Source: an uncultured Erythrobacter sp.
GTDB taxonomy: Bacteria; Pseudomonadota; Alphaproteobacteria; Sphingomonadales; Sphingomonadaceae
Assembly: GCF_958304185.1 (NCBI RefSeq)
Contig: NZ_OY284433.1
Span: 2,046,001 to 2,110,000 of the forward strand
Direction of reading: 5' to 3'
DNA length: 64,000 bases
In this document: positions 1 to 64,000 of the stretch, one piece after another
Position numbering within the stretch: position 1 is the first letter of the stretch
Layout: each line of letters starts with the position of its first letter
The notes under the pieces: model-generated
What the model was told of the DNA's origin: nothing
Databases searched by the model: none
What the model saw: the letters and a program-made list of their open reading frames with translations, nothing else
Position numbers and translations under genes: made by a program

Positions 1-314
1 TCCTCACCCCGTCCGCCGCCAAGCGCGTCGCGCTGATCGCCAGCAAGCAATCGCGCCCCGCGATCCTGCGGCTGGCTGTGGAAGGCGGGGGCTGTTCGGG
101 CTTCCAATACAAGTTCGACTTGGCCGATGGGCCCGAGGCTGACGACTCCATCTCGGAAACCGATGGCGTGAAACTGGTGGTCGATTCCGTCAGCCTGGAT
201 CTAATCGCGGGCAGCACGGTCGATTTCGTCGAATCGCTCGGCGGCGCGGCCTTCAAGGTCGAAAACCCGCAAGCGGCCGCCGGCTGCGGCTGCGGGGCGA
301 GTTTCGGGATTTAG
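1..314 (+). CDS. erpA: A-type iron-sulfur carrier protein (ErpA/HesB family), 5' end missing
   Basis: The reading frame is open from base 3 and enters the window already inside the gene (LTPSAAKRVALIA...), so the start lies upstream. The fragment is about 103 residues, nearly a whole HesB/IscA domain. It has the first conserved cysteine in EGGGCSG and the C-terminal pair in GCGCGASF. A-type carriers bind a [2Fe-2S] or [4Fe-4S] cluster through these three cysteines and pass it to apo-enzymes in the cytoplasm. ErpA rather than IscA or SufA is inferred from the single-gene context; no isc or suf genes are in view. Confidence 0.88.
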   Translation, partial: LTPSAAKRVALIASKQSRPAILRLAVEGGGCSGFQYKFDLADGPEADDSISETDGVKLVVDSVSLDLIAGSTVDFVESLGGAAFKVENPQAAAGCGCGASFGI

Positions 315-352
315 GTTAGACCCGCGCGGCGCTTTGAGGCATCAGAGCGGCC

Positions 353-1147
353 ATGAAAATCGCCACCTTCAACATCAATGGTATCAAGGCGCGCCTGCCG
401 CGCTTGCTCGAATGGCTGGAAGAAACCCGCCCGGCGGTCGCCTGCTTGCAGGAGATCAAATCGCAGGACGATGGCTTCCCCGCCGCTGATATCGAGGCGC
501 TGGGCTATTCCGCGATCTGGCACGGGCAGAAGAGCTTCAACGGGGTCGCCATCCTGGTCGACACGGCTGCGGGCTACACCCTTACCGAAGTGCAGCGCGG
601 TCTCGGCATCCCGGGCCCGAACGAGGGCGACGAGGAACAGGCGCGCTATCTCGAAGCGGACGTCAGCGGTGTGCGCGTCGCATGCCTCTACTTGCCCAAC
701 GGCAACCCGCATCCGGGGCCAAAATTCACCTACAAGCTGGCGTGGATGGACAAGCTGCGTGCGCGGATGGCCGAAATCTGGGCGGAGGAAGTGCCTGCCG
801 TGGTGCTCGGCGATTTCAACGTGATTCCCGAGGATGACGATGTCTGGTCTGTGAAAGCGATGGCGGGTGATGCGCTGATGCAACCCGAATCGCGCGCCGC
901 CTATGCGCGCTTCCTCACCGATGGGTGGACGGACGCGCTGCGCACCCACAATCCGCGCGGGGGTGTGTGGACCTATTGGGACTATCAGGCGGGCGCCTGG
1001 CAGCGTGACCACGGCTTCCGGATCGACCACATCCTGCTGTCACCCGAATGCGCGGACAGGCTGGAAGCCTGCGGCGTCGACAAGGCGCATCGCGGGCGGG
1101 AGAAGGCCAGCGACCACGCGCCTGTTTGGGTGAAATTGCGCGGCTGA
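353..1147 (+). CDS. xthA: Exodeoxyribonuclease III (XthA)
   Basis: This 264-residue protein of the endonuclease/exonuclease/phosphatase fold repairs abasic sites and trims damaged 3' ends. Visible catalytic motifs are N7-N9 in FNING, E34 in LQEIKS, the GDFN block near residue 152, RIDHIL, and the terminal SDHAPV (D254, H255). Length matches bacterial ExoIII. It begins 38 bases after the Fe-S carrier on the same strand, and ends tail-to-tail with the cell-wall hydrolase, with repeat copy A filling the gap. Confidence 0.95.
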   Translation: MKIATFNINGIKARLPRLLEWLEETRPAVACLQEIKSQDDGFPAADIEALGYSAIWHGQKSFNGVAILVDTAAGYTLTEVQRGLGIPGPNEGDEEQARYLEADVSGVRVACLYLPNGNPHPGPKFTYKLAWMDKLRARMAEIWAEEVPAVVLGDFNVIPEDDDVWSVKAMAGDALMQPESRAAYARFLTDGWTDALRTHNPRGGVWTYWDYQAGAWQRDHGFRIDHILLSPECADRLEACGVDKAHRGREKASDHAPVWVKLRG

Positions 1148-1167
1148 CCTAACCAATAGGTTGCCCC

Positions 1168-1237
1168 CGGCCCGCAGGGCCGCAAGGGCGACGGCCCGCC
1201 CGCAGCCGCTCGCCCGAAGGGCGAATCGCGGCGAGGA
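1168..1237 (-). repeat. Structured intergenic repeat, copy A (partial)
   Basis: Read on the minus strand this begins at the base after the cell-wall hydrolase stop codon. It shares TCCTCGC, GCTGCGGGCGGGC and GTCGCCCTTGCGG with the copies near 18.7 and 54.5 kb. The first hairpin of the full element is missing. The second (TCGCCC-TTC-GGGCGA), third (GGGC-CGTC-GCCC) and fourth (CGGCCC-TGC-GGGCCG, 1168-1182) are perfect stems. It occupies most of the space between the convergent xthA and hydrolase genes. Confidence 0.75.
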
Positions 1238-1885
1238 TTATCTATAGAAAATATGCGTGTCGATCTGCGCCAGCCGCGTCTTGGTGCGGCTCCAGCTCGG
1301 GCGGACGTAGCGGGCGTGGAAGAACACGGCATTGCCCGCTTCCGATTCCCACAGACCCTGATGCGCGATTTGCGCGACAGCGACGGCGCGATCCCACGCG
1401 GCGGTGCCGGTGCGGATGGCGGGCATCCGGCTTCCGCGCATGAAGGAAAATTGACCCGGCTGGGCGACAACGCCGCAATAGGAACGCGGGAAGCGGCCAT
1501 CTTCGGTGCGGTTGATGATCACCTGCGCCACAGCCAGCTGGCCCGCCAGCGGCTCACCGCGGGCTTCGAAATAGACCGCGCCAGCAAGGCAGCGCAGCTG
1601 TTCGTTCATCGGAGCGTCGGTATCAACCATGCCGACCAGCTCCGTGAGCGATCCGGCTTCGGTCAGCGTCGGCGATGGCGTCTCGGCGGGGAGGGGTTGC
1701 ACCACCGGCTCGGAGACGAAGCTGATCGCTTCAGGGACGAGCTCGACCTGTTCGGCCAAAGCGGGGAGAGTGGGCTGATCCGTGGCGGCTTGCGCCAGTG
1801 CGGCGGCATCGCGGCCGCTCGGAAACATCGTGGTTGCGAAAGCCAGCCCGGCAATCGCGACAATCGTGGCAGTCTTACGGCGCAT
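1238..1885 (-). CDS. SleB-type cell wall hydrolase
   Basis: The 215-residue protein starts with a basic N-terminus and hydrophobic segment (MRRKTATIVAIAGLAFA), a signal peptide or anchor. A Hydrolase_2 domain from about residue 98 carries CLAGAVYFEARGEP, AVAQVIINR, and a GQFSF motif, the signature of SleB/CwlJ-like peptidoglycan hydrolases. The glutamate in YFEARGE is the likely catalytic acid. It probably acts on periplasmic murein. It is monocistronic, with no strong ribosome-binding site visible upstream of the ATG. Confidence 0.82.
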   Translation of the reverse strand: MRRKTATIVAIAGLAFATTMFPSGRDAAALAQAATDQPTLPALAEQVELVPEAISFVSEPVVQPLPAETPSPTLTEAGSLTELVGMVDTDAPMNEQLRCLAGAVYFEARGEPLAGQLAVAQVIINRTEDGRFPRSYCGVVAQPGQFSFMRGSRMPAIRTGTAAWDRAVAVAQIAHQGLWESEAGNAVFFHARYVRPSWSRTKTRLAQIDTHIFYR

Positions 1886-2077
1886 TCAATCTACAAATTG
1901 GGCGGTGAGCGCGCACAGTCGCAGGCGGGAACCTTATCCGGATGAAATCGGGATGTGGGGGTTCAAAGAAGCCTGCCGGCCGCTCCCCGTCTGCGTGCTG
2001 TAGGTTACGACCGAATTGCCGCCCTGCCAGCCTGCGCGAGGAATTGAGCGGGGCCGATAGCCACCTTGCCCTTTACG

Positions 2078-2419
2078 TCAACGCGAATCGTTCAACCCTG
2101 CGACGAACCGTTCGGGATCCGCGATGTCCACCTCAATAAGCCACATATCCCGGTCCTGAGCCCGCCTGCGGGCCAAATACTCGGCAAATTCCTGTGAATT
2201 ATCAGCGTTTTCCTGCTTTGTGGCAATAAAAAGGCGCGAACCATCCCGTTGCGGCATCCTTTCGTAAAGCACAGCGGCCTCCCCGCGACACAGCATTACC
2301 AAGAGGATCGTCCCCGCATCCTGCTCCCCCTTGGCGAGCACCGTGCCATAGCCACCTTGCGACTCGGCGAGACGGAGGATCGCGCTGGCTTCGAGATGCG
2401 CGGGGAGCCGACCTGTCAC
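2078..2419 (-). CDS. DUF1491 family protein
   Basis: This 113-residue protein belongs to the alphaproteobacterial DUF1491 family, recognised from GRLPAHLEASAILRLAES, AKGEQDAGTIL and LYERMPQRDG. Function is unknown. I chose the GTG at 2419 because the conserved domain starts directly after it and it begins one base after the upstream thioesterase stop. An in-frame ATG at 2449 would overlap that gene by 29 bases. It is the last gene of a leftward ptsN-thioesterase-DUF1491 series. Confidence 0.72.
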   Translation of the reverse strand: MTGRLPAHLEASAILRLAESQGGYGTVLAKGEQDAGTILLVMLCRGEAAVLYERMPQRDGSRLFIATKQENADNSQEFAEYLARRRAQDRDMWLIEVDIADPERFVAGLNDSR

Positions 2420-2420
2420 A

Positions 2421-2909
2421 TCACAATCCGGACGGGCCGTCAGCGGCATAACCCGGGAGGCTGGACAGCGCGATGCGGCTGCGCATGAAGGTGCCGGTGC
2501 CGCGTCCGATCTCGTCACCTTCCTCGTCCACCAGCCGCGCTTCGGCGACGAACACCCGGCGACGACCACTGACCCAGCGACCTTCAGCGGTGACGGTTCC
2601 GGCGCGCACCGGCTTTGAAAAGAACAGATTGAAGCTGGTGGTCAGCAAGAAGCGATCAGTCACCAGCGAATTGGCGGCGTAGAAGGCCGCATCGTCGAGC
2701 ATCTTGAAATAGATCGTCCCATGCGCCGCGCCGGCCGCGTGGTAATCTTCGGGCGTGACGGTGAAGGACAGCCGCGACTGCCCCTCACCCGGAATGTTCA
2801 GGCTGCTAGCAAACTTCGCGTTGACCGGGGCCGAGGCATAGAGCCGCTCCAGCGCCCGGTAGTGCTGCTGGGCCCCACTCGCCGAAGGAAATCCGTCACT
2901 TCCGGGCAT
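2421..2909 (-). CDS. PaaI-like hotdog-fold acyl-CoA thioesterase
   Basis: At 162 residues this is one hotdog domain. The core is YHAAGAAHGTIYFKMLDDAAFYAAN, with the helix-preceding HG and the acidic D typical of PaaI/4HBT thioesterases, followed by strands TTSFNLFFSKPVRAGTVTAEG and FVAEARLVDEEGDEIGRGTGTF. It should hydrolyse a CoA thioester in the cytoplasm; the substrate cannot be read from sequence. It sits 16 bases downstream of ptsN and one base before DUF1491. Confidence 0.8.
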   Translation of the reverse strand: MPGSDGFPSASGAQQHYRALERLYASAPVNAKFASSLNIPGEGQSRLSFTVTPEDYHAAGAAHGTIYFKMLDDAAFYAANSLVTDRFLLTTSFNLFFSKPVRAGTVTAEGRWVSGRRRVFVAEARLVDEEGDEIGRGTGTFMRSRIALSSLPGYAADGPSGL

Positions 2910-2925
2910 GGAAAATCGGCGCGGA

Positions 2926-3387
2926 TCAGGCCGCGGTGCGCAGGAATTGGTTGGTCAGCAGCGCATAGGCTGCATCGGTATCAGGCGCATCGGCGAGCAT
3001 CTGGAGCATCGTCTCGTCCCGCGTCAGGCGCGAGATCGCAGCCAGCGCGTGCAGGTGCGTCGCCCCGGCGTTCTCGGGCGAGACCAATCCGCACACCAGC
3101 GACACCGGGCGCGCGTCGGCGGCCGCAAAGTCGATCGGTGTGTCGAGCCGGATCACTGCGAGCGACGGGCGGCGGATATCCTTCGAGCGGCAATGCGGGA
3201 TCGCCACCCCGCGCCCGAACCCAGTGCTGCCCAAGGCTTCCCGCGCTTCGAGACTTTCCAGCACCTCGCCTTCATCCAGCCCGTAAGCCGAGCTGAGAAG
3301 CTGGGCCATTCGGGCCAGCACCTTGGGCTTGGTATCGAGCCGGGCGAAGGCAATCGCCTGCGGTGAGAGAGCCAGGTTGACGTCCAT
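2926..3387 (-). CDS. ptsN: PTS IIA-like nitrogen-regulatory protein PtsN
   Basis: This 153-residue EIIA-Ntr domain has the phosphorylated histidine H65 in GVAIPHCRS. It is the terminal acceptor of the nitrogen phosphotransferase chain and acts by protein-protein contact, for example on potassium transport and stringent signalling in other proteobacteria. The start at 3387 (MDVNLALSPQ) gives the usual family length; an in-frame upstream start would add 22 arginine-rich residues not expected in the family. It lies downstream of hpf, a pairing common in proteobacteria, though a 160-base gap separates them here. Confidence 0.9.
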   Translation of the reverse strand: MDVNLALSPQAIAFARLDTKPKVLARMAQLLSSAYGLDEGEVLESLEAREALGSTGFGRGVAIPHCRSKDIRRPSLAVIRLDTPIDFAAADARPVSLVCGLVSPENAGATHLHALAAISRLTRDETMLQMLADAPDTDAAYALLTNQFLRTAA

Positions 3388-3547
3388 GCTTGTGCAAATC
3401 CCGATTGCGAGCGCGCGTGGGTGGCGAAAATCCGGGCCGGCCATGCTTTTCAAGGCACCGCCGGGTCGGGGCGAAACCCCTCCTGCTTCCGCCGCCTGAG
3501 CCTTTGACGTGCGGCTTTCGCCCTTACGGCAACCGCCACATCAGGCC

Positions 3548-4114
3548 CTATTTCGGCTCCACCCATCCGATAGAGCCATCGGCGCGCCGGTAAACCATAT
3601 TATGCCGTCCGGTGCCAGCGTTTTTGAAGAACAGCGCTCCGGTGTTCCTGAGGTCGAGCATCATCACCGCGTCCGCAACGCTGGCGGTGGGGATGTCGAC
3701 GCGGGTTTCGGCAATCACCAGCGGGGCATCGGCCACCACTTCCTCTTCCTCGTCTTCCTCGACGGCGAAGATTGTGTAGGCGGCTTCTTCTTCCCCGCGC
3801 GCGTGGTCGGCCTGTTCATGGCGGTCGGTCAACCGGCGCTTGTAGCGGCGCAGCTGCTTTTCAATCTTGGCCATCGCGTCGTCGAAGGCGACATGCGCAT
3901 CATAGGCCGAGCCTTGTGCTTTCAGGATCAGGCCCTGCATCACGTGGGTGACGATGTCGCAGCTGAAGGCGCCCGCGGGGGCTTTGCCAAAGGTCACGTG
4001 GCTGGAGATCGCACGGTCGAAATACTTGTCGACGACTGCGCCGAGCCGGTCAGCCGCATGTTCCTGCAAGGCTGCGCCGGTGTCCATCTGGTGGCCCGAA
4101 ATCCGAATATCCAT
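3548..4114 (-). CDS. hpf: Long-form ribosome hibernation promoting factor
   Basis: The 188-residue protein has an N-terminal S30AE domain (MDIRISGHQMDTG to about residue 105), an acidic linker (EEDEEEEVVAD), and the C-terminal dimerisation domain with VMMLDLRNTGALFF and RADGSIGWVEPK. Long-form HPF binds the 30S decoding site and pairs ribosomes into inactive 100S dimers. The ATG at 4114 is supported by GGGAGGA about 9 bases upstream. The neighbours are ptsN downstream and dnaQ 63 bases upstream. Confidence 0.93.
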   Translation of the reverse strand: MDIRISGHQMDTGAALQEHAADRLGAVVDKYFDRAISSHVTFGKAPAGAFSCDIVTHVMQGLILKAQGSAYDAHVAFDDAMAKIEKQLRRYKRRLTDRHEQADHARGEEEAAYTIFAVEEDEEEEVVADAPLVIAETRVDIPTASVADAVMMLDLRNTGALFFKNAGTGRHNMVYRRADGSIGWVEPK

Positions 4115-4177
4115 GAAGTGTAGTCCTCCCGTCCAGGTTGAGGAGCCCAATGTAAGGCGATGAATCGCGCTGAGGCT

Positions 4178-4882
4178 TCACCGCGTCCAGATCGCCTCAG
4201 CAATTCCGGCGATGAAGGCGCGGTGACGTTCCAGCTCCTCCGGGCTGGCAACATGAAGGCGTGGTTCGCGCCGGGGCTTGTCGGCAGAAGGCCGGTGCCA
4301 GGGCGCGTTGGTTGTGGGCAGGGCCGCAAGGCCTGCGCCAGAATCGGCCGGCGCGAGGCCGAGCCCGATCTGCCGCCCGCCGGTGAGTTCGACATAGACC
4401 TGCGCCAGCAATTCGGCATCGAGCAGCGCGCCGTGCTTGACCCGGTGGCTCCGGTCGATCCCGTAACGGGTGCACAGCGCATCGAGGCTGAGCTTGGCGC
4501 CGGGGTGCTTCTTGCGCGCGAGGGCGACGGTATCGACCATCCGGTCAAGGCTGATCGGCGCGCGGCCCAGCAATTCCAACTCGTTGTTGAGGAAACCGAA
4601 ATCGAACCCGGCATTGTGCGCGACCAAATCGGAATCGCCGAGAAATTCGAGCAAAGCGTCCGCCGTTTCGGCAAAACGCGGCTTGGTGGCGAGGAATCCG
4701 GCGCTGAGGCCGTGCACCCGCTCAGCCTCGGGCGGCATATCGCGATCTGGGTTGAAATAGGCGTGAAAGGTGCGGCCCGTTTCGACCCGGCCGATCATCT
4801 CGATACAGCCGATTTCCACCATGCGGTCCCCTGTCTTGGGATCGAGTCCGGTGGTTTCGGTGTCGAAGATAATCTCGCGCAT
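4178..4882 (-). CDS. dnaQ: DNA polymerase III epsilon subunit (proofreading exonuclease)
   Basis: This 234-residue DEDDh exonuclease shows motif I (FDTETTG, D7 and E9), motif II (HNAGFDFGFL, D94) and motif III (H150 and D155 in VKHGALLDAEL). It removes misincorporated nucleotides within the replicase core. A tail after about residue 190 should contact the alpha subunit. The ATG at 4882 puts the exonuclease fold at residue 2. It follows coaE by 63 bases in the cluster that runs away from the putative origin. Confidence 0.94.
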   Translation of the reverse strand: MREIIFDTETTGLDPKTGDRMVEIGCIEMIGRVETGRTFHAYFNPDRDMPPEAERVHGLSAGFLATKPRFAETADALLEFLGDSDLVAHNAGFDFGFLNNELELLGRAPISLDRMVDTVALARKKHPGAKLSLDALCTRYGIDRSHRVKHGALLDAELLAQVYVELTGGRQIGLGLAPADSGAGLAALPTTNAPWHRPSADKPRREPRLHVASPEELERHRAFIAGIAEAIWTR

Positions 4883-4945
4883 TGGGCGGACTATCCTCCC
4901 ATGTTCGGGCACTTGCAAGGGGTGCTTGCAATCAAATTGCAGCAA

Positions 4946-5530
4946 TCAGAGCGCGGCAATCAGCGCGGCGACCTGCGCGCGGGTTTCTTCCAAGCTGGTG
5001 CCGGTGTCGATGACATGATGCGCGCGGTCGCGTTTGTGGGTGTCGTGGAGTTGCAGGCCGAAAATATGGGCAAATTTCTCCGGCGTCATACCCGGTCGGG
5101 CGAGGACGCGGGCGCGCTGGACGGCCTCAGGCGCAGAGACGACGACGATCATGTCGACCGCCTCGTGCCCGCCCTTCTCGAAGAGCAGCGGGATGTCGAA
5201 CACGACGGCACGTTTGTCGTGGTGCTGCTCAAGGAAGGCGGCGCGCTTGGCGGCGACGGCGGGGTGGACGATGGCCTCCAACCGCGCGAGCGCCGCTTTG
5301 TCGGCGAAGACCTGCGCCCCAAGCCGTTCGCGATCAACGCCCTCCGGCCCAGTCGATCCGGGGAAGGCGGCTTCAATCGCCGGCACCAGCTCCCCGCCCG
5401 GCCCCTGCATCGCACGGACTTCGGCATCGGCGTCGAACACCGGGATCCCCGCCTCGGCAAACATCGCCGCGACGGTCGATTTGCCCATGCCGATGCTGCC
5501 GGTGAGGCCGATGATTTTCGGGCGAGTCAT
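4946..5530 (-). CDS. coaE: Dephospho-CoA kinase
   Basis: The 194-residue P-loop kinase phosphorylates dephospho-CoA, the last step of coenzyme A synthesis. The Walker A motif GSIGMGKST lies at residues 11-19, followed by FDADAEVR (the family's DAD motif), VDRERLG and VFDIPLLFE. Its ATG overlaps the aroE stop in an ATGA tetranucleotide at 5527-5530, so translation is probably coupled. Confidence 0.95.
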   Translation of the reverse strand: MTRPKIIGLTGSIGMGKSTVAAMFAEAGIPVFDADAEVRAMQGPGGELVPAIEAAFPGSTGPEGVDRERLGAQVFADKAALARLEAIVHPAVAAKRAAFLEQHHDKRAVVFDIPLLFEKGGHEAVDMIVVVSAPEAVQRARVLARPGMTPEKFAHIFGLQLHDTHKRDRAHHVIDTGTSLEETRAQVAALIAAL

Positions 5531-6384
5531 CGGGTCAGGAGCGCACGCAATTCGGCGTCGTGTTCGCGCGGGGGCGGGGCGCCGAAGAAATGCTCGAAGG
5601 CGGTCGCCGCCTGTCCGATCAGCATGGACAGCCCGTCAATGGTGCGATGGCCCTTGGCGCGCGCACCTTGCAGGAACGGCGTGTCGAGCGGGGCGGTGAC
5701 GATATCATAGGCGATGCTGCCCGGCGGCGCATGGCTCCAGTCGAAGGGGAGGGGGGGCTGTCCCTGCATCCCCAGCGATGAGGCATTGATCACCAGATCG
5801 AGGCACCCTTCGCGGTCATCAAAGGCAAAATCGGTCGGATTGGCGAAGTGCGATAGGGGGATCGCGTGATGCTCGCCCTTGGGGGCCAGTTCATCGAGCA
5901 GCGCCCGCGCCTTGCCCGGATCGCGCCCGGCCACCACCAGCGTGAAGCCCTTGTCGGCCAGCGCGGTGATGATCGCACGGGCCGCGCCGCCGGTGCCGAT
6001 GATACGGGCCATGCGGTAGTAGTGCGTCTCTGCCAGATCAGCCTTGAGCGGCTCCAAGAACCCGCTTGCATCGGTGTTGGTGCCGGTCAGTGCGCCACCG
6101 TCATTCGGTAGCACCGTGTTGACCGCCCCGATCGAAGCCGCAGGCGGCGCGATCCGACCCACCAGCTCCATAACCGCCTGCTTGTGCGGCATGGTGACAT
6201 TGCACCCGCGCCACAGCGGATCGCCGCGGCGGCTTGCGAGATATTCGGCGAGGCCTTCAGGCGTGACATAGCAGGCACGATAGTCCGCTTGGATTCCGAG
6301 CTTGGCGAGCCAGAAACCGTGGATCGCCGGGGATTTGGACTGGGCAATCGGATCACCGATCACCTCGGCATAGGCGCGGCTCAT
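5527..6384 (-). CDS. aroE: Shikimate dehydrogenase
   Basis: This 285-residue enzyme reduces 3-dehydroshikimate with NADPH in aromatic amino acid synthesis. The substrate-binding SKSP is at residues 16-19, catalytic K68 in NVTMPHKQ and D105 in GTNTDASGF. The NADP-binding glycine motif is IGTGGAARAI. The ATG at 6384 overlaps the maf stop (ATGA); a longer in-frame extension upstream is only a shadow of maf. Confidence 0.94.
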   Translation of the reverse strand: MSRAYAEVIGDPIAQSKSPAIHGFWLAKLGIQADYRACYVTPEGLAEYLASRRGDPLWRGCNVTMPHKQAVMELVGRIAPPAASIGAVNTVLPNDGGALTGTNTDASGFLEPLKADLAETHYYRMARIIGTGGAARAIITALADKGFTLVVAGRDPGKARALLDELAPKGEHHAIPLSHFANPTDFAFDDREGCLDLVINASSLGMQGQPPLPFDWSHAPPGSIAYDIVTAPLDTPFLQGARAKGHRTIDGLSMLIGQAATAFEHFFGAPPPREHDAELRALLTR

Positions 6385-6974
6385 GCGATCAGCACTCCTT
6401 CCTCGCGCAATGCCGTCAGCAACGGGATGAGCGGCATCCCGAGCACCGTGAACTGGTCGCCTTCGATCGCCTCGAACAATTGCACCCCCGGCCCCTCGAT
6501 CCGGAACGCGCCAACGGTGTGGCTTATAGCGGGCCATTCAAGCTTCAGATAATGCGTGATAAATTCATCCGAGAGTTCGCGGACATGCAGGCGCGCGATG
6601 CTGGCATGGCTCCATTCGCAGCCCCCATCGCGGACCAAAGCCGCGGCAGAGTGAAGCTCCATCACCTTGCCCGAGAAGAACCGCAGATGCTCCCCCGCTT
6701 CCTCGGCCGTGCGCGGCTTATCGAACCGACGACCCTCCGCGACCACCAGCGAGTCCGACCCCAGCACCAACGCCTCTGGATGCAGCGCCGCGACAGCCGC
6801 CGCCTTGGCGACCGCCAGTGCTTCAGCCACTTCGGCAGGCGCGGCACCAGCCAACCCCGCCTCGACCGCGCGTTCGTCAATATCGGCGGGGATGCTCTCG
6901 TAAGCGACACCAGCCGCATCGAGCATCGCCCGGCGCGAGGCGGATTTGCTGGCGAGGATAAGAACCTTGCTCAT
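6381..6974 (-). CDS. maf: Maf-family nucleoside triphosphate pyrophosphatase
   Basis: At 197 residues this is a full Maf/YhdE-type protein. The N-terminal ILASKSASRRAML motif and LGSDSLVV (base-binding aspartate) identify the family, which hydrolyses non-canonical or modified nucleotides. It overlaps ppsR at its start and aroE at its end by 4 bases each. The order DUF299-maf-aroE-coaE-dnaQ is the same as next to the Caulobacter origin. Confidence 0.92.
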   Translation of the reverse strand: MSKVLILASKSASRRAMLDAAGVAYESIPADIDERAVEAGLAGAAPAEVAEALAVAKAAAVAALHPEALVLGSDSLVVAEGRRFDKPRTAEEAGEHLRFFSGKVMELHSAAALVRDGGCEWSHASIARLHVRELSDEFITHYLKLEWPAISHTVGAFRIEGPGVQLFEAIEGDQFTVLGMPLIPLLTALREEGVLIA

Positions 6975-7816
6975 ATCGGCTTCCCCACCCCGCCTTCGCT
7001 CGCAGGCTTGCGCTCGCGCTCCTGCGCCAGACGGATGATCGCCGCCGCCGTCTCTTCAATCGAGCGGCGGGTGACGTCGATCACCGGCCAACCATTATCG
7101 CCGAACATCCGCCGGGCATATTGCAGCTCGGCCTTCACGCGGTCATTGTCGACATAGGCGGTCTCGGTCGCTTCATTGAGCGATAACAAGCGGTTGCGGC
7201 GGATTTGCACCAGCCGTTCGGGTGAGGTCGTCAGCCCCACCACCAGCGGGTGCCTGAGGCCAAACAGCGCCTTGGGCGGCGGACTTTCGACCACCAGCGG
7301 GATGTTCGCCACCTTGTAACCCCGGTTCGCCAGATAGATCGAAGTCGGCGTTTTTGAAGAGCGCGAGACTCCCACCAGCAGGATATCGGCCTCCTCCCAA
7401 TCCTCATGCGCCAGCCCGTCATCATGGGCGATGGTGTATTGGATCGCGTCGACGCGCTTGAAATAGCTCTCGTCCATCATGTGCTGACGGCCGGGGCGGC
7501 CATGCGCCTCCTGCCCGAGCTGCGCCTCCAGCGCCGCCGTCACCTGATCAAGCACCGGGACGGCCGGCAGGCCGAGATGGCGGCAATGCTCCTCAAGCCG
7601 CTTCCTCGTCTCGGGGTTCACCAGCGTGTAGAGCACCAACCCCGGATGCGCAGCGAGATCGGGCACGATCCGGTCGAGATGCTGCAACGAGCGCACCATC
7701 GGCCAGAAGTGGCGGTTCACGCTCGGGTTATCGAACTGGGCAAGCGCCGCCTTGGCGATCATTTCCAGCGTCTCGCCGGTCGAATCCGATACAAGGTGGA
7801 GGTTGAGTCGGTTCAT
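6971..7816 (-). CDS. ppsR: DUF299 pyruvate,phosphate dikinase/PEP synthase regulatory kinase-phosphorylase (RP001 homologue)
   Basis: This 281-residue protein starts LNLHLVSDSTGETLEMIAKA and has the P-loop-like GVSRSSKTPTSIYLANRG near the middle, both diagnostic of DUF299. Family members phosphorylate with ADP, and dephosphorylate by phosphorolysis, a threonine of PEP synthase or pyruvate phosphate dikinase. I chose the ATG at 7816; the 12 in-frame residues before it do not look conserved. It is the first gene of the leftward operon and faces hemE across the putative origin. Confidence 0.92.
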   Translation of the reverse strand: MNRLNLHLVSDSTGETLEMIAKAALAQFDNPSVNRHFWPMVRSLQHLDRIVPDLAAHPGLVLYTLVNPETRKRLEEHCRHLGLPAVPVLDQVTAALEAQLGQEAHGRPGRQHMMDESYFKRVDAIQYTIAHDDGLAHEDWEEADILLVGVSRSSKTPTSIYLANRGYKVANIPLVVESPPPKALFGLRHPLVVGLTTSPERLVQIRRNRLLSLNEATETAYVDNDRVKAELQYARRMFGDNGWPVIDVTRRSIEETAAAIIRLAQERERKPASEGGVGKPI

Positions 7817-7960
7817 CACGAGTGCCTGTGGACAGATGGGCGCATAAACCACGGCAGGGTGCAGTGGACAAGCTGGGGAGCATTTTTCATGCCCGCTCCC
7901 AGCCTTTTCCTCGGGCTATTTGCGCACACGGGACAAGTTTTGTCGACAGTCTGTGAAGAG

Positions 7961-7969
7961 TGGGGATAA
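7961..7969 (-). promoter_or_regulatory. DnaA-box-like 9-mer
   Basis: On the minus strand this reads TTATCCCCA, one mismatch from TTATCCACA, near the centre of the ppsR-hemE gap. Confidence 0.5.
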
Positions 7970-8060
7970 AGCCAGCTTGACGTCCAATCCATGCGGATTC
8001 GGTGGGGGCTTGGGGCCAACAGGAAACAGGGGAGAGTCCGGCAGGGCCCGGTAATTCCCG

Positions 8061-8069
8061 CTATCCACA
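8061..8069 (+). promoter_or_regulatory. DnaA-box-like 9-mer
   Basis: CTATCCACA, one mismatch from TTATCCACA, 22 bases left of the AT-rich block. This is the best plus-strand candidate in the interval. Confidence 0.55.
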
Positions 8070-8090
8070 GGGCCAACAGACTCCATCAGT

Positions 8091-8120
8091 CCTTTTATAA
8101 TTTGTTTTGATTTGTTTATA
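8091..8120. other. AT-rich block, candidate DNA unwinding element and hemE promoter region
   Basis: The stretch holds TTTTATAATTTG followed by two further T-rich runs, in surroundings that are about two-thirds GC. It directly abuts the DnaA-box-like cluster, as an unwinding element should. TATAAT at 8096-8101 could also serve as a -10 for hemE, but I see no convincing -35. Confidence 0.45.
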
Positions 8121-8128
8121 GGAACCCT

Positions 8129-9145
8129 ATGCCCGGTCCGCTTCTCGATACGCTCAAAGGTGTCCGTCAGGACGTTGCCCCCGTCTGGCTGATGCGCCAA
8201 GCCGGGCGCTATCTCCCTGAATATCGCGAACTTCGTGCCGAGAAGGGCGGGTTCCTCGAGCTGGTTTACGACAGCGAGGCTGCGGCCGAGATCACCGTGC
8301 AGCCGATCCGGCGCTTCGGGTTCGATGGCGCGATCCTGTTCTCCGATATCCTGATCGTCCCGCACGCGATGGGGCAGGGGCTGACCTTTGCTGCCGGTGA
8401 AGGCCCGCACCTTGCGCCCACGCTGCTGGAAGTCGGACTCGATGCGTTCGTCCCGGCATTCGATCGGTTCGAGCCGGTCTACGAAACCGTCCGCCGCACC
8501 CGCGCCATGATCGGCCCCGAAGTCACCATGCTCGGCTTTGCGGGGAGCCCCTGGACGGTCGCGACCTACATGATCGCGGGCGAAGGCTCCAAGGATCAGG
8601 GCCCGGCGCGGCTGCTCGCTTACCGTGATCCGGCGCATATGCAGGCGATCATCGATGCGATCATCGATGTGTCCGTCACCTACCTGCGCGGCCAGATCGA
8701 TGCGGGCGCGGAGGCGGTGCAGCTGTTCGATTCCTGGGCGGGTAGCCTTGCGCCCGACCAGTTCGAAAAGTGGGTGGTGGCGCCGAATGCCGCGATCACG
8801 GCGAAGCTCAAGGAAACCCACGCCGATACCCCGATCATCGGTTTCCCCAAGGGTTCAGGCGCGAAGCTGCCTGCCTATGCGCGTGAGACGGGTGTGGATG
8901 CCGTTGGCCTCGACGAGACGCTCGATCCCGCCTGGGCCCATGCCAGCCTGCCGGAAGGGATGCCGGTGCAGGGCAACTTCGATCCGTTGCTGCTCGAAGC
9001 TGGCGGCCCGGCGGTCGCCGCGCGGGTCAAGACCATCATCGCCGCTTTCGAAGACCGTCCGCACGTTTTCAACCTCGGCCACGGGATCGGGCAATTCACG
9101 CCGATTTCGCATGTCGAGGAACTCCTCGCAGCGCTGAGAGGCTGA
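8129..9145 (+). CDS. hemE: Uroporphyrinogen III decarboxylase
   Basis: The 338-residue enzyme decarboxylates the four acetate arms of uroporphyrinogen III to give coproporphyrinogen III in haem and chlorophyll synthesis. The active-site loop WLMRQAGRYLPEYRELR and ILFSDILIVP (catalytic aspartate) are present, as are GSPWTVATYMI and GHGIGQFTP near the end. It is the first rightward gene beyond the putative origin and is followed after 4 bases by hemJ. Confidence 0.96.
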   Translation: MPGPLLDTLKGVRQDVAPVWLMRQAGRYLPEYRELRAEKGGFLELVYDSEAAAEITVQPIRRFGFDGAILFSDILIVPHAMGQGLTFAAGEGPHLAPTLLEVGLDAFVPAFDRFEPVYETVRRTRAMIGPEVTMLGFAGSPWTVATYMIAGEGSKDQGPARLLAYRDPAHMQAIIDAIIDVSVTYLRGQIDAGAEAVQLFDSWAGSLAPDQFEKWVVAPNAAITAKLKETHADTPIIGFPKGSGAKLPAYARETGVDAVGLDETLDPAWAHASLPEGMPVQGNFDPLLLEAGGPAVAARVKTIIAAFEDRPHVFNLGHGIGQFTPISHVEELLAALRG

Positions 9146-9149
9146 TCCG

Positions 9150-9593
9150 ATGCAGGAGCTTATCTCGTCGATCTACCTGTTCCTGAAATCAGGGCACGTG
9201 ATCTTCATGGTGTTCTGGCTCGCCGGGCTGTTCATGCTGCCGCGCCAGTGCATCTACATGCTCGATCACGAACCGGGCTCGGCAGGTGAGGCCAAGTGGG
9301 CGACCCGGATGGGCAAGCTGCGCAAAATCATCCTCACCCCCAGCATGATAATCGTCTGGGTGCTGGGGCTGAGCATGGCCTATGGCGGCGGCTGGTTCAG
9401 CTCGGGCTGGCTCCATGCCAAGCTGACGCTGGTGCTGATCCTGACCGGCTATCACGGCTGGCTGGTGGGTCAGACCAAGAAGATGGCCCGTGGGGAGCGT
9501 CCGCTCTCGGAAAAGACCCTGCGGATGATTGGCGAAGTGCCGGGGCTGCTGCTGGTACTGATCGTGGTGCTGGTCTACCTCAAGCCGTTCTGA
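9150..9593 (+). CDS. hemJ: Protoporphyrinogen IX oxidase HemJ (UPF0093 membrane protein)
   Basis: This 147-residue inner-membrane protein has about four hydrophobic helices. Conserved histidines sit in LKSGHVIFMVFWLAGLFMLPR and LHAKLTLVLILTGYHG, the positions tied to haem binding and activity in HemJ. It oxidises protoporphyrinogen IX in bacteria lacking HemY or HemG. Immediate proximity to hemE supports the role, and the hemE-hemJ-rho order recurs in alphaproteobacteria. Confidence 0.88.
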   Translation: MQELISSIYLFLKSGHVIFMVFWLAGLFMLPRQCIYMLDHEPGSAGEAKWATRMGKLRKIILTPSMIIVWVLGLSMAYGGGWFSSGWLHAKLTLVLILTGYHGWLVGQTKKMARGERPLSEKTLRMIGEVPGLLLVLIVVLVYLKPF

Positions 9594-9621
9594 TCCTGCG
9601 CGTAGCTGGCACAATCGCTGA

Positions 9622-9650
9622 TTGACCTCGGGCCTGCGCGCTCCTATTTC
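9622..9650 (+). promoter_or_regulatory. Candidate sigma-70 promoter for rho
   Basis: TTGACC (9622-9627), a 17-base spacer, then TATTTC (9645-9650), about 145 bases before the rho ATG. This implies a long untranslated leader, as is usual for autoregulated rho genes. Called by eye from hexamer match and spacing only. Confidence 0.45.
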
Positions 9651-9795
9651 GCCAAAACCTATCCGGTATCGGAGCGTCAATCGCGCTCCCAAAGGTCTGC
9701 TTTCTCCAAGCCCAGCCCCATCGCAATCGGGGCACCTCTGCCACGCAGAGGCACTGACCATCCGGCCACACTAAGACTTTCGGAACACAACAAAA

Positions 9796-11061
9796 ATGCA
9801 TCTTAAAGACCTCAAGCGAAAGACCCCGGCCGAGCTGGTCGCGATGGCGGAAGAACTCGGCGTTGAAGGCGCCTCGACTATGCGCCGCCAGGATCTGCTG
9901 TTCAGCATCCTGCGCGAACTGGCCGAGGACGAGGAATACGAAGAAAAGATCATGGGCATCGGCACCATCGAGGTGCTGCAAGACGGTTTCGGCTTCCTGC
10001 GCTCGCCCGAAGCGAATTACCTTGCTGGGCCGGACGATATCTATGTCTCTCCCAACCAAGTTCGCCGCTGGGGCCTGCGCACCGGCGATACGGTCGAAGG
10101 CGAAATCCGCGCACCGCGCGAAGGCGAGCGCTATTTCGCGCTGACCACGCTCGCCAAGGTCAATTTTGACGATCCTGACGCGGTCCGTCTGCGCACCAAT
10201 TTCGATAACCTGACGCCGCTATACCCGGATCAGAAGCTCAACCTCGATACGCTCGATCCGACCGTGAAAGACAAGAGCGCCCGGGTGATCGATATCATCG
10301 CCCCGCAGGGCAAGGGCCAGCGTGCGCTGATCGTCGCTCCGCCGCGCACGGGTAAGACCGTGCTGCTCCAGAACATCGCCAAGGCGATCACCGACAACCA
10401 CCCCGAGGTGTTCCTAATCGTCCTGCTGGTCGACGAACGCCCCGAGGAAGTCACCGATATGCAACGTTCGGTGAAGGGCGAGGTGATCTCCTCGACCTTC
10501 GATGAACCCGCCAACCGTCACGTCCAAGTCGCTGAAATGGTGATCGAAAAGGCCAAACGCTTGGTCGAGCACAAGCATGACGTGGTGATCCTGCTCGATT
10601 CGATCACCCGCCTCGGCCGCGCCTACAACACCGTGGTGCCGAGCTCGGGTAAGGTGCTGACCGGCGGTGTGGATGCCAACGCGCTCCAGCGCCCCAAGCG
10701 CTTCTTCGGTGCCGCCCGCAACATCGAGGAAGGCGGCAGCCTCTCGATCATCGCCACTGCGCTGATCGACACCGGCAGCCGCATGGACGAAGTCATCTTC
10801 GAAGAGTTCAAGGGCACCGGTAACTCGGAAATCGTCCTCGACCGCAAGGTTTCGGACAAGCGCATCTTCCCCGCGCTCGATGTCGGCAAGTCCGGCACCC
10901 GCAAGGAGGAACTGCTGGTCCAGAAGGACAACCTCAGCAAGATGTGGGTGCTGCGCCGCATCCTGATGCAGATGGGCACCGTAGATGCGATGGAATTCCT
11001 GCTCGACAAGATGAAGGATTCCAAGACCAACGAGGACTTCTTCGCCACGATGAATCAGTAG
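9796..11061 (+). CDS. rho: Transcription termination factor Rho
   Basis: The 421-residue hexameric RNA helicase shows the Rho N-terminal helical domain ([20 protein letters not shown]), the cold-shock RNA-binding domain ([22 protein letters not shown]), the P-loop [12 protein letters not shown] near residue 185, [13 protein letters not shown] and [13 protein letters not shown]. It ends untranslated transcription by translocating on rut RNA. It has its own leader, apart from hemJ. Confidence 0.97.
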
Positions 11062-11074
11062 GTTAATCGCCAAT

Positions 11075-11096
11075 CCGGGCCAAGGGGTCGGCCCGG
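11075..11096 (+). terminator. Hairpin after rho (no U-tract)
   Basis: A perfect 7-bp stem CCGGGCC/GGCCCGG with an 8-base loop begins 13 bases past the rho stop. There is no T-run, so it is more likely a 3'-end stabiliser or part of a Rho-dependent end than an intrinsic terminator. Confidence 0.35.
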
Positions 11097-11126
11097 TGAA
11101 GAGGTCAGAGGAACTGGCCAAAAGGG

Positions 11127-11528
11127 ATGGGAATCGTGCTTAGCCAGTATCTCTATATCAGCACCGCGCCGACCCTGCCGCGCGAGGAAGTCGACGCGAT
11201 CCTCGCCGCCAGCGCGCGCAACAACCCGGAGCGCGGGATCACCGGGCTGCTGCTGTTCAACGGCCGCAATTTTCTCCAGCTGCTCGAAGGTGAGGAGGGC
11301 GAGGTTGCGGGTCTGATGGACACAATCACCGCCGACCCGCGCCACAGCGGCGTCTCGGTGCTTGATCGCCGCGGGATCGATGCCCGGACCTGCCCGGACT
11401 GGGCAATGAAACGGGTGATGATCGCGGAAAGCATTGAAAGTCGCCGCGACATGCTCGAGCGCGATCTGCCCGAGGGGCTGGACCCCGAAGTGCGCAAGAT
11501 GATCGTCAATTTCGCGGTGCTGAATTAG
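11127..11528 (+). CDS. BLUF-domain blue-light sensor, stand-alone
   Basis: At 133 residues this is one BLUF domain with a short C-terminal extension and no output domain. The flavin-contact residues fit the Slr1694 pattern: Y10 in YLYIS, N33 in ARNNPERGITG, Q51 in FLQLLEG, plus the later tryptophan in CPDWAMK. It should bind FAD and respond to blue light through protein partners. A GTG at 11136 (LSQYLYIS...) is an alternative start. It converges with the SnoaL gene, and the stop codons overlap. Confidence 0.85.
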   Translation: MGIVLSQYLYISTAPTLPREEVDAILAASARNNPERGITGLLLFNGRNFLQLLEGEEGEVAGLMDTITADPRHSGVSVLDRRGIDARTCPDWAMKRVMIAESIESRRDMLERDLPEGLDPEVRKMIVNFAVLN

Positions 11529-11923
11529 CCCTTCGCGGCCGCGAGCTGCGTTGCCATCATCTCCCAGACCTTGTTGATCGCTTTCAGCGGCCGCACCATC
11601 ACTTTGAAATCCGTGATCTGGCCCGCGTCATTGAAGCGGATGATGTCGACCCCGTTGATGGCGATGCCGTCCAGCTCGGTGACGAATTCGAGCATCATCT
11701 CGTCCCCGTCGACCAGCTCGCGGACATAGTGAAAGCTGTCGTTCCCCAGCACGTGTGAGGCGGCGACCAGATAGGCCATCACCACCGCCTTGCCGGCTTG
11801 CGGCGTGTGCACCACGGGGGAGTGGAACACCGCGTCATCCGCCAGCAGGGCAAACAGGACGGCAGGATCGCTGCCGCCCATCATGTAGTCGTGCCACCGG
11901 GCGAGGCCTGCGTGCTCACTCAT
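11525..11923 (-). CDS. SnoaL-like/NTF2-fold protein
   Basis: This 132-residue protein has the NTF2-like alpha+beta layout: a helix (LARWHDYMMGGSD), LLADDAVFHSPVVHTPQAGKAVV, and strands ending in GVDIIRFNDAGQITDFKVMVRP. Such proteins may be small isomerases, hydrolases or ligand binders; the activity cannot be assigned. Its start overlaps the stop of the dienelactone hydrolase gene by ATGA, so the two are probably cotranslated. Confidence 0.7.
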   Translation of the reverse strand: MSEHAGLARWHDYMMGGSDPAVLFALLADDAVFHSPVVHTPQAGKAVVMAYLVAASHVLGNDSFHYVRELVDGDEMMLEFVTELDGIAINGVDIIRFNDAGQITDFKVMVRPLKAINKVWEMMATQLAAAKG

Positions 11924-12618
11924 CCCAGATGCTCGGTGAAGAAGGCCGCGGTCCGGCTGTCGGCGAGGGTCGCGGCGGCTTCATCACGGCGCTGGCCGGT
12001 CTCGGTGGCAAAGCCGTGGTCCAGCCCCTCGTAATCGTGCAGCGTCACCTTGGGGTGATCGTCCAGCCCGGCGTGCATCGCGGCCTGTGTTTCACGTGGA
12101 ACAAAGCCGTCATTGGTGGGGATGTGCAGCATCACCGGGTGGGCGATGGCGTGCTTCTCGCCCAGCAGTCCGTCAATGCCGACTCCGTAATAGCTCACGC
12201 TGGCGTCGATATCGGTGCGCGCGGCGGCCATGAATGCGAGCCGCCCGCCGAGGCAGTATCCGACGCAGCCGACCTTGCTGACGCCCAGCGTGCGGCGGAT
12301 GTGGTGGATCGTCGCTTCGATATCGCGGATGCCGGCGTCCTGATCGAACTGGCCCATCATGCCCAGCGCGCGCTGGAATTCCGCCGCGACATCGGGATCG
12401 GTCTCGACCCCCGGTTCCAACCGCCAGAACAGATCCGGCGCGACCGCGAGATAGCCTTCTGCGGCCAGCTTGTCACACTTCTGCCGGATGCCGGGGTTCA
12501 CCCCGAAGATCTCCTGAATGACGATAATCGCAGCCCGCGGCGTGCCTTCGGGGCGGGCGACATAGGCGCCGAAGCTGGCATCGGCTTCCAGCGTGGGGAT
12601 GGTTGCGTTGAGGCTCAT
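11920..12618 (-). CDS. Dienelactone hydrolase family protein
   Basis: The 232-residue alpha/beta hydrolase has a complete Cys-Asp-His triad: C122 in GYCLGG, D170 in IPTNDGFVP and H201 in LDHGFA. Family members hydrolyse dienelactone or related esters in aromatic degradation, but no catabolic genes are nearby, so the substrate is open. Codons 173-177 (VPRET), just after the catalytic Asp, are spelled by a parS-type palindrome on the opposite strand. Confidence 0.85.
   Translation of the reverse strand: MSLNATIPTLEADASFGAYVARPEGTPRAAIIVIQEIFGVNPGIRQKCDKLAAEGYLAVAPDLFWRLEPGVETDPDVAAEFQRALGMMGQFDQDAGIRDIEATIHHIRRTLGVSKVGCVGYCLGGRLAFMAAARTDIDASVSYYGVGIDGLLGEKHAIAHPVMLHIPTNDGFVPRETQAAMHAGLDDHPKVTLHDYEGLDHGFATETGQRRDEAAATLADSRTAAFFTEHLG
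12088..12103. promoter_or_regulatory. parS-like site 1 (in dienelactone hydrolase gene)
   Basis: TGTTTCACGTGGAACA; its reverse complement fits the bacterial ParB site TGTTNCACGTGAAACA exactly. It is the outermost site on the origin side, about 4.0 kb from the origin gap. Confidence 0.7.
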
Positions 12619-12716
12619 GGGGTCTCTCTCTCGTGGCTTGGGGGGGTTTGACCTATCGTCTATCTCTTGCCTTGCCGCGCTGCCAAGCGCAAATGAGGGG
12701 CAAGGAGAGCGGCGCC

Positions 12717-12980
12717 ATGAAGATCACCATCGAAGTCGATTGCACCCCCGAAGAAGCGCGCAGCTTCATGGGCCTGCCTGACGTGTCAGCAGCCAACAAC
12801 GTCTATGTCGACAACATCACCAAGGCGATGCAGGGCGTCTCCAATCCTGACCAGTTGCAGCAATATGCCTCTGCCCTGGCGCCCATGGGGCAGGTGGGGC
12901 TGAAGCTGTTCCAGAGCTTTGTCGAAAGCGGGATGAAGGCAGCCCAAGGCGGATCAGGCGGGGCGAAGGGCTCCGACTAG
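12717..12980 (+). CDS. Small conserved protein of the DUF6489 type
   Basis: This 87-residue protein begins MKITIEVDCTPEEARSFMGLPDV, has QLQQYASALAPMGQVGLKLFQSF in the middle and a flexible glycine-rich tail. It resembles a small family I associate with sphingomonads and other alphaproteobacteria beside mnmE. Function unknown; no signal peptide or membrane segment. AAGGAGA 9 bases before the ATG sets the start. It precedes mnmE by 7 bases and probably shares its transcript. Confidence 0.75.
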   Translation: MKITIEVDCTPEEARSFMGLPDVSAANNVYVDNITKAMQGVSNPDQLQQYASALAPMGQVGLKLFQSFVESGMKAAQGGSGGAKGSD

Positions 12981-12987
12981 CCCTCCG

Positions 12988-14283
12988 ATGAGTTTCACTC
13001 CGACAATCTTCGCGCTGTCGAGCGGCGCGCCGCCTGCGGGTGTGGGCGTGATCCGCGTGTCCGGGCCTCAGGCCGGTGCCGCCTTGCAGGCCTTGGCCGG
13101 CAGGGTGCCCGCGCAGCGGCGGGCCTCGCTCGCGAAGCTGCGGGACGGGACGGGCGCCTTGCTGGATGAGGCGCTGGTGCTGTGGTTTCCCGGTCCGAAC
13201 AGCGCGACTGGCGAAGATTTGGCCGAATTCCACTGCCACGGCGGCCGCGCGGTGATTGCTGCGGTGGAGGCAGCGCTGGCGGCGCTCCCGGGCCTGCGCC
13301 GCGCCGAACCGGGCGAATTCACCCGCCGCGCTTTTGCCAATGGCTGCATCGACTTGGCCGAGGCTGAAGGGCTTGGCGATCTGCTGGCCGCTGAGACCGA
13401 GTTGCAACGCGCTGCTGCTTTGGCGAACCTTGGGGGGGCGCTTTCCCGACAAGTGGAAAGCTGGCGGGAACGGGTGCTGGTCCTGTCAGCCGAAGTCGAA
13501 GGCGTGCTGGATTTTTCGGACGAGGAGGACTCTGCCGATCTGCCGGAATGTTTCACGTGGAACATTGGCGCGCTGGCGATGGAGATTGACCAATGGCTCA
13601 CGCGTCCACGCTCCGAACGGTTGGGGGAGGGGTTCCGCGTGGTGCTCGCTGGGCCGCCCAACGCCGGGAAATCGACTTTATTCAATGCCTTGGTTGACAG
13701 CGAGGCAGCGATTACCTCGCCCATCGCCGGGACAACCCGCGATGTGATCGAACGCTCGGTCGCGATTGCTGGCGTGCCGTTCACATTTGTCGATACGGCG
13801 GGCCTGCGTGAGGTCGAGCTGGGCGCTGGGACTGACCAGATTGAGGCAATCGGCATCGACCGGGCCAAGCACGAATTGCTGCGCGCCGACCTGGTGCTGT
13901 GGCTTGGGGCTGAGGGTGAGGGCCCTGATGGTGCCTGGGAAGTTGCAGCCCAAGCCGACCGCGCGGGCTTTGTTCCGAAGGACGCGGCGCTGTTCACCCT
14001 ATCGGCGACCACCGGGGAGGGGCTGTCCAACCTCAAGACTGCCTTGGTGGCGACGGCACGCGAGGCTCTCCCCAAGCCAGGCGAAACTGCGCTCAACGCG
14101 CGCCAGCACGCGCGGCTGAGTGAGGCGGGCGAGGCGCTGGCGGCGGCAAAGCACCTCGCCGATCCGCTCCTGGTTGCCGAGGAGCTACGCCGCGCGCGGG
14201 TGGCGTTTGATCGGCTGATCGGGCGGGCGACAACCGAGGATATGCTCGACACCCTGTTCGGGCGCTTCTGCATCGGCAAGTGA
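12988..14283 (+). CDS. mnmE: tRNA uridine-34 modification GTPase MnmE (TrmE)
   Basis: At 431 residues this is a full MnmE: N-terminal folate-binding domain, helical domain, inserted G domain, and C-terminal FCIGK with the conserved cysteine. G1 is GPPNAGKST (222-230), G2 GTTRD, G3 DTAGLR (269-274), G5 SATTGEG. The G4 motif NKxD is replaced by AQAD at about 321-324, so guanine recognition looks weakened. With MnmG it installs the cmnm5 group on wobble uridine. Residues 188-192 (CFTWN) are encoded by a parS-like site. Confidence 0.93.
   Translation: MSFTPTIFALSSGAPPAGVGVIRVSGPQAGAALQALAGRVPAQRRASLAKLRDGTGALLDEALVLWFPGPNSATGEDLAEFHCHGGRAVIAAVEAALAALPGLRRAEPGEFTRRAFANGCIDLAEAEGLGDLLAAETELQRAAALANLGGALSRQVESWRERVLVLSAEVEGVLDFSDEEDSADLPECFTWNIGALAMEIDQWLTRPRSERLGEGFRVVLAGPPNAGKSTLFNALVDSEAAITSPIAGTTRDVIERSVAIAGVPFTFVDTAGLREVELGAGTDQIEAIGIDRAKHELLRADLVLWLGAEGEGPDGAWEVAAQADRAGFVPKDAALFTLSATTGEGLSNLKTALVATAREALPKPGETALNARQHARLSEAGEALAAAKHLADPLLVAEELRRARVAFDRLIGRATTEDMLDTLFGRFCIGK
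13549..13564. promoter_or_regulatory. parS-like site 2 (in mnmE)
   Basis: TGTTTCACGTGGAACA, identical to site 1, in the mnmE coding sequence at codons 188-193. Confidence 0.72.
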
Positions 14284-14300
14284 ACCCTGCGCCGCCGAAA

Positions 14301-14316
14301 TGTTTCACGTGAAACA
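14301..14316. promoter_or_regulatory. parS site 3 (mnmE-mnmG gap)
   Basis: TGTTTCACGTGAAACA, a perfect 16-bp palindrome flanked by AA and TT to make 20 bp. It is the only one of the six outside coding sequence. Confidence 0.85.
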
Positions 14317-14381
14317 TTCGGCACACTCCGACCGGCCAAATCGCTTTGACGATCTGCCTGCCGCAGCCTATCTGCGACCCC

Positions 14382-16244
14382 ATGCATTCCTTCGATGTCC
14401 TCGTCATCGGCGGCGGTCACGCCGGGGTTGAGGCTGCCTGCGCGGCGGCCCGCATGGGTGCGCGCACCGCTTTGGTGAGCTTCGACCTCAATGCCATCGG
14501 CGCGATGAGCTGCAATCCGGCGATTGGCGGGTTGGGCAAGGGCCATCTGGTGCGCGAGGTCGACGCGCTCGATGGGGTGATCGGCCGCGCGGCGGATGCG
14601 GGTGCGATTCATTACCGGATGCTCAACCGCTCCAAGGGCAGCGCTGTCTGGGGCCCGCGCGTGCAGGCTGACCGGGTGCGGTTCAAGGCGGCGGTGCAGG
14701 GCATCGTAAATGCGCAGGACAACCTGACGTTTGTACAGGGCGAAGCCGCCGCGCTGGTGCTGGAAGGCGGCACGGTCGCCGGGTTGGAGCTGGCCGACGG
14801 CACGATCCTCAGTGCCTCGCGCGTGGTGCTGTGCACCGGCACCTTCCTCGGCGGAGTGCTGTTCCGCGGTGAGGAGCGCTATGAAGGTGGCCGCATTGGT
14901 GAGAACGCGGCCAAGCGCCTCGCCGCACAATTGCGCGGCGCCGATCTGCCGATGGCACGGCTCAAGACCGGCACGCCGCCGCGTCTGGATGGCCGGACGA
15001 TCAATTGGGCGGTGCTGGAAGAGCAACCCTCGGACGGTGAGGCCTGGACGATGTCCGCGCTCACTCCGCGCCGGGTCAATCCCGAGGTGTTCTGCGCGAT
15101 TACCCGCACCACACAGGCGGGCCATGATGCGATCCGCGCCAACCTCCATCGCTCACCGCTGTTCTCCGGCGCGATTGCGGCGGCGGGGCCGCGTTACTGC
15201 CCTTCGATTGAGGACAAGATCCACCGCTTTGGCGACCGTGAAGGCCATCAGGTGTTCCTTGAGCCCGAGGGGCTGGACACCCACATGGTCTATCCCAACG
15301 GCATCAGCACTTCGCTCCCGACCGATGTGCAGGAGACCGTGGTGCGCACGATGCCGGGTTGCGAGCGGGTGGTGATCGTTCAGCCGGGTTATGCGGTTGA
15401 GTATGACCACATTGATCCGCGCGCGCTGACACCCGATTTGCAGCTGCGCGCGATCCCCGGGCTTTACTGCGCGGGGCAGATCAATGGCACCACGGGGTAC
15501 GAGGAGGCCGCCGCACAGGGCCTTGTTGCGGGGCTAGAGGCGGCTGCGGCCGCTCTTGGCAAGCAGGCACCCCGGCTTGATCGCGCCAATTCCTATATTG
15601 CCGTGATGGTCGATGATCTGACCTTGCAGGGCGTGTCCGAACCCTACCGGATGCTCACCGCCCGCGCCGAATACCGCCTGCGCCTGCGCGCCAATAACGC
15701 CGCGACCCGCCTTACTGGGCTGGGCGTCGAGGCGGGCTGCATCGGCAAAGAGCGCCGCCAGTGGTGGGAACGCCGCGAAGCGACCCGCGAAATGTTTCAC
15801 GTGAAACATTCGCAGAAGGTCCACGCCCGCGAACTCGCCGATCTCGGCCTTTCGGTACGCCGTGATCAGGGTGAAAGGTCGCTCGCCGAATGGCTCCGCT
15901 ATGACGGTGTCACGCCCGAAGCGCTTGCACCGTGGCTGGGTGAGGTGACGGCGCTTGATCCGTTTCTGGCCGAGGAAATGGCGGAAGATGCCGCTTACGC
16001 GCCGTACCTCGCGCGGCAGGACGCCGAATTGCGCGACTTGCGCGCCAGCGAGGCACTGCCGCTCGCGTCTGACTTCCCCTATGGCGAAGTGCCCGGTCTT
16101 TCCAATGAGATGGTCGAACGACTGGCCAAAGCCGCCCCTGGAACACTGGCGGCTGCGGGGCGCGTGCCGGGAGTGACACCGGCTGCGCTCTCTGCGCTGC
16201 TCGTACACGCCCGCCGCGTCGCCAATGGGCAGCGCGCTGCATGA
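14382..16244 (+). CDS. mnmG: tRNA uridine-34 carboxymethylaminomethyl enzyme MnmG (GidA)
   Basis: This 620-residue FAD protein is MnmE's partner in wobble-uridine modification. The dinucleotide-binding motif [12 protein letters not shown] lies at the N-terminus. [26 protein letters not shown] and [21 protein letters not shown] are family signatures. I chose the ATG at 14382 because the fold begins four residues later; an upstream in-frame ATG at 14346 would add 12 residues. Residues 471-476 (MFHVKH) are spelled by a parS site, in a region between conserved blocks. Its stop overlaps rsmG. Confidence 0.96.
15793..15808. promoter_or_regulatory. parS site 4 (in mnmG)
   Basis: Perfect palindrome TGTTTCACGTGAAACA in the mnmG coding sequence; it is read there as MFHVKH. 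Confidence 0.85.
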
Positions 16245-16867
16245 TTACTAACGAGACTGAAGCCCGAAACTATGTCGCAGGCTTGACCGATGCCGAGGGC
16301 ATGGCGCGGATCGACGCCTTCGCCGCCTTGGTGCTGGAGGAGAACCAGCGCCAGAACTTGATCGCCAAGGCGACCGAGCTGCACCTGTGGCAAAGGCACA
16401 TCGCCGACTCCGCGCAGCTGCTCGAAAATGTTTCACGTGAAACATTGGGACCAAATGTGCAGGGCCCGTGGCTTGATCTCGGCAGCGGACCGGGTTTCCC
16501 CGGCATCGTGATCGCCGCTCTATGCCCCAATATGCCGGTAGTGCTGGTCGAATCCCGCGCGCGGCGGGTCGAATTCCTCGAAAGAGTGATCGTGGCGCTC
16601 AATCTGCCCAAATGCCGCGTCGAAGGTCAGCGGTTGGAACGGGTTACGCCCTTTCCCGCCCGCGCCATTTCGGCACGGGCGTTTGCGCCGTTGCCCAAAC
16701 TTGTCGAGCTATCCGCACCCTTCTCCACAAGGGCCACCGCCTATGTCTTGCCCAAGGGGCGCTCGGCGGCGCAGGAGTTAGAGACGCTCAAGCCTTCGAT
16801 TCGAGCAATGTTTCACGTGAAACATTCCTTGACCGATCCCGACGCGGGAATCATTGTGAAGGCCTGA
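16241..16867 (+). CDS. rsmG: 16S rRNA (guanine-527-N7)-methyltransferase RsmG (GidB)
   Basis: The 208-residue SAM-dependent enzyme has the binding motif [13 protein letters not shown] and the RsmG signature [23 protein letters not shown]. It methylates G527 of 16S rRNA; loss gives low-level streptomycin resistance in other bacteria. Its ATG overlaps the mnmG stop. Two parS sites lie inside, encoding N63-T68 (NVSRET) and M190-H195 (MFHVKH) in different frames of the same palindrome. Confidence 0.95.
16429..16444. promoter_or_regulatory. parS site 5 (in rsmG)
   Basis: Perfect palindrome TGTTTCACGTGAAACA, read as VSRET within rsmG. Confidence 0.85.
16809..16824. promoter_or_regulatory. parS site 6 (3' end of rsmG)
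   Basis: Perfect palindrome TGTTTCACGTGAAACA, 100 bases before the parA start, read as MFHVKH in rsmG. Confidence 0.85.
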
Positions 16868-16923
16868 CACGCGAAACTGTGCGGATTCAGCGTGAATCGG
16901 CGCGCGGAAGGACGGGAACAACC

Positions 16924-17700
16924 ATGTTCGTAATCGCGATTGCCAACCAGAAGGGCGGAGTGGGCAAGACCACCACCGCGATCAACATCGCCACGGCGAT
17001 GGCGGCGACCGGGTGGCGCACGCTGCTGATCGACCTCGATCCGCAGGGTAACGCCTCGACCGGGCTGGGTGTTCGGGCCGAATCGCGCGAAGTCTCGAGC
17101 TATGACCTGTTGGTGGACGAAGTGCCACTCGCCAGCGCGATCGTCCCCACCAGCATTCCGCGCCTCGATCTCATCCCGGCGACGGTTGACCTGTCCGGTG
17201 CCGAGATTGAGCTCGTTGCGGTTGAGGGGCGCACGCACCGTCTGGACAAGGCGCTGGCGAACCATGCGGCGCATGACATCTGCTTCATCGATTGCCCGCC
17301 GTCGCTGGGCCTGCTGACGCTCAACGCATTATGCGCGGCTGATACGCTGCTGGTGCCGCTGCAATGCGAGTTTTTCGCGCTGGAGGGGCTCAGTCAGCTG
17401 CTTCAGACCGTCGATCAGATTCAGCAGCGCTTCAATCCCGATCTCGGCATTATCGGCGTGGCGTTGACGATGTATGATCGGCGCAATCGCCTGACCGATC
17501 AGGTATCTGACGACGTGCGAGATTGCCTGGGCAAGCTGGTGTTCGAGACCGTAATCCCGCGCAATGTGCGCCTCTCCGAAGCGCCGAGCCACGGGCTTCC
17601 CGCGCTGATTTATGACCAGCATTGCACCGGCAGCCGCGCCTATATGGCGTTGGCGCGCGAATTGATCGGGCGATTTCCCGCAGAAAGACAAGCCGCATGA
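16924..17700 (+). CDS. parA: Chromosome partitioning ATPase ParA
   Basis: This 258-residue Walker-type ATPase has the deviant P-loop KGGVGKTTTAIN near its N-terminus, the LLIDLDPQGNASTGLG block and FIDCPPSLGLLTLNAL. ParA binds DNA non-specifically when ATP-bound and moves ParB-parS complexes after replication. Translation probably starts at the ATG at 16924; in-frame sequence before it is a shadow of rsmG. It is coupled to parB by an ATGA overlap. Confidence 0.96.
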   Translation: MFVIAIANQKGGVGKTTTAINIATAMAATGWRTLLIDLDPQGNASTGLGVRAESREVSSYDLLVDEVPLASAIVPTSIPRLDLIPATVDLSGAEIELVAVEGRTHRLDKALANHAAHDICFIDCPPSLGLLTLNALCAADTLLVPLQCEFFALEGLSQLLQTVDQIQQRFNPDLGIIGVALTMYDRRNRLTDQVSDDVRDCLGKLVFETVIPRNVRLSEAPSHGLPALIYDQHCTGSRAYMALARELIGRFPAERQAA

Positions 17701-18659
17701 GTGAAAATGTGACGCAACCCGCTGATTCGCCTGTGACTTCGCGCAGCGATGACAAGCCGCGGCGGTTGGGCCGGGGGCTGGGTGCCTTGCTCGGCGAGAC
17801 CCGGCGTGAGGAACCGCTGGTGCGGCGCGATGATGTGTCGGGGGATGCGCCGCAAGTGGTCGGCTCGCCGCTGCGCAATCTGGCGCTGGCCTCAATCAAG
17901 CCGCTGCCGGGCAACCCGCGCAAGTATTTCGATGAAGCCGCGCTGGAGGAACTCGCCGCGTCGATCGCCACCCGTGGCGTGATTCAGCCGATCATCGTTC
18001 GCCCGCACCCGAATGGTGAGGGTTATCAGCTCGTCGCGGGGGAGCGCCGCTGGCGCGCGGCGCAGAAGGCGCGGCTGCATGAGATCCCGGCGCTGGTGCG
18101 CAACCTCTCCGAGCGCGAGGTGATGGCGCTCGCGCTGATCGAGAATTTGCAGCGCGAGGACCTGAATCCGGTCGAGGAAGCGCGCGCCTATCACCGCCTC
18201 TCGGAAGACGAGGGCATGATCCAGGTCGACATCGCCAAGATGGTCGAGAAATCGCGCAGCCACGTCGCCAATATGATGCGGCTGATGTCGCTGCCCGAGC
18301 CGGTGCTCGGCTTGATCGAGCAGGGCCAGCTGTCGATGGGTCACGCCCGCGCGCTGATCGGGCGGGATGATGCGGTGCTGATCGCCGAGATCGCGGTGTC
18401 CGAGGGGCTATCGGTGCGCGATGTCGAAACGCTCACCCGCAAGCCGGCAAAGCGGGCCGATCGGCCTGCACCTGCGCCGTATCAACCGACTGAAAATGCT
18501 GATATTCTGGCTGTCCAGCAGCATCTTGAGGAGTTTCTTGGGCTAAGCGTCAAGATCAAGCCAGAGGCTGATCCGCGCAAGGGCACGATCACGATCCGCT
18601 ACACTACGCTGGATCAGCTCGATCTGGTGTGCCAGCGCCTGACCGGCGGCGAGTTCTGA
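17697..18659 (+). CDS. parB: Chromosome partitioning protein ParB
   Basis: The 320-residue protein has the N-terminal ParA-stimulating motif RRLGRGLGALLG, the CTPase/sulfiredoxin-like domain (NPRKYFDEAALEELA, IIVRP, LVAGERRWRAAQKA), the helix-turn-helix that reads parS (VDIAKMVEKSRSHVANMMRLMSLP) and a C-terminal dimerisation domain. It should load on the six nearby palindromes and slide as a CTP-gated clamp. A structured repeat begins 6 bases after its stop. Confidence 0.96.
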   Translation: MSENVTQPADSPVTSRSDDKPRRLGRGLGALLGETRREEPLVRRDDVSGDAPQVVGSPLRNLALASIKPLPGNPRKYFDEAALEELAASIATRGVIQPIIVRPHPNGEGYQLVAGERRWRAAQKARLHEIPALVRNLSEREVMALALIENLQREDLNPVEEARAYHRLSEDEGMIQVDIAKMVEKSRSHVANMMRLMSLPEPVLGLIEQGQLSMGHARALIGRDDAVLIAEIAVSEGLSVRDVETLTRKPAKRADRPAPAPYQPTENADILAVQQHLEEFLGLSVKIKPEADPRKGTITIRYTTLDQLDLVCQRLTGGEF

Positions 18660-18665
18660 CTTAAC

Positions 18666-18764
18666 GTTCCGCACGCCATCCGGCGTGCGAAATCCTCGCT
18701 CACACGTCCTTCGGGCGCGTCGCTGCGGGCGCGCAATCGCGCTTGCGGTCGCCTTTGGCGACCG
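18666..18764 (+). repeat. Structured intergenic repeat, copy B
   Basis: Full-length copy starting 6 bases past the parB stop, in parB orientation. Hairpins: CGCACGCC-ATCC-GGCGTGCG (18670-18689), an imperfect CGTCC-TTC-GGGCG, GCGCG-AAT-CGCGC, and CGGTCGCC-TTT-GGCGACCG (18746-18764). Linkers GAAATCCTCGCTCA and GTCGCTGCGGGCG are identical to copy C, while the first stem differs by paired changes. Confidence 0.8.
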
Positions 18765-18806
18765 AGTCGCCGCCATGCGCGACTCGTCGGCAGTTGATTG
18801 GGCATG

Positions 18807-18845
18807 AAAAAGCCCCGCAAGGTCGCCTGATCTTGCGGGGCTTTT
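18807..18845. terminator. Bidirectional intrinsic terminator between parB and the glycine-zipper gene
   Basis: AAAAAGCCCCGCAAG, a 10-base loop, then CTTGCGGGGCTTTT. The strong GC stem with A- and T-runs on the two sides can stop transcription arriving from either convergent gene. Confidence 0.9.
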
Positions 18846-18874
18846 CTATTGTCCCCCGAGGGGGCAAACGCAAA

Positions 18875-19747
18875 TCAGCGGTTCTTGATCATCTTGGGCG
18901 AGGGGCGTGGGGCTGGGATTTCCCGCGCGGCGCCGGGGACAGTGTAGGTCTCGTAACGCTCAGTCTCGCGCACCACCACCTGCTGCTGCACTTCGGTTCG
19001 AACCGGCACCATCACCATCTGCGGCGGCGGGGCGTAGGTGTAGCCGTAAGAATAGCCCGCCGGATAGCCGTAGCCATAGTTCTGCGCTGGGTAGGCGATC
19101 TCGCGGCTCGCAATCCGGGGGCCGGGGGCGCCGTAGTGCGACAGGTAGCTGTCGAGCGCGGCTTCGCAGTCGTAGCGATCCTCGTCGTCATCCCCGTCGA
19201 AGATGCTCCCCAGCAATCCGCCGATCAACCCGCCACCGCCAACGCCGAGGACGGTGCCAAGCACGCGGTCCCCCGCGCCAGCGATCTCGTAACCGGCAAA
19301 GCCACCAGCAATCGCGCCAAGCAGGCCGCCGATAATCAGGCCGGTGTCATCCTTCCCCTGATCTTTGGTGCGGCGGCGGCATTCGTCGATCCACTGGTCA
19401 CGCTCGAACACCACTGGAGCGGGCGTATGGGCCGGCGCGTAGCCCATCTGCGGCGCATAGCCATGGTGCTGCGCGGGCGCGTGGCCCTGATGCGGCGCGG
19501 CGCGGCGCGGCGGCGGCCCGTCGATCCGGCGGGTACGGGTGATGGTCTCCACCCCATTGACGTTCGTCACGGTCTCCTCGGCCTGCATCACCACCGGCGC
19601 GGTGCGATATTCGGTCGGAATCGTGCGCATTTCAGCTTCGCTCATCGGCGAAAGTGGCGGAAGATCGGCGTAATTCTGCGCCTGCGCTGCTCCCGGGATA
19701 GCGAGGGCCAGAGCGGCGAGCGAAACAGTCGGCGAAAGCTTGAACAT
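18875..19747 (-). CDS. Secreted glycine-zipper protein, Tyr-rich
   Basis: The 290-residue protein has a signal peptide (MFKLSPTVSLAALALAIPGAAQAQ). After a His/Pro-rich linker comes a glycine-zipper block (GLIIGGLLGAIAGGFAGYEI ... GGGLIGGLLGSIF) of the kind that packs in outer-membrane-associated proteins. The C-terminal part is tyrosine-rich (YGYGYPAGYSYGYTYAPPP). Cysteines flank the zipper (DECRRR, YDCEAA) and could form a disulphide. An envelope role is likely; no specific function is assigned. GGGGGA upstream supports the ATG at 19747. Confidence 0.72.
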   Translation of the reverse strand: MFKLSPTVSLAALALAIPGAAQAQNYADLPPLSPMSEAEMRTIPTEYRTAPVVMQAEETVTNVNGVETITRTRRIDGPPPRRAAPHQGHAPAQHHGYAPQMGYAPAHTPAPVVFERDQWIDECRRRTKDQGKDDTGLIIGGLLGAIAGGFAGYEIAGAGDRVLGTVLGVGGGGLIGGLLGSIFDGDDDEDRYDCEAALDSYLSHYGAPGPRIASREIAYPAQNYGYGYPAGYSYGYTYAPPPQMVMVPVRTEVQQQVVVRETERYETYTVPGAAREIPAPRPSPKMIKNR

Positions 19748-19875
19748 GGGCAATTTCCCCCTGAGTCAGCCGGATTGGGCTGATGGTTAGCGAAAGCTTA
19801 CCACCGAGTCCGCCGCCTGCCCAAGCGGTGCTGTCGGCGCTGTCCCGTTTCGGGAAGGTCGCCGGGGGGAATTAA

Positions 19876-20376
19876 TCAGATTCGGTCGGTGAGGAGGGCC
19901 GCCAGTGCCTCGATTCCAGCGGCATCGGCGGCGGTAAAACGGGCGGGGGAGGGGCTGTCGAGGTCGATCACCGCAATCACCGCACCGTCCCGCAGCACCG
20001 GCACCACCAGCTCGCTCGCACTTGCCGCATCGCAGGCGATGTGGCCCGGGAAGGCGTGGACATCGGCGACAAGTTGCGTGGCGCGACTTTGCGCCGCTGC
20101 GCCGCATACGCCAATGCCAACGGGGATGCGGATACAGGCAGGGCGGCCCACGAAGGGCCCGAGCACCAACTCGTCCGCGCCGCCGGTCTTGGTCGGTGCG
20201 ACCCGGTAGAAGCCCGCCCAGTTGAGATCGGGCAGAAACTCCCACAACAGCGCCGCAACATTCGCCATGTTGGCGACCGCATCCGGCTCGCCCGCAGTCA
20301 GCGCTTCGGCCGCGCCCAGCAGCTCGCGGTAAAGCTCATCCGAGGCGAGCGGTGCGGCGGGTTTGAAATCATACAT
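19876..20376 (-). CDS. msrC: Free methionine-(R)-sulfoxide reductase (GAF domain)
   Basis: This 166-residue single GAF domain has NWAGFYRV and all three redox cysteines of fRMsr: C81 (RPACIRI), C91 (GVCGAA) and C115 (HIACDA). It should reduce free methionine-R-sulfoxide with thioredoxin. The start is the ATG at 20376 (MYDFKPAAPL), divergent from the sugar-dehydrogenase-like gene 78 bases away. Family members are 160-165 residues. Confidence 0.9.
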   Translation of the reverse strand: MYDFKPAAPLASDELYRELLGAAEALTAGEPDAVANMANVAALLWEFLPDLNWAGFYRVAPTKTGGADELVLGPFVGRPACIRIPVGIGVCGAAAQSRATQLVADVHAFPGHIACDAASASELVVPVLRDGAVIAVIDLDSPSPARFTAADAAGIEALAALLTDRI

Positions 20377-20454
20377 CGCAGTCAGAGGCCTTTCGTCGCA
20401 TCGCCCGGCGCTTATCGGTTGCCGCATCGGCGGCTGGGCTTTATCCCGCGTCAC

Positions 20455-21933
20455 ATGGCTCTTTTTCGCAAAATCGCAATCGCTCTTGTCACCGCCATCG
20501 TGGTGACGGGGGTCGCCTTGTTTTTCCTTTCGCGCGGAGACACCGCCGATCTGTCGGTGGAAGAGGTCGCTGGCACCGAACCGGTGTTGCAGGAGGGCGA
20601 TCCGCAGAACTTCCCGACCGTCCAGATCGCCGAGCCGGTGGGCTGGAAAGCGGGCGAAGCGCCGACGCCTGCCAAGGGGCTGGAGGTCGTCCGCTTTGCC
20701 GAAGGGCTCGATCATCCACGCACCCTGTTTGCGCTCCCCAATGGCGATATGCTGGTGACGCTGACGCGTGCACCCGGCAAGAAGGGCGATAATGGCGGGG
20801 TGATGGCCACGATCCGCGGCTGGGTTGAAGGAATCCTGTTCTCCAAGGCTGGCGCGGCGGGCGAATCCCCCAATCAGGTCGTGCTGCTGCGCGATGCCGA
20901 CGCCAATGGCAGTGCCGAGGTGAAGCAGGTGATCCTCTCAGAGGGCCTCGATTCGCCCTCCGGCATGGCATGGAAGGATGGCACGCTCTACGTCGCCAAC
21001 CACAATGCGCTGCTGGCCTTTCCCTATGCTCTGGGCACCGACAAGGTCACCGGAGCGCCGCGCAAGCTGATGGACCTGCCGGCAGGCGGCGGGCACTGGA
21101 TGCGCAACCTCGAGCTCTCGCCCGATGGGCAACAGCTGTATGTCGCGGTCGGATCGGTCAGCAATATCGGCGAGGCCGGGATGAAGGTCGAAGAAGGCCG
21201 GGCGATGATCTGGGAATATGATCTCGCCGCGGGCCGCGCGCGCCAGTTCGGAGCGGGGCTGCGCAATCCCAATGGCCTCGATTTCAGCCCTTGGACGGGC
21301 GAGCTTTGGACCACGGTGAATGAGCGCGACATGCTCGGATCGGACCTCGTGCCTGATTATCTCACTAACGTGCCGATCGGGGCGCAGTATGGCTGGCCCT
21401 GGGTCTACTACCGCACCAATATCGACCGCCGGGTCGAAGCACCGATGCCGCGCTTCCTGATGGAATATGTCCGCAAGCCGGAATTCGCCCTCGGCCCGCA
21501 CGTGGCGGCGCTGGGGCTGGTGTTCTCGAAGGAGGGCAACCGCATGGGTGACAGCTTCGCCAGCGGCGCCTTTATCGCCCGGCATGGCTCGTGGAACCGC
21601 AAGCCGCCTTCGGGCTATGACGTGGTGTTCGTGGACTTTGACGCGCTCGGCAATCCGGTGGGCAAGCCGATGCCGGTGCTGACCGGGTTCCTGACGGGCG
21701 AGGGCACCACCCGCGGCCGCCCAACCTGGGTCGAATGGGCGGGCGACGGCTCGCTGCTGGTATCGGACGATACCGCCGGGATCATCTGGCGCGTGCGTTC
21801 ACCCTCGGCCACTCCGGCTCCTGCCATCGCGCGGCTGAAGGACGATCCGCTCCCCCCAAGCGCGCTGAAAGACCCGCAGGCGGCGTTCGAGGCGGATTAC
21901 CTGCGCAAGCAGGCGGGGCAGAAGATAAACTAG
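20455..21933 (+). CDS. Membrane-anchored sorbosone/glucose dehydrogenase-like beta-propeller protein
   Basis: The 492-residue protein has an N-terminal transmembrane anchor (IAIALVTAIVVTGVALFFL) and a soluble periplasmic domain of the GSDH/L-sorbosone dehydrogenase type: EGLDHPRTLFALPNGDMLVT, GLRNPNGLDFSPWTGELW, ARHGSWNRKPPSGYDVVFV and LLVSDDTAGIIWRV. Such six-bladed propellers often use PQQ to oxidise sugars, but the true substrate is unknown. I chose the ATG at 20455; a longer frame upstream is antisense to the reductase gene. Confidence 0.78.
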   Translation: MALFRKIAIALVTAIVVTGVALFFLSRGDTADLSVEEVAGTEPVLQEGDPQNFPTVQIAEPVGWKAGEAPTPAKGLEVVRFAEGLDHPRTLFALPNGDMLVTLTRAPGKKGDNGGVMATIRGWVEGILFSKAGAAGESPNQVVLLRDADANGSAEVKQVILSEGLDSPSGMAWKDGTLYVANHNALLAFPYALGTDKVTGAPRKLMDLPAGGGHWMRNLELSPDGQQLYVAVGSVSNIGEAGMKVEEGRAMIWEYDLAAGRARQFGAGLRNPNGLDFSPWTGELWTTVNERDMLGSDLVPDYLTNVPIGAQYGWPWVYYRTNIDRRVEAPMPRFLMEYVRKPEFALGPHVAALGLVFSKEGNRMGDSFASGAFIARHGSWNRKPPSGYDVVFVDFDALGNPVGKPMPVLTGFLTGEGTTRGRPTWVEWAGDGSLLVSDDTAGIIWRVRSPSATPAPAIARLKDDPLPPSALKDPQAAFEADYLRKQAGQKIN

Positions 21934-22748
21934 AGCATCAACCCGGCGCGTCCGGCCAGTTCCGTTGCGAATTGCAGCGCGGTGCGGCCTGAGCGGTTGC
22001 CGCGCTGGATCGCGAAGGCCATCGCCTCCTCGGCATCGAAGCTGAGGCCAAGCGGCGCGGTGTAGCCTGCGAGGATCGCGAGGTAGGTGTCCTTGTCCGC
22101 CGGGTGGAAGCCCAGCGTCAACCCGAAGCGGTCGGCCAGCGCGAGCGCATCGTCGCGTTCATCGCGTTCGTGGATCGCGGCGGAGGTATCCTCCCGCTCG
22201 ACGATGGAACGGCGGTTTGCCGTCACCACAAGGCGGACATGGGCCGGACGCGGGGCGACCCCGCCGTCGAGCAGGCTTCTGAGCGCCAGCATCTCGGCCC
22301 GCCCGTCCGCGCCAAAGCCGAGATCGTCGATGAACAGCAGGAAGGCGCGGGATTGCTGCGCCAGTTCGGCGACCAGTGCGGGGAAGGTGGGCAGGGCACC
22401 CGGCGCGATCTGCACCAGCGCGAGCGCGTGCGGGTCGCTCGCCTGCACATCGGCCACAGCAGCACGCACCAGCGCCGATTTGCCCATCCCGCGCGCGCCC
22501 CACAGCAGCACATCATGCGCCGCCGCACCTCGGGCGAGCCGCTCGCAATTGCTTTTCAGCGCTGCCTTCTGCGCGGCGATCCCATGCAGCTGGGCGAGTG
22601 GCACCGCGTCCAGCACCGTCACCGCCCGCGCCGTCTCGCCGTCCCACACATAGGCCGGCGCGGTGAGCCAGTCGGTCGGGGGCGCAGGCGGGGGCGCGAG
22701 CCGTTCGAGCGCGGCGGCGATCCGTTCCAAGGCGTCGCCGCGCTTCAT
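21930..22748 (-). CDS. DUF815 family AAA-type ATPase
   Basis: This 272-residue protein has Walker A WGARGMGKSALV, Walker B FLLFIDDLGF, a sensor-like VVTANRRS and ADRFGLTLGFHPADKDTYLAI, matching DUF815 ATPases. These proteins are widespread in proteobacteria and without firm function. Its stop codon overlaps that of the convergent gene (CTAG, 21930-21933). It lies one base downstream of the acyl-CoA dehydrogenase gene, so the two form a unit. Confidence 0.82.
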   Translation of the reverse strand: MKRGDALERIAAALERLAPPPAPPTDWLTAPAYVWDGETARAVTVLDAVPLAQLHGIAAQKAALKSNCERLARGAAAHDVLLWGARGMGKSALVRAAVADVQASDPHALALVQIAPGALPTFPALVAELAQQSRAFLLFIDDLGFGADGRAEMLALRSLLDGGVAPRPAHVRLVVTANRRSIVEREDTSAAIHERDERDDALALADRFGLTLGFHPADKDTYLAILAGYTAPLGLSFDAEEAMAFAIQRGNRSGRTALQFATELAGRAGLML

Positions 22749-22749
22749 C

Positions 22750-24492
22750 TCAGCCCACCAGCGCTGCGGCGGGCAGGGCGTAGAGCAATTCGGCCCCGGC
22801 GACTGCGCCTGCCTTGAGGCCAGCGGCTTCCGGCACGATCCGGTCGAGGAAGAACCGCACCGTCACCGGCTTGGTCGCCGCCAGTTCGGGCGCAGCCCCC
22901 GCCGCGACCGCTTCGGCCTGCTTCATCAACTGCCACCCGGCGACCGTGACGGCGGCCATGGTGCAGAACGGCACGCTCCCAGCGAGGCGATCATCGAGGC
23001 TCGCCTCGTCCCGCATCCAGCGCGCGACATGGGCGCAGTCCATCGCCAAGGCGGCGAGGGCATATTCGGCAGCAGCTTCGCGGGCGATGGTCTCGAACAA
23101 GGTCACCATCGCCTCCCCGCCATCGAGGCCGAGCTTGCGGGTGACGAGGTCCGCCGCCTGAATCCCGTTGGTGCCTTCGTAAATCGGCGCGATCCGCGAA
23201 TCACGCCAGTGCTGGGCCGCGCCGGTTTCTTCGACAAAGCCCATGCCGCCGTGGATCTGGATGCCGAGCCCGGCGACTTCGACGCCGATATCGGTGCCCC
23301 ACGCCTTGATCAGCGGCACGACGATTTCGGAACGCGCCTTGGCAGCCTCGTCCCCCAGATTGCCGCGATCGACCTGCCCGGCGCAGTAGTAAAGCAGCGC
23401 GCGCGCGCCCTCGGTCAGCGCCTTCATCCGCAGGATCATGCGGCGCACATCGGGATGCTCGATGATCGCCACAGGGTTCTTGTCGGGCGAACCGGCGCGC
23501 GCCGATTGCACCCGGTCGCGCGCATAGGCGAGCGCCTGCTGCGTTGCGCGCTCCCCGATCTGCACGCCCTGGTTGCCGACATTGATCCGCGCGTTGTTCA
23601 TCATCGTGAACATCGCGGCGAGTCCCTTGTTCTCGTGCCCGACCAGTTCGCCGATGCACTCGCCATTGTCGCCGTAGGACATGACGCAGGTGGGGGAAGC
23701 ATTGATGCCCAGCTTGTGTTCGAGGCTCACGCAGCGAAGATCATTATGCGGGCCGAGTGAGCCGTCGGCATTTACATGGTACTTGGGCACCACGAACAGG
23801 CTGATCCCGCGCGACCCCTCGGGCGCGCCGGGGAGCCTTGCCAGCACCAGATGGATGATGTTCTCGGCCAGATCATGCTCGCCCCAGGTGATGTAGATCT
23901 TCTGGCCGGTGATCCGATACTTGCCCGCATGGGGGCCGTTGACGATCGGTTCGGCCACCGACCGCAGCGCGCCCACATCACTTCCCGCTGCGGGCTCGGT
24001 CAGGTTCATTGTCCCCGACCATGCGCCGCTGACGAGATTGGGCAGGTACATCGCCTTCTGGTCGTTGGAACCATGATGCTCGAGTGCCTCAATCGCGCCG
24101 ACGCTCAGCATTGGGAGCAAGGTGAAGGCCATGTTCGCCGCGCCGAGATTTTCGAGCACGTTGCACGACAAGGTGAAGGGCAGGCCCTGACCACCATGCT
24201 CCACCGGGGAGGCGATCGCGTTCCAGCCCTGCTCGACATAGGCCTTGTAAGCCGCGTCGAAACCATCGGGCAGGCGCACCACGCCGTTCTCCAGCTTTGC
24301 CCCTTCCAGATCGCCCTTGCGGTTCAGCGGGGCGAATTCGCCTGCTGCAAACTGGCCCACGCCTTCGACGATGGCTTCGACCAGATCGGGTTCGGCATGG
24401 GCGAAGCGCTCGGTCTGGGCGAGTTCGTCGATCCCGGCATTGATGCGAATGGCAAGCAGCTGGTCGGCGGTCGGCGGGGTAAAGGGGGTCAC
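22750..24492 (-). CDS. Acyl-CoA dehydrogenase, DmdC-like long form
   Basis: The 580-residue flavoprotein has the ACAD domains (GTMNLTEPAAGSDVGALRS, ITGQKIYITWGEH, IQIHGGMGFVEETGAAQHWRD) plus an extra C-terminal domain of the long subfamily. The catalytic glutamate is in APIYEGTNGIQAADLV. Relatives act on methylmercaptopropionyl-CoA or medium/long acyl-CoAs; substrate unassigned. I start at the GTG at 24492 (VTPFTPPTADQL), with AAGGACG upstream; in-frame sequence further upstream runs antisense into Sua5. Confidence 0.85.
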   Translation of the reverse strand: MTPFTPPTADQLLAIRINAGIDELAQTERFAHAEPDLVEAIVEGVGQFAAGEFAPLNRKGDLEGAKLENGVVRLPDGFDAAYKAYVEQGWNAIASPVEHGGQGLPFTLSCNVLENLGAANMAFTLLPMLSVGAIEALEHHGSNDQKAMYLPNLVSGAWSGTMNLTEPAAGSDVGALRSVAEPIVNGPHAGKYRITGQKIYITWGEHDLAENIIHLVLARLPGAPEGSRGISLFVVPKYHVNADGSLGPHNDLRCVSLEHKLGINASPTCVMSYGDNGECIGELVGHENKGLAAMFTMMNNARINVGNQGVQIGERATQQALAYARDRVQSARAGSPDKNPVAIIEHPDVRRMILRMKALTEGARALLYYCAGQVDRGNLGDEAAKARSEIVVPLIKAWGTDIGVEVAGLGIQIHGGMGFVEETGAAQHWRDSRIAPIYEGTNGIQAADLVTRKLGLDGGEAMVTLFETIAREAAAEYALAALAMDCAHVARWMRDEASLDDRLAGSVPFCTMAAVTVAGWQLMKQAEAVAAGAAPELAATKPVTVRFFLDRIVPEAAGLKAGAVAGAELLYALPAAALVG

Positions 24493-24564
24493 TTCGGGGG
24501 CGTCCTTGCGTGTCTGAGGGGCTGCGCACTTGGCATAGCGCGGGTTTGAATATAGCGCCGGGGC

Positions 24565-25536
24565 ATGAGCGGCAAGAACGTTACGGAACTGGTGCTGGCA
24601 GACGCCGCAGGGATCGCGCGGGCGGCGCGTTGCCTCGAATCGGGCGGGCTGGTCGCGGTGCCGACCGAGACCGTTTACGGGTTGGCGGCGCGGGCGGATT
24701 CTGCCGAGGCGGTGGCGCGGATTTATGCCGCGAAGGGCAGGCCGGACTTCAATCCGCTGATCGTCCATGTGGCGGGGTTGGCGCAGGCGCGCGAATTGGC
24801 TGAACTTCCGGGAGCAGCTGGGGTTATCGCCGATATCGTCTGGCCGGCGCCGCTAACGATGGTGGTGCCACTAAAGCCGGGTTCCCGGCTCGCTCCGGCG
24901 GTGACAGCGGGTCTGCCCTCAGTCGCACTGCGCAGCCCTGACCATCCGGTGATGCAGGCTTTGCTGGCGGCTTGCGACTTTCCGCTCGCCGCCCCATCGG
25001 CCAACCGCAGCGGTTTTGTCAGTCCGACCACCGCAGCCCATGTGCTCGCGACGCTCGATGGGCGGATCGACATGGTTCTTGATGACGGGAGGCCTTGCTC
25101 CGAGGGGCTGGAATCGACGATTGTTGCCATTCGGCCAGACGGAAGTTGGGAAGAACTGCGCCCCGGCCCGATCGATCTCGACTCGCTGCACCAGCACTAT
25201 TGGGACGCGCCCTATCCGCGGGGTCCTGTTGACGCCGAGGGTGCGAAGCCACGGATCGAAGCGCCCGGGCAAATGACCAGTCACTACGCGCCAGGCAAAC
25301 CGATGCGACTCAATGCCGAATGGGCCGAGGCGGACGAATTCTGGATTGGCTTCGGTGGCCTAGAAGGCGACTGCAATCTTTCTGCCAAGGGTTCCTTATG
25401 GGAGGCCGCCGCCCGCCTCTACGCGGCCTTGCACGAAGCCGCCCGCGCGCCGCAGCCGCGCATCGCGGTCGCTCCGGTGCCGGAGGTCGGCGTGGGCCGC
25501 GCGATCAATGATCGGTTGCGGCGGGCGGCGGCTTAG
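24565..25536 (+). CDS. tsaC: L-threonylcarbamoyladenylate synthase (Sua5 type)
   Basis: The 323-residue protein makes threonylcarbamoyl-AMP for the universal t6A37 tRNA modification. The YrdC core has PTETVYGLAARA, KGRPDFNPLIVHV, APSANRSGFVSPT and GLESTIVAIR. A linker (APGQMTSHYAPGKPMRL) leads to the C-terminal Sua5 domain, so this is the long Sua5 form rather than short TsaC. It is divergent from the acyl-CoA dehydrogenase, and its stop overlaps the next, convergent gene. Confidence 0.93.
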   Translation: MSGKNVTELVLADAAGIARAARCLESGGLVAVPTETVYGLAARADSAEAVARIYAAKGRPDFNPLIVHVAGLAQARELAELPGAAGVIADIVWPAPLTMVVPLKPGSRLAPAVTAGLPSVALRSPDHPVMQALLAACDFPLAAPSANRSGFVSPTTAAHVLATLDGRIDMVLDDGRPCSEGLESTIVAIRPDGSWEELRPGPIDLDSLHQHYWDAPYPRGPVDAEGAKPRIEAPGQMTSHYAPGKPMRLNAEWAEADEFWIGFGGLEGDCNLSAKGSLWEAAARLYAALHEAARAPQPRIAVAPVPEVGVGRAINDRLRRAAA

Positions 25537-25868
25537 TCGCCGCGCTCAGGCTCCACCGGCATTCCCGGCATCAGCGCCTTCATCTCCGCCCGGATCGCCT
25601 GAGCCTTCTCGCAGGCTTCGTCATTGCCGTCAGCGCAGCGGTCCATCTGCTTTTCGAGATCGCGTTCCAGCTCGCCAAGCTGTTCCTCGCGCTTGCGAAT
25701 CTCCCTGCCGCGATTCTCGTCGGCTTCGGATTGGCTCGTCGTCGCCAGATCGACACCCTTGCTCACCGCTCTGACCGGCAGGGTGACGACATTCACCGCC
25801 GCACGGGCGAGACAGCCCTGCAAGGCAAGCGAAGCTAGGCCAAGGGCCGCGAGTCTGAGTGCGCGCAT
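25533..25868 (-). CDS. Small lipoprotein with coiled coil
   Basis: The 111-residue precursor has a type II signal peptide with lipobox LALQGC, then a short hydrophobic stretch and a charged helical region (RGREIRKREEQLGELERDLEKQMDRCADGNDEACEKAQAI) likely to form a coiled coil. It ends in a Pro/Glu tail. Two later cysteines (DRCADGNDEACE) might pair. Probably membrane-anchored; function unknown. Its start is 40 bases past the end of the next lipoprotein gene on the same strand. Confidence 0.7.
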   Translation of the reverse strand: MRALRLAALGLASLALQGCLARAAVNVVTLPVRAVSKGVDLATTSQSEADENRGREIRKREEQLGELERDLEKQMDRCADGNDEACEKAQAIRAEMKALMPGMPVEPERGD

Positions 25869-25908
25869 GGCCGCATTATGTCGCGCGGCACTCGCCATAA
25901 AGCAATTG

Positions 25909-26724
25909 TTATTCTGCGGGTTTTGCGGCGACCGGAGCGACCGGAGCGGTCGGGGCCTGAGGTGCTGCCGGGGGCAGCGCGGCTGTTGCCCCGGTACCCT
26001 CGGCACAATTCAGCGTGCCCGAGCCGAATTCGTTGACGGTGCACTTGGCCTTGCCGGTGACAGTGACGTCACCCGCGCCCGCGATGTTGGCGGTCACTTC
26101 CCCGTCCGAGGCAAAGGCGACATCGCCCGCGCCCCCAATCGAGACTTCGGCCGTGTCGGCTTTCAATCCCGCCAATTCCACCTCGCCGCTGCCGCCGATA
26201 TTGATGGTGAGGCTCTTGACCGTGCCCGCGCCCCGGATGGTGCCCGAGCCGCCGATGTTGATCCCGAGCTTCTCGGCTGCGACTGTGCCGAATTCGACCA
26301 GGCCCGAACCGCCGATTGTGACCTCGGCCTCGCTGGCGAGGGTGGGTGCCTTGATTGTGCCAGCCCCGGCGATCACGACCTCTTCGGGGGCGGGCATGGT
26401 GATGCGGATGATCGCGTCGGTCTCACCGCTCCAGCCTTCTTCGCGGGTGATGCCTATGGTGCGTTCGTCGCGCACGAAGCGGAGGCTTTCAGTGTTGCCG
26501 CCTTCGACTTTGATCGTGAAACTATCGCCTTCGGTGAGGATCACCGTATCGCCCGAGGCCAGCACCACTTCGGACGGCGGCGCCCCGGTGAGTACGACAT
26601 CGGCAAGCGGCACGCCCTTCTGACCGTTGATTTCCATCTCCGCCCCTTCGCACCCGGCCAGCGAGATCGCGGCGGTGAGCAAGGCGGCGGCGGCGGCGAT
26701 GGGGCGGCCGGTGAATTGGGTCAT
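25909..26724 (-). CDS. GIN-domain (DUF2807) lipoprotein with beta-solenoid
   Basis: The 271-residue precursor has lipobox ISLAGC. Its body repeats short GxG strands (VVIAGAGTIKAP, VTIGGSGLVEFG, INIGGSGTIRGAG, INIGGSGEVELAG, VSIGGAGDVAFA, ANIAGAGDVTVTG), the right-handed beta-helix pattern of DUF2807 auto-transporter adhesin-head-like domains. A Pro/Ala tail follows. It is probably anchored in the outer or inner membrane; role unknown. GGGAGA precedes the ATG at 26724. Confidence 0.82.
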   Translation of the reverse strand: MTQFTGRPIAAAAALLTAAISLAGCEGAEMEINGQKGVPLADVVLTGAPPSEVVLASGDTVILTEGDSFTIKVEGGNTESLRFVRDERTIGITREEGWSGETDAIIRITMPAPEEVVIAGAGTIKAPTLASEAEVTIGGSGLVEFGTVAAEKLGINIGGSGTIRGAGTVKSLTINIGGSGEVELAGLKADTAEVSIGGAGDVAFASDGEVTANIAGAGDVTVTGKAKCTVNEFGSGTLNCAEGTGATAALPPAAPQAPTAPVAPVAAKPAE

Positions 26725-26805
26725 GGCGTGTCTCTCCCGAAGTGCGCTAGCGTATTGCTGATATAATACACCCCGGCGCGTGGCACAAGCCTGCGCGCCG
26801 CACAA

Positions 26806-26836
26806 ACAAAAAGGGCCGCCCCGCAGGGCAGCCCTT
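26806..26836 (-). terminator. Intrinsic terminator downstream of carD
   Basis: On the minus strand AAGGGCTGCCC pairs across a short loop with GGGCGGCCCTT and is followed by TTTTTGTTT, 26 bases after the carD stop. Confidence 0.75.
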
Positions 26837-26861
26837 GATGTCGCACACGGCGGAAAAAGCC

Positions 26862-27395
26862 TCAGGCTTCTTCGGCGGTGTCGTAATATTGAGGCGCGTG
26901 TTCACGCAGCACGTCGAGGATCTTGCCGAGCGCGGTGGGCTCGTCGGTCTCTTCCATCGCCGCCAATTCGCGGGCGAGGCGGCTGGAGGCCGCTTCGAAG
27001 ATCTGGCGTTCAGAATAGCTCTGCTCGGGCTGGTCTTCCGGGCGGAACAGATCGCGAGTCACTTCGGCAATAGACACGAGGTCGCCCGAGTTGATCTTGG
27101 CTTCATATTCCTGCGCACGACGCGACCACATGGTGCGCTTGACCTTGGGCTTGCCCTTCAGCGTTTCCATTGCCTGCCTCAGGGTCTTGTCCGACGACAG
27201 CTTACGCATCCCGATCGCTTCGACCTTGTTGGTCGGCACCCGCAACGTCATGCGCTCTTTTTCGAACCGAAGGACGTAAAGTTCGAGCTGCATCCCGGCG
27301 ATTTCCTCGCGCTGAAGCTCGATCACCCGGCCAACGCCGTGCTTGGGATAAACGACATAATCGCCGACGGTGAATGCGTTCGCGGTGCTTGCCAT
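26862..27395 (-). CDS. carD: CarD family transcriptional regulator
   Basis: This 177-residue protein has the RNA-polymerase-interacting Tudor-like domain (GDYVVYPKHGVGRVIEL, RFEKERMTLRVPTNKV) and the helical DNA-binding part (MWSRRAQEYEAKINSGDL). CarD binds the RNAP beta subunit and stabilises open complexes, often at rRNA promoters. AAGGA sits 9 bases before the ATG at 27395. It lies downstream of fdxA after 276 non-coding bases, an order common in alphaproteobacteria, and ends with its own terminator. Confidence 0.92.
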   Translation of the reverse strand: MASTANAFTVGDYVVYPKHGVGRVIELQREEIAGMQLELYVLRFEKERMTLRVPTNKVEAIGMRKLSSDKTLRQAMETLKGKPKVKRTMWSRRAQEYEAKINSGDLVSIAEVTRDLFRPEDQPEQSYSERQIFEAASSRLARELAAMEETDEPTALGKILDVLREHAPQYYDTAEEA

Positions 27396-27584
27396 GCAAG
27401 TTCCTTTCAATCGGCCGTCCTGGCAACGAGAGAGCGGACAATCGGCCCAGCGACGCGGGGGCTTGGCTGAAGAGTGCCTCAGACAAAGCGAGCGCCGGGT
27501 GTCAATCATCCGGTTGGGGGGTTGCTGGTGTCGGGCCTTCCTGGTTTTCACGCCTGCGCGGGCACTGCCCTGCGCGGTCTGTGT

Positions 27585-27590
27585 ATTATA
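27585..27590 (-). promoter_or_regulatory. Possible -10 element for carD
   Basis: Minus-strand TATAAT in an AT-rich patch (TGCTATATAATAC) about 190 bases before carD. No good -35 is visible at 16-18 bases, so this rests on the -10 alone. Confidence 0.3.
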
Positions 27591-27671
27591 TAGCACGTCT
27601 GCAACAAAATTGCGAGTCGGCGTTTGCGAGAGCGTGCCGAACTATCCAAACCGCGCTAAAGGCGCCGTAAA

Positions 27672-28010
27672 TCAGTCACCATCGCCCGGATCGGCGCTGA
27701 AATACTTCTCGAACTTGCCCTTTTCGCCCTTGTGCGCGTCGGCATCTTCGGGCGGCGCCTTTTGGCTGGTGATGTTGGGCCACTGGGCCGAGTACTGGGT
27801 GTTCAGCTCGAGCCACTTTTCCAGCCCGTCTTCTGTATCGGGGAGAATCGCTTCGGCCGGGCATTCCGGTTCGCATACGCCGCAATCGATGCATTCGCTG
27901 GGATTGATCACCAGCATGTTCTCGCCTTCATAGAAGCAGTCGACCGGGCACACTTCCACGCAGTCGGTATACTTGCACTTGATGCAGTCTTCAGTGACGA
28001 CGTAAGTCAT
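27672..28010 (-). CDS. fdxA: 7Fe ferredoxin FdxA
   Basis: This 112-residue ferredoxin has two cluster-binding regions: [18 protein letters not shown] and [15 protein letters not shown]. The spacing fits one [3Fe-4S] and one [4Fe-4S] cluster. The C-terminal half ([17 protein letters not shown]) is the usual alphaproteobacterial extension. It transfers electrons in the cytoplasm; the partner is unknown. It starts 10 bases after the S4-domain gene, as the third gene of the helicase operon. Confidence 0.93.
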
Positions 28011-28020
28011 TGCGGCTCTT

Positions 28021-28404
28021 TCAATGGAAGTCTTCGGAAGTTTCCGGCGGGGCATCCGCCGTGAGAGATGACGCTGCTATTGTCATTTGCCCTTTACGGT
28101 CAAGACCGCCCCCGTCAATCTCACTAAAATCATCAACCTCCCGATAGTGCGAAGCCGCCTGCGCGGGAGAACCGCGTCGTTCGGGGAGGGCAAGCAGCTC
28201 AATCACCCGCACATGGCCTCCCACGGCCAGCGTCAGCACATCCCCGATACGTGCCTGTTCGGCGCAGCGCAGCACATGCTTTCTGTTGCGGCGCAAAGCG
28301 TGAGTATCGATCAGGCTTTGCGCGGCGGAACGGGTGCGGGCGAAGCGGAGATAGACCAGCAGGCGGTCGATCCGGATCGATTGTCCCACCCCGCTACCTT
28401 TCAT
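28021..28404 (-). CDS. S4-domain RNA-binding protein (Hsp15-like)
   Basis: The 127-residue protein begins with an S4 domain ([31 protein letters not shown]) as in heat-shock protein Hsp15, which rescues stalled 50S-peptidyl-tRNA complexes. A low-complexity tail follows after about residue 90. Its start overlaps the helicase stop by ATGA. Placement between an RNA helicase and a ferredoxin is a recurring alphaproteobacterial arrangement. Confidence 0.82.
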
Positions 28405-31253
28405 CCCTTGAGCAGGTCCGCCAGCTTGTCGAAGGCACCGCCAGCGCGGGCCGGGCCGGTATCGACCGGGGACCTTGTCGGGGGCTGCGCCGGACGAGGG
28501 GGCCGCTTGCCGCCGTCACGCGGGGGTTGCGCGCCATCGCGATTGGGGCGAGCGTCGGACGACTTGCCCTTGCCGCGCGCAGGCCGCTGATCTGTGCGCT
28601 GGTCTTTGCGCTGATGGTCACGTTCGGGGCGGCGGTCAGGACGCCGTTCGTCCTTTTCTCCCGGTCGGCGCGGGCGCCAGTGCCAGCGATCGGGTGCGGG
28701 CGGGCCGAAGGCGCCTTCCGCCAAGGGCCGCGCACGGTCGCAGCGGAAACCGGCGCTGCCGAGCAACCGGCGCGCATTCTCAGCCTCCAGTCCGACCGAC
28801 ACTGCCAGCGCCATGTCGAGCCGGAAGGCGCGGTTGCGTTCTTTGGGATGAGCCGCAGTGGCCACCGCGCGTCCATCAAACGCGGCGCGCAGGATCTTCT
28901 CGGCCAGATCGACCCGGATCGCTTGCGACCCGGCGTAGCGATAGCCCGCAGGCAGCCGCCCCTTGGCCCAGCCACCTTCGGCCAGCACCGGCAGCATCGC
29001 GTCTTGCACCGGGCGCAGATCGAGGCCGAGCGCGTGCAGCAAACGGCGCGGGGCGGGCTTCAGCAGCGGCGCGGCAAAGATGTCGAGCGCGCCGAAGGTC
29101 ACGCCCAGCTTGCGCAGATAGGGCCGCATTTCTTTGGGCAGGTGTTCCAGCCCGGCATCCTCGCGGCTGATGACGCCGCGCGCTTCGATGAGGGTGATAA
29201 CCAGCGCGCGCGCCTGCGACCCTGCCTCGGGATCGCGCGCGGCTTCGGCCAGTTTGCGCAAAGGCTCCAGCGGCTCGAGCTGCTTGTCGAGCCATTCGGC
29301 CAGCCCCGCTTCCAGCTTGGCCCGTGCCCCTTCGGGCACCAGCACCAGATCGCGGGTCAGCGCCAGCTTGGGCGTGCCGAAATTGCCCGCGCCAGGCTGA
29401 CCGGGGAAGCTGATGTCGGCAAGCGCACGGTCCTGCCAGCGGATCGCCCCGCCGGAGATGACCAGCTCGCCCAGCCCCTGCGTCAGCAGCCAGTCGGCCC
29501 GGTCCGCCAGCAGCGCGGGCAAAGCCTTCTCGCCCGCTGCCAGCAGCATCCGCCTGTCAGCGACACCCGCGCTTGGATCGACATGGAAGCGGAAGCCTTC
29601 AAGCCGCCCGATGCTCTCACCCTCCACGGTCAGGTGGCCATCGGGTTCGAGCGTGACGGGCAGCGCACTCGCGTCCTGCCCCAGCGATTTCATCAAGAGA
29701 GTCGTCCTTCGGTTCACGAACCGCTCGGTCAGCCGCGCGTGCAGCGCATCCGAGAGTTTCGCCTCGACCGCGCGAGCCCGCGCAGCCATTTCGTCGCGTG
29801 CCAGCACCCAATCGGGCCGCTGGCAGATGTAAGCCCAGCTGCGAATCGCTGCGATTCGCCCTTGCAGCGTGTCGATGTCGCCCTGCATCCGGTCAAGCTC
29901 GGCGATACGCGCGGCGACGAAATCCGCGCCGAGATACCCTTCGCGCAAGTCGTCCCACAGCCGCGCGACGAAGCGGGCGTGCTGTTCGACGCCAAGGCTG
30001 CGGAAATCGGGGAGCGAGCACGCCTCCCAGAATCGCCGCACCGCGCCTGCGCCGCGCACAGAACGGCCGCTGTCATCGTCCGCCAGACGACGCAGCACGG
30101 CCATATCGATGGCTTCGGGCGCGGCCTTCAATACGGCATGGTTGGGCCGCGCCTCCAGATCGGCGATCAGCGCGTCCAACGTGTCGAACCGGGGATCGGC
30201 ATCGCGCCAGAACAGGTGAGTGAGGGGCGCGAATTTATGCTCCTCGATCGCGTAGACTTCCTCATCGGTGAAGGCGAGCGGCTCTCCGTCGCCCTTTCCG
30301 GTGCCCGATAGCGTGCCGAAGGTGCCATCGCGCTGGTGCCGACCGGCGCGCCCGGCGATCTGCGCCATTTCCGACGGAGTGAGCCGCCGCTTCCTGCGCC
30401 CATCGAACTTGCTGAGCGCCGCGAAGGCCACATGATCGAGATCGAGGTTCAGCCCCATGCCGATGGCATCGGTGGCGACGATGTAATCGACCTCGCCCGA
30501 CTGGAACATCGCGACCTGTTTGTTGCGGGTCTCGGGCGAGAGCGCGCCCATCACCACCGCCGCGCCGCCGCGGAACCGCCGCAGCGCCTCGGCCATGGCG
30601 TAAACCTGCTCGACGCTGAAGGCGACCACGGCAGAGCGCTTGGGCAAGCGCGACAGCTTGCAGATGCCCGCATGGGATAGCGTGGAAAAGCGCGGACGGC
30701 TGGTGATCTCCGCCTTGGGGATCAGCGCTTTGACCATCGGCTCGAGCGTGGCGCTGCCGAGGATCATCGTTTCTTCCCGGCCCCGCGCGTGCAGCAGCCG
30801 GTCGGTGAAAATATGCCCGCGTTCGGGGTCTGCGCCCAATTGCGCTTCGTCCAGCGCCACGAAGGCGTGCTGGCCGCTGGTCCGCGGCATGGCTTCGGCC
30901 GTGCAGAGGAAATAGCGGGCGTCGGGCGGCTCGATCCGTTCTTCGCCGGTGATCAGCGCGACCTGCTTGTCACCCTTGATCGCGCGCACCCGGTCATAGA
31001 CCTCGCGCGCCAGCAGGCGCAGCGGGAAGCCCATCATGCCGCTGGAATGGCCGCACATCCGCTCGATCGCCAAGTGCGTCTTGCCGGTGTTGGTCGGCCC
31101 CAGCACTGCGCGCACACGTGCGTCAGCGGCGTTTTCACGCGGGGAGCCGAGGCTGGCGAGCTGGCGGGCAGACGGGGGAGCTGGCACGGTGCACCGGGTT
31201 CTGTCAGGCTTGCACCATGGGGGCAAGGCCGCCAGCCCATCGGGGTTGCGCAT
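28401..31253 (-). CDS. Suv3-like DEAD/DEAH RNA helicase
   Basis: This protein of about 950 residues resembles mitochondrial Suv3 and bacterial MgpS. Helicase motifs: I GPTNTGKTHLAIER, II ALDEAQLGAD, III GSATLEPM and VI QIAGRAGRHQRDG. A long middle region follows. The last ~95 residues are a basic, Arg/Pro/Asp-rich disordered tail ending in a short hydrophobic peptide ([13 protein letters not shown]). It likely unwinds RNA for decay. The start is uncertain: I use ATG 31253; a TTG at 31325 and later codons are possible, since motif I lies only ~50 residues in. Confidence 0.85.
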   Translation of the reverse strand: MRNPDGLAALPPWCKPDRTRCTVPAPPSARQLASLGSPRENAADARVRAVLGPTNTGKTHLAIERMCGHSSGMMGFPLRLLAREVYDRVRAIKGDKQVALITGEERIEPPDARYFLCTAEAMPRTSGQHAFVALDEAQLGADPERGHIFTDRLLHARGREETMILGSATLEPMVKALIPKAEITSRPRFSTLSHAGICKLSRLPKRSAVVAFSVEQVYAMAEALRRFRGGAAVVMGALSPETRNKQVAMFQSGEVDYIVATDAIGMGLNLDLDHVAFAALSKFDGRRKRRLTPSEMAQIAGRAGRHQRDGTFGTLSGTGKGDGEPLAFTDEEVYAIEEHKFAPLTHLFWRDADPRFDTLDALIADLEARPNHAVLKAAPEAIDMAVLRRLADDDSGRSVRGAGAVRRFWEACSLPDFRSLGVEQHARFVARLWDDLREGYLGADFVAARIAELDRMQGDIDTLQGRIAAIRSWAYICQRPDWVLARDEMAARARAVEAKLSDALHARLTERFVNRRTTLLMKSLGQDASALPVTLEPDGHLTVEGESIGRLEGFRFHVDPSAGVADRRMLLAAGEKALPALLADRADWLLTQGLGELVISGGAIRWQDRALADISFPGQPGAGNFGTPKLALTRDLVLVPEGARAKLEAGLAEWLDKQLEPLEPLRKLAEAARDPEAGSQARALVITLIEARGVISREDAGLEHLPKEMRPYLRKLGVTFGALDIFAAPLLKPAPRRLLHALGLDLRPVQDAMLPVLAEGGWAKGRLPAGYRYAGSQAIRVDLAEKILRAAFDGRAVATAAHPKERNRAFRLDMALAVSVGLEAENARRLLGSAGFRCDRARPLAEGAFGPPAPDRWHWRPRRPGEKDERRPDRRPERDHQRKDQRTDQRPARGKGKSSDARPNRDGAQPPRDGGKRPPRPAQPPTRSPVDTGPARAGGAFDKLADLLKG

Positions 31254-31296
31254 AAGGGAAACGTCTGGCCGTGCTGGCGATGCAATTGGCCGCTGG

Positions 31297-31311
31297 TTAA
31301 CCGTGCATTTA
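31297..31311 (+). promoter_or_regulatory. CtrA-box-like sequence upstream of M23 peptidase
   Basis: TTAACCGTGCATTTA, i.e. TTAA-N7-TTTA, one mismatch from the CtrA consensus TTAA-N7-TTAA. It lies between the divergent helicase and peptidase genes. Confidence 0.35.
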
Positions 31312-31393
31312 CTATGATCGGGCAAAGAAATGCGACATGGCTCGCGCGGTCGTGGGACGGGACGTCCTTACGGGTGCAGCCTTCGGGGCATAA

Positions 31394-33169
31394 ATGTTGG
31401 ATCATGCGCGTAAATTGATTGATGGGCCCGAGGCTCATGACGCGCCTGACAGTGCGGCCCGCGATGCGTCGCCGGTCGATGCGCGCGTGATTGCCCACGT
31501 GCCGCGCGAACGGATCGAAGCGCCAAACGTAGCCGAACTGCTGCCCTATCAGCGCAATTCCACGACGCTCGCCCTGCCTACCAAGACGCAGAAAGCCAAG
31601 CAAACGGCTGCTGCGCACCTTGGCACGTTTGCCGAGCGGTATGATACATGGCGTCTTGCCGCCTCAGGTTGGTTCGCCAGTCTCGACTTGGCCCCCGATC
31701 TGGCGGAGGATATCGGCAGCCGCCGCTGGCTGCGCGGGCTGGGGACGATGGTGGGCTTTGGTGCGGTGGCGCTGGCATTCTGGCCCGATTTCACGCCGCT
31801 CGAAGCCCACCCCGCCATGCCGCAGGGCGCGGATGTGGCGAGCGAGATGCGCAGCCAGATGATCCTGCCGCTGGCGCTGGGTGCCGATAGTGGCCGCCGG
31901 ATGGGGCCGACCGAAGCGGTGATCCCGCTCAAAAGTGCGCCCGAACGCCCGCAGATCCAGCTGGTGGTGACTCTGGCCCCGGGCGACAGTTTCGCCTCGA
32001 TGCTGCGCCGCGCCGGTGTGGCTGCGGGCGACATCGACCGCGCCGCCGCGCTGGTGGGGCAAGCCGTGGCCGTGGGTGATATTGCCGCGGGCACGCAGAT
32101 GGATTTGCTGCTTGGCCGCCGCCCGGCTCCGGGTGCGCCGCGCCCGCTCGACAGCCTGGCCTTCCGCGCCCGCTTCGATCTTGAGCTTGAACTCACTCGC
32201 CCCGGCGTTGGCACGATCGCGGAGGATGGCACGCCGGTCGTCCCCTCCGGCCCGCTTGCGCTCATGCGCAACATCATCCGCGTCGACGAAACCCCGCTGC
32301 GGGTGCGCGGCGTGGTCGGCAGCAGCCTCTACCGCTCGATGCGGCAGGCGGGCGTGCCGGCCAGCGCGGTGCAGGAATATCTCAAAGCGGTCGACGCGCA
32401 GATCGACATGGACCGCGAGGTCAGCTCGGCCGACGAATTCGACATTATCATCGCCTATCGCCGTGCGGCGACGGGTGAGCGGCAGGCGGGGCAATTGCTC
32501 TATGCCGGGATCGACCGCGGCGGCCGCCCCCGCACCCAGTTGATGCGCTGGGGGAGCGAAGGGCACTTCTACGAAGCCTCGGGCGTGGGTGAGCAGCGGC
32601 GCGGGCTGCTGGCACCGGTGCCGGGGGCGGTCACCTCGAACTTCGGACTGCGTCGTCACCCGATCCTCGGGTACAGGCGGATGCACGCCGGCATCGATTT
32701 CAAGGCGCGTTACGGCACGCCGATTGTGGCTGTTTCGGATGGCCGTGTCAGCGCCGCCGGGCGTGCGGGTGGTTGCGGCATCGCGGTGCGGCTGGAGCAT
32801 GGCGGCGGCCTTGCAACCCGCTATTGCCACATGAGCCAGATGGCGGTCCGTTCCGGCCAGCAGGTGCGGCGCGGGCAGGTGATCGGCTATGTCGGCTCGA
32901 CCGGCCTGTCGACCGGCGCGCACCTCCATTATGAAATGTATCGCGGCGGGCGAGCGATCAACCCGGCGAGCGTGCAATTCGTCAGCCGCGCCGAGCTTTC
33001 GGGCACCGAATTGGTCGATTTCCGCCGCCAGCTGAACCGCCTGAGGGAGATCAGCGTGGGCGAGGCGCTCAAGGATCTCGCTCCGCTGCCGAACGAGGTG
33101 AAGGAGCCGGTGCGCGAGATCGAGAAGGTCGAAACCGCGCGCGCAGGCAAGCCTGCCACCACGCTGTAA
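31394..33169 (+). CDS. M23 (LytM) metallopeptidase, membrane-anchored
   Basis: The 591-residue protein has a single transmembrane segment near residues 117-136 (LGTMVGFGAVALAFWP). A periplasmic OapA/LysM-like domain follows (VVTLAPGDSFASMLRRAGV), then the C-terminal M23 domain with zinc ligands in MHAGIDF and GAHLHYEM. Both HxxxD and HxH are intact, so it is probably an active murein endopeptidase of the MepM type. It is divergent from the helicase and 44 bases upstream of hemB. Confidence 0.87.
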   Translation: MLDHARKLIDGPEAHDAPDSAARDASPVDARVIAHVPRERIEAPNVAELLPYQRNSTTLALPTKTQKAKQTAAAHLGTFAERYDTWRLAASGWFASLDLAPDLAEDIGSRRWLRGLGTMVGFGAVALAFWPDFTPLEAHPAMPQGADVASEMRSQMILPLALGADSGRRMGPTEAVIPLKSAPERPQIQLVVTLAPGDSFASMLRRAGVAAGDIDRAAALVGQAVAVGDIAAGTQMDLLLGRRPAPGAPRPLDSLAFRARFDLELELTRPGVGTIAEDGTPVVPSGPLALMRNIIRVDETPLRVRGVVGSSLYRSMRQAGVPASAVQEYLKAVDAQIDMDREVSSADEFDIIIAYRRAATGERQAGQLLYAGIDRGGRPRTQLMRWGSEGHFYEASGVGEQRRGLLAPVPGAVTSNFGLRRHPILGYRRMHAGIDFKARYGTPIVAVSDGRVSAAGRAGGCGIAVRLEHGGGLATRYCHMSQMAVRSGQQVRRGQVIGYVGSTGLSTGAHLHYEMYRGGRAINPASVQFVSRAELSGTELVDFRRQLNRLREISVGEALKDLAPLPNEVKEPVREIEKVETARAGKPATTL

Positions 33170-33213
33170 CGAGCACTTGTCGAGCGTGCGCGATTGGGCG
33201 TAAGCCTGCCCGC

Positions 33214-34209
33214 ATGACCGGACACTACCCCAACACCCGCCTGCGTCGCACCCGTGCCACCGGCTGGAGCCGCGCGCTCCACCGCGAGACGGTGCTGACC
33301 CCTTCCGACCTTATCTGGCCGCTGTTCGTCACCTCGGGCAAGGGCGTCGAGGAGCCTATCGCCACGTTGCCGGGTGTCTCGCGCTGGTCGGTCGACGGGA
33401 TCGTGGCGCGCGCCAAGGAAGCGGTGGACCTCGGCATTCCGGTGATCGCGCTGTTCCCCAACACCCCGCGCGAATTGCGCAGCGATGACGGGGCGGAGGC
33501 GCATAATCCCGACAATCTGATGTGCCAGGCGATCAAGGCGATCAAGGACGCGTGCGGGGACAGCATCGGCGTGCTGACCGACGTGGCGCTCGACCCCTAT
33601 ACCTCCCACGGGCAGGACGGGCTGGTGAATGACGCGGGCTATGTCGTGAATGACGAAACCGTGGCGATGCTGGTCGATCAGGCGGTCAATCAGGCGAATG
33701 CGGGCGCGGACATCATCGCCCCTTCGGACATGATGGACGGCCGCATTGGCGCAATCCGCCGCGCGCTGGAGATGAACGGGCATCCCAACGTCCAGATCAT
33801 GTCCTACGCGGCGAAGTATGCGAGCGCCTTCTACGGCCCGTTCCGCGATGCGGTGGGCAGCGGCGGGCTGCTGAAGGGCGACAAGAAAGCTTACCAGATG
33901 GACCCCGCCAACGCTGACGAGGCGATGCGCGAAGTGGCGATGGATATTGCCGAAGGCGCCGACAGCGTGATGGTGAAGCCCGGCCTCGCCTATCTCGACA
34001 TCATCTACCGGGTGAAGCAGCGCTTTGACGTGCCGGTCTTCGCCTATCAGGTGAGCGGCGAATACGCGATGATCGAGGCTGCGCAGGCCGCTGGCATCGG
34101 CGATCGCGACGCGCTGGTGCTCGAAAAGCTGATCGCCTTCAAGCGCGCCGGGTGCAACGGGGTGCTGACCTATCACGCTGCCCATGTTGCCCGCCTGCTG
34201 AATGGCTGA
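33214..34209 (+). CDS. hemB: Delta-aminolevulinic acid dehydratase (porphobilinogen synthase)
   Basis: The 331-residue enzyme condenses two 5-aminolevulinate molecules into porphobilinogen. The two active-site lysines sit in MSYAAKYASAFYGPFRDA and MVKPGLAYLD. The metal-site segment DVALDPYTSHGQDG has aspartates instead of the zinc-binding cysteines, marking the magnesium-dependent class. It heads an overlapping run with three acetyltransferases, a carbonic anhydrase and a DUF167 gene. Confidence 0.95.
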   Translation: MTGHYPNTRLRRTRATGWSRALHRETVLTPSDLIWPLFVTSGKGVEEPIATLPGVSRWSVDGIVARAKEAVDLGIPVIALFPNTPRELRSDDGAEAHNPDNLMCQAIKAIKDACGDSIGVLTDVALDPYTSHGQDGLVNDAGYVVNDETVAMLVDQAVNQANAGADIIAPSDMMDGRIGAIRRALEMNGHPNVQIMSYAAKYASAFYGPFRDAVGSGGLLKGDKKAYQMDPANADEAMREVAMDIAEGADSVMVKPGLAYLDIIYRVKQRFDVPVFAYQVSGEYAMIEAAQAAGIGDRDALVLEKLIAFKRAGCNGVLTYHAAHVARLLNG

Positions 34210-34750
34210 CGACACACTGGCGACCGAACGGCTAATCCTGCGCCCGCCGGTGCCGGAGGACTTGCCGTGGGTGCTCGAACACATGAACACGGCAAGCGTG
34301 ATGCGCCATCTCGCCGGGGTGCGCGCGCCTGAGATGGTGGCCGAGAGCCTCGCCGACGATATCGCGGCCTTCCCCAGCGGCGGGCATCAGCGTTGGACAG
34401 TGTGGCTGCGTGACGGCGAGACGCGGGTGGGACGTTGCGGTCTGTTCCATGTCCGCTCCCCCGCCGCCCCCGAGGCGCTTCAAGGCCAGCGCGAGATCGG
34501 CTGGACTTTCGCAGAGCCGCATTGGGGCCGCGGCTATGCGACCGAGGCGGCGCGCGCCGTCATCGCCTATGCCTTCGATGAGCTGGCCTTTCCGGTGCTC
34601 TATTCGCAGACCAGCGATTCCAATGTGGGCTCTACCCGGATGATGCAGCGGCTCGGCTTCACTGCGCGGCCCGAGCTTGCCTATGTCGATCCCGACTACC
34701 CGCCCGAAGACAACCCCACCACCGTATGGTCGATGGACGCACCCGCATGA
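34202..34750 (+). CDS. GNAT acetyltransferase, RimJ-like (first of three)
   Basis: The 182-residue protein has the RimJ/RimL layout: TERLILRPPVPEDLPWVLEHM, acetyl-CoA loop EPHWGRGYATEAARAVIAYAF, and NVGSTRMMQRLGF. It overlaps hemB by 8 bases. The substrate (ribosomal N-terminus, antibiotic or small molecule) is not predictable. Confidence 0.83.
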   Translation: MADDTLATERLILRPPVPEDLPWVLEHMNTASVMRHLAGVRAPEMVAESLADDIAAFPSGGHQRWTVWLRDGETRVGRCGLFHVRSPAAPEALQGQREIGWTFAEPHWGRGYATEAARAVIAYAFDELAFPVLYSQTSDSNVGSTRMMQRLGFTARPELAYVDPDYPPEDNPTTVWSMDAPA

Positions 34751-35301
34751 CCGAATTCCGCCACGAAACCGCTCGCCTGATCTTGCGCGATTGGCGCGCG
34801 GAGGATTGGCCCGTGTTCTGGGAGGCGACCAATACGCCCGCCGTCATGCGCTGGCTCGGCGGCGTGCAGGATGCGTCGGCCCGCGCGGCGGGGGAAGCGC
34901 GGATCGAGGGCTATCGGCGCGATCACGGCCACACCTTCTGGGTGGTCGAACGCAAGGAAGACGGCGCGCTGCTCGGCTTTTGCGGCTTGAAGCGCTCCAA
35001 CCAGCCGGGCGGGCCGCAGGGCATCATGGAGGTCGGCTGGCGGCTGCGGGAGGATGCGTGGGGACAGGGCTATGCCAAGGAAGCCGCCACCGCTTCGCTT
35101 GCGCTGGCCTTCGATGATTTCGGCGCGGGCGAGGTGATTGCGCTGACGGTTCAGGGCAACACTGGCAGTTGGGGCCTGATGCTCCGGCTCGGGATGGAGC
35201 GCCGCGCAGATCTCGATTTCGACAGCACCGACTTCGGCGTCGAAGACCCGCGCATCATCGCCTATGGCATCACACTCGACCAATGGCGCGCGGCGGCATG
35301 A
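34747..35301 (+). CDS. GNAT acetyltransferase (second of three)
   Basis: This 184-residue paralogue begins TEFRHETARLILRDWRAEDW and has EVGWRLREDAWGQGYAKEAATASLAL and QGNTGSWGLMLRLGM. The ATG at 34747 forms an ATGA overlap with the previous gene. The Q/R-x-x-G-x-G/A coenzyme-A pyrophosphate motif (WGQGYA) is intact. Its similarity in layout to both neighbours suggests tandem duplication. Confidence 0.83.
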   Translation: MTEFRHETARLILRDWRAEDWPVFWEATNTPAVMRWLGGVQDASARAAGEARIEGYRRDHGHTFWVVERKEDGALLGFCGLKRSNQPGGPQGIMEVGWRLREDAWGQGYAKEAATASLALAFDDFGAGEVIALTVQGNTGSWGLMLRLGMERRADLDFDSTDFGVEDPRIIAYGITLDQWRAAA

Positions 35302-35855
35302 CGGCAACCGTGCTTACGACCGGGCGACTGGTGCTGCGCCAGATCGGCGAGGATGATCTCGATGCGCACATGGCGCTGTTCAACACGCCTGCCGTGATGC
35401 AGCACCTCGGCGGGGCGCAGCCGCGCGCCGTGATCGCTGCCAAACACGCCGCCTCCCGTGCAAGCTTTGCTGCCGAGGGCTTCGGCTTCATGCTGGCCGA
35501 GGAGCGCGCCACCGGCGAAATCGTCGCCCATTGCGGTCTGCGCCGCGTCGCCCATCCGCTCGCCCCGAATCCCACCGATCACGAAATCGGCTGGCTGGTG
35601 CGCGAGGATCGCTGGCGCATGGGCTATGCGCATGAGGCGATGCGGGCGGTGGTGGACTGGGGCTTCGCGGTGCACGCCGTGCCGCACCTCGTCGCTCTGA
35701 CCTGCGAGGCCAATATCGGCAGTTGGCGGCTGATGGAAAAACTCGGCATGACGCGGCGGCCCGAGCTTGATTTCGACGATCCGGCGCTGGACCCGCAGGA
35801 ACGTCCGTTGATCCAATATGCCATCACCCGCGAAGAATGGGAAAGCCAGCAATGA
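35298..35855 (+). CDS. GNAT acetyltransferase (third of three)
   Basis: At 185 residues it shares TTGRLVLRQIGEDDLDAHMALFNTPAVMQHLGG with the second copy (TPAVM..LGG in both), then EIGWLVREDRWRMGYAHEAMRAV and ANIGSWRLMEKLGM. The acetyl-CoA loop reads RMGYA, with M where the second copy has Q, a slight departure. ATGA overlaps join it to the genes on both sides. Confidence 0.82.
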   Translation: MTATVLTTGRLVLRQIGEDDLDAHMALFNTPAVMQHLGGAQPRAVIAAKHAASRASFAAEGFGFMLAEERATGEIVAHCGLRRVAHPLAPNPTDHEIGWLVREDRWRMGYAHEAMRAVVDWGFAVHAVPHLVALTCEANIGSWRLMEKLGMTRRPELDFDDPALDPQERPLIQYAITREEWESQQ

Positions 35856-36430
35856 CACACCGACCGGGCGTCAACATCATCCCGATCCACGGCAAATCGC
35901 CACGGATCCACGACACCGCCTTCATCGCCCCAGGCTGTACGATCATCGGCGATGTCGAGATCGGCGCAGGCTCATCGATCTGGTACAATTGTGTGCTGCG
36001 CGCCGACGTGTTCAGCATCCGCATCGGCGAGCGGACCAATGTGCAGGATGGGAGCGTGCTCCACTGCGACCCGCCGCGTCCGGGCGATCCCGATGGCTGC
36101 CCCTTGATCATCGGCGATGATGTGCTGATCGGCCATATGGCGGTGGTCCACGGCTGCACGATCCACGATCGCGGGTTCGTCGGCCTCGGCGCAATTGTGA
36201 TGAACAAGGCGGTGATCGGGAGTGACGCGATGCTGGGCGCGGGCGCGATGCTGACCGAGCGCAAGGTGATCGAACCGCGCGAGCTGTGGGGCGGGCGTCC
36301 GGCGCGGAAGATGCGCGATCTCGATGACGCGGCGATTGCCGGGATGCGGATCGGCACGATGCACTATGCCGAGAATGCCAAGCACCATGCCGAGGCGGTT
36401 CGCGCGGCGCTCGGCCAAGCAGGGGGATAA
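35852..36430 (+). CDS. Gamma-class carbonic anhydrase family protein
   Basis: The 192-residue left-handed beta-helix protein has hexapeptide repeats (GCTIIGDVEIGAGSSIWYN) and the three zinc-ligand histidines of gamma carbonic anhydrases: H71 (VLHC), H95 and H100 (IGHMAVVHGC). It probably hydrates CO2, or acts as a structural homologue of the YrdA/PaaY type. The start overlaps the third acetyltransferase by ATGA. Confidence 0.88.
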   Translation: MTHRPGVNIIPIHGKSPRIHDTAFIAPGCTIIGDVEIGAGSSIWYNCVLRADVFSIRIGERTNVQDGSVLHCDPPRPGDPDGCPLIIGDDVLIGHMAVVHGCTIHDRGFVGLGAIVMNKAVIGSDAMLGAGAMLTERKVIEPRELWGGRPARKMRDLDDAAIAGMRIGTMHYAENAKHHAEAVRAALGQAGG

Positions 36431-36711
36431 TGGCACGGCCCAAGCCGGATCTGCCTGACCCCGAGGCCCTGCGCGCCTGCATCGATGCCGAAGGGCGGCT
36501 GGCTGTGCGGGTTACGCCCGGTGCGCGCGAGCAGTCGGTGGTGATTGCGGATGGCGCGGTGCAGGTCAAAGTCCGTGCGCCGGCGGACAAGGGCGCTGCA
36601 AATGACGCGGTGATCGAATTGCTGGCCGAGGCGCTTGATTGCCCGCCGTCGCGCCTGACCTTGCTGCGCGGGGCGACATCGCGGCAGAAGCTGTTCCGGT
36701 TGGAGAATTAA
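36430..36711 (+). CDS. DUF167/YggU family protein
   Basis: This 93-residue protein has the family core AVRVTPGAREQSVV, VQVKVRAPADKGAANDAVIELLAEAL and LLRGATSRQK. Structures of the family show a small alpha/beta fold; no firm function is known. Its ATG shares one base with the carbonic anhydrase stop (TAATG), and its own stop overlaps that of the convergent DUF1275 gene. Confidence 0.85.
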   Translation: MARPKPDLPDPEALRACIDAEGRLAVRVTPGAREQSVVIADGAVQVKVRAPADKGAANDAVIELLAEALDCPPSRLTLLRGATSRQKLFRLEN

Positions 36712-37346
36712 GCCGCGCGTTCGATCCGCAAGGCCGCGCCCCACAGCAGCAGCGCAAAACAGAAAGCCATCCCTGCTGCGGCTAGCGGAGCTGTCAAACA
36801 CAGTCCTCCGCCGATGACGGCCCCCAGCGCCAGCGCGCTCCACAACAACCCATAGCCGCGCGTCGAAGTGAGCGGCTGGCGGTCAATCCGCGCCGCCAAC
36901 CCCTGTCCGAAGCGCACCAGCGCGCCAGTCATGTAGGTCACGCCCACGGTCACCTCGCCATCGCGCACGAAGACATTATTGGCGAGGCCCATCGCCATCG
37001 CCGACGCGCCGAGGAAGAGGATGGGCAGCCCCGCCGCCAGCAACCCCGCACCGGCACCCAGCAGCGCCGCGACCAGTCCTAGCAGCACGCGCTTGCGGTG
37101 CCTGCTCACCCGCCGTCCGATCACCGCACCGCCGATCACGCCCGCCAGAAAGCAGGCGATCAACCCCAGCGGCGCGAGTGCCAGCGCCGGGCGCTCGACC
37201 AGCTCCACCCCCATCCGGGTGGTGTTGCCCGACATGAAGCTGGTGAAGTATCCCCCCGCGACCACAAACCCCGTCGCATCCACCAGCCCCGCCAACCCGG
37301 CAAGGCCGAGGGCGAGGCGTTGGCGGGCGGGGTCGTAGCGGTGCAT
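36708..37346 (-). CDS. DUF1275 (YoaK) integral membrane protein
   Basis: The 212-residue protein has about six hydrophobic helices and the family signature DATGFVVAGGYFTSFMSGNTTRMGVEL plus VGVTYMTGALVRFGQGLAAR. DUF1275 proteins are inner-membrane proteins of unknown function. It starts one base after the DUF1993 stop, so the pair is cotranscribed leftwards. Confidence 0.83.
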   Translation of the reverse strand: MHRYDPARQRLALGLAGLAGLVDATGFVVAGGYFTSFMSGNTTRMGVELVERPALALAPLGLIACFLAGVIGGAVIGRRVSRHRKRVLLGLVAALLGAGAGLLAAGLPILFLGASAMAMGLANNVFVRDGEVTVGVTYMTGALVRFGQGLAARIDRQPLTSTRGYGLLWSALALGAVIGGGLCLTAPLAAAGMAFCFALLLWGAALRIERAA

Positions 37347-37347
37347 C

Positions 37348-37857
37348 TCAGGCGGGTTGCTTCAGATATTTCATCATGTAGCCGACATAGTCGATCTTGC
37401 CGATCGCCAGACCCTCGGCGCGCAGGATCGCGTAGGCCGTCATCAGGTGGAAATAGAACTGCGGGGTCGCCCAGTCCCGGCAATATTCATGCGCCTGCAT
37501 CACGAAGCCCATGCCGTTAGGGAGGTCGAATTCCACCATGTCGTTCGCGCCCGGCCAAGCGGCGGGATCGGTCGCGGCGACGATGTCTTTCGCCTTGGCG
37601 ATCCGCGCGCGGGCATCGGCGAAGCTGGTGATGTCGCTCTCGTCCGAGGCCAGCCCGAGATTGCCGAGCCGGTTGAGCGCGGTGGTGACCTGATCGAGGG
37701 TAAAGCGGATCTGGGTGTGAAGCGGGAACATATCCTCAGCGAGCCGCGCTTGCAGCAGCGACTCGCCCTTCGGATGCGCGCTGGCCTTGGCGACGATCGT
37801 GTCGAGCGTGCCGAGCATGTTGGTATAGGTCGCCAAAGCGGCGGTGGCGTAGGACAT
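37348..37857 (-). CDS. DUF1993 family protein
   Basis: At 169 residues it has an all-helical DinB-like layout: YTNMLGTLDTIVAKASAH, LAEDMFPLHTQIRFTLDQV, and the C-terminal HEYCRDWATPQFYFHLMTAYAILRAEG. These residues mark DUF1993, whose function is unknown. A metal or thiol role by analogy to DinB is speculative. Confidence 0.78.
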   Translation of the reverse strand: MSYATAALATYTNMLGTLDTIVAKASAHPKGESLLQARLAEDMFPLHTQIRFTLDQVTTALNRLGNLGLASDESDITSFADARARIAKAKDIVAATDPAAWPGANDMVEFDLPNGMGFVMQAHEYCRDWATPQFYFHLMTAYAILRAEGLAIGKIDYVGYMMKYLKQPA

Positions 37858-37896
37858 TGGTCTCTCCCGATGGTGTGCGGGTGAGGTAGGCTCGGC

Positions 37897-39495
37897 TCAG
37901 TCCTTTATCAACGCACGAAGACTCTCCAACCGATCCGCCTCATGCGCGGGCTTGTCCCAGCGGATGCGGTGGATGCGGGGGAAGCGCATGGCGAGCCCGC
38001 TCTTGTGGCGCTTGCTGGTGTGGACCGAATCGAACGCCACCTCGAACACCAGCTCGCGCTTCACCTCGCGCACCGGGCCGAAGCGGTTGAGGGTGTTCTG
38101 TCGCACGAACTTGTCGAGCTGTTTCAGCTCCGCATCGGTGAAGCCGGTATAGGCCTTGCCCACGGGGAGCAGCTCCGCGCCCGCATCGGGATCCCCGTCC
38201 CAGCAGCCGAAGGTGAAATCCGAATGGAAGCTCGACCGCTTGCCTGACCCGCGCTGGGCATACATCACCACGCAGTCGATCAGCAGCGGATCGCGCTTCC
38301 ACTTGTACCACAGCGCAACCTTACGGCCTGCCACATAGGGGCTCTCGCGATGCTTGAGCATCAGGCCCTCAATCGCCTCGTCGCGCGCGGTGTCGCGGAT
38401 GGCGGCCAGCGCCGCGAAATCCGGGGCCTCGACCAGCGCCGACAGGTCGAAATGGCTGGCGGGCAGACGCGGCATCAGGCCTTCCAAAGTCGCGCGGCGC
38501 GACTTCCACGGGTGTTCGCGCCAATCGGTGCCGTCGAGCAGCAGCACATCATAGAGCCGCACGAAGGCGGGGGCCTCTTTCAGCATCTTGCCCGACACGG
38601 TCTTGCGCCCGAGACGTTGCTGAAGCGCATTGAAACTCGCCGCGCCGCCGGCTTCACCGCCCTGCGCAGAGCCCCGCACCAGCAACTCGCCATCCAGCAC
38701 CGCGTCCATCGGCAGCACAGTGAGCATTTCGGGAAAGCTCGCCGAGATATCGTCGCCCGAGCGCGAATAGACCCGCGTCTCCCCGCCTGCGCGCACCAGC
38801 TGCACCCGGATGCCGTCCCATTTCCACTCGGCGGCGTAGTCGGCCAAGTCCACCTCGCCATCTTCGAGCGGGTGGGCCAGCATGAAGGGGCGGAAGCGCG
38901 GGACACCGGCCAGATCGGGCGGCGGGCCGCCGTCTGCGCCCCAAGCGAACAGCTCGGTGTAAGGCGGGGTCAGCGCGTGCCAGTATTCCTCGACCTCCTC
39001 GACTGCGACATCAAAGGCCAGCGCAAAGGCCGTTTTGGCCAGCCGCGCCGAGACCCCGACCCGCATCCCGCCGGTGGCCAGCTTGATCAGAGCATAGCGG
39101 CCTTTGGCATCCATCCGGTCGAACAGCTGCGGCAGTTCCTTCGGAGCTGTCGTGCGGGTGAGGGCGGACAGACGCTCCACCACTTCGGCGAGCGTAAGGG
39201 GATCAAGCGGCGCGGCATCCTCGGGCTCAGGCCATAGTAGGCTCGCGGTCTCCGCCGTATCGCCGACGAAATCGCGGGAGAGCGCCCACAGCACCGGATC
39301 GACCCGCTCCATCATCAGATTGCGCACGGTCGATGACTTCACCGCCGGAAAATCTAGCCCCTCGGTCAAGCCCGCCAAGGCCCAGCCGCGATCGGGATCA
39401 GGCGCGCTGCGCAGATAGGCCGCGATCAGCGCCAGTTTGCGGTTGCGGCTGGTGGTGTAAACCAGCGCGTCGAGCAGGGCGGCAAACTCCTCCAT
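37897..39495 (-). CDS. ATP-dependent DNA ligase (exonuclease-associated type)
   Basis: The 532-residue ligase has an N-terminal DNA-binding domain, the nucleotidyltransferase motif I EWKWDGIR (adenylated K225), motif III RLYDVLLLDG, motif IV EGLMLKH and motif V WYKWKRDPL, then an OB domain. The relatives I recognise are in alphaproteobacterial repair clusters with a metallo-beta-lactamase exonuclease, an Lhr-type helicase and a phosphoesterase. Here only the exonuclease is near, separated by a small secreted-protein gene on the other strand. Confidence 0.9.
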   Translation of the reverse strand: MEEFAALLDALVYTTSRNRKLALIAAYLRSAPDPDRGWALAGLTEGLDFPAVKSSTVRNLMMERVDPVLWALSRDFVGDTAETASLLWPEPEDAAPLDPLTLAEVVERLSALTRTTAPKELPQLFDRMDAKGRYALIKLATGGMRVGVSARLAKTAFALAFDVAVEEVEEYWHALTPPYTELFAWGADGGPPPDLAGVPRFRPFMLAHPLEDGEVDLADYAAEWKWDGIRVQLVRAGGETRVYSRSGDDISASFPEMLTVLPMDAVLDGELLVRGSAQGGEAGGAASFNALQQRLGRKTVSGKMLKEAPAFVRLYDVLLLDGTDWREHPWKSRRATLEGLMPRLPASHFDLSALVEAPDFAALAAIRDTARDEAIEGLMLKHRESPYVAGRKVALWYKWKRDPLLIDCVVMYAQRGSGKRSSFHSDFTFGCWDGDPDAGAELLPVGKAYTGFTDAELKQLDKFVRQNTLNRFGPVREVKRELVFEVAFDSVHTSKRHKSGLAMRFPRIHRIRWDKPAHEADRLESLRALIKD

Positions 39496-39605
39496 CAGCC
39501 GCGCATCCCCTGTTCGTCGATCCGTTCATTGCAGTGCCATATGGATCGGCTAAAGCGCGTCGCCGACGCCGCATGGGCGCGCGTCTTCAACGAGGATTCG
39601 CTGTT

Positions 39606-39920
39606 ATGAAGTTTGCTCCGCTTGCTGCTTTGGGCCTCACCGTTGCTGCCCTGACGACGCCGGCTTTCGCCGACGACAGCGTGCCTACCACCGCTCCTGC
39701 CGCGGCTTTCAGCATCGACACCCCCATCGAAGTGCTGATGGCGGATGAACGCGCCAAGGCGGCAGTCGCAAAGCATTTCAACGGGATGGATTTGACGCAG
39801 CACCCGGCTTACGAACAGTTCAAGTCGCTCAGCCTGAAGTCGGTTGCCCCCTTCTCGCAGGGGATGATCACCGAGGAAATCCTTGCCAAGATCGCCGCCG
39901 ATCTGGCCGCGATCAAATAA
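39606..39920 (+). CDS. Small secreted protein of unknown function
   Basis: The 104-residue precursor has a clear signal peptide (MKFAPLAALGLTVAALTTPAFA). The mature ~80 residues read as a helical domain: SIDTPIEVLMADERAKAAVAKHF, HPAYEQFKSLSLKSVAPFSQG, then ITEEILAKIAADLAAIK. No cysteines or known catalytic motif. GAGGA precedes the ATG. It is inserted between the two repair genes, head-to-head with the ligase and tail-to-tail with the exonuclease. Confidence 0.75.
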   Translation: MKFAPLAALGLTVAALTTPAFADDSVPTTAPAAAFSIDTPIEVLMADERAKAAVAKHFNGMDLTQHPAYEQFKSLSLKSVAPFSQGMITEEILAKIAADLAAIK

Positions 39921-39945
39921 GCGCCAATGAAGAAGGGCGAGGGTG

Positions 39946-40950
39946 CTAGTCATCCTCGTCCTCGTATCCCACCAGCGCCAGCGCGCGGGCGCGGCGCTGG
40001 GACAGCTCGCACCAGCGCAGCAGCGCTTCCTCGCGGCCGTGGGTGATCCAGGTTTCCTGCGGGTTCACTTGCGCGATGGTGCGGGTCAGCTCGTTCCAGT
40101 CGGCATGGTCGGAGATCACCAGCGGCAATTCGACCCCCCGCTGCCGGGCGCGGGCGCGCACGCGCATCCAGCCGCTCGCCATCGCAGCGATCGGATCGGG
40201 CAGACGGCGGCTCCACCGGTCGTTCAGCGCTGAGGGTGGGGCGACCACGATCGCACCGCGCATTTCATCCTTGGTCGCATCGCTGACGAGCCGCAGATCG
40301 CCCAGCGCCACGCCGTGATCCTCGTATAACCGGCACATCGCTTCCATCGCGCCGTGGAGCCAGATCGTTTCCGTGTGACCCGCCGCGCGCAATTCCGCGA
40401 TCACCCGCTGCGCTTTGCCCAGCGCATAGGCGCCAACGAGGATGCAGGCGTCCGGGTTTTCGGTGCGCGCGTCGAGCAGCTTGCCGATCTCCTCGCCGAT
40501 GGGCGGATGCGTGAAGACCGGCAGGCCGAAGGTCGCCTCAGTGATGAAGATGTCGCAGGGGGTGACTTCGAACGGTGCGCAGGTCGGATCGGGCGCGCGC
40601 TTGTAGTCACCGGTGATAATCACCCGCTCGCCCGCGTGTTCGAGCAGGATTTGCGCCGAGCCGAGCACATGACCGGCGGGCAGGAAGGTCGCGGAAACGC
40701 CGCCGCCGAGGCTGATGCTCTCGCCATACGCCACCGGCACCGCGCCATCCGAAGTTGCGTAGCGCAACTTCATGATCGCCAGCGTTGCCGGAGTCGCGAT
40801 GGTCTCCCCATGCCCGCCGCGCGCGTGGTCGGCATGGCCGTGGGTCACCAAAGCCCGCGGCACGGCGCGCGAGGGATCGACCCAGATGTCGGCAGGGACG
40901 ACATGGATGCCGTGCGGCTCGGGCCGAATCCAGGAGAATGGGGCGGTCAT
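39946..40950 (-). CDS. Ligase-associated DNA exonuclease (metallo-beta-lactamase fold)
   Basis: The 334-residue protein has the metal-binding THGHADHARGG, AGHVLGSAQILLEH, ITGDYKRAPDPTCAPFE and a beta-CASP-like region ending in ISDHADWNEL, as in SNM1/Artemis-type nucleases. It is the usual partner of the ligase found at 37.9-39.5 kb and is proposed to process DNA ends. It is downstream of clpA, behind a strong terminator. Confidence 0.87.
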   Translation of the reverse strand: MTAPFSWIRPEPHGIHVVPADIWVDPSRAVPRALVTHGHADHARGGHGETIATPATLAIMKLRYATSDGAVPVAYGESISLGGGVSATFLPAGHVLGSAQILLEHAGERVIITGDYKRAPDPTCAPFEVTPCDIFITEATFGLPVFTHPPIGEEIGKLLDARTENPDACILVGAYALGKAQRVIAELRAAGHTETIWLHGAMEAMCRLYEDHGVALGDLRLVSDATKDEMRGAIVVAPPSALNDRWSRRLPDPIAAMASGWMRVRARARQRGVELPLVISDHADWNELTRTIAQVNPQETWITHGREEALLRWCELSQRRARALALVGYEDEDD

Positions 40951-40962
40951 CGTGCACTAAAC

Positions 40963-40997
40963 AAAAAGGGCGCGAGAGATGTTCCTCTCTCGCGCCC
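40963..40997 (-). terminator. Intrinsic terminator of clpA
   Basis: A perfect 12-bp stem (GGGCGCGAGAGA, 40968-40979, with 40986-40997) and 6-base loop are followed on the minus strand by TTTTTG. It lies 22 bases past the clpA stop and separates it from the exonuclease gene. Confidence 0.92.
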
Positions 40998-41018
40998 CGT
41001 TTTGTGTTTTGGTTGGCC

Positions 41019-43379
41019 TCAGCCCTCGTCTGTCTCGGTCGCGGGCTTTTTTGCGGGCGCCTTTTTCTTGGTCGAGACCTTCTTCACCGGCTTCACCTTG
41101 GGCGGGGCCGGGGTCATTTCGAAGGACGGCTTGTTGTCTTTGATGCTGACATGGACCTCGCCGCCTTCCGACAGCTTGCCGAACAATAGCTCTTCGGCGA
41201 GCGGCTGCTTGATCTTGTCCTGGATCAGGCGAGACATCGGGCGGGCGCCGTAGAGCTTGTCGTAACCCTTGTCCCCCAGCCACGTGCGCGCGTCGCTGTC
41301 GAACTGGATGTGGACGTTTTGTTCGGCCAGCTGCAATTCCAGCTGGAGAATGAACTTGTCGACCACGCGGGCAACGATGCTCTTGCCGAGATAGGCGAAG
41401 GGCACGATCGCATCCAACCGGTTGCGGAATTCGGGGGTGAACATCTTGTTCACCGCCTCGGTCCCGGCATCGGCCTTCGACACATCGCCGAACCCGATCC
41501 CGCTGCGCGCCATGTCGGACGCACCGGCATTGGTGGTCATGATCAGCACCACATTGCGGAAATCGACCGTCTTGCCGTGGTGATCGGTCAGGCGGCCGTT
41601 GTCCATCACCTGCAACAGGATGTTGAACAGATCGGGGTGGGCCTTCTCGATCTCGTCAAGCAGCAGCACGCAATGCGGGTTCTGATCGACCGCATCGGTC
41701 AACAGCCCGCCCTGATCGTAACCGACATAGCCCGGAGGCGCGCCGATCAGGCGGGAGACCGAGTGGCGCTCCATATATTCCGACATATCGAAGCGCTTGA
41801 GCTCGATGCCCATGATGTTGGCCAGCTGGCGCGCGACTTCGGTCTTGCCGACGCCGGTGGGGCCGCTGAACAGGAACGAGCCAATCGGCTTGTCCGGATC
41901 GCGTAGGCCCGCACGGCTCAGCTTCATGGCCGTGGCAAGGCGGGTAATCGCCTCGTCCTGCCCGAAGACCACGTGTTTGAGATCGCGTTCGAGGTTTTCG
42001 AGCGCTTTCTTGTCGTCTTTGCTCACCGATTTGGGCGGGATGCGCGCCATTGTCGCGATCACCAATTCGATCTCGCGCGCGGTGATGGTCTTCTTGCGGC
42101 GGCTCGGCGGGACGAGCATCTGCATCGCGCCCACTTCGTCGATCACGTCAATCGCCTTGTCGGGCAGCTTGCGGTCATTGATGTAACGCGCCGACAGCTC
42201 AACCGCCGTCTTGATCGCATCGGGCGTGTACTTGACCTTGTGGTGTTCTTCGAAGGCCGAACGCAGACCTTTGAGGATCTTGATCGTGTCTTCGATGGTC
42301 GGTTCGTTCACGTCGATCTTCTGGAACCGGCGCAGCAGGGCGCGGTCCTTTTCGAAGTGGTTGCGGAATTCCTTGTAGGTGGTCGACCCGATGCAGCGGA
42401 TCGCGCCGCTCGACAGGGCGGGCTTGAGCAGGTTCGAGGCATCCATCGCCCCGCCGCTGGTTGCGCCAGCGCCGATCACGGTGTGGATCTCGTCGATGAA
42501 CAGCACCGCGTTGGGCATGGCTTCAAGCTCGGTCACGACCTGCTTCAAGCGCTCTTCAAAGTCGCCGCGATAGCGCGTGCCGGCCAGCAGCGCGCCCATG
42601 TCGAGCGAGTAGATCACCGCTGGCAGCAGCACTTCGGGGACATCGCCTTCGATGATCTTGCGCGCCAGACCTTCGGCAATCGCAGTCTTCCCGACGCCGG
42701 GATCGCCGACGTAAAGCGGGTTGTTCTTCGAACGGCGGCACAGGATCTGGATCGTCCGATCAACCTCCGGCCCGCGCCCGATCAGCGGATCGATCTTGCC
42801 GCTTTCAGCCTTGGCGTTGAGGTTGACGGTGAACTGGTCGAGCGCGGTTTCCTTCTTGTTGCCGCCGCCCGCTTCCTTGGTCTGCGCCGGTTCATCCGCC
42901 TTGTCGGTGCCCTGCGGAGTCTTGGGCTCCATCTGGCGGCCACCCTTGCCGATGCCGTGGCTGATAAAGCTCACCGCATCGAGCCGGCTCATGTCCTGCT
43001 GCTGGAGGAAATAGACCGCGTAGCTATCACGTTCCGAGAACAGCGCGACCAGCACGTTGGCACCTGTCACCGTATCCTTGCCCGAGGACTGGACGTGAAG
43101 GATCGCGCGCTGGATCACCCGCTGGAAACCAGCGGTCGGCTGCGGATCGGCCCCATCTTCGGTCTTAAGCGACTGATATTCCTGATCGAGATACTGCTTC
43201 ACGACCTCACCCAGCTCAGCCAGATCGACACCGCAGGCTGCCATGACAGCGGCTGCGTCCTCATCGTCGATCAGCGCCAGGAGCAGGTGTTCGAGCGTGG
43301 CATATTCATGCCGCCGTTCGGACGCATTGCCGAGTGCGTTGTGCAGCGTGCGTTCGAGGTTCTGGGCGAAGCTGGGCAT
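41019..43379 (-). CDS. clpA: ClpA ATP-dependent protease ATP-binding subunit
   Basis: The 786-residue AAA+ unfoldase has two N-terminal Clp repeats (FAQNLERTLHNALGNASERRHEYATLEHLLLAL), D1 with GDPGVGKTAIAEG, and D2 with FSGPTGVGKTEVARQLA and LLLDEIEKAHPD. There is no ClpB-type middle domain. It feeds substrates to ClpP. A lysine-rich tail (KPVKKVSTKKKAPAKK) extends past D2. clpS, often adjacent in relatives, is not next to it here. Start at the ATG at 43379; a longer in-frame extension is not conserved-looking. Confidence 0.95.
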   Translation of the reverse strand: MPSFAQNLERTLHNALGNASERRHEYATLEHLLLALIDDEDAAAVMAACGVDLAELGEVVKQYLDQEYQSLKTEDGADPQPTAGFQRVIQRAILHVQSSGKDTVTGANVLVALFSERDSYAVYFLQQQDMSRLDAVSFISHGIGKGGRQMEPKTPQGTDKADEPAQTKEAGGGNKKETALDQFTVNLNAKAESGKIDPLIGRGPEVDRTIQILCRRSKNNPLYVGDPGVGKTAIAEGLARKIIEGDVPEVLLPAVIYSLDMGALLAGTRYRGDFEERLKQVVTELEAMPNAVLFIDEIHTVIGAGATSGGAMDASNLLKPALSSGAIRCIGSTTYKEFRNHFEKDRALLRRFQKIDVNEPTIEDTIKILKGLRSAFEEHHKVKYTPDAIKTAVELSARYINDRKLPDKAIDVIDEVGAMQMLVPPSRRKKTITAREIELVIATMARIPPKSVSKDDKKALENLERDLKHVVFGQDEAITRLATAMKLSRAGLRDPDKPIGSFLFSGPTGVGKTEVARQLANIMGIELKRFDMSEYMERHSVSRLIGAPPGYVGYDQGGLLTDAVDQNPHCVLLLDEIEKAHPDLFNILLQVMDNGRLTDHHGKTVDFRNVVLIMTTNAGASDMARSGIGFGDVSKADAGTEAVNKMFTPEFRNRLDAIVPFAYLGKSIVARVVDKFILQLELQLAEQNVHIQFDSDARTWLGDKGYDKLYGARPMSRLIQDKIKQPLAEELLFGKLSEGGEVHVSIKDNKPSFEMTPAPPKVKPVKKVSTKKKAPAKKPATETDEG

Positions 43380-43509
43380 GGGAGAGGCCTCTATCTGCGG
43401 GAGGATGCTCGTGGCGAAGGAGCGGGGGAAGCCAGTTTCCGACAATATGGGATTGGCGGCGCAAATTGCGAATCCCCTAAGGGTGATACGCTGAACAATA
43501 GCGCGCAGA

Positions 43510-43713
43510 TCATCCGCCGCCCTTCCCAAACAGCGCATCGGCCGAGGCGCGGTGGGCGGCCGCCTTGTCGCGATGGGCCGTCGCCCGGGCAATCTCGTTC
43601 TCGAGCAAGGCGATCCGTTCATCCAGTTCGGCCTGCGAATAGGGGGCGAGGTCCTCGTGTCCGAGGCGACTCGCCGCGTCTCCGCTGGGCCGTGGGCGAT
43701 CGGGTTCTTCCAT
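43510..43713 (-). CDS. DUF1192 small protein
   Basis: This 67-residue protein has the family pattern RPSGDAASRLGHEDLAPYSQAELDERIALLENEIARATAHRDKAAAHRASADALF. It is mostly one amphipathic helix, likely a coiled coil. Such proteins occur widely in alphaproteobacteria without known function. It is 130 bases upstream of clpA on the same strand and divergent from the quinone oxidoreductase gene. Confidence 0.82.
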   Translation of the reverse strand: MEEPDRPRPSGDAASRLGHEDLAPYSQAELDERIALLENEIARATAHRDKAAAHRASADALFGKGGG

Positions 43714-43813
43714 TGCGCCGCAGCATCAGGCCCAAGCGGCTTGCTGTCAATCGGCGAGACGGTTATTCGCACACGCGACATAGTTAACTGCGGTGGATTG
43801 GGGGCAGATTGTG

Positions 43814-44848
43814 ATGGTTGCAAGCAGCGGGGTCGACTTGCCAGAGACCATGCAATCGGTTGGATTCGACGCGCCGGGCGGGCCGGACGTGCTGCGGCTG
43901 CAAACCAGCGCGCTCCCGCGCCTGCGGCCCGACGATGTGCTGATCCGCGTCGCCTATGCCGGGGTCAACCGCCCCGATTGCCTGCAACGCGCGGGCGCCT
44001 ACCCGCCGCCGCCGGGGGCCTCGCCGTTGCTGGGTCTGGAAGTGTCGGGCGAGATTGTCGCGGTCGGCACCGAAGTCCCGCGCGAGATGATCGGGCAATA
44101 TGTCGCAGCCCTTACCCCGGGTGGGGGCTACGCCGAATATTGCGCCGCGCATTGGCAGCACTGCCTGCCGGTGCCCGAAGGCATGATGCTGTCCGATGCG
44201 GCAGCCTTGCCCGAAACCCTGTTCACCGTGTGGCACAACCTGTTCGAGCGCGGCCTTGCCCGTGATGGCGAGCGGGTGCTGATCCACGGCGGCACTTCCG
44301 GCATCGGCACAATGGCGATCATGCTCGCCAAGGCCTTCGGGCTCGAAGTGATTGTAACCTGCGGCGACACCGCCAAATGCGCCGCCGCGACCCGGATCGG
44401 CGCGGATCTCGCGATCAATTACCGCGAGACCGACTATGTCGAGGCGGTCATGGCCCATACCGAGGGCAAAGGCGTGCACGTGGTGCTCGACATGGTCTCG
44501 GGCGACTATGTCGCGCGCAACCTCAAGTGTCTGGCCGAAGATGGCCGCCTCGTCACGATCGCGGTGCTGGGCGGGGCTAAGGCCGACATCAACATGGCGT
44601 TGGTGATGATGAAGCGGTTGACCCTGACCGGATCGACCCTGCGACCGCGCTCCGACAGCTTCAAATCCGCGCTCGCTGACGAGATCGCCGACAACGCCTG
44701 GCCGCTGTTCGCCGATGGCGAGCTGTCGCCGGTGATGGACATGACCTTCCCCCTCGCCGAAGCCGCGGCGGCCCATGCGCGCATGGAAGCGGGCGATCAC
44801 ATCGGCAAGATCGTGCTGGAAGTTGCCAAAGAGCTTGGCAATGGCTGA
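43814..44848 (+). CDS. NAD(P)H-quinone oxidoreductase, zinc-less MDR (PIG3/Qor type)
   Basis: The ~344-residue protein has the medium-chain dehydrogenase fold without catalytic zinc ligands: VAYAGVNRPDCLQRAGAYPPPPGASPLLGLEVSG, then the NADPH-binding VLIHGGTSGIGTMAIMLAKAFG. PIG3-like enzymes reduce quinones. The start is uncertain: GTG 43793, ATG 43814 or ATG 43850 are all possible; the conserved fold begins near the last. It overlaps the downstream GST gene by 8 bases. Confidence 0.88.
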   Translation: MVASSGVDLPETMQSVGFDAPGGPDVLRLQTSALPRLRPDDVLIRVAYAGVNRPDCLQRAGAYPPPPGASPLLGLEVSGEIVAVGTEVPREMIGQYVAALTPGGGYAEYCAAHWQHCLPVPEGMMLSDAAALPETLFTVWHNLFERGLARDGERVLIHGGTSGIGTMAIMLAKAFGLEVIVTCGDTAKCAAATRIGADLAINYRETDYVEAVMAHTEGKGVHVVLDMVSGDYVARNLKCLAEDGRLVTIAVLGGAKADINMALVMMKRLTLTGSTLRPRSDSFKSALADEIADNAWPLFADGELSPVMDMTFPLAEAAAAHARMEAGDHIGKIVLEVAKELGNG

Positions 44849-45470
44849 CGCCTTCACCCTCCACGAAGACCCCCGCAGCGGGAATTGCTTCAAGATCAAG
44901 CTCACCGCCGCGCTGCTCGGCCTGCCGCTGGCAACTCGCGCCTATGACATCATGAAGGGCGAGACCCGGACGCCGGAGTTTCTCGCGCGCGTGAATGCCA
45001 ATGGCCGCATCCCCGTGCTTCAGATCGGTGAAGGGGCTGATGCGCGCTTCCTGCCTGAAAGCAATGCGGCCTGCTGGTATCTCGCCCATGGTTCTGCGCT
45101 GATCCCGGAGGATCGCTTTGCGCAGGCTGATATGCTGCGCTGGATGTTCTTCGAACAATACAACCACGAACCCAATATCGCGACGCTCCGCTTCTGGCTG
45201 CACTTCGTGGGCGAGGCGAACCTTTCGGAGCAGCAGCGCGCGCAGATGATGGCGAAACGCATGGCGGGCTGCGCAGCGCTCGATTTGATGAATAAGCATC
45301 TTTCAAACCACGCATTTTTCTGCGGCGAGGGCGTGACGCTCGCGGACATTGCCTTGTTCCCGTACACGCACGTCGCGGAGGAAGGCGGCTTTGGTCTGCG
45401 CGATTACCCGCACATCCTCAGCTGGATCGCGCGCGTGCAGGCCCTCCCGGGGTTCATCGCGATGGACTGA
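44841..45470 (+). CDS. Glutathione S-transferase family protein
   Basis: The 209-residue protein has an N-terminal thioredoxin fold (TLHEDPRSGNCFKIKLTAALLGLPL, NANGRIPVLQIG, LPESNAACWYL) and C-terminal helices (VTLADIALFPYTHVAEEGGF). The serine in PRSGNCFK is the likely glutathione-activating residue. It overlaps and probably shares a transcript with the quinone reductase, which suggests a detoxification pair. Confidence 0.87.
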   Translation: MADAFTLHEDPRSGNCFKIKLTAALLGLPLATRAYDIMKGETRTPEFLARVNANGRIPVLQIGEGADARFLPESNAACWYLAHGSALIPEDRFAQADMLRWMFFEQYNHEPNIATLRFWLHFVGEANLSEQQRAQMMAKRMAGCAALDLMNKHLSNHAFFCGEGVTLADIALFPYTHVAEEGGFGLRDYPHILSWIARVQALPGFIAMD

Positions 45471-45479
45471 TCGGGGAAA

Positions 45480-45545
45480 TTGACCCGGCCCTGACCGAAA
45501 ACTGACCCGGAACCGTCACTTGCCTGTGAGTCCTCTGTAACATTT
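45480..45545 (+). promoter_or_regulatory. Six tandem 11-nt Pho-box-like repeats
   Basis: In exact 11-base register: TTGACCCGGCC, CTGACCGAAAA, CTGACCCGGAA, CCGTCACTTGC, CTGTGAGTCCT, CTGTAACATTT. PhoB boxes are 11-nt direct repeats with a conserved CTGTCAT half. The last three units match 5 of 7 positions and the earlier ones 3-4. The array ends 45 bases before the phosphoesterase ATG, where an activator site belongs. PhoB binding is inferred. Confidence 0.55.
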
Positions 45546-45590
45546 CGCTGCCACAGGGTGGGCCAGCGACATGACATCCGGGGATTTCCC

Positions 45591-46499
45591 ATGACGGCTG
45601 CCGACCTGACCGACATCATCACCGACAACATCGCGAGCTTTCCGCTGAGCCCACCCCGCATCCCCGAGCCTGAGGGGACGGAACGTCGCTCCTATCGCAC
45701 GATCTGGATCAGCGACGTCCACCTCGGCACCAAAGGCTGCAATGCCGAGCTGTTGATCGACTTCCTTGACCACACCGATAGCGAGACGATGTACCTGGTC
45801 GGCGATATTATCGATGGCTGGCGGCTGAAGAAGAAGTTCTACTGGCCTGCCGCGCACAATGACATCGTCTGGCGCATCCTGAAGCGCGCGCATCGCGGCA
45901 CCCGGATCGTCTATATCCCGGGCAACCACGACGAGATGTTCCGTCAGTTCACCGGATTGAACTTCGGCGGCATCGAAATCCGCCGCGCGGCTTTCCATGA
46001 CACTGCCGATGGCCGCCGGTTGATGGTGCTGCATGGCGACGAATTCGATGCCGTGATGCTGTCGCACCGCTGGCTCGCCTTCGTGGGTGACCATGCCTAT
46101 CACCTGATGATGAAGTGCAATATCGCGGTGAACACCGTGCGGCGCTGGCTGGGCAAGCCCTATTGGTCGTTGTCCAAGGCGGCCAAGCACAAGGTGAAGA
46201 ACGCGGTCGAATTCATCGGCAAGTATGAAGAGGTCGTCGCCCGCGCGGCGGGAGAGCGCGGGGTCGACGGGGTGGTATGCGGCCACATTCACACCGCCGA
46301 ATTCCGGATGTTCGAGCACCACGGCAAGCCGGTCGAATACTGGAACGATGGCGATTGGGTCGAAGGCTGCAACGCACTGGTCGAACATCACGACGGTCGC
46401 ATGGAAATCCTCCACTGGCCCGAAGAGATGAAGCGGCGGGAGCGTGCCAATGCGCCGGTCGATACCCCCGCCGATACCCCTGCGCGTGTGGCGGCGTGA
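45591..46499 (+). CDS. plcP: Calcineurin-like phosphoesterase, probable PlcP-type phospholipase C
   Basis: The 302-residue protein has the full metallophosphoesterase set: DVHLGTKGC, GDIIDGW, PGNHDE, LHGDEFD and GHIHTAEF. It is usually labelled UDP-2,3-diacylglucosamine diphosphatase-like. No other lipid A gene is here. It is fused by a GTGA overlap to a glycolipid-type glycosyltransferase, behind Pho-box-like repeats. That matches plcP of rhizobia and marine alphaproteobacteria, which cleaves phospholipids to diacylglycerol when phosphate is low. An LpxH-like role is the alternative. Confidence 0.7.
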   Translation: MTAADLTDIITDNIASFPLSPPRIPEPEGTERRSYRTIWISDVHLGTKGCNAELLIDFLDHTDSETMYLVGDIIDGWRLKKKFYWPAAHNDIVWRILKRAHRGTRIVYIPGNHDEMFRQFTGLNFGGIEIRRAAFHDTADGRRLMVLHGDEFDAVMLSHRWLAFVGDHAYHLMMKCNIAVNTVRRWLGKPYWSLSKAAKHKVKNAVEFIGKYEEVVARAAGERGVDGVVCGHIHTAEFRMFEHHGKPVEYWNDGDWVEGCNALVEHHDGRMEILHWPEEMKRRERANAPVDTPADTPARVAA

Positions 46500-47548
46500 C
46501 GCCAGCTTCGATCGCCATCATTACCGATGCCTGGCACCCGCAAACCAACGGTGTGGTGCGCACGCTTTCGACCACGTGCGAAGTGCTGCGCGGCTGGGGC
46601 CATCAGGTCACGGTGATTTCGCCCGAGGGTTACCCTTCGATCCCAGCGCCGACCTATCCCGAAATCCGACTGGCGCTGACGGCCCCCGGTGCGGTCGGGC
46701 GCCAATTGGCGCGAATCGCGCCTGACGCGGTGCATATCGCCACCGAAGGCCCGCTCGGGCTGGCCGCGCGGCGCTATTGCCTGAGGCGCCGGGTGCCGTT
46801 CACCACCGCCTACCACACCCAGTTCCCCGATTACTTCGCGCGGCGCACCGGACTGCCGGCGAGCACATTCTGGCCCTATATCCGATGGTTCCACCGCCCG
46901 GCGCAGCGGATCATGGTCGCGACCGAGACGATCCGCGCGCAGCTGCGCGAACAGGGCCTCACCCAGCTCACCCATTGGAGCCGCGGGGTCGATCTCGCCT
47001 GCTTCTCGCCCAAGGCCCCGCCGCCGCCGGAATATGCCGGGATCGCAGGGCCGATCCTGCTCTATGTCGGGCGGGTCGCGGTTGAGAAGAACATCGAAGC
47101 CTTCCTCGCCTGCCCCTATCCGGGCACCAAGGTGGTGGTCGGCGATGGCCCGGCCCGCGCGTCGCTCGCAGCGAAGTTTCCGCAAGCGCTGTTCCTCGGC
47201 AAGCGATCGGGGATTGAGCTGGCAGGCTGCTATGCCGGGGCGGATGTGTTCGTCTTCCCCAGCCGCACCGACACCTTCGGCCTCGTCATGATCGAAGCGC
47301 TCGCCTGCGGGACGCCGGTGGCGGCGTTCCCCGTGGCAGGCCCGCTCGACATCGTCACCGATGCCGTGGGCGCCATGTCCGAAGACCTCACCCGCGCGAT
47401 CGACGCGGCTCGGTATTGCGACCGCGCCGCCTGCGCCGCCTATGCCGCCAGCTTCTCGTGGGAAGCGGCCACGCGCCAGTTCCTCGCCGGTCTGGTCGCG
47501 CTGGAAGAGGAGGAAGCGGTTTCGCTGCAAGCGTTGCCCGCTTTCTGA
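46496..47548 (+). CDS. agt: GT4 glycosyltransferase, probable Agt-type diacylglycerol glycosyltransferase
   Basis: The ~350-residue GT-B enzyme starts at a GTG overlapping the previous stop (GTGA at 46496-46499). Motifs: TDAWHPQTNGVVRTLSTTCEVL, HIATEGPLGLAARRYC, TTAYHTQFPDYFARR, VGRVAVEKNIEAFL, and the nucleotide-sugar site FPSRTDTFGLVMIEALACGTPVAA. SqdX/Agt-like enzymes of this type add sugars to diacylglycerol. With PlcP upstream it would convert phospholipid-derived diacylglycerol to glycolipid. Donor sugar unknown. Confidence 0.72.
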   Translation: MTPASIAIITDAWHPQTNGVVRTLSTTCEVLRGWGHQVTVISPEGYPSIPAPTYPEIRLALTAPGAVGRQLARIAPDAVHIATEGPLGLAARRYCLRRRVPFTTAYHTQFPDYFARRTGLPASTFWPYIRWFHRPAQRIMVATETIRAQLREQGLTQLTHWSRGVDLACFSPKAPPPPEYAGIAGPILLYVGRVAVEKNIEAFLACPYPGTKVVVGDGPARASLAAKFPQALFLGKRSGIELAGCYAGADVFVFPSRTDTFGLVMIEALACGTPVAAFPVAGPLDIVTDAVGAMSEDLTRAIDAARYCDRAACAAYAASFSWEAATRQFLAGLVALEEEEAVSLQALPAF

Positions 47549-47557
47549 ATCCATTCC

Positions 47558-47586
47558 TTGCCGTTTTCGCGGCTTTCGCCTATTTA
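47558..47586 (+). promoter_or_regulatory. Candidate promoter of trcR with GANTC sites
   Basis: TTGCCG (47558-47563), 17-base spacer, TATTTA (47581-47586). GANTC sites lie at 47547, 47588 and 47638, one directly after the -10. Predicted transcription would start just before the hairpin at 47599. Confidence 0.5.
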
Positions 47587-47598
47587 GGAATCCAAGGC

Positions 47599-47630
47599 GG
47601 CCGCTCCGAAAGGGGCGGCCCTTTCATTTT
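47599..47630 (+). terminator. GNRA-loop hairpin between agt and trcR (terminator or leader element)
   Basis: GGCCGCTCC-GAAA-GGGGCGGCC, a 9-bp stem with one G-T pair and a GAAA tetraloop, followed by CTTTCATTTT. It can end agt transcription. If the promoter at 47558-47586 is real it also lies at the very 5' end of the trcR mRNA. Confidence 0.65.
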
Positions 47631-47647
47631 CAACGGAGATTCCCACC

Positions 47648-48385
47648 ATGGCGATCAAGGATCAGCCCAAGCCGCTGATGCCGCATGCCACCGCGACCTG
47701 GCTAGTGGACAACACCGCGCTCTCGTTCGAGCAGATTGCCGAGTTCTGCGGACTTCATATCCTCGAAGTGCAGGCAATGGCCGATGACCTTGCGGGCAGC
47801 AAGTACACCGGGCGCGATCCGGTCCACTCGGGCGAGCTGACGCAGGGCGAGATCGAAAAGGGTCAGGCCGACGCGACCTATTCGCTGCGGATGCACAAGG
47901 CTCCGGTCGAAGTGACCCGCACCAAGGGCCCGCGTTACACCCCCGTGTCGAAGCGTCAGGACAAGCCCGATGGCATCGCGTGGATCCTGCGCAACCATCC
48001 CGAAGTGTCGGACGCGCAGATTTCGAAGCTGATCGGCACCACCCGCAACACCATCGGCGCGCTGCGTGACCGGACCCACTGGAACATCCAGAACATCACG
48101 CCGAAAGACCCGGTGACATTGGGCCTGTGTTCGCAGCGTGAGCTTGACGCGATGGTCGCCAAGGCTGCCAAGCGCGCCGGGATCACCGAAGACGTCGATG
48201 CCCCGGTCAAGTCTGATCGCAATGATCGCGAGAACCTGATCGCGGAACTGCGCGCCGAACGCGACGCCAACGTCAAGGCCGCAGGCGCCGCCGCGCAGGA
48301 AGCCGAGGCCGCAGAATGGCTCGCCGCGCGCCGCGCTGCCGAAGCCGCCGAACAGAAGATCGATCCGGAAAGCGGGTTTATCTGA
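47648..48385 (+). CDS. trcR: Cell-cycle transcriptional regulator TrcR (DUF1013)
   Basis: The 245-residue protein is a full DUF1013: MPHATATWLVDNTALSFEQIAEFCGLHILEVQAMAD, PVHSGELTQGEIEKG, and DGIAWILRNHPEVSDAQISKLIGTTRNTIGALRDRTHWN, which contain two helix-turn-helix-like segments. The last 50 residues are Ala/Glu-rich and probably coiled. The family is confined to alphaproteobacteria and tied to cell-cycle transcription. Three GANTC methylation sites in the ~100 bases upstream fit methylation-linked control. Confidence 0.88.
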   Translation: MAIKDQPKPLMPHATATWLVDNTALSFEQIAEFCGLHILEVQAMADDLAGSKYTGRDPVHSGELTQGEIEKGQADATYSLRMHKAPVEVTRTKGPRYTPVSKRQDKPDGIAWILRNHPEVSDAQISKLIGTTRNTIGALRDRTHWNIQNITPKDPVTLGLCSQRELDAMVAKAAKRAGITEDVDAPVKSDRNDRENLIAELRAERDANVKAAGAAAQEAEAAEWLAARRAAEAAEQKIDPESGFI

Positions 48386-48396
48386 TCCATTGCTGA

Positions 48397-48427
48397 TCCC
48401 CCGCCCCGGATCAAGTCCGGGGCGGGG
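48397..48427. repeat. Perfect 13-bp inverted repeat
   Basis: CCCCCGCCCCGGA, loop TCAAG, TCCGGGGCGGGGG, 11 bases after the trcR stop. It can end or stabilise the trcR transcript. The core CCCCGGATCAAGTCCGGGG resembles a dispersed repeat common in alphaproteobacteria. There is no T-run. Confidence 0.7.
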
Positions 48428-48510
48428 GTGTGTTGGAAGCGGTGCGGAAACCTCGCGGCCACCCTGACTTTTGGTTGCGCGCCAAGCCATTGTGCGCCAG
48501 TATTATTGAC

Positions 48511-50172
48511 ATGCCTGTCAGTAACGCTGCCTATCACCACCCCACGCCCCTCAACACCTGGTTCGAGCCGATGAGCTTGCCCGCGATGCTGGAACGCAGC
48601 GTTCGCGCCAATCCGGATGCCCCGTTCCTGCACTTCCTAGGGCGGACCTACAGCTACCAGCAGATCTTCGCGCAGGCGCAGGCCTTTGCGCGGGGGCTGA
48701 CCGCAATGGGCATCGCCAAGGGCGACCGTGTCGGCCTGTTTCTGCCCAATGTCCCGATCTATGCCGCCGCCTATTACGGGGCGATGATGGCGGGCGCCGT
48801 GGTGGTGAACTTCTCGCCGCTCTATTCGGTTGAGGAATTGAGCTGGCAGGTCGGCGACAGCGGCTCGCGGGTGCTGGTGACGCTGGACGTCCCGGAACTC
48901 TACAAAACGGCCAAGAAGGTGCTCGACGGAACAGCGCTGGAGACGCTGGTGGTCGGCTCACTTGCCGCAATGCTGCCGTGGTACAAGGGGCTGGCGCTAA
49001 AGCTGCTCAAGCGCAGCCAGATCGCGGATGTCGCCTATGGCCCGAAGGTGCGTCGCTGGACGGATATGACGCCGAACGGCCCGCTCCCTCCCGTCGCAGT
49101 CACCGCGCAAGACCTTGCCTTGCTGCAATACACCGGCGGCACCACCGGGCGGCCCAAGGGGGCGATGCTGGGGCATGACCAGCTCTCGGTGAACGCCCAG
49201 CAGGTCGCCGCAATCAACCCTTTCGGCAATGCGCGGGACGAGGTGTTCATGGGGGCGCTGCCGTTCTTCCACGTCTTCGCCAACACCGCGCTGCTCAACC
49301 ACGCCTGCGTCACCGGTGCTTCGATTGCGATGGTGCCACGGTTCGAGACGAAGCAGGTCTTGCAAACGATCCAGAAGTATCGCTGCACCGGCTTTCCCGG
49401 CGTGCCGACGATGTTTCAGGCGATGCTCGATCACCCTGACCTCGCCAAGACCGACCTCTCCAGCCTCAAGATCTGCATTTCGGGCGGCGCGCCGATGCCC
49501 GGCCCTGTCCATGTCCGCTTCGAAGAGGCGACCGGCGTGCGGCTGGTCGAAGGCTATGGCCTCACCGAAAGCGCAGGCGTGGTGTCGGCCAATCCCTATG
49601 ATGGCACCCGCAAGCGCGGCACGATCGGGCAATTGGTGCCGGGGACGGAAGTGATCCTGCTGGACAAGGAGCACCCCGAAAACCTCGCCCCTGAAGGCGA
49701 GCCGGGCGAACTTGCGGTCCACGGCCCGCAGGTGATGCGCGGTTACTGGAACCGGCCCGAAACCGACGCCGAAACCTTCGTGGAGCGGGACGGGAAGCGC
49801 TACTTGCGCACCGGCGATGTCGCGCGGATCGACGAGGATGGGTTCCTCGAGATCGTCGACCGCATCAAGGACATGATCGCGGTCGGCGGGTTCAAGGTCT
49901 TCCCCAGCGTGGTTGAGGACGTGATTCTCGAACACCCGGCGGTGAAGGAGGCGCTGGTGATCGGCGTGCCCGAAGAATATCGCGGCGAGGTGCCACGCGC
50001 CTACGTGGCGCTGAATGAAGGCGTTGCAGCCACCGGCGAGGAGCTAGCGGCTTGGCTCAACGCCCGGATCGGCAAGCATGAACGCGTCGATCAGGTGGTG
50101 GTGCGGGAAAGTCTGCCCAAGACGATCATCGGCAAGCTCGACCGCAAGACGCTGCGGGCCGAGGTGCTCTAA
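48511..50172 (+). CDS. fadD: Long-chain fatty acid-CoA ligase (AMP-binding)
   Basis: The 553-residue adenylate-forming enzyme has P-loop YTGGTTGRPKGAM, GYGLTESAGVV, YLRTGDVARIDEDGFLEIVDRIKDMI and the C-terminal lysine in PKTIIGKLDRK. It activates a fatty or other carboxylic acid to its CoA thioester for beta-oxidation or lipid synthesis. The ATG at 48511 lies 4 bases after a TATTAT, so a very short leader is possible. It ends 3 bases before the convergent bactofilin gene. Confidence 0.88.
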   Translation: MPVSNAAYHHPTPLNTWFEPMSLPAMLERSVRANPDAPFLHFLGRTYSYQQIFAQAQAFARGLTAMGIAKGDRVGLFLPNVPIYAAAYYGAMMAGAVVVNFSPLYSVEELSWQVGDSGSRVLVTLDVPELYKTAKKVLDGTALETLVVGSLAAMLPWYKGLALKLLKRSQIADVAYGPKVRRWTDMTPNGPLPPVAVTAQDLALLQYTGGTTGRPKGAMLGHDQLSVNAQQVAAINPFGNARDEVFMGALPFFHVFANTALLNHACVTGASIAMVPRFETKQVLQTIQKYRCTGFPGVPTMFQAMLDHPDLAKTDLSSLKICISGGAPMPGPVHVRFEEATGVRLVEGYGLTESAGVVSANPYDGTRKRGTIGQLVPGTEVILLDKEHPENLAPEGEPGELAVHGPQVMRGYWNRPETDAETFVERDGKRYLRTGDVARIDEDGFLEIVDRIKDMIAVGGFKVFPSVVEDVILEHPAVKEALVIGVPEEYRGEVPRAYVALNEGVAATGEELAAWLNARIGKHERVDQVVVRESLPKTIIGKLDRKTLRAEVL

Positions 50173-50175
50173 GCT

Positions 50176-50541
50176 CTACTCGGCAGCCTGAACGCTGCTG
50201 GGCACAGCCTTCACTGCTGACCGCGCGTTGGGTGCGAAGCGGCCATCCACCGCAGCGCCCTGCTCGATTGTCAGCGCGTCGTAATGCACGTCGCCCTCGA
50301 TATGCGCGGTCTTGAGGATCACCAGCTCGCGCGCGGTGATCGAACCCGAGACTTTGCCCGCCAGCCGCGCGCTTTCGGCAACGACGGCGCCGTGGATGCT
50401 GCTCTTTTCGCCCTGCACGAGGCTGGCGCAGGTAATGTCGCCTTCGACTGTGCCGTCGATATGCAAATCGGCCGAGGCGCTGATATTGCCGGTGATGGTC
50501 ACATCCGCGCCTATCACGGAAAAGGTCGAACCCGATGCCAT
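50176..50541 (-). CDS. Bactofilin
   Basis: The 121-residue polymer-forming cytoskeletal protein has a central beta-helix domain (FSVIGADVTITGNISASADLHIDGTVEGDITC ... AHIEGDVHYDALTIEQGAAVDGRF) with short unstructured ends. Bactofilins form nucleotide-independent filaments under the inner membrane. It lies 10 bases downstream of an M23 peptidase gene, a conserved pairing in which the bactofilin localises the murein hydrolase to shape the cell. Confidence 0.92.
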   Translation of the reverse strand: MASGSTFSVIGADVTITGNISASADLHIDGTVEGDITCASLVQGEKSSIHGAVVAESARLAGKVSGSITARELVILKTAHIEGDVHYDALTIEQGAAVDGRFAPNARSAVKAVPSSVQAAE

Positions 50542-50551
50542 GCTGCTGCTC

Positions 50552-51733
50552 CTATTTGCGGGCCGCGGCGGCGGCGGCGGCGGGGCGGTCAGGTCGGCCG
50601 CTGCGGACTTCCTTGAGAACATCGGGGGCAGCCTCCAGAAACGGGCGCGGATTGACCGCGCGATCATTGATGCGGACTTCGAAATGCAGGTGCGGCCCCG
50701 TCGAGCGCCCGGTGCTACCGAGCCCGCCGATGGTGGCCCCGGCGGCGACCGGCTGGCCAACGCTCACGTCAATGCGCGACAAGTGGGCATAGCGGGTCAA
50801 CATCCCGTTACCATGGGTAATCTCGATCGCTTGGCCATAGCCTGATTTCCACCCGGCGAAGGTCACGCGGCCTTCAGCAGCGGCAAAGATCGGCGAACCC
50901 AACGCACCCTTGAAATCGATCCCGGCGTGCATGGCGCCGTGACCGTTGAAGGGATCGCGGCGGTAGCCGAAGCCTGACGTGATATTCTCGACACTGGCGG
51001 GCACGACCTGCGGGATGCCATCGAGCGCGCGTTCAAGCACCGCCATGCGCGCAAGGCTGAGGCCCAAGCGTTCGAACCGCGGGTCGATGTCGTCTCCGCC
51101 GCTGATCGCTTCGAACGGACCACCCATCGCCTGCTGCGTGTCGCGGCTCATGGCTTTGGGATCGAGGTCCAGTTTGCGCATCGCGCTCTCGGCGCGGCGG
51201 GCGCGGGCATCGGCGAAGCGGGTCAGGCGTTCCACGAAGGCAAGCTGGCGGGCTTCGATTTCAGCGAGGCCGCGCGCCTGCGGGATCATCGCGCCGACCT
51301 TTTGCACGGTCTTGGCCGCTTCGGTCGAAGAATCGGAGACAGTGCCGCTCGCTGCGCCTTCGGCAACGATATCCTCGGGCAGCATCCGCGCCATCTCGTC
51401 AAGGAATTGCTGCCGCTGCTTGAGATCATCGACCACCTTGTCGAGATTACCGCCATAGGCCTTGATCCGCTCATCCGTGGTGGCGACCCGCGCCTTTTCC
51501 TCGGCGAAGGAGGCCAGATCAGCTTCGGCACGGTATTGGCCCCAGGCCATCACGGCGAGCGCGACAAGCCACAGCAGCACCATCGCGACAACGCCGGCAG
51601 CGACGCGAATCTGGAGTTTCGATGAGACTTTGATGAAGCGCACCTGCCCATCGGCGCGCATGAAGAATTCGCGATCAGGGAACCACTGGCGCAGCCGTTC
51701 CCCCCACGATTTCGCGGCAATTCTGTCTGACAA
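50552..51733 (-). CDS. M23 metallopeptidase partner of bactofilin
   Basis: The 393-residue protein has a short cytoplasmic N-terminus, a transmembrane helix (about residues 42-66), a periplasmic coiled coil (ADLASFAEEKARVATTDERIKAY), and an M23 domain with MHAGIDF and GPHLHFEV (both zinc motifs intact). The cytoplasmic tail could contact bactofilin. The first codon used is TTG; an ATG at 51661 (MRADGQ) is the alternative but would drop 24 residues that look conserved (WFPDREFF). Confidence 0.88.
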   Translation of the reverse strand: MSDRIAAKSWGERLRQWFPDREFFMRADGQVRFIKVSSKLQIRVAAGVVAMVLLWLVALAVMAWGQYRAEADLASFAEEKARVATTDERIKAYGGNLDKVVDDLKQRQQFLDEMARMLPEDIVAEGAASGTVSDSSTEAAKTVQKVGAMIPQARGLAEIEARQLAFVERLTRFADARARRAESAMRKLDLDPKAMSRDTQQAMGGPFEAISGGDDIDPRFERLGLSLARMAVLERALDGIPQVVPASVENITSGFGYRRDPFNGHGAMHAGIDFKGALGSPIFAAAEGRVTFAGWKSGYGQAIEITHGNGMLTRYAHLSRIDVSVGQPVAAGATIGGLGSTGRSTGPHLHFEVRINDRAVNPRPFLEAAPDVLKEVRSGRPDRPAAAAAAARK

Positions 51734-51976
51734 ACTGCGGCCCCGATTTTGTTATCTATGCCCCACGAATTCGCCGCTATCAGCGCGTTAACCTGTGGTC
51801 GAATCCTATGTGGCGCTCCCAGATGAGTCGAACGGGAATCACGATGAACTGAATGCTCAATAGTTTCGCGGGGTTATCAGCGTGACTTGGCCGCTGCGAA
51901 TCGGCAGAGCCGCACGTGATTCGACCCTCAGGCGATGGGCCTGACAGGTGGGCTCCGCAGTGCTAGACCGCACCCC

Positions 51977-53266
51977 ATGAATCGCATGACCGCAATCTCG
52001 CCGGGCGCTGATGCCGCCGATCCCGCCGCGCTGGTGACGCGCCTTGCCGAGGCCGCGCGCCTTGCGCAGCGCACGCTTGCGGCGATGCCGAGCGCTGCGC
52101 GCGCCGCCGCGCTGCACCTGGCCGCAGATGCCTTGCGGGCGGCCACTCCGGCGGTTCTGGCAGCGAACGCCAAGGACGTTGCAGCGGGCAAGGCAAACGG
52201 GCTGTCAGGCGCGATGCTCGACCGGCTGGCGCTGGATGACGCGCGCATTGCCGGAATTGCCGACGCGGTCGCAGCCGTCGCTGATCTGCCCGATCCGGTG
52301 GGGCAGATCATCGACCAGTCCGAGCAGCCCAGCGGGTTGAGATTTCAGCGTATCCGGGTGCCGATCGGGGTGATCGGGATCATCTACGAAAGCCGCCCCA
52401 ACGTCACCGCCGATGCCACCGCGTTATGTGTGCGCGCCGGTAATGCGGCGCTGCTGCGCGGGGGGAGCGAGGCGGTGCATTCCAATCGCGCGATCCACGC
52501 CGCTTTGGTCGAAGGACTTGTGGCTGGCGGCGTGCCTGCCGACGCCGTGCAGCTCATCCCCTCGCAAGACCGCGCCTGTGTGGGTGCGATGTTGACGGCG
52601 AGCGGGCTGATCGACATGATCGTTCCGCGCGGGGGCAAGAGCCTCGTCGCGCGGGTGCAGGCCGATGCGCGCGTTCCTGTGCTGGCGCATCTCGATGGGA
52701 TCAACCACACCTATATCCATCACGCCGCCGACCCGGCCATGGCCGAGGCCATCGCGGTCAACGCCAAGCTGCGCCGCACCGGCATCTGCGGGTCGATGGA
52801 GACGCTGCTGATCGATTCGGCCTATCCCAAAGCCGCTGCGCTAGTCGCTGCGCTGATCGATGCGGGCTGCGAAGTGCGCGGTGACGGGCGAGCGCAGGCG
52901 CTGGACCGCCAGGTGATCCCGGCCAGCGCCAATGACTGGGACACCGAATATCTCGACGCCATCCTGTCCGTGGCGGTGGTGGATGGGCTGGAGGCGGCGC
53001 TGGCGCATATTGCGCGCCATTCCTCGGCCCATACTGATGTGATCGTGACGGCCGACGAGGCCGCGGCGGAACGCTTTCTTGCTGAGGTCGACAGCGCCAT
53101 CGTGATGCACAATGCCTCCTCGCAATATGCCGACGGGGGTGAGTTCGGACTGGGGGCGGAGATCGGGATCGCCACCGGGCGTCTGCACGCCCGCGGCCCG
53201 GTCGCGCTGGAGGGGCTGACGACCTACAAGTGGCAAGTTCGAGGGCAGGGCCAGACCCGCCCCTGA
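51977..53266 (+). CDS. proA: Gamma-glutamyl phosphate reductase
   Basis: The 429-residue aldehyde-dehydrogenase-fold enzyme makes glutamate-5-semialdehyde for proline synthesis. The catalytic cysteine is in RRTGICGSMETLL near residue 270. YESRPNVTADA, IVPRGGKSLV and the C-terminal HNASSQYADGGEFGLGAEIGI are signatures. proB is not in the window. nadD follows after 12 bases. Confidence 0.95.
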   Translation: MNRMTAISPGADAADPAALVTRLAEAARLAQRTLAAMPSAARAAALHLAADALRAATPAVLAANAKDVAAGKANGLSGAMLDRLALDDARIAGIADAVAAVADLPDPVGQIIDQSEQPSGLRFQRIRVPIGVIGIIYESRPNVTADATALCVRAGNAALLRGGSEAVHSNRAIHAALVEGLVAGGVPADAVQLIPSQDRACVGAMLTASGLIDMIVPRGGKSLVARVQADARVPVLAHLDGINHTYIHHAADPAMAEAIAVNAKLRRTGICGSMETLLIDSAYPKAAALVAALIDAGCEVRGDGRAQALDRQVIPASANDWDTEYLDAILSVAVVDGLEAALAHIARHSSAHTDVIVTADEAAAERFLAEVDSAIVMHNASSQYADGGEFGLGAEIGIATGRLHARGPVALEGLTTYKWQVRGQGQTRP

Positions 53267-53278
53267 TCTGGCTCGACC

Positions 53279-53956
53279 ATGCCCGCAACCTACACCGGCC
53301 TCCTCGGCGGCAGTTTTAACCCCGCGCATGGCGGGCACCGGCGCATTACGTTGTTCGCGATGGACGCGCTGGGGCTGGACGAGACCTGGTGGCTGGTCTC
53401 ACCCGGCAACCCGCTGAAGCCGCAGGCGGGCATGGCCCCGCTGGCCGCGCGGCTCAAATCGGCGCGGAATCAGGCGCGGCGCGCGCCTATCGTGCCGACC
53501 GCGATCGAGCAGAGACTCGGCACGCGCTACACGGTCGACACCCTTGCCAAGCTCACCCGGCGGTATCCAAAACGGCGCTTCATCTGGCTGATGGGGAGCG
53601 ATAATCTCGCCCAGTTGCACCGCTGGAAAGACTGGCGCCGGATCGCCCGGACAATGCCGATTGCGGTCATCGCCCGTCCGGGCTATGATGCAACCGCCAT
53701 GACGAGCCCCGCCATGGCCTGGCTCAGGCGCTATCGTGTGCCCGCCGCCAGCATTCGGAAACGGGGGCAATGGAGCGCACCAGCCCTGGTGTTATTGCGT
53801 TTCGATCCGGACTACCGCTCGGCCACGGCCATTCGCCGTGCCCATGCCGGGTGGGCCGATGCTTTGCTTGGCAAGGGATCGGACGGTCAGGAACGAAGGG
53901 CAAAGGTGCGTGACCGGCTGACATTCCGTAAGCTCAGGCAAGAGGACAAGGCATGA
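53279..53956 (+). CDS. nadD: Nicotinate-nucleotide adenylyltransferase
   Basis: The 225-residue enzyme converts nicotinate mononucleotide to deamido-NAD. Family motifs are GGSFNPAHGGHRRI, SPGNPLKP, YTVDTL, FIWLMGSDNLAQLHRWKDW and the C-terminal SATAIRR. The order proA-nadD-rsfS-rlmH is standard for alphaproteobacteria. Confidence 0.94.
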   Translation: MPATYTGLLGGSFNPAHGGHRRITLFAMDALGLDETWWLVSPGNPLKPQAGMAPLAARLKSARNQARRAPIVPTAIEQRLGTRYTVDTLAKLTRRYPKRRFIWLMGSDNLAQLHRWKDWRRIARTMPIAVIARPGYDATAMTSPAMAWLRRYRVPAASIRKRGQWSAPALVLLRFDPDYRSATAIRRAHAGWADALLGKGSDGQERRAKVRDRLTFRKLRQEDKA

Positions 53957-54043
53957 GGCGCATTGGCGTTTCGGCCCGGTGTTCTGCCCGCTTGCGTTAT
54001 GTGGCCTGCATTGACCTCAAACTCTGGAGATACCCGATTGCCG

Positions 54044-54478
54044 ATGACCGAGGCCCTTGTCGCTTCCCTTCCGCTTGGCGCAGTGCAAGCTGCCGCCACC
54101 ACAGCCACGTCGCTGGGCAAGCCTGAAATGGCTACTGATGCCCTGCACCAGCTGGTGCTCGCGCAGCTTGACGATGATCAGGCGCAGGAGATCGTCACCA
54201 TCCCGCTTGAGGGCAAAAGCTCGATTGCCGATCACATGGTGATCGCCAGCGGCCGCTCGACCCGGCAAGTGGCGTCGATGGCGCAGAAGCTGGCCGAAGA
54301 GATCAAGAAAGCCGGTTTCGGCCATGCGCGCATCGAAGGCCTCCCGGCTGCCGACTGGGTGCTGATCGACGCGGGCGACGTGGTCGTCCACCTGTTCCGC
54401 CCCGAAGTGCGCACCTTCTACAACCTTGAACGCATGTGGTCGTTCGAGGGTGGTGAGCCGACGCAGGGAAGAGCGTGA
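54044..54478 (+). CDS. rsfS: Ribosomal silencing factor RsfS
   Basis: This ~144-residue protein contains the RsfS domain: LVLAQLDDDQAQEIVTIPLEGKSSIADHMVIASGRSTRQVASMAQKL, EGLPAADWVLIDAGDVVVHLFRPEVRTFYNLERMW. RsfS binds L14 and blocks 70S joining under starvation. Start is uncertain (ATG 54044; a TTG at 54038 has the better-placed TGGAGA). Repeat copy C begins 6 bases after its stop. Confidence 0.92.
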   Translation: MTEALVASLPLGAVQAAATTATSLGKPEMATDALHQLVLAQLDDDQAQEIVTIPLEGKSSIADHMVIASGRSTRQVASMAQKLAEEIKKAGFGHARIEGLPAADWVLIDAGDVVVHLFRPEVRTFYNLERMWSFEGGEPTQGRA

Positions 54479-54483
54479 TTTGA

Positions 54484-54581
54484 GTTCCGCAGCCCATCCG
54501 GGCTGCGAAATCCTCGCTCATGCGACCTGAAGGTCGCGTCGCTGCGGGCGGGCGGTCGCCCTTGCGGTCGCTACGCGGCCG
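54484..54581 (+). repeat. Structured intergenic repeat, copy C
   Basis: Full-length copy in rsfS orientation. Hairpins: CGCAGCCC-ATCC-GGGCTGCG (54488-54507), GCGACCT-GA-AGGTCGC, GGGCG-GT-CGCCC, and CGGTCGC-TAC-GCGGCCG (54565-54581). Compared with copy B the first stem has C-G pairs swapped to G-C at two positions with complementary change on the other arm. Confidence 0.8.
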
Positions 54582-54616
54582 TTTGGCTCCGCTTCTTTTG
54601 GGGGCGTGTCATCCTT

Positions 54617-55033
54617 TTGCACATCATCGCGCGTGGGAAGATTGGCCGCTCGCCTGAGGGTGAGCTGGTGGATCGCTATGCCAAGCGCATGACTTGGCCG
54701 TTCAAGCTCACCGAGTGGCCCGATACCGGCGCGGGCAAGGTGGCTGATGCGCTCACCCCTTGCCGCACCGTGTTGCTGGATGAGCGCGGCAAGGCGATGA
54801 CGTCGGAGGATTTCGCCCAACTTCTGGGGCGCTGGCGGGACGAGGGCGTGCGCGAGACGCGTTTCATGCTCGGCGCGGCGGATGGGCATTCTGACGCCGA
54901 ACGCGCCTCTGCCGACCTGCTACTCGCCTTTGGCCCGGCAACCTGGCCGCATATGCTCGCCCGGGCGATGCTGATCGAACAGCTCTACCGGGCCACCACG
55001 ATCCTTGCAGGGCATCCCTATCATCGGGCATGA
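54617..55033 (+). CDS. rlmH: 23S rRNA (pseudouridine-1915-N3)-methyltransferase RlmH
   Basis: The 138-residue SPOUT methyltransferase has HIIARGKIGRSPEGELVDRYAKRM, LLDERGKAMTSEDFAQLL, FMLGAADGHS and the C-terminal RAMLIEQLYRATTILAGHPYHR. It modifies helix 69 of 23S rRNA. No ATG or GTG lies in frame at the expected position; TTG at 54617 is the best start. The sequence directly upstream is the 3' part of repeat copy C and its flank. Confidence 0.92.
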   Translation: MHIIARGKIGRSPEGELVDRYAKRMTWPFKLTEWPDTGAGKVADALTPCRTVLLDERGKAMTSEDFAQLLGRWRDEGVRETRFMLGAADGHSDAERASADLLLAFGPATWPHMLARAMLIEQLYRATTILAGHPYHRA

Positions 55034-55040
55034 CACCGCC

Positions 55041-56267
55041 ATGCCGCGGCCGATCATCCTCACCCTGCTTGCCATGCTTGGCGTCGGCGGAGCGCTGGCG
55101 CTGGCTTTGCCTGAAACACAGGCCGCGCCATCGATCGCCTTGCTCGCGCCAGACGAGGCCGAAGCCGCGCTCGCCCGCGCGACCCGCGAAAGCCGACTTG
55201 CCAAGGGCCGCGCCGCGCGCCTGACCCGCGAGGCCGAGGCCGCGACCGAAGCTGCCACCCGCACCGCGAGTGAGGCTGCCGCGCTCGCCGCCCGCATCCA
55301 GCAGGCCGAGGCCGACATCGAAATCGCCCGCGCGCGGCTCACCATCGCGCGGCAAGCCCGCGCTACGCTGACGGCGCGGCTGGCCAAGAAGCAGGAGCCG
55401 ACCGCCCGCCTTGCCGCCGCACTTCAGACCGCCGCTCGCCGCCCGCTGGCGCTCGCCGCGTTGCAGCCGGGCTCGCTAAAGGACGTGGTTCATGTCCGCG
55501 CCGTGCTGGACAGTGCCGTGCCGCAGATCCGCGCCCGCACCACCGCGCTGCGCAGCGAACTTGATCGCGGCCGCGCGCTCGAAGCGCAGGCGGCACGCGC
55601 GCTCGATCAGATGCGCAGCGGCGAAAGCGCCCTGCGCCAGCGCCGCAGCGAACTGGCCACGCTCGAAAACCAGCAGCGCCTCGCCTCCCGCAATGCGCGC
55701 GGAGCCGCGTTGCGTGAAGGCGAGCGCGCGTTGGCGCTGGCCGAGGAAGCGCGCGATCTTGATGGCTTGGTAGACAAATTGGACGAGGTCGCGGCGCTGC
55801 GTCAGGAACTCGCCGCGCTGCCCGGACCAGTACTGCGCCCTGCTGATCTCGCCGCCGCGCTCCCCGCGGCACCTGCCCCCGCTCCCAGTGCGAGCATCCC
55901 GCCGCCGCGCGATTTCCAGCTTCCCGTGCAGGGCCGCACGCTGACCGGCTTCGGAGCCAAGCGCGCCAGCGGCATCGCCAGCACCGGATTGAGCCTCGCC
56001 CCGGCGAAGGATGCACAGGTGGTGGCCCCAGCCCGCGGGCGGATCGCCTTTGCCGGGGCCTATCGCGGGTTCGGACGAATCGTCATCATTGAGCATGACG
56101 GCGGCTGGACGAGCCTTGTCACCGGGCTTGAGCAGGTCGAGGTCGCGGTGGGTGATCTGGTCATCGGCGGCAGCCCGATGGGCCGGGCGAGCGGCGGAGC
56201 GGAGCCGGTGACGATTGAGCTGCGGCGCGAGGGAATTCCGGTTAACCCTCTGCAATACCTCAAATAA
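55041..56267 (+). CDS. envC: EnvC-like murein hydrolase activator (degenerate LytM)
   Basis: The 408-residue protein has a signal peptide (IILTLLAMLGVGGALALALPETQA), a long Ala/Arg/Glu coiled coil (about residues 35-260) and a C-terminal LytM domain (LPVQGRTLTGFGAKRASGIASTGLSLAPAKDAQVVAPARG). The zinc ligands are gone: STGLSLAPA replaces HxGxD and EPVTIELRR replaces HxH. So it should activate an amidase rather than cut murein itself. It starts 7 bases after rlmH and precedes ctpA. Confidence 0.88.
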   Translation: MPRPIILTLLAMLGVGGALALALPETQAAPSIALLAPDEAEAALARATRESRLAKGRAARLTREAEAATEAATRTASEAAALAARIQQAEADIEIARARLTIARQARATLTARLAKKQEPTARLAAALQTAARRPLALAALQPGSLKDVVHVRAVLDSAVPQIRARTTALRSELDRGRALEAQAARALDQMRSGESALRQRRSELATLENQQRLASRNARGAALREGERALALAEEARDLDGLVDKLDEVAALRQELAALPGPVLRPADLAAALPAAPAPAPSASIPPPRDFQLPVQGRTLTGFGAKRASGIASTGLSLAPAKDAQVVAPARGRIAFAGAYRGFGRIVIIEHDGGWTSLVTGLEQVEVAVGDLVIGGSPMGRASGGAEPVTIELRREGIPVNPLQYLK

Positions 56268-56400
56268 GTCTTGCCATCCGAAGGGGGCATCGGTCCGCTC
56301 CGTCCCGCGCGGGCACGCTTGGCGCGGCGCAATCGCTCTCATCTGGCGTTCAGACCGGCAATCCTATACCTTAGGCCTTCAAAGGAGCCTTGCAACGTCC

Positions 56401-57762
56401 ATGAAAATCGCCGCTCTCCTGCGCAGCGCCGCGCTCGTCACAGCCGTCGCGCTGATCCCCGCCACCACCGCAACCATGGCCCAGGTCGATGGCCGCGCCG
56501 GCCCCGAATTCGCCAAGCTCTTCGCGGTGTTCCAGCGGGTGAAGTCCAGCTATGTCGAGCCGGTCGAGGATGACGTGCTGATCCGCGGCGCGATTGACGG
56601 GATGCTGGCGGCGCTCGATCCGCATTCGGCCTATCTTGATGGCGGCGATCTCCAACGGCTGGAGACGATGATCGACGGGCAATATTCGGGCCTTGGCCTG
56701 TCGGTGGTGATGGAGGACGGTGCGGTGAAGGTCGTCTCGCCGTTCCGTGGCAGCCCCGCCGAAACCGCCGGGGTCAAGGCAGGCGATTTCATTACGCACC
56801 TCAATGGCAAGCTGATCGTCGACACCAAGCTTGACGATGCGGTCGCGCAGATGCGCGGGCCGAAGGGAACTTCAATCCAGCTGACGATCTTCCGTCCGGG
56901 CCGCGAAGAACCGCTGGAAGTTAATGTGACCCGCGGTGTGATCGAGCTTGAGCCGGTCACGCACGAAGTCGCGGCCGGCAATATCGGCATCATCACCGTC
57001 AACGAATTCTCCGCCAATGTCGGCGCGGACGTTTTTGCCGCGTGGCAGGACATCAAGAAGAAGGCGCCGGGCGGACGCGTGAGCGGGCTGGTGCTCGATC
57101 TGCGCAACAATCCTGGCGGGAGCCTGGACGAATCGGTGGCGCTGTCGGACCTGTTCCTCAGCGATGGCCGGATCGTCAGCCAGCGCGGCCGCGCGCGGGG
57201 CGAAACGATGCTCTACGATGCCGAAACCGTCTATCGCGGCGACATGGCCGAGGGCGTGCCGATGATCGTGCTGATCAACGCCGGTTCGGCCTCGGCGAGC
57301 GAGATCGTCGCGGGGGCGTTGCAGGATCATCGCCGGGCGCTTGTCATGGGTGAGCGCAGCTTCGGCAAGGGGAGCGTGCAATCCCTCCTCCCGCTCGGCA
57401 ATGATGCTGCGCTCAAGCTCACCACTGCGCGGTATTTCACCCCGGCGGGCAAATCGGTGCAGGAGGGCGGTATCCGTCCCGACATCACCGTGCCGCAGAT
57501 CTCTGACCCGGATTACGTGCTGCGCATGAAGTACCAGACCCGCGAGAGCGATTTGCGCGGCCACCTGATCAACGAACTCGCAGTCAAGGACGAGGAGATG
57601 GAGGCGGACAAGATCGCCGATCCGCGCTTCCAGCTCACCGCCGCGCAGCTCGAACAGCAGGGCGTGAAGGACTTCCAGCTGCATTACGCGATGGAAACCC
57701 TGCGCCGCACCACCAAGAGCACCGTGGCGCTTCGCCCGGCACCCCGACCGGCGAAACCGTAA
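56401..57762 (+). CDS. ctpA: S41 carboxy-terminal processing peptidase (CtpA)
   Basis: The 453-residue periplasmic serine protease has a signal peptide (IAALLRSAALVTAVALIPATTATMA), a PDZ domain (VKVVSPFRGSPAETAGVKAGDFITHLNG) and the S41 core with LDLRNNPGG, catalytic serine in NAGSASASEIVAGAL (about 295) and lysine in GERSFGKGSVQ (about 321). It degrades or trims periplasmic proteins, often murein hydrolases. AAAGGAG upstream supports the ATG at 56401. Confidence 0.93.
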   Translation: MKIAALLRSAALVTAVALIPATTATMAQVDGRAGPEFAKLFAVFQRVKSSYVEPVEDDVLIRGAIDGMLAALDPHSAYLDGGDLQRLETMIDGQYSGLGLSVVMEDGAVKVVSPFRGSPAETAGVKAGDFITHLNGKLIVDTKLDDAVAQMRGPKGTSIQLTIFRPGREEPLEVNVTRGVIELEPVTHEVAAGNIGIITVNEFSANVGADVFAAWQDIKKKAPGGRVSGLVLDLRNNPGGSLDESVALSDLFLSDGRIVSQRGRARGETMLYDAETVYRGDMAEGVPMIVLINAGSASASEIVAGALQDHRRALVMGERSFGKGSVQSLLPLGNDAALKLTTARYFTPAGKSVQEGGIRPDITVPQISDPDYVLRMKYQTRESDLRGHLINELAVKDEEMEADKIADPRFQLTAAQLEQQGVKDFQLHYAMETLRRTTKSTVALRPAPRPAKP

Positions 57763-57774
57763 GGGCGACGCGTG

Positions 57775-58227
57775 ATGGACAATCTGGGTAAGGCCCGCGC
57801 GCTTGCCGTGCTGGTCCCGGCGGCGTTGCTGGCCGGGGCCTATATCTCGCAATATGGCTTCGGCCTGCCGCCGTGCGAGATGTGCTGGTGGCAGCGCTAT
57901 CCCCATTTTGCCGCAGTCGGTATCGGGCTGCTCGCCTATGTGATGAAGCCGCCGCAGGTGTGGACCGCGCTTGCGGGCCTCGCGATCCTGACCTCCGGGC
58001 TGATCGGCGGCTTTCATGCCGGGGTCGAATACGGCTGGTGGGAAGGGATCACCGCCTGCACCGCGCCAATGGCGGGGGCCGACGTGCTGGACTTCGATGC
58101 CGCGCCTCTAATCCGCTGCGATTTGGCCCCGTGGACCTTGTGGGGCATCTCGCTTGCCGGGTTCAATTTCCTGATTTCCAGCGTCAGCGGTGCGGCCATT
58201 GTGGCGCTCGCGGCGTATAGGAAGTAG
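57775..58227 (+). CDS. dsbB: Disulfide bond formation protein B
   Basis: The 150-residue protein has four hydrophobic helices, the first redox pair in LPPCEMCWWQRYPH and the second pair in ITACTAP and LIRCDLAPW. DsbB reoxidises DsbA with quinone as acceptor. No dsbA is near. A GTG directly before the ATG is an alternative start. It is followed after 23 bases by coq7, the quinone-making hydroxylase. Confidence 0.9.
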   Translation: MDNLGKARALAVLVPAALLAGAYISQYGFGLPPCEMCWWQRYPHFAAVGIGLLAYVMKPPQVWTALAGLAILTSGLIGGFHAGVEYGWWEGITACTAPMAGADVLDFDAAPLIRCDLAPWTLWGISLAGFNFLISSVSGAAIVALAAYRK

Positions 58228-58250
58228 GGATGCAAACGAAGGAGCCGACA

Positions 58251-58772
58251 ATGCAGCGCGATGAACTCCACCGTATGATCCGGGTCGATCAGGCCGGCGA
58301 ATTCGGCGCGACCCGCATCTATGAAGGTCAGCTTGCTGTCATGGGCGATCGCGGCCCGCATTCGGCCGAAATCCGTCACATGGCCGCGCAAGAGGCCGAG
58401 CATCGCGCCAAGTTTGACGCGCTGCTGACCCGGCGCGGTGTGCGTCCGACGGCGCTGCATCCGTTCTGGTCGGCGGCAGGTTACGGCTTGGGTGCCTTCA
58501 CCGCGCTGCTCGGCCCGGAAGCGGCGATGGCCTGCACGGCGGCGGTCGAAACCGAGATCGACAAGCATTACACCGAACAGCTCGAAAAGCTCGAAGCCTC
58601 CGGGGCTGACCCGGAACTCGCCGAAATGATCGAAGCCTTCCGCGCTGACGAGCGCGATCACCTGGACGCGGCGATGGCCAACGGCGCAGAGCGTGCACCG
58701 GCCTATCCGTTGCTGGCGGGGGCGATTCGGCTCGGGTGCCGGTTTGCGATCAAGGTGAGTGAGAGGTTATAA
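58251..58772 (+). CDS. coq7: Demethoxyubiquinone hydroxylase Coq7
   Basis: The 173-residue di-iron enzyme hydroxylates demethoxyubiquinone in ubiquinone synthesis. Metal ligands appear in VDQAGEFGATRIYEGQ, AAQEAEHRAKF, AVETEIDKHY and FRADERDHLD. AAGGAG 9 bases upstream fixes the ATG at 58251. It is convergent with the nucleotide-sugar dehydrogenase across a pair of inverted repeats. Confidence 0.93.
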   Translation: MQRDELHRMIRVDQAGEFGATRIYEGQLAVMGDRGPHSAEIRHMAAQEAEHRAKFDALLTRRGVRPTALHPFWSAAGYGLGAFTALLGPEAAMACTAAVETEIDKHYTEQLEKLEASGADPELAEMIEAFRADERDHLDAAMANGAERAPAYPLLAGAIRLGCRFAIKVSERL

Positions 58773-58791
58773 ATCGCGGGAGAAAGAAGTT

Positions 58792-58884
58792 CCGTTCGTG
58801 CTGAGCTTGTCGAAGCACCGTTCTTCTTTCCTGATGTCCCGACAAAAAGGAAATGCAGCCCTTCGACAAGCTCAGGGCGAACGG
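58792..58884. repeat. Inverted pair of GAGCTTGTCGAAG repeats
   Basis: Left arm 58792-58818 (CCGTTCG...TGAGCTTGTCGAAG) and right arm 58859-58884 are inverted copies with a few mismatches, separated by 40 bases. This unit is a dispersed REP-like element known across alphaproteobacteria. Between the convergent coq7 and dehydrogenase genes it could fold as a bidirectional terminator. Confidence 0.8.
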
Positions 58885-58903
58885 GGGAGAGCCTAACCCT
58901 CCC

Positions 58904-60193
58904 TCATAAACTCCAGTAAACCAGATCTTCCGGCAGGCCTTCACGGTCCAACGCGCTCTTCACATCAACCAGCACGCCGCCGCTACGCACGCGGGCGATC
59001 AGGTCGGCGGGGTTGGCGATGTAGTCCGCGTGGTTCACCGCCAGCACCAGCGCGTCCAGTTGTACCATCTCGTCCGCCGGGCTGAGCGTGATGCCATATT
59101 CATGGGCCGCCGCCGCGGGATCGGCGAGTGGATCGCTCACCAACGCTTCGATCCCATATTCGCGCAGTTCGGCGAGGATATCGGGCACCTTGGAATTGCG
59201 GATATCGGGCACGTCCTGCTTGAAGGTGAGCCCCATGACGCCCACCCGCGCGCGGCAGGGCGACACGCCGCCCGCGATCAGCAGCTTCACGACCTTCTGC
59301 GCGATCGCCTGCCCCATCGCATCATTGATCCGCCGCCCTGCGAGAATCACCTCGGGCCGATAGCCGAGCTTTTCCGCCGCTGCCGTCAGATAGAAGGGAT
59401 CGACTCCGATGCAGTGCCCACCGACCAGCCCGGGGGTGAAGGGCAGGAAGTTCCACTTGGTCCCCGCCGCCGCCAGCACATCGCGCGTGGCAAGGCCCAT
59501 GCGGTCGAAGATCAGCGCAATTTCGTTCATCAACGCGATGTTGAGATCGCGCTGGGTGTTCTCGATCACCTTCGCCGCCTCGGCCACTTTGATCGAGGGC
59601 GCTTCGTGTAGCCCTGCATCGACCACCGCGCCATAAACCGCCCGCATCCGCGCCAGCGCGGGCGCGCTGTCGGCGGCGATGATCTTGGTGATGGTCTCCA
59701 ACCGATGGACGGTATCGCCGGGGTTGATGCGTTCAGGGCTGTACCCGAGCGCGAAGTCCTTGCCCTGCGTGAGGCCCGAATGCGCGGCGAGCCAGGGGCC
59801 GCAGATATCTTCGGTCACGCCGGGGAAGACGGTCGATTCGAAAACCACCAGCGTGCCCTTGGAAAGGCGCGGGCCAATGGTTTCGCAGGCGCGCTCCAAG
59901 GGGGTGAGGTCGGGGCGGCGTTCCTCGGTGATCGGGGTGGGGACGGTGACGATGATCAGGCTCGCGTCTTCCAGCAGCGCCGGATCATCGCTGACGGCAA
60001 GACCGCATGACGCCAACCGCGCGTCATCAATCTCGCGGGTCGCGTCATGTCCGGCGCGCAATTGAGCGATGCGCTGGGCGGCGATGTCGAAGCCGGTGAC
60101 TTCAACGCCGCGCGCGCTAAGCCGCTCGGCCAGCGCTACGGCGACTGGCAGGCCGACATAGCCCAAGCCCACGACTGCGATTTTCCCGTCCAT
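58904..60193 (-). CDS. tviB: UDP-N-acetylglucosamine/galactosamine 6-dehydrogenase (TviB/WbpO type)
   Basis: The 429-residue enzyme has the NAD motif VVGLGYVGLPVAVALA, TVPTPITEERRPDLTPL, GYSPERINPGDT, and the catalytic cysteine in VGGHCIGVDPFYL. It oxidises a UDP-hexosamine (or UDP-glucose) to the uronic acid for a surface polysaccharide. A GTG start at 60235 with AAGG upstream would add 14 residues. No polysaccharide polymerase genes are in view. Confidence 0.88.
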   Translation of the reverse strand: MDGKIAVVGLGYVGLPVAVALAERLSARGVEVTGFDIAAQRIAQLRAGHDATREIDDARLASCGLAVSDDPALLEDASLIIVTVPTPITEERRPDLTPLERACETIGPRLSKGTLVVFESTVFPGVTEDICGPWLAAHSGLTQGKDFALGYSPERINPGDTVHRLETITKIIAADSAPALARMRAVYGAVVDAGLHEAPSIKVAEAAKVIENTQRDLNIALMNEIALIFDRMGLATRDVLAAAGTKWNFLPFTPGLVGGHCIGVDPFYLTAAAEKLGYRPEVILAGRRINDAMGQAIAQKVVKLLIAGGVSPCRARVGVMGLTFKQDVPDIRNSKVPDILAELREYGIEALVSDPLADPAAAAHEYGITLSPADEMVQLDALVLAVNHADYIANPADLIARVRSGGVLVDVKSALDREGLPEDLVYWSL

Positions 60194-60347
60194 ACGGCTG
60201 CATAGCTCGAGAGATTTCAATTTTTCGCTAACCACGCAGGCCTTGCGGCTTCACCGCGCGTTCAGTCCTGCCGGACTAGACAAGCAGGCCCGGTCGCGGG
60301 CATTGCTAGCCTTCGATATCCCGCGCACCGACAAAGGATCACGCGCC

Positions 60348-60899
60348 ATGAAGCATCTGCTCGCCCCCGCCGCCGTTCTCGCCGCCTTCGCTGCCGCATC
60401 GGCCCCCGCCGCTGCGCAGAGCGCGGATGAGAAGATCAACATGGTGATCGCCTATAGCGAGGCCGAATGCCCGGTCGCTCAGCCGGGCGAAGTGGTGGTA
60501 TGCGAGATTCTGGTCGAGGAAGAGCGGTACCGTATCCCCTCCAACCTGCGCTACAGCGACAATCCCGCCAACCAGTCGCTCGCGCGGCAGGTCGATCAGA
60601 TCAAGTATGTCGGCGATTTCGGCGCGATGAGCTGTAGCCCGGCCGGCGCGGGCGGGTTCACCGGCTGCACACAGAAGTTCATCGAAGCCGCTTACAAGGA
60701 CAAGGCCGAGGAAGACGGCGTGCGGTTCGGCCAGCTGATTGAAAAGGCACGGTCCGAACGCCTATCCACCATCGACGCTGATGCTGCTGCCGAGCAGGAG
60801 CGGGTCGAGATGATTGAGCGCGAATATATGCAGCGGCTCGAACGCGAACGGCAGGGCGATCTGCCCGGCGAAGGCGCGCTGCCCCCGCCTCCGAAGTAA
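60348..60899 (+). CDS. Secreted protein of unknown function
   Basis: The 183-residue precursor has a signal peptide (HLLAPAAVLAAFAAASAPAAAQ). The mature part contains four cysteines in two close pairs (AECPVAQPGEVVVCE and MSCSPAGAGGFTGCTQ), likely disulphides. It ends with a charged helix (EQERVEMIEREYMQRLERERQ) and a proline tail. AAAGGA precedes the ATG. It lies between two minus-strand nucleotide-sugar genes and is transcribed against them. Confidence 0.72.
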   Translation: MKHLLAPAAVLAAFAAASAPAAAQSADEKINMVIAYSEAECPVAQPGEVVVCEILVEEERYRIPSNLRYSDNPANQSLARQVDQIKYVGDFGAMSCSPAGAGGFTGCTQKFIEAAYKDKAEEDGVRFGQLIEKARSERLSTIDADAAAEQERVEMIEREYMQRLERERQGDLPGEGALPPPPK

Positions 60900-60902
60900 G
60901 CC

Positions 60903-61916
60903 TCAGACCCGGTAATAATCTCGGTACCACGCGACAAACCGCGCTACCCCTTCGCGGAACGGGGTTTGCGGGGCGTAGCCGGTGAGGGATTTGAGCAGCG
61001 ATGCATCAGCCCAAGTGGCCGGGACATCGCCCTGCTGCATCGGCATGAAATTCTTCACCGCCGCGCGCCCGCATTCGGCCTCGATCGCTTCGATAAAATC
61101 CATCAGCCGCACCTTCTCGCCATTGCCGATATTGACCACCCGGAACGGCGCGACGGGGGAGAGGCTGTCGCCTTGCGCAATGTCCTCCGGCGTCTCAGGC
61201 CGCACGGGGGATGCGTCGATCAGCAACCGGATGCCGCGCACCAGATCAGAGACGTAGGTGAAATCGCGGTACATCACCCCATCATTGTAGATGTCGATCG
61301 GGGTGCCTTCGAGGATTCCGCGGGTGAACTTGAACAGCGCCATGTCGGGTCGTCCCCACGGGCCATAGACCGTGAAGAACCGGAACATCGTCGTCGGCAG
61401 GTTCCACAGATGGGCATAGGAATGCGCCATGGCCTCGTTCGCCTTCTTGGTCGCGGCGTAGAGGGTCAGGGGGGTGTCGCACTTCTGGTCTTCACCGAAG
61501 GGCATCTCGGTATTCGCGCCGTAGACCGATGAGGTGGACGCCATCAGCAGATGATCCACGCCCAGCTCGCGCGCGCATTCCATCACATTGAAGGTGCCGA
61601 TGAGGTTCGCGTCGATATAGGCGCGCGGGTTTTCAAGCGAATACCGCACCCCCGCCTGCGCGGCGAGGTGCACGATCACATCGGGCTTTTCTGCCAAGGC
61701 AAGCGCGTGGAGCGTCTCGAAATCCTCCAGCATCCCCTCAAGGCAGGTGAAGTGCGCGTGTTGCAGCAGCATCTGGTGCCGCCGCTGCTTGATCCGCACG
61801 TCGTAGTAATCGGTCATCCCGTCAAAGCCGACGACGCGGAAGCCCTCCTCCAGCAGCAATTGCGAGAGGTGGAAGCCGATGAACCCGGCAGACCCGGTGA
61901 CAAGAACGGTGCGCAT
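60903..61916 (-). CDS. NAD-dependent epimerase, probable UDP-glucuronate 4-epimerase
   Basis: The 337-residue SDR enzyme has VTGSAGFIGFHL, the serine of STSSVYG, catalytic YxxxK in LYAATKKANE, and the UDP-glucuronate-epimerase-like GMTDYYDVRIKQRR, HLAAQAGVRYSLENPRAYIDANL and YGPWGRPDMALFKFT. It interconverts UDP-GlcA and UDP-GalA, used by sphingomonads in glycolipids and polysaccharide. It ends 3 bases past the secreted-protein gene and lies near the nucleotide-sugar dehydrogenase, suggesting a common pathway. Confidence 0.88.
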   Translation of the reverse strand: MRTVLVTGSAGFIGFHLSQLLLEEGFRVVGFDGMTDYYDVRIKQRRHQMLLQHAHFTCLEGMLEDFETLHALALAEKPDVIVHLAAQAGVRYSLENPRAYIDANLIGTFNVMECARELGVDHLLMASTSSVYGANTEMPFGEDQKCDTPLTLYAATKKANEAMAHSYAHLWNLPTTMFRFFTVYGPWGRPDMALFKFTRGILEGTPIDIYNDGVMYRDFTYVSDLVRGIRLLIDASPVRPETPEDIAQGDSLSPVAPFRVVNIGNGEKVRLMDFIEAIEAECGRAAVKNFMPMQQGDVPATWADASLLKSLTGYAPQTPFREGVARFVAWYRDYYRV

Positions 61917-61939
61917 GGGGGCGCCTTACGCCGAAGCCC

Positions 61940-62761
61940 TTAAGAAAGGGCGATATCCGGCGCGTCTTCCTGCTTCATGCCGACCACATGGTAGCCTGCA
62001 TCGACATGATGCGTCTCGCCCGTGACGCCCGATGACAGGTCGGACAAGAGATACAGCCCCGCCCCGCCAACATCGTCGATGGTGACATTGCGGCGCAGCG
62101 GCGCGTTCAACTCGTTCCACTTGAGGATGTAGCGGAAATCGCCGATCCCGCTCGCCGCCAGCGTCTTGATCGGCCCGGCGCTGATTGCGTTCACGCGGAT
62201 GTTCCTCGGGCCGAGGTCGTTGGCGAGATACTTGACGCTGGTCTCCAGCGCCGCCTTGGCCACGCCCATGACGTTGTAATGCGGCACGACCTTTTCCGCC
62301 CCATAATAGCTCAGCGTCAGGATCGCGCCGCCACTTTCCGGCATCATCGCAGCCGCGCGCTGGGTAATCGCCACCAGCGAATAGGCCGAGATGTTCATCG
62401 TCATCAGGAAATTGTCGAGGCTGGTATCGACATAGTGGCCGCGCAGCTCGTTCTTGTCGGAATAGCCGATCGCGTGGACCACGAAGTCGAGGCTGTCCCA
62501 GCGCTCTTTCAGGGTCGCGAAGGCAGCGTCCAGCGACTCCATCTTCGACACATCGCACTCAAAGGTGAAATCGCTGCCCAGTTCGGCGGCGAGCGGCTTT
62601 ACCCGCTTGGCCAGCGCATCGCCCTGATAGGAGAACGCCAATTCCGCGCCGTGCTCGGCCAGCTTCTTGGCGATGCCCCACGCGAGCGACTTGTCATTGG
62701 CCAGCCCCATGATCAGCCCGCGTTTGCCCGCCATCAGCCCGGATCCAGCGTTACCATTCAT
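61940..62761 (-). CDS. fabI: Enoyl-[acyl-carrier-protein] reductase (NADH)
   Basis: The 273-residue SDR enzyme completes each elongation cycle in fatty acid synthesis. Motifs: GLIMGLANDKSLAWGIAKKL, and the active site Y152, Y162 and K169 in SYYGAEKVVPHYNVMGVAKAAL. It overlaps the upstream YihY gene by ATGA, an arrangement usual in sphingomonads. This is the class inhibited by triclosan. Confidence 0.95.
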   Translation of the reverse strand: MNGNAGSGLMAGKRGLIMGLANDKSLAWGIAKKLAEHGAELAFSYQGDALAKRVKPLAAELGSDFTFECDVSKMESLDAAFATLKERWDSLDFVVHAIGYSDKNELRGHYVDTSLDNFLMTMNISAYSLVAITQRAAAMMPESGGAILTLSYYGAEKVVPHYNVMGVAKAALETSVKYLANDLGPRNIRVNAISAGPIKTLAASGIGDFRYILKWNELNAPLRRNVTIDDVGGAGLYLLSDLSSGVTGETHHVDAGYHVVGMKQEDAPDIALS

Positions 62762-63753
62762 CCTGTAGTCTCCTCTGCGGGCCTGCCCGCTAGCTTTTCA
62801 GGCTCGGCCAGCGCTGCGTTCAATTGCGCTCCGATAACGAGGCCAAGGCCGACGAGCCAGAAAAAGAACAGCGTCACCATCGTGCCGGCCAGGCTTCCAT
62901 AAGTAACGTCATAACTGAAAACATTGCGCAGCACGACCGGCAGCGCGGCGGTGACCGAAACCCACCACGCCGTCGTGAACAGCGCGCCGGGCCATTTCGG
63001 GAAGGCCTTGCCGCGATAGGAGCGGGGGGTCAGCGTCACGAACAGCACCCAGAGCGACCCGCCAAGGCCCAGCGCGGGGACGATCCGCGAATAGCGCAGC
63101 CACGCGATCAGCTCACCCAGTTGCGGCAAGCGCGCTTCAATCACCTGCTGGGCCGCGCCGATCACCACCTGCGAGAACAGCGAGATCATCAACAGCACCA
63201 CCGCGCCCAGGATCAGCCCCGCCGACAGCAGGCGATACCGCCAGAACGCGAGCCGCGCCTTGGTGCCATAGGCGCGGCGCAGGATGTCGCGGATCGTTTC
63301 GATCAGGCTCGATACCGTCCACAGCGCGACCAATGCGCCGATGCCCAAGAGCCAGCCCGAGCGCGCGTTCATCACGGTTTCGGCAACCGGGCCGATGACC
63401 TCGGCAACGGTGGGCGGCAGGGCGAGCCCGATTGCCGCGATCATGCCCTGCGCGCTCTCGCGCCCGCCGATCAGTTCAAACAGCGCTGCACCCAGCACAA
63501 AGAACGGGAAGATCGCCACCATCGACAGATAGGCGAGGTTTCCGGCGTGGATGAAGCCTTCATTATACGTGCCCGCGAGCACGCGGCCTGCCACTTCAAA
63601 TACGCGGCTGCCCGGCCCGAGCACCTGTTTGAGGCGCGCCATGATCCCGCTGCGGGGTTCGCGTTCGCCATGGCGGGCACGCTGCTTGCGCGCTTCGGGG
63701 GAGAGCGAGCGGACTTCGCGTTCTTGGGGCTGCGCGCGGCTGTCTGCGCTCAT
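62758..63753 (-). CDS. YihY/BrkB family inner-membrane protein
   Basis: The 331-residue protein has a charged cytoplasmic N-terminus (~45 residues) and about six transmembrane helices. Family blocks are NEGFIHAGNLAYLSMVAIFPFFVLGAALFELIGG, ALWTVSSLIETIRDILRRAYGTK and the last helix VTLFFFWLVGLGLVIGAQLNAAL. Once annotated as RNase BN, the family's function is unknown. Confidence 0.88.
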   Translation of the reverse strand: MSADSRAQPQEREVRSLSPEARKQRARHGEREPRSGIMARLKQVLGPGSRVFEVAGRVLAGTYNEGFIHAGNLAYLSMVAIFPFFVLGAALFELIGGRESAQGMIAAIGLALPPTVAEVIGPVAETVMNARSGWLLGIGALVALWTVSSLIETIRDILRRAYGTKARLAFWRYRLLSAGLILGAVVLLMISLFSQVVIGAAQQVIEARLPQLGELIAWLRYSRIVPALGLGGSLWVLFVTLTPRSYRGKAFPKWPGALFTTAWWVSVTAALPVVLRNVFSYDVTYGSLAGTMVTLFFFWLVGLGLVIGAQLNAALAEPEKLAGRPAEETTG

Positions 63754-63776
63754 ATCAGGCTCCTTGCGCGCCCGGC

Positions 63777-64000
63777 CTACAGGCCGAACTTCTCGCGCGG
63801 GCGGGCCGTGTCTACCCAGCCTTCAAGCCGTTGTTCCAGTGCCTCCAGATCGGCAGGCAACTGGATTTCGACTGTCACCAATTGATCGCCGCGCTCGGGA
63901 TTGCCGTCGACCGTCTTGCCATTCTTGCGCGTCCAGCCCTTGCCGGCCAGCCGCAGCACGGTTCCGGACGAAGAGCCCGGCTTGATCGTCAGCATCACCG
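63777..64000 (-). CDS. DnaJ-like protein, C-terminal substrate-binding domain (5' end missing)
   Basis: Only the last ~74 residues lie in the window; the frame stays open to the edge. LTIKPGSSSGTVLRLAGKGWTRKNGK and GDQLVTVEIQLPADL match the DnaJ/CbpA C-terminal beta domain, which binds clients for DnaK. The J domain must be upstream of the window on this strand. Confidence 0.82.
   Translation of the reverse strand, partial: VMLTIKPGSSSGTVLRLAGKGWTRKNGKTVDGNPERGDQLVTVEIQLPADLEALEQRLEGWVDTARPREKFGL

Follow-up and report, generated by a model that had tools for sequence, protein, structure and literature searches.

The BOX elements of Streptococcus pneumoniae are composite modular repeats with variable module content, and the attC sites of integrons are gene-sense folded palindromes located right behind a stop codon, each consisting of one hairpin that ends in RYYYAAC and GTTRRRY and whose paired arms are variable. 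REPs and BIMEs are short multi-copy extragenic palindromes that occur as doublets, tandem or inverted arrays and mosaic composites (PMC2817692). The CGTC REPs of alphaproteobacteria are single hairpins of 8-9 bp with an A/T stem start, an unpaired CGTC, TGTC or CCTC tag and, in most cases, a CCA-like tail (PMC3733652). The repeat family analyzed here was encountered in a stretch of 64,000 nucleotides (C1:2046001-2110000 of the 3.29-Mb genome; hereafter the window), which contains three copies of it (Table 1).

In the first-pass annotation, two of the copies span 18666-18764 and 54484-54581; both are full, and the linkers and arms described for them agree with the DNA letter for letter, the stated starts lying 6 nt (parB) and 5 nt (rsfS) behind the stop. 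The names parB and rsfS, also used in that annotation, and rlmH are presumptive. The third proposed copy (1168-1237, minus strand) is real and lies directly behind the stop of the hydrolase gene, but it is degenerate, lacks H1 and carries altered linkers (AATCCTCGCCGC; GCGGCTGCGGGCG, with 2 mismatches); since its linkers have changed, the first two linkers, said to be common to all three copies, are exactly shared by only two of them, those at parB and rsfS. The covariance model scored the parB, rsfS and degenerate copies at 96.5, 110.2 and 53.3 bits, respectively, the next-best match in the window reaching 17.8 bits. Little can be concluded from how often individual linkers occur in the window: GTCGCTGCGGGCG with up to 2 mismatches occurred 19 times vs 13.0 expected (reached by 7 of 100 shuffles), and GAAATCCTCGCTCA with up to 3 mismatches occurred 19 times vs 7.2.

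Table 1. Positions of the three repeat copies, their parts and the adjoining genes in the window.
Feature	Position	Strand	Remark
parB, gene upstream of the 18666-18764 copy	17697..18659	+	
parB copy, leader	18660..18669	+	directly 3' of stop 18657-18659; T-rich leader family-wide
parB copy, H1, CGCACGCC-ATCC-GGCGTGCG	18670..18689	+	
parB copy, linker TCCTCGCTCA	18693..18702	+	
parB copy, H2	18703..18719	+	
parB copy, linker TCGCTGCGGGC	18720..18730	+	
parB copy, H3, GCGC-AATC-GCGC	18731..18742	+	
parB copy, linker TTG	18743-18745	+	
parB copy, H4, CGGTCGCC-TTT-GGCGACCG	18746..18764	+	
rsfS, gene upstream of the 54484-54581 copy	54044..54478	+	
rsfS copy, H1, CGCAGCCC-ATCC-GGGCTGCG	54488..54507	+	
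rsfS copy, linker TCCTCGCTCA	54511..54520	+	
rsfS copy, H2	54521..54538	+	
rsfS copy, linker TCGCTGCGGGC	54539..54549	+	
rsfS copy, H3, GGGC-GGTC-GCCC	54550..54561	+	
rsfS copy, H4	54565..54581	+	
rlmH, gene downstream of the rsfS copy	54617..55033	+	start predicted; may begin a few codons earlier
degenerate copy without H1	1168..1237	-	directly 3' of hydrolase stop (TAA 1240-1238); model match 1168-1253, 53.3 bits

The full unit measures about 100-105 nt and reads, in gene sense, T-rich leader, H1, TCCTCG, H2, CTGCGGGCG, H3, TTG, H4; the leader comprises 11 nt (positions -11 to -1 relative to H1, as read in 86 type I copies after removal of redundancy), H3 has the form GNNC-loop-GNNC, and past H4 the 3' flank is conserved over about 2 nt only. 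Within a type the linkers hardly vary, and the first 8 letters of TCCTCGCTCA, i.e., TCCTCGCT, are invariant across 15 aligned copies of this genome. The types differ in the middle part of the unit, which is TCCTCGCTCA-hairpin-TCGCTGCGGGC in type I and, in type II, an outer helix (GGTGC/GCACC, GGCGC/GCGCC or GGGGC/GCCCC) enclosing a hairpin; type Ib is marked by TCCTCGCTA and type III by the linker TTGGCTT, and there is an H3 variant with the loop GCGT and changes in the adjoining linker. Several copies of this genome lack H1 or have it replaced. Entire arms recur as units, as exemplified by the H1 pairs CGCACGCC/GGCGTGCG in 19, CGCAGCCC/GGGCTGCG in 18 and CGCATCGC/GCGATGCG in 10 copies (kinship not removed). 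Tandem copies (L188, L067), an inverted neighbour (L217, by eye) and chimeras (L213, L219, L226), in which a type II unit is joined directly behind its first hairpin by a type I unit, were also found.

The covariance-model search proposed in the first-pass annotation was performed with a model built from 15 aligned copies, of 18 read in this genome, and returned 50 matches here at E<=1 and 46 at E<=0.01; this model misses some type II copies, and those behind rsfS in G028 and G002 were found by eye and by pattern. All 36 other genomes of the genus that were searched contain matches, from 3 to 52 each. In a sample of the host family, matches at E<=1e-9 were obtained in 57 of 298 genomes, which belong to 27 of 96 genera, with up to 13 candidates scored per genome, and in other families of the order 3 of 24 genomes contain one or two weak matches (E of 5e-9 to 5e-3). 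A pattern scan of named genomes yielded at least 118 stretches (at least 58 from Erythrobacter, 22 from Porphyrobacter, 11 from Altererythrobacter, 2 from Qipengyuania, 1 from Tsuneonella and 24 from genomes lacking a genus name, each figure being a minimum). The repeat family is centred on Erythrobacteraceae.

In each of the four hairpins, changes in one arm are accompanied by changes in the other. Among the 15 own copies of type I, 18 of 26 pairs showed changes on both sides, with 69 such cells against 24.4 in shuffles, so the earlier observation that arms differ while pairing is kept was borne out; standard pairs occupied 89.5% of the pair cells, as compared with 32-41% when the partners were slid. 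In type II (25 of the 32 copies found being aligned) 19 of 27 pairs had changed on both sides and 95.2% of the cells were paired. At the orthologous rpmH site, aligned for 15 of 19 type I sequences, 8 of 19 pairs had changed on both sides, with 29 double-change cells vs 8.6 in shuffles and 0-1 upon sliding; the number of pair types there did not exceed that of shuffles, 134 of 500 of which attained it. No covariation is shown by the outermost H2 pair (TG 59, CG 47, CA 39, TA 15). The covariation of the family is real.

If pairing were under selection on the transcribed strand, G.U would be expected to be tolerated far more than A.C. We therefore compared the two mismatches, scoring G.T and A.C alike when registers were chosen and excluding the outermost H2 pair. 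The 186 distinct arm pairs contained 1241 Watson-Crick pairs, 36 G.T, 39 A.C and 36 other combinations, whereas the acceptor and T stems of 43 of 45 tRNAs, mostly from this genome, gave G.T 30 and A.C 1 (Fisher p 5e-7). Counted per copy, A.C even prevailed (91 vs 36 G.T), mainly owing to two recurrent positions, which is why distinct arm pairs were also counted. The ratio was 7 to 7 at the rsfS slot alone; at the rpmH slot it was G.T 9 to A.C 2, a hint that leaves room for RNA pairing mattering there. As G.T and A.C are about equally frequent, unlike in tRNA, the pairing looks made or renewed at the DNA level; most simply, palindromes would arise or be restored in perfect form as DNA, after which ordinary mutation erodes them. 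Consequently, the conclusion drawn in the first-pass annotation, from compensatory change to selection on a folded molecule, was not supported as regards RNA for the family as a whole, the covariation of which does not look like the signature of selection on gene-sense RNA.

For the analysis of placement, 106 of the 118 listed loci were usable, and 95 remained after removal of 9 that overlapped a predicted gene and 2 without a neighbour; gene neighbours came from a custom codon-usage caller rather than from annotation, and this caller missed rpmH. As a null, each copy was placed at random within its own intergenic gap with random orientation in 2000 trials. Of the 95 copies, 51 start within 15 nt behind a same-sense stop (null mean 14.9, maximum 25), so that the non-random placement claimed earlier stands, and in only 7 does the H4 side lie within 15 nt of an opposite-sense stop (null mean 15.0). 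The gene contexts were ++ 41, +- 31, -- 19 and -+ 4, the left neighbour being of the same sense in 72 of 95. In this genome, where 46 of the 50 matches were placed relative to genes, 2 copies overlap a predicted gene, 19 start within 20 nt of a called stop, one further copy starts 4 nt behind the rpmH stop, and two follow the 3' ends of tRNAs at distances of 10 and 11 nt. A sub-gathering match to the Rfam family RF01867 (CC2171, a Caulobacter sRNA family) was seen at L188:1320-1487 (+), own C2 ~112718-112885 (54.3 bits with a cut-off of 75, E 2.7e-9), and is followed by two tandem type II elements. In view of this pair and of the copies at tRNA ends, gene ends in general, and not stop codons as such, may be the address of the element. 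Of 80 copies with a same-sense gene close upstream, 43 form 17 groups that have this gene in common, giving 38 pairs, where about 1 would be expected by our own estimate for random choice among 3000 genes (kinship not removed).

Five sites were then compared across genomes, those behind rsfS (50 read of 59 genomes with the gene), rpmH (50 of 58), tolQ (30 of 58), parB (30 of 57) and grxD (30 of 58). Types I, Ib, II and III replace one another at the same site, each of the five sites is without an element in some genomes, and two of them, the rsfS-rlmH and rpmH-rnpA joints, are mostly occupied. The rsfS slot bears a same-sense element in 41 of 50 genomes, an inverted one in 3 and none in 6 according to labels given by eye, degenerate elements included; a strict automatic rule counted 28 of 50. 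On a tree of 29 genomes, in which 9 of 26 inner branches are well supported, the type labels at this slot require 12 changes vs 12.6 when shuffled (83 of 200 shuffles are as low), i.e., the type changes as if at random, and the well-supported branches by themselves already require the type II label to change at least 8 times; G028, the sister of this genome on the tree, has type II at the slot, while this genome has type I. In two adjoining 20-kb stretches taken from each of ten relatives, nine model matches were obtained in eight genomes, all at the rsfS slot; with the pattern search, L284 and L286 each yielded a further type II copy, some 6 kb away from rsfS. Behind rsfS in L209, CTTCGACAGGCTCAG / CATCCTGAGCCTGTCGAAGGATG sequences stand instead of the element.

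The rpmH slot contains type I or III in 33 of 50 genomes (23 by the strict rule), with zero inverted core matches in the 50; several of the other sites keep the final hairpin or different hairpins (the latter in L373-L376 and L389; by eye), and four have none (L331, L372, L382, L383). At the remaining sites turnover is plain: the grxD site bears a complete or nearly complete element of type I, Ib or II in 9 of 30 genomes (by eye), the tolQ site a same-sense element in 3 of 30 and an inverted one in 2 of 30, and the parB site an element in only 2 of 30; inverted copies also occur at grxD, and degenerate relics at rpmH and grxD (by eye). At tolQ-tolR of this genome (L332) the element parts a stop and a start codon that, in most of the 30 genomes, share letters as TGATG or TAATG, and it is flanked by a candidate 5-bp repeat ATGGC (by eye). 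In L334, L338 and L347 this operon joint behind tolQ bears a palindromic repeat of another kind (GTTCGTGTCGAGCGAAGTCGAGACAC... and relatives).

We assume, with a probability of about one half, that the elements are REP/BIME-like composite palindromic DNA repeats, spread and overwritten by non-RAYT means, and that at two operon joints they have additionally been retained because they act as a structured spacer there. The copies would be spread and overwritten at the DNA level by non-RAYT machinery, possibly through new insertions (behind genes or into pre-existing copies), gene conversion of one copy by another and template switching inside hairpins. At the rsfS-rlmH and rpmH-rnpA joints the element would be kept as a structured intercistronic spacer that may shield the upstream message or separate it from the downstream cistron; any element type would suffice there, and the sequence would therefore be free to be swapped. 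The occupancy and orientation at the two joints suggest that such a spacer role is perhaps played, and a 3'-UTR role, which the first-pass annotation had considered, is possible at these two sites, where occupancy is high. The occupancy of the rsfS and rpmH sites, the turnover of types, the chimeras, the tandem and inverted neighbours, the near equality of G.T and A.C, the placement and the covariation speak for our reading. Against it stand the absence, among our findings, of any mobilizing enzyme and of an established target duplication, the six of 50 genomes without any rsfS element, the support of the tree in only 9 of 26 inner branches, and, at rpmH, both the excess of G.T over A.C and the pair-type count not above shuffles.

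A more specific, slot-and-cassette form of this explanation is put forward tentatively, as something we hold possible at less than even odds. In it, the spacer behind certain housekeeping genes (rpmH, rsfS) would nearly always be kept, while its mobile occupant would be replaced so frequently that kinship no longer predicts the type; selection would act on the architecture alone (four hairpins and fixed linkers), and non-RAYT machinery reading hairpins and linkers would copy, overwrite and repair the palindromes as DNA.

The main rival, which appears to us rather unlikely, is a purely selfish repeat favouring gene 3' ends and its own older copies, for which the rsfS and rpmH slots would be function-free insertion nests, as such insertion into older copies could also keep sites occupied. 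The nested chimeras and tandem copies, the relics at rpmH and grxD, the inverted copies at tolQ and grxD and the neutral-looking mismatch spectrum are in agreement with it. However, orientation in the slots is nearly fixed (41 to 3 at rsfS, 0 inverted in 50 at rpmH), as opposed to about 2 to 1 for copies in tandem gene contexts elsewhere (41 ++ to 19 --), and some rpmH sites without an intact element retain other hairpins, the four empty ones excepted.

Distinctly less probable is a cis-acting RNA element, i.e., a 3'-UTR stabilizer or an intercistronic regulator with stems under RNA selection, despite the gene-sense placement directly behind stops, the nearly fixed linkers and the mismatch ratio at rpmH. 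Although, compared with shuffles, folding is more stable in the two full window copies (z -4.2 and -3.3) but not in the degenerate one (z -0.75), the opposite strands of the three copies fold about equally well (z -3.4, -2.9 and -1.5). Moreover, a family-wide preference for G.U of the kind found in tRNA is missing, antisense copies exist, and all five sites are empty in some genomes.

A transcription terminator or a Rho-related signal is very improbable. The position at gene 3' ends, two tRNA ends included, would suit it, but the elements stand between cistrons of likely operons with such downstream genes as rnpA and tolR, which we take to be important. A terminator role is not indicated, because a T-run behind H4 is missing (T fractions of 0.31, 0.56, 0.32 and 0.27 at positions 1-4 in 159 copies) and parB has a separate conserved terminator downstream; an intrinsic terminator was thus rejected. 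The latter structure, a bidirectional intrinsic terminator at 18807-18845 of the window (AAAAAGCCCCGCAAG...CTTGCGGGGCTTTT), has similar counterparts at the parB site of many of the 30 genomes, some of which lack the element.

A classical REP moved by RAYT, which would likewise be palindromic, extragenic, multi-copy, located behind genes and found with inverted and tandem neighbours, is largely refuted for this genome: the RAYT transposase search suggested earlier gave no PF01797 (Y1_Tnp) match here, with the E. coli and Caulobacter controls giving matches, 57 of 61 genomes of the genus gave none and only 4 were positive, and no GTAG/GTGG head was seen by eye beside the palindrome in the type I and type II alignment consensus. 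Six Y1_Tnp matches, some of them partial, occur on contigs 3, 5 and 10 of G001. A known RNA family was rejected on the basis of Rfam scans, which gave no gathering match in the window and, at E<=1 over three loci, none on the element, and a phage or plasmid origin was rejected for lack of matches in phage and plasmid collections with the rsfS copy as the query.

Compensatory change in hairpins is often taken as proof of functional RNA; here, strong covariation combined with strand-symmetric mismatches points to DNA-level copying, so that one simple statistic can be tried cleanly on this family as a means of distinguishing RNA selection from palindrome turnover. The occupied slots with their interchangeable occupants offer a tractable test of whether mobile palindromes are domesticated as intercistronic spacers, since related species already contain the natural swaps. 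For a REP-like family that lacks RAYT, the enzyme is still to be found.

BOX elements share the composite modular build, in an unrelated host. With attC the elements have in common a palindrome behind the stop, in gene sense, with arms that vary while pairing is kept; RYYYAAC/GTTRRRY core sites were not seen by eye in the type I and type II alignments. Like the CGTC REPs, as described in the consulted part of PMC3733652, the elements are palindromes of alphaproteobacteria which lack a transposase of their own and lie for the most part behind genes; unlike them, they have four hairpins and no unpaired CGTC tag before the stem, and their H1 mostly starts with C-G (in type I, 94 of 112 copies; in type II, 23 of 25), by which, judging from that description, this identity was rejected. 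No published description of this repeat family was recognized in literature searches, and, as far as these searches go, the combination of four unlike palindromes with nearly fixed linkers would represent a new variant of REP-like repeat. Against the REPs and BIMEs with RAYT (PMC2817692), the family is set apart by four different palindromes per unit, nearly fixed linkers, a length of about 105 nt and the lack of a GTAG head. What it shares with them are many copies of extragenic palindromes, here mainly downstream of genes, arranged in tandem and inverted mosaics, and among the three classes offered in the first-pass annotation for a structured repeat lying behind stops in gene orientation, the REP-like one fits best.
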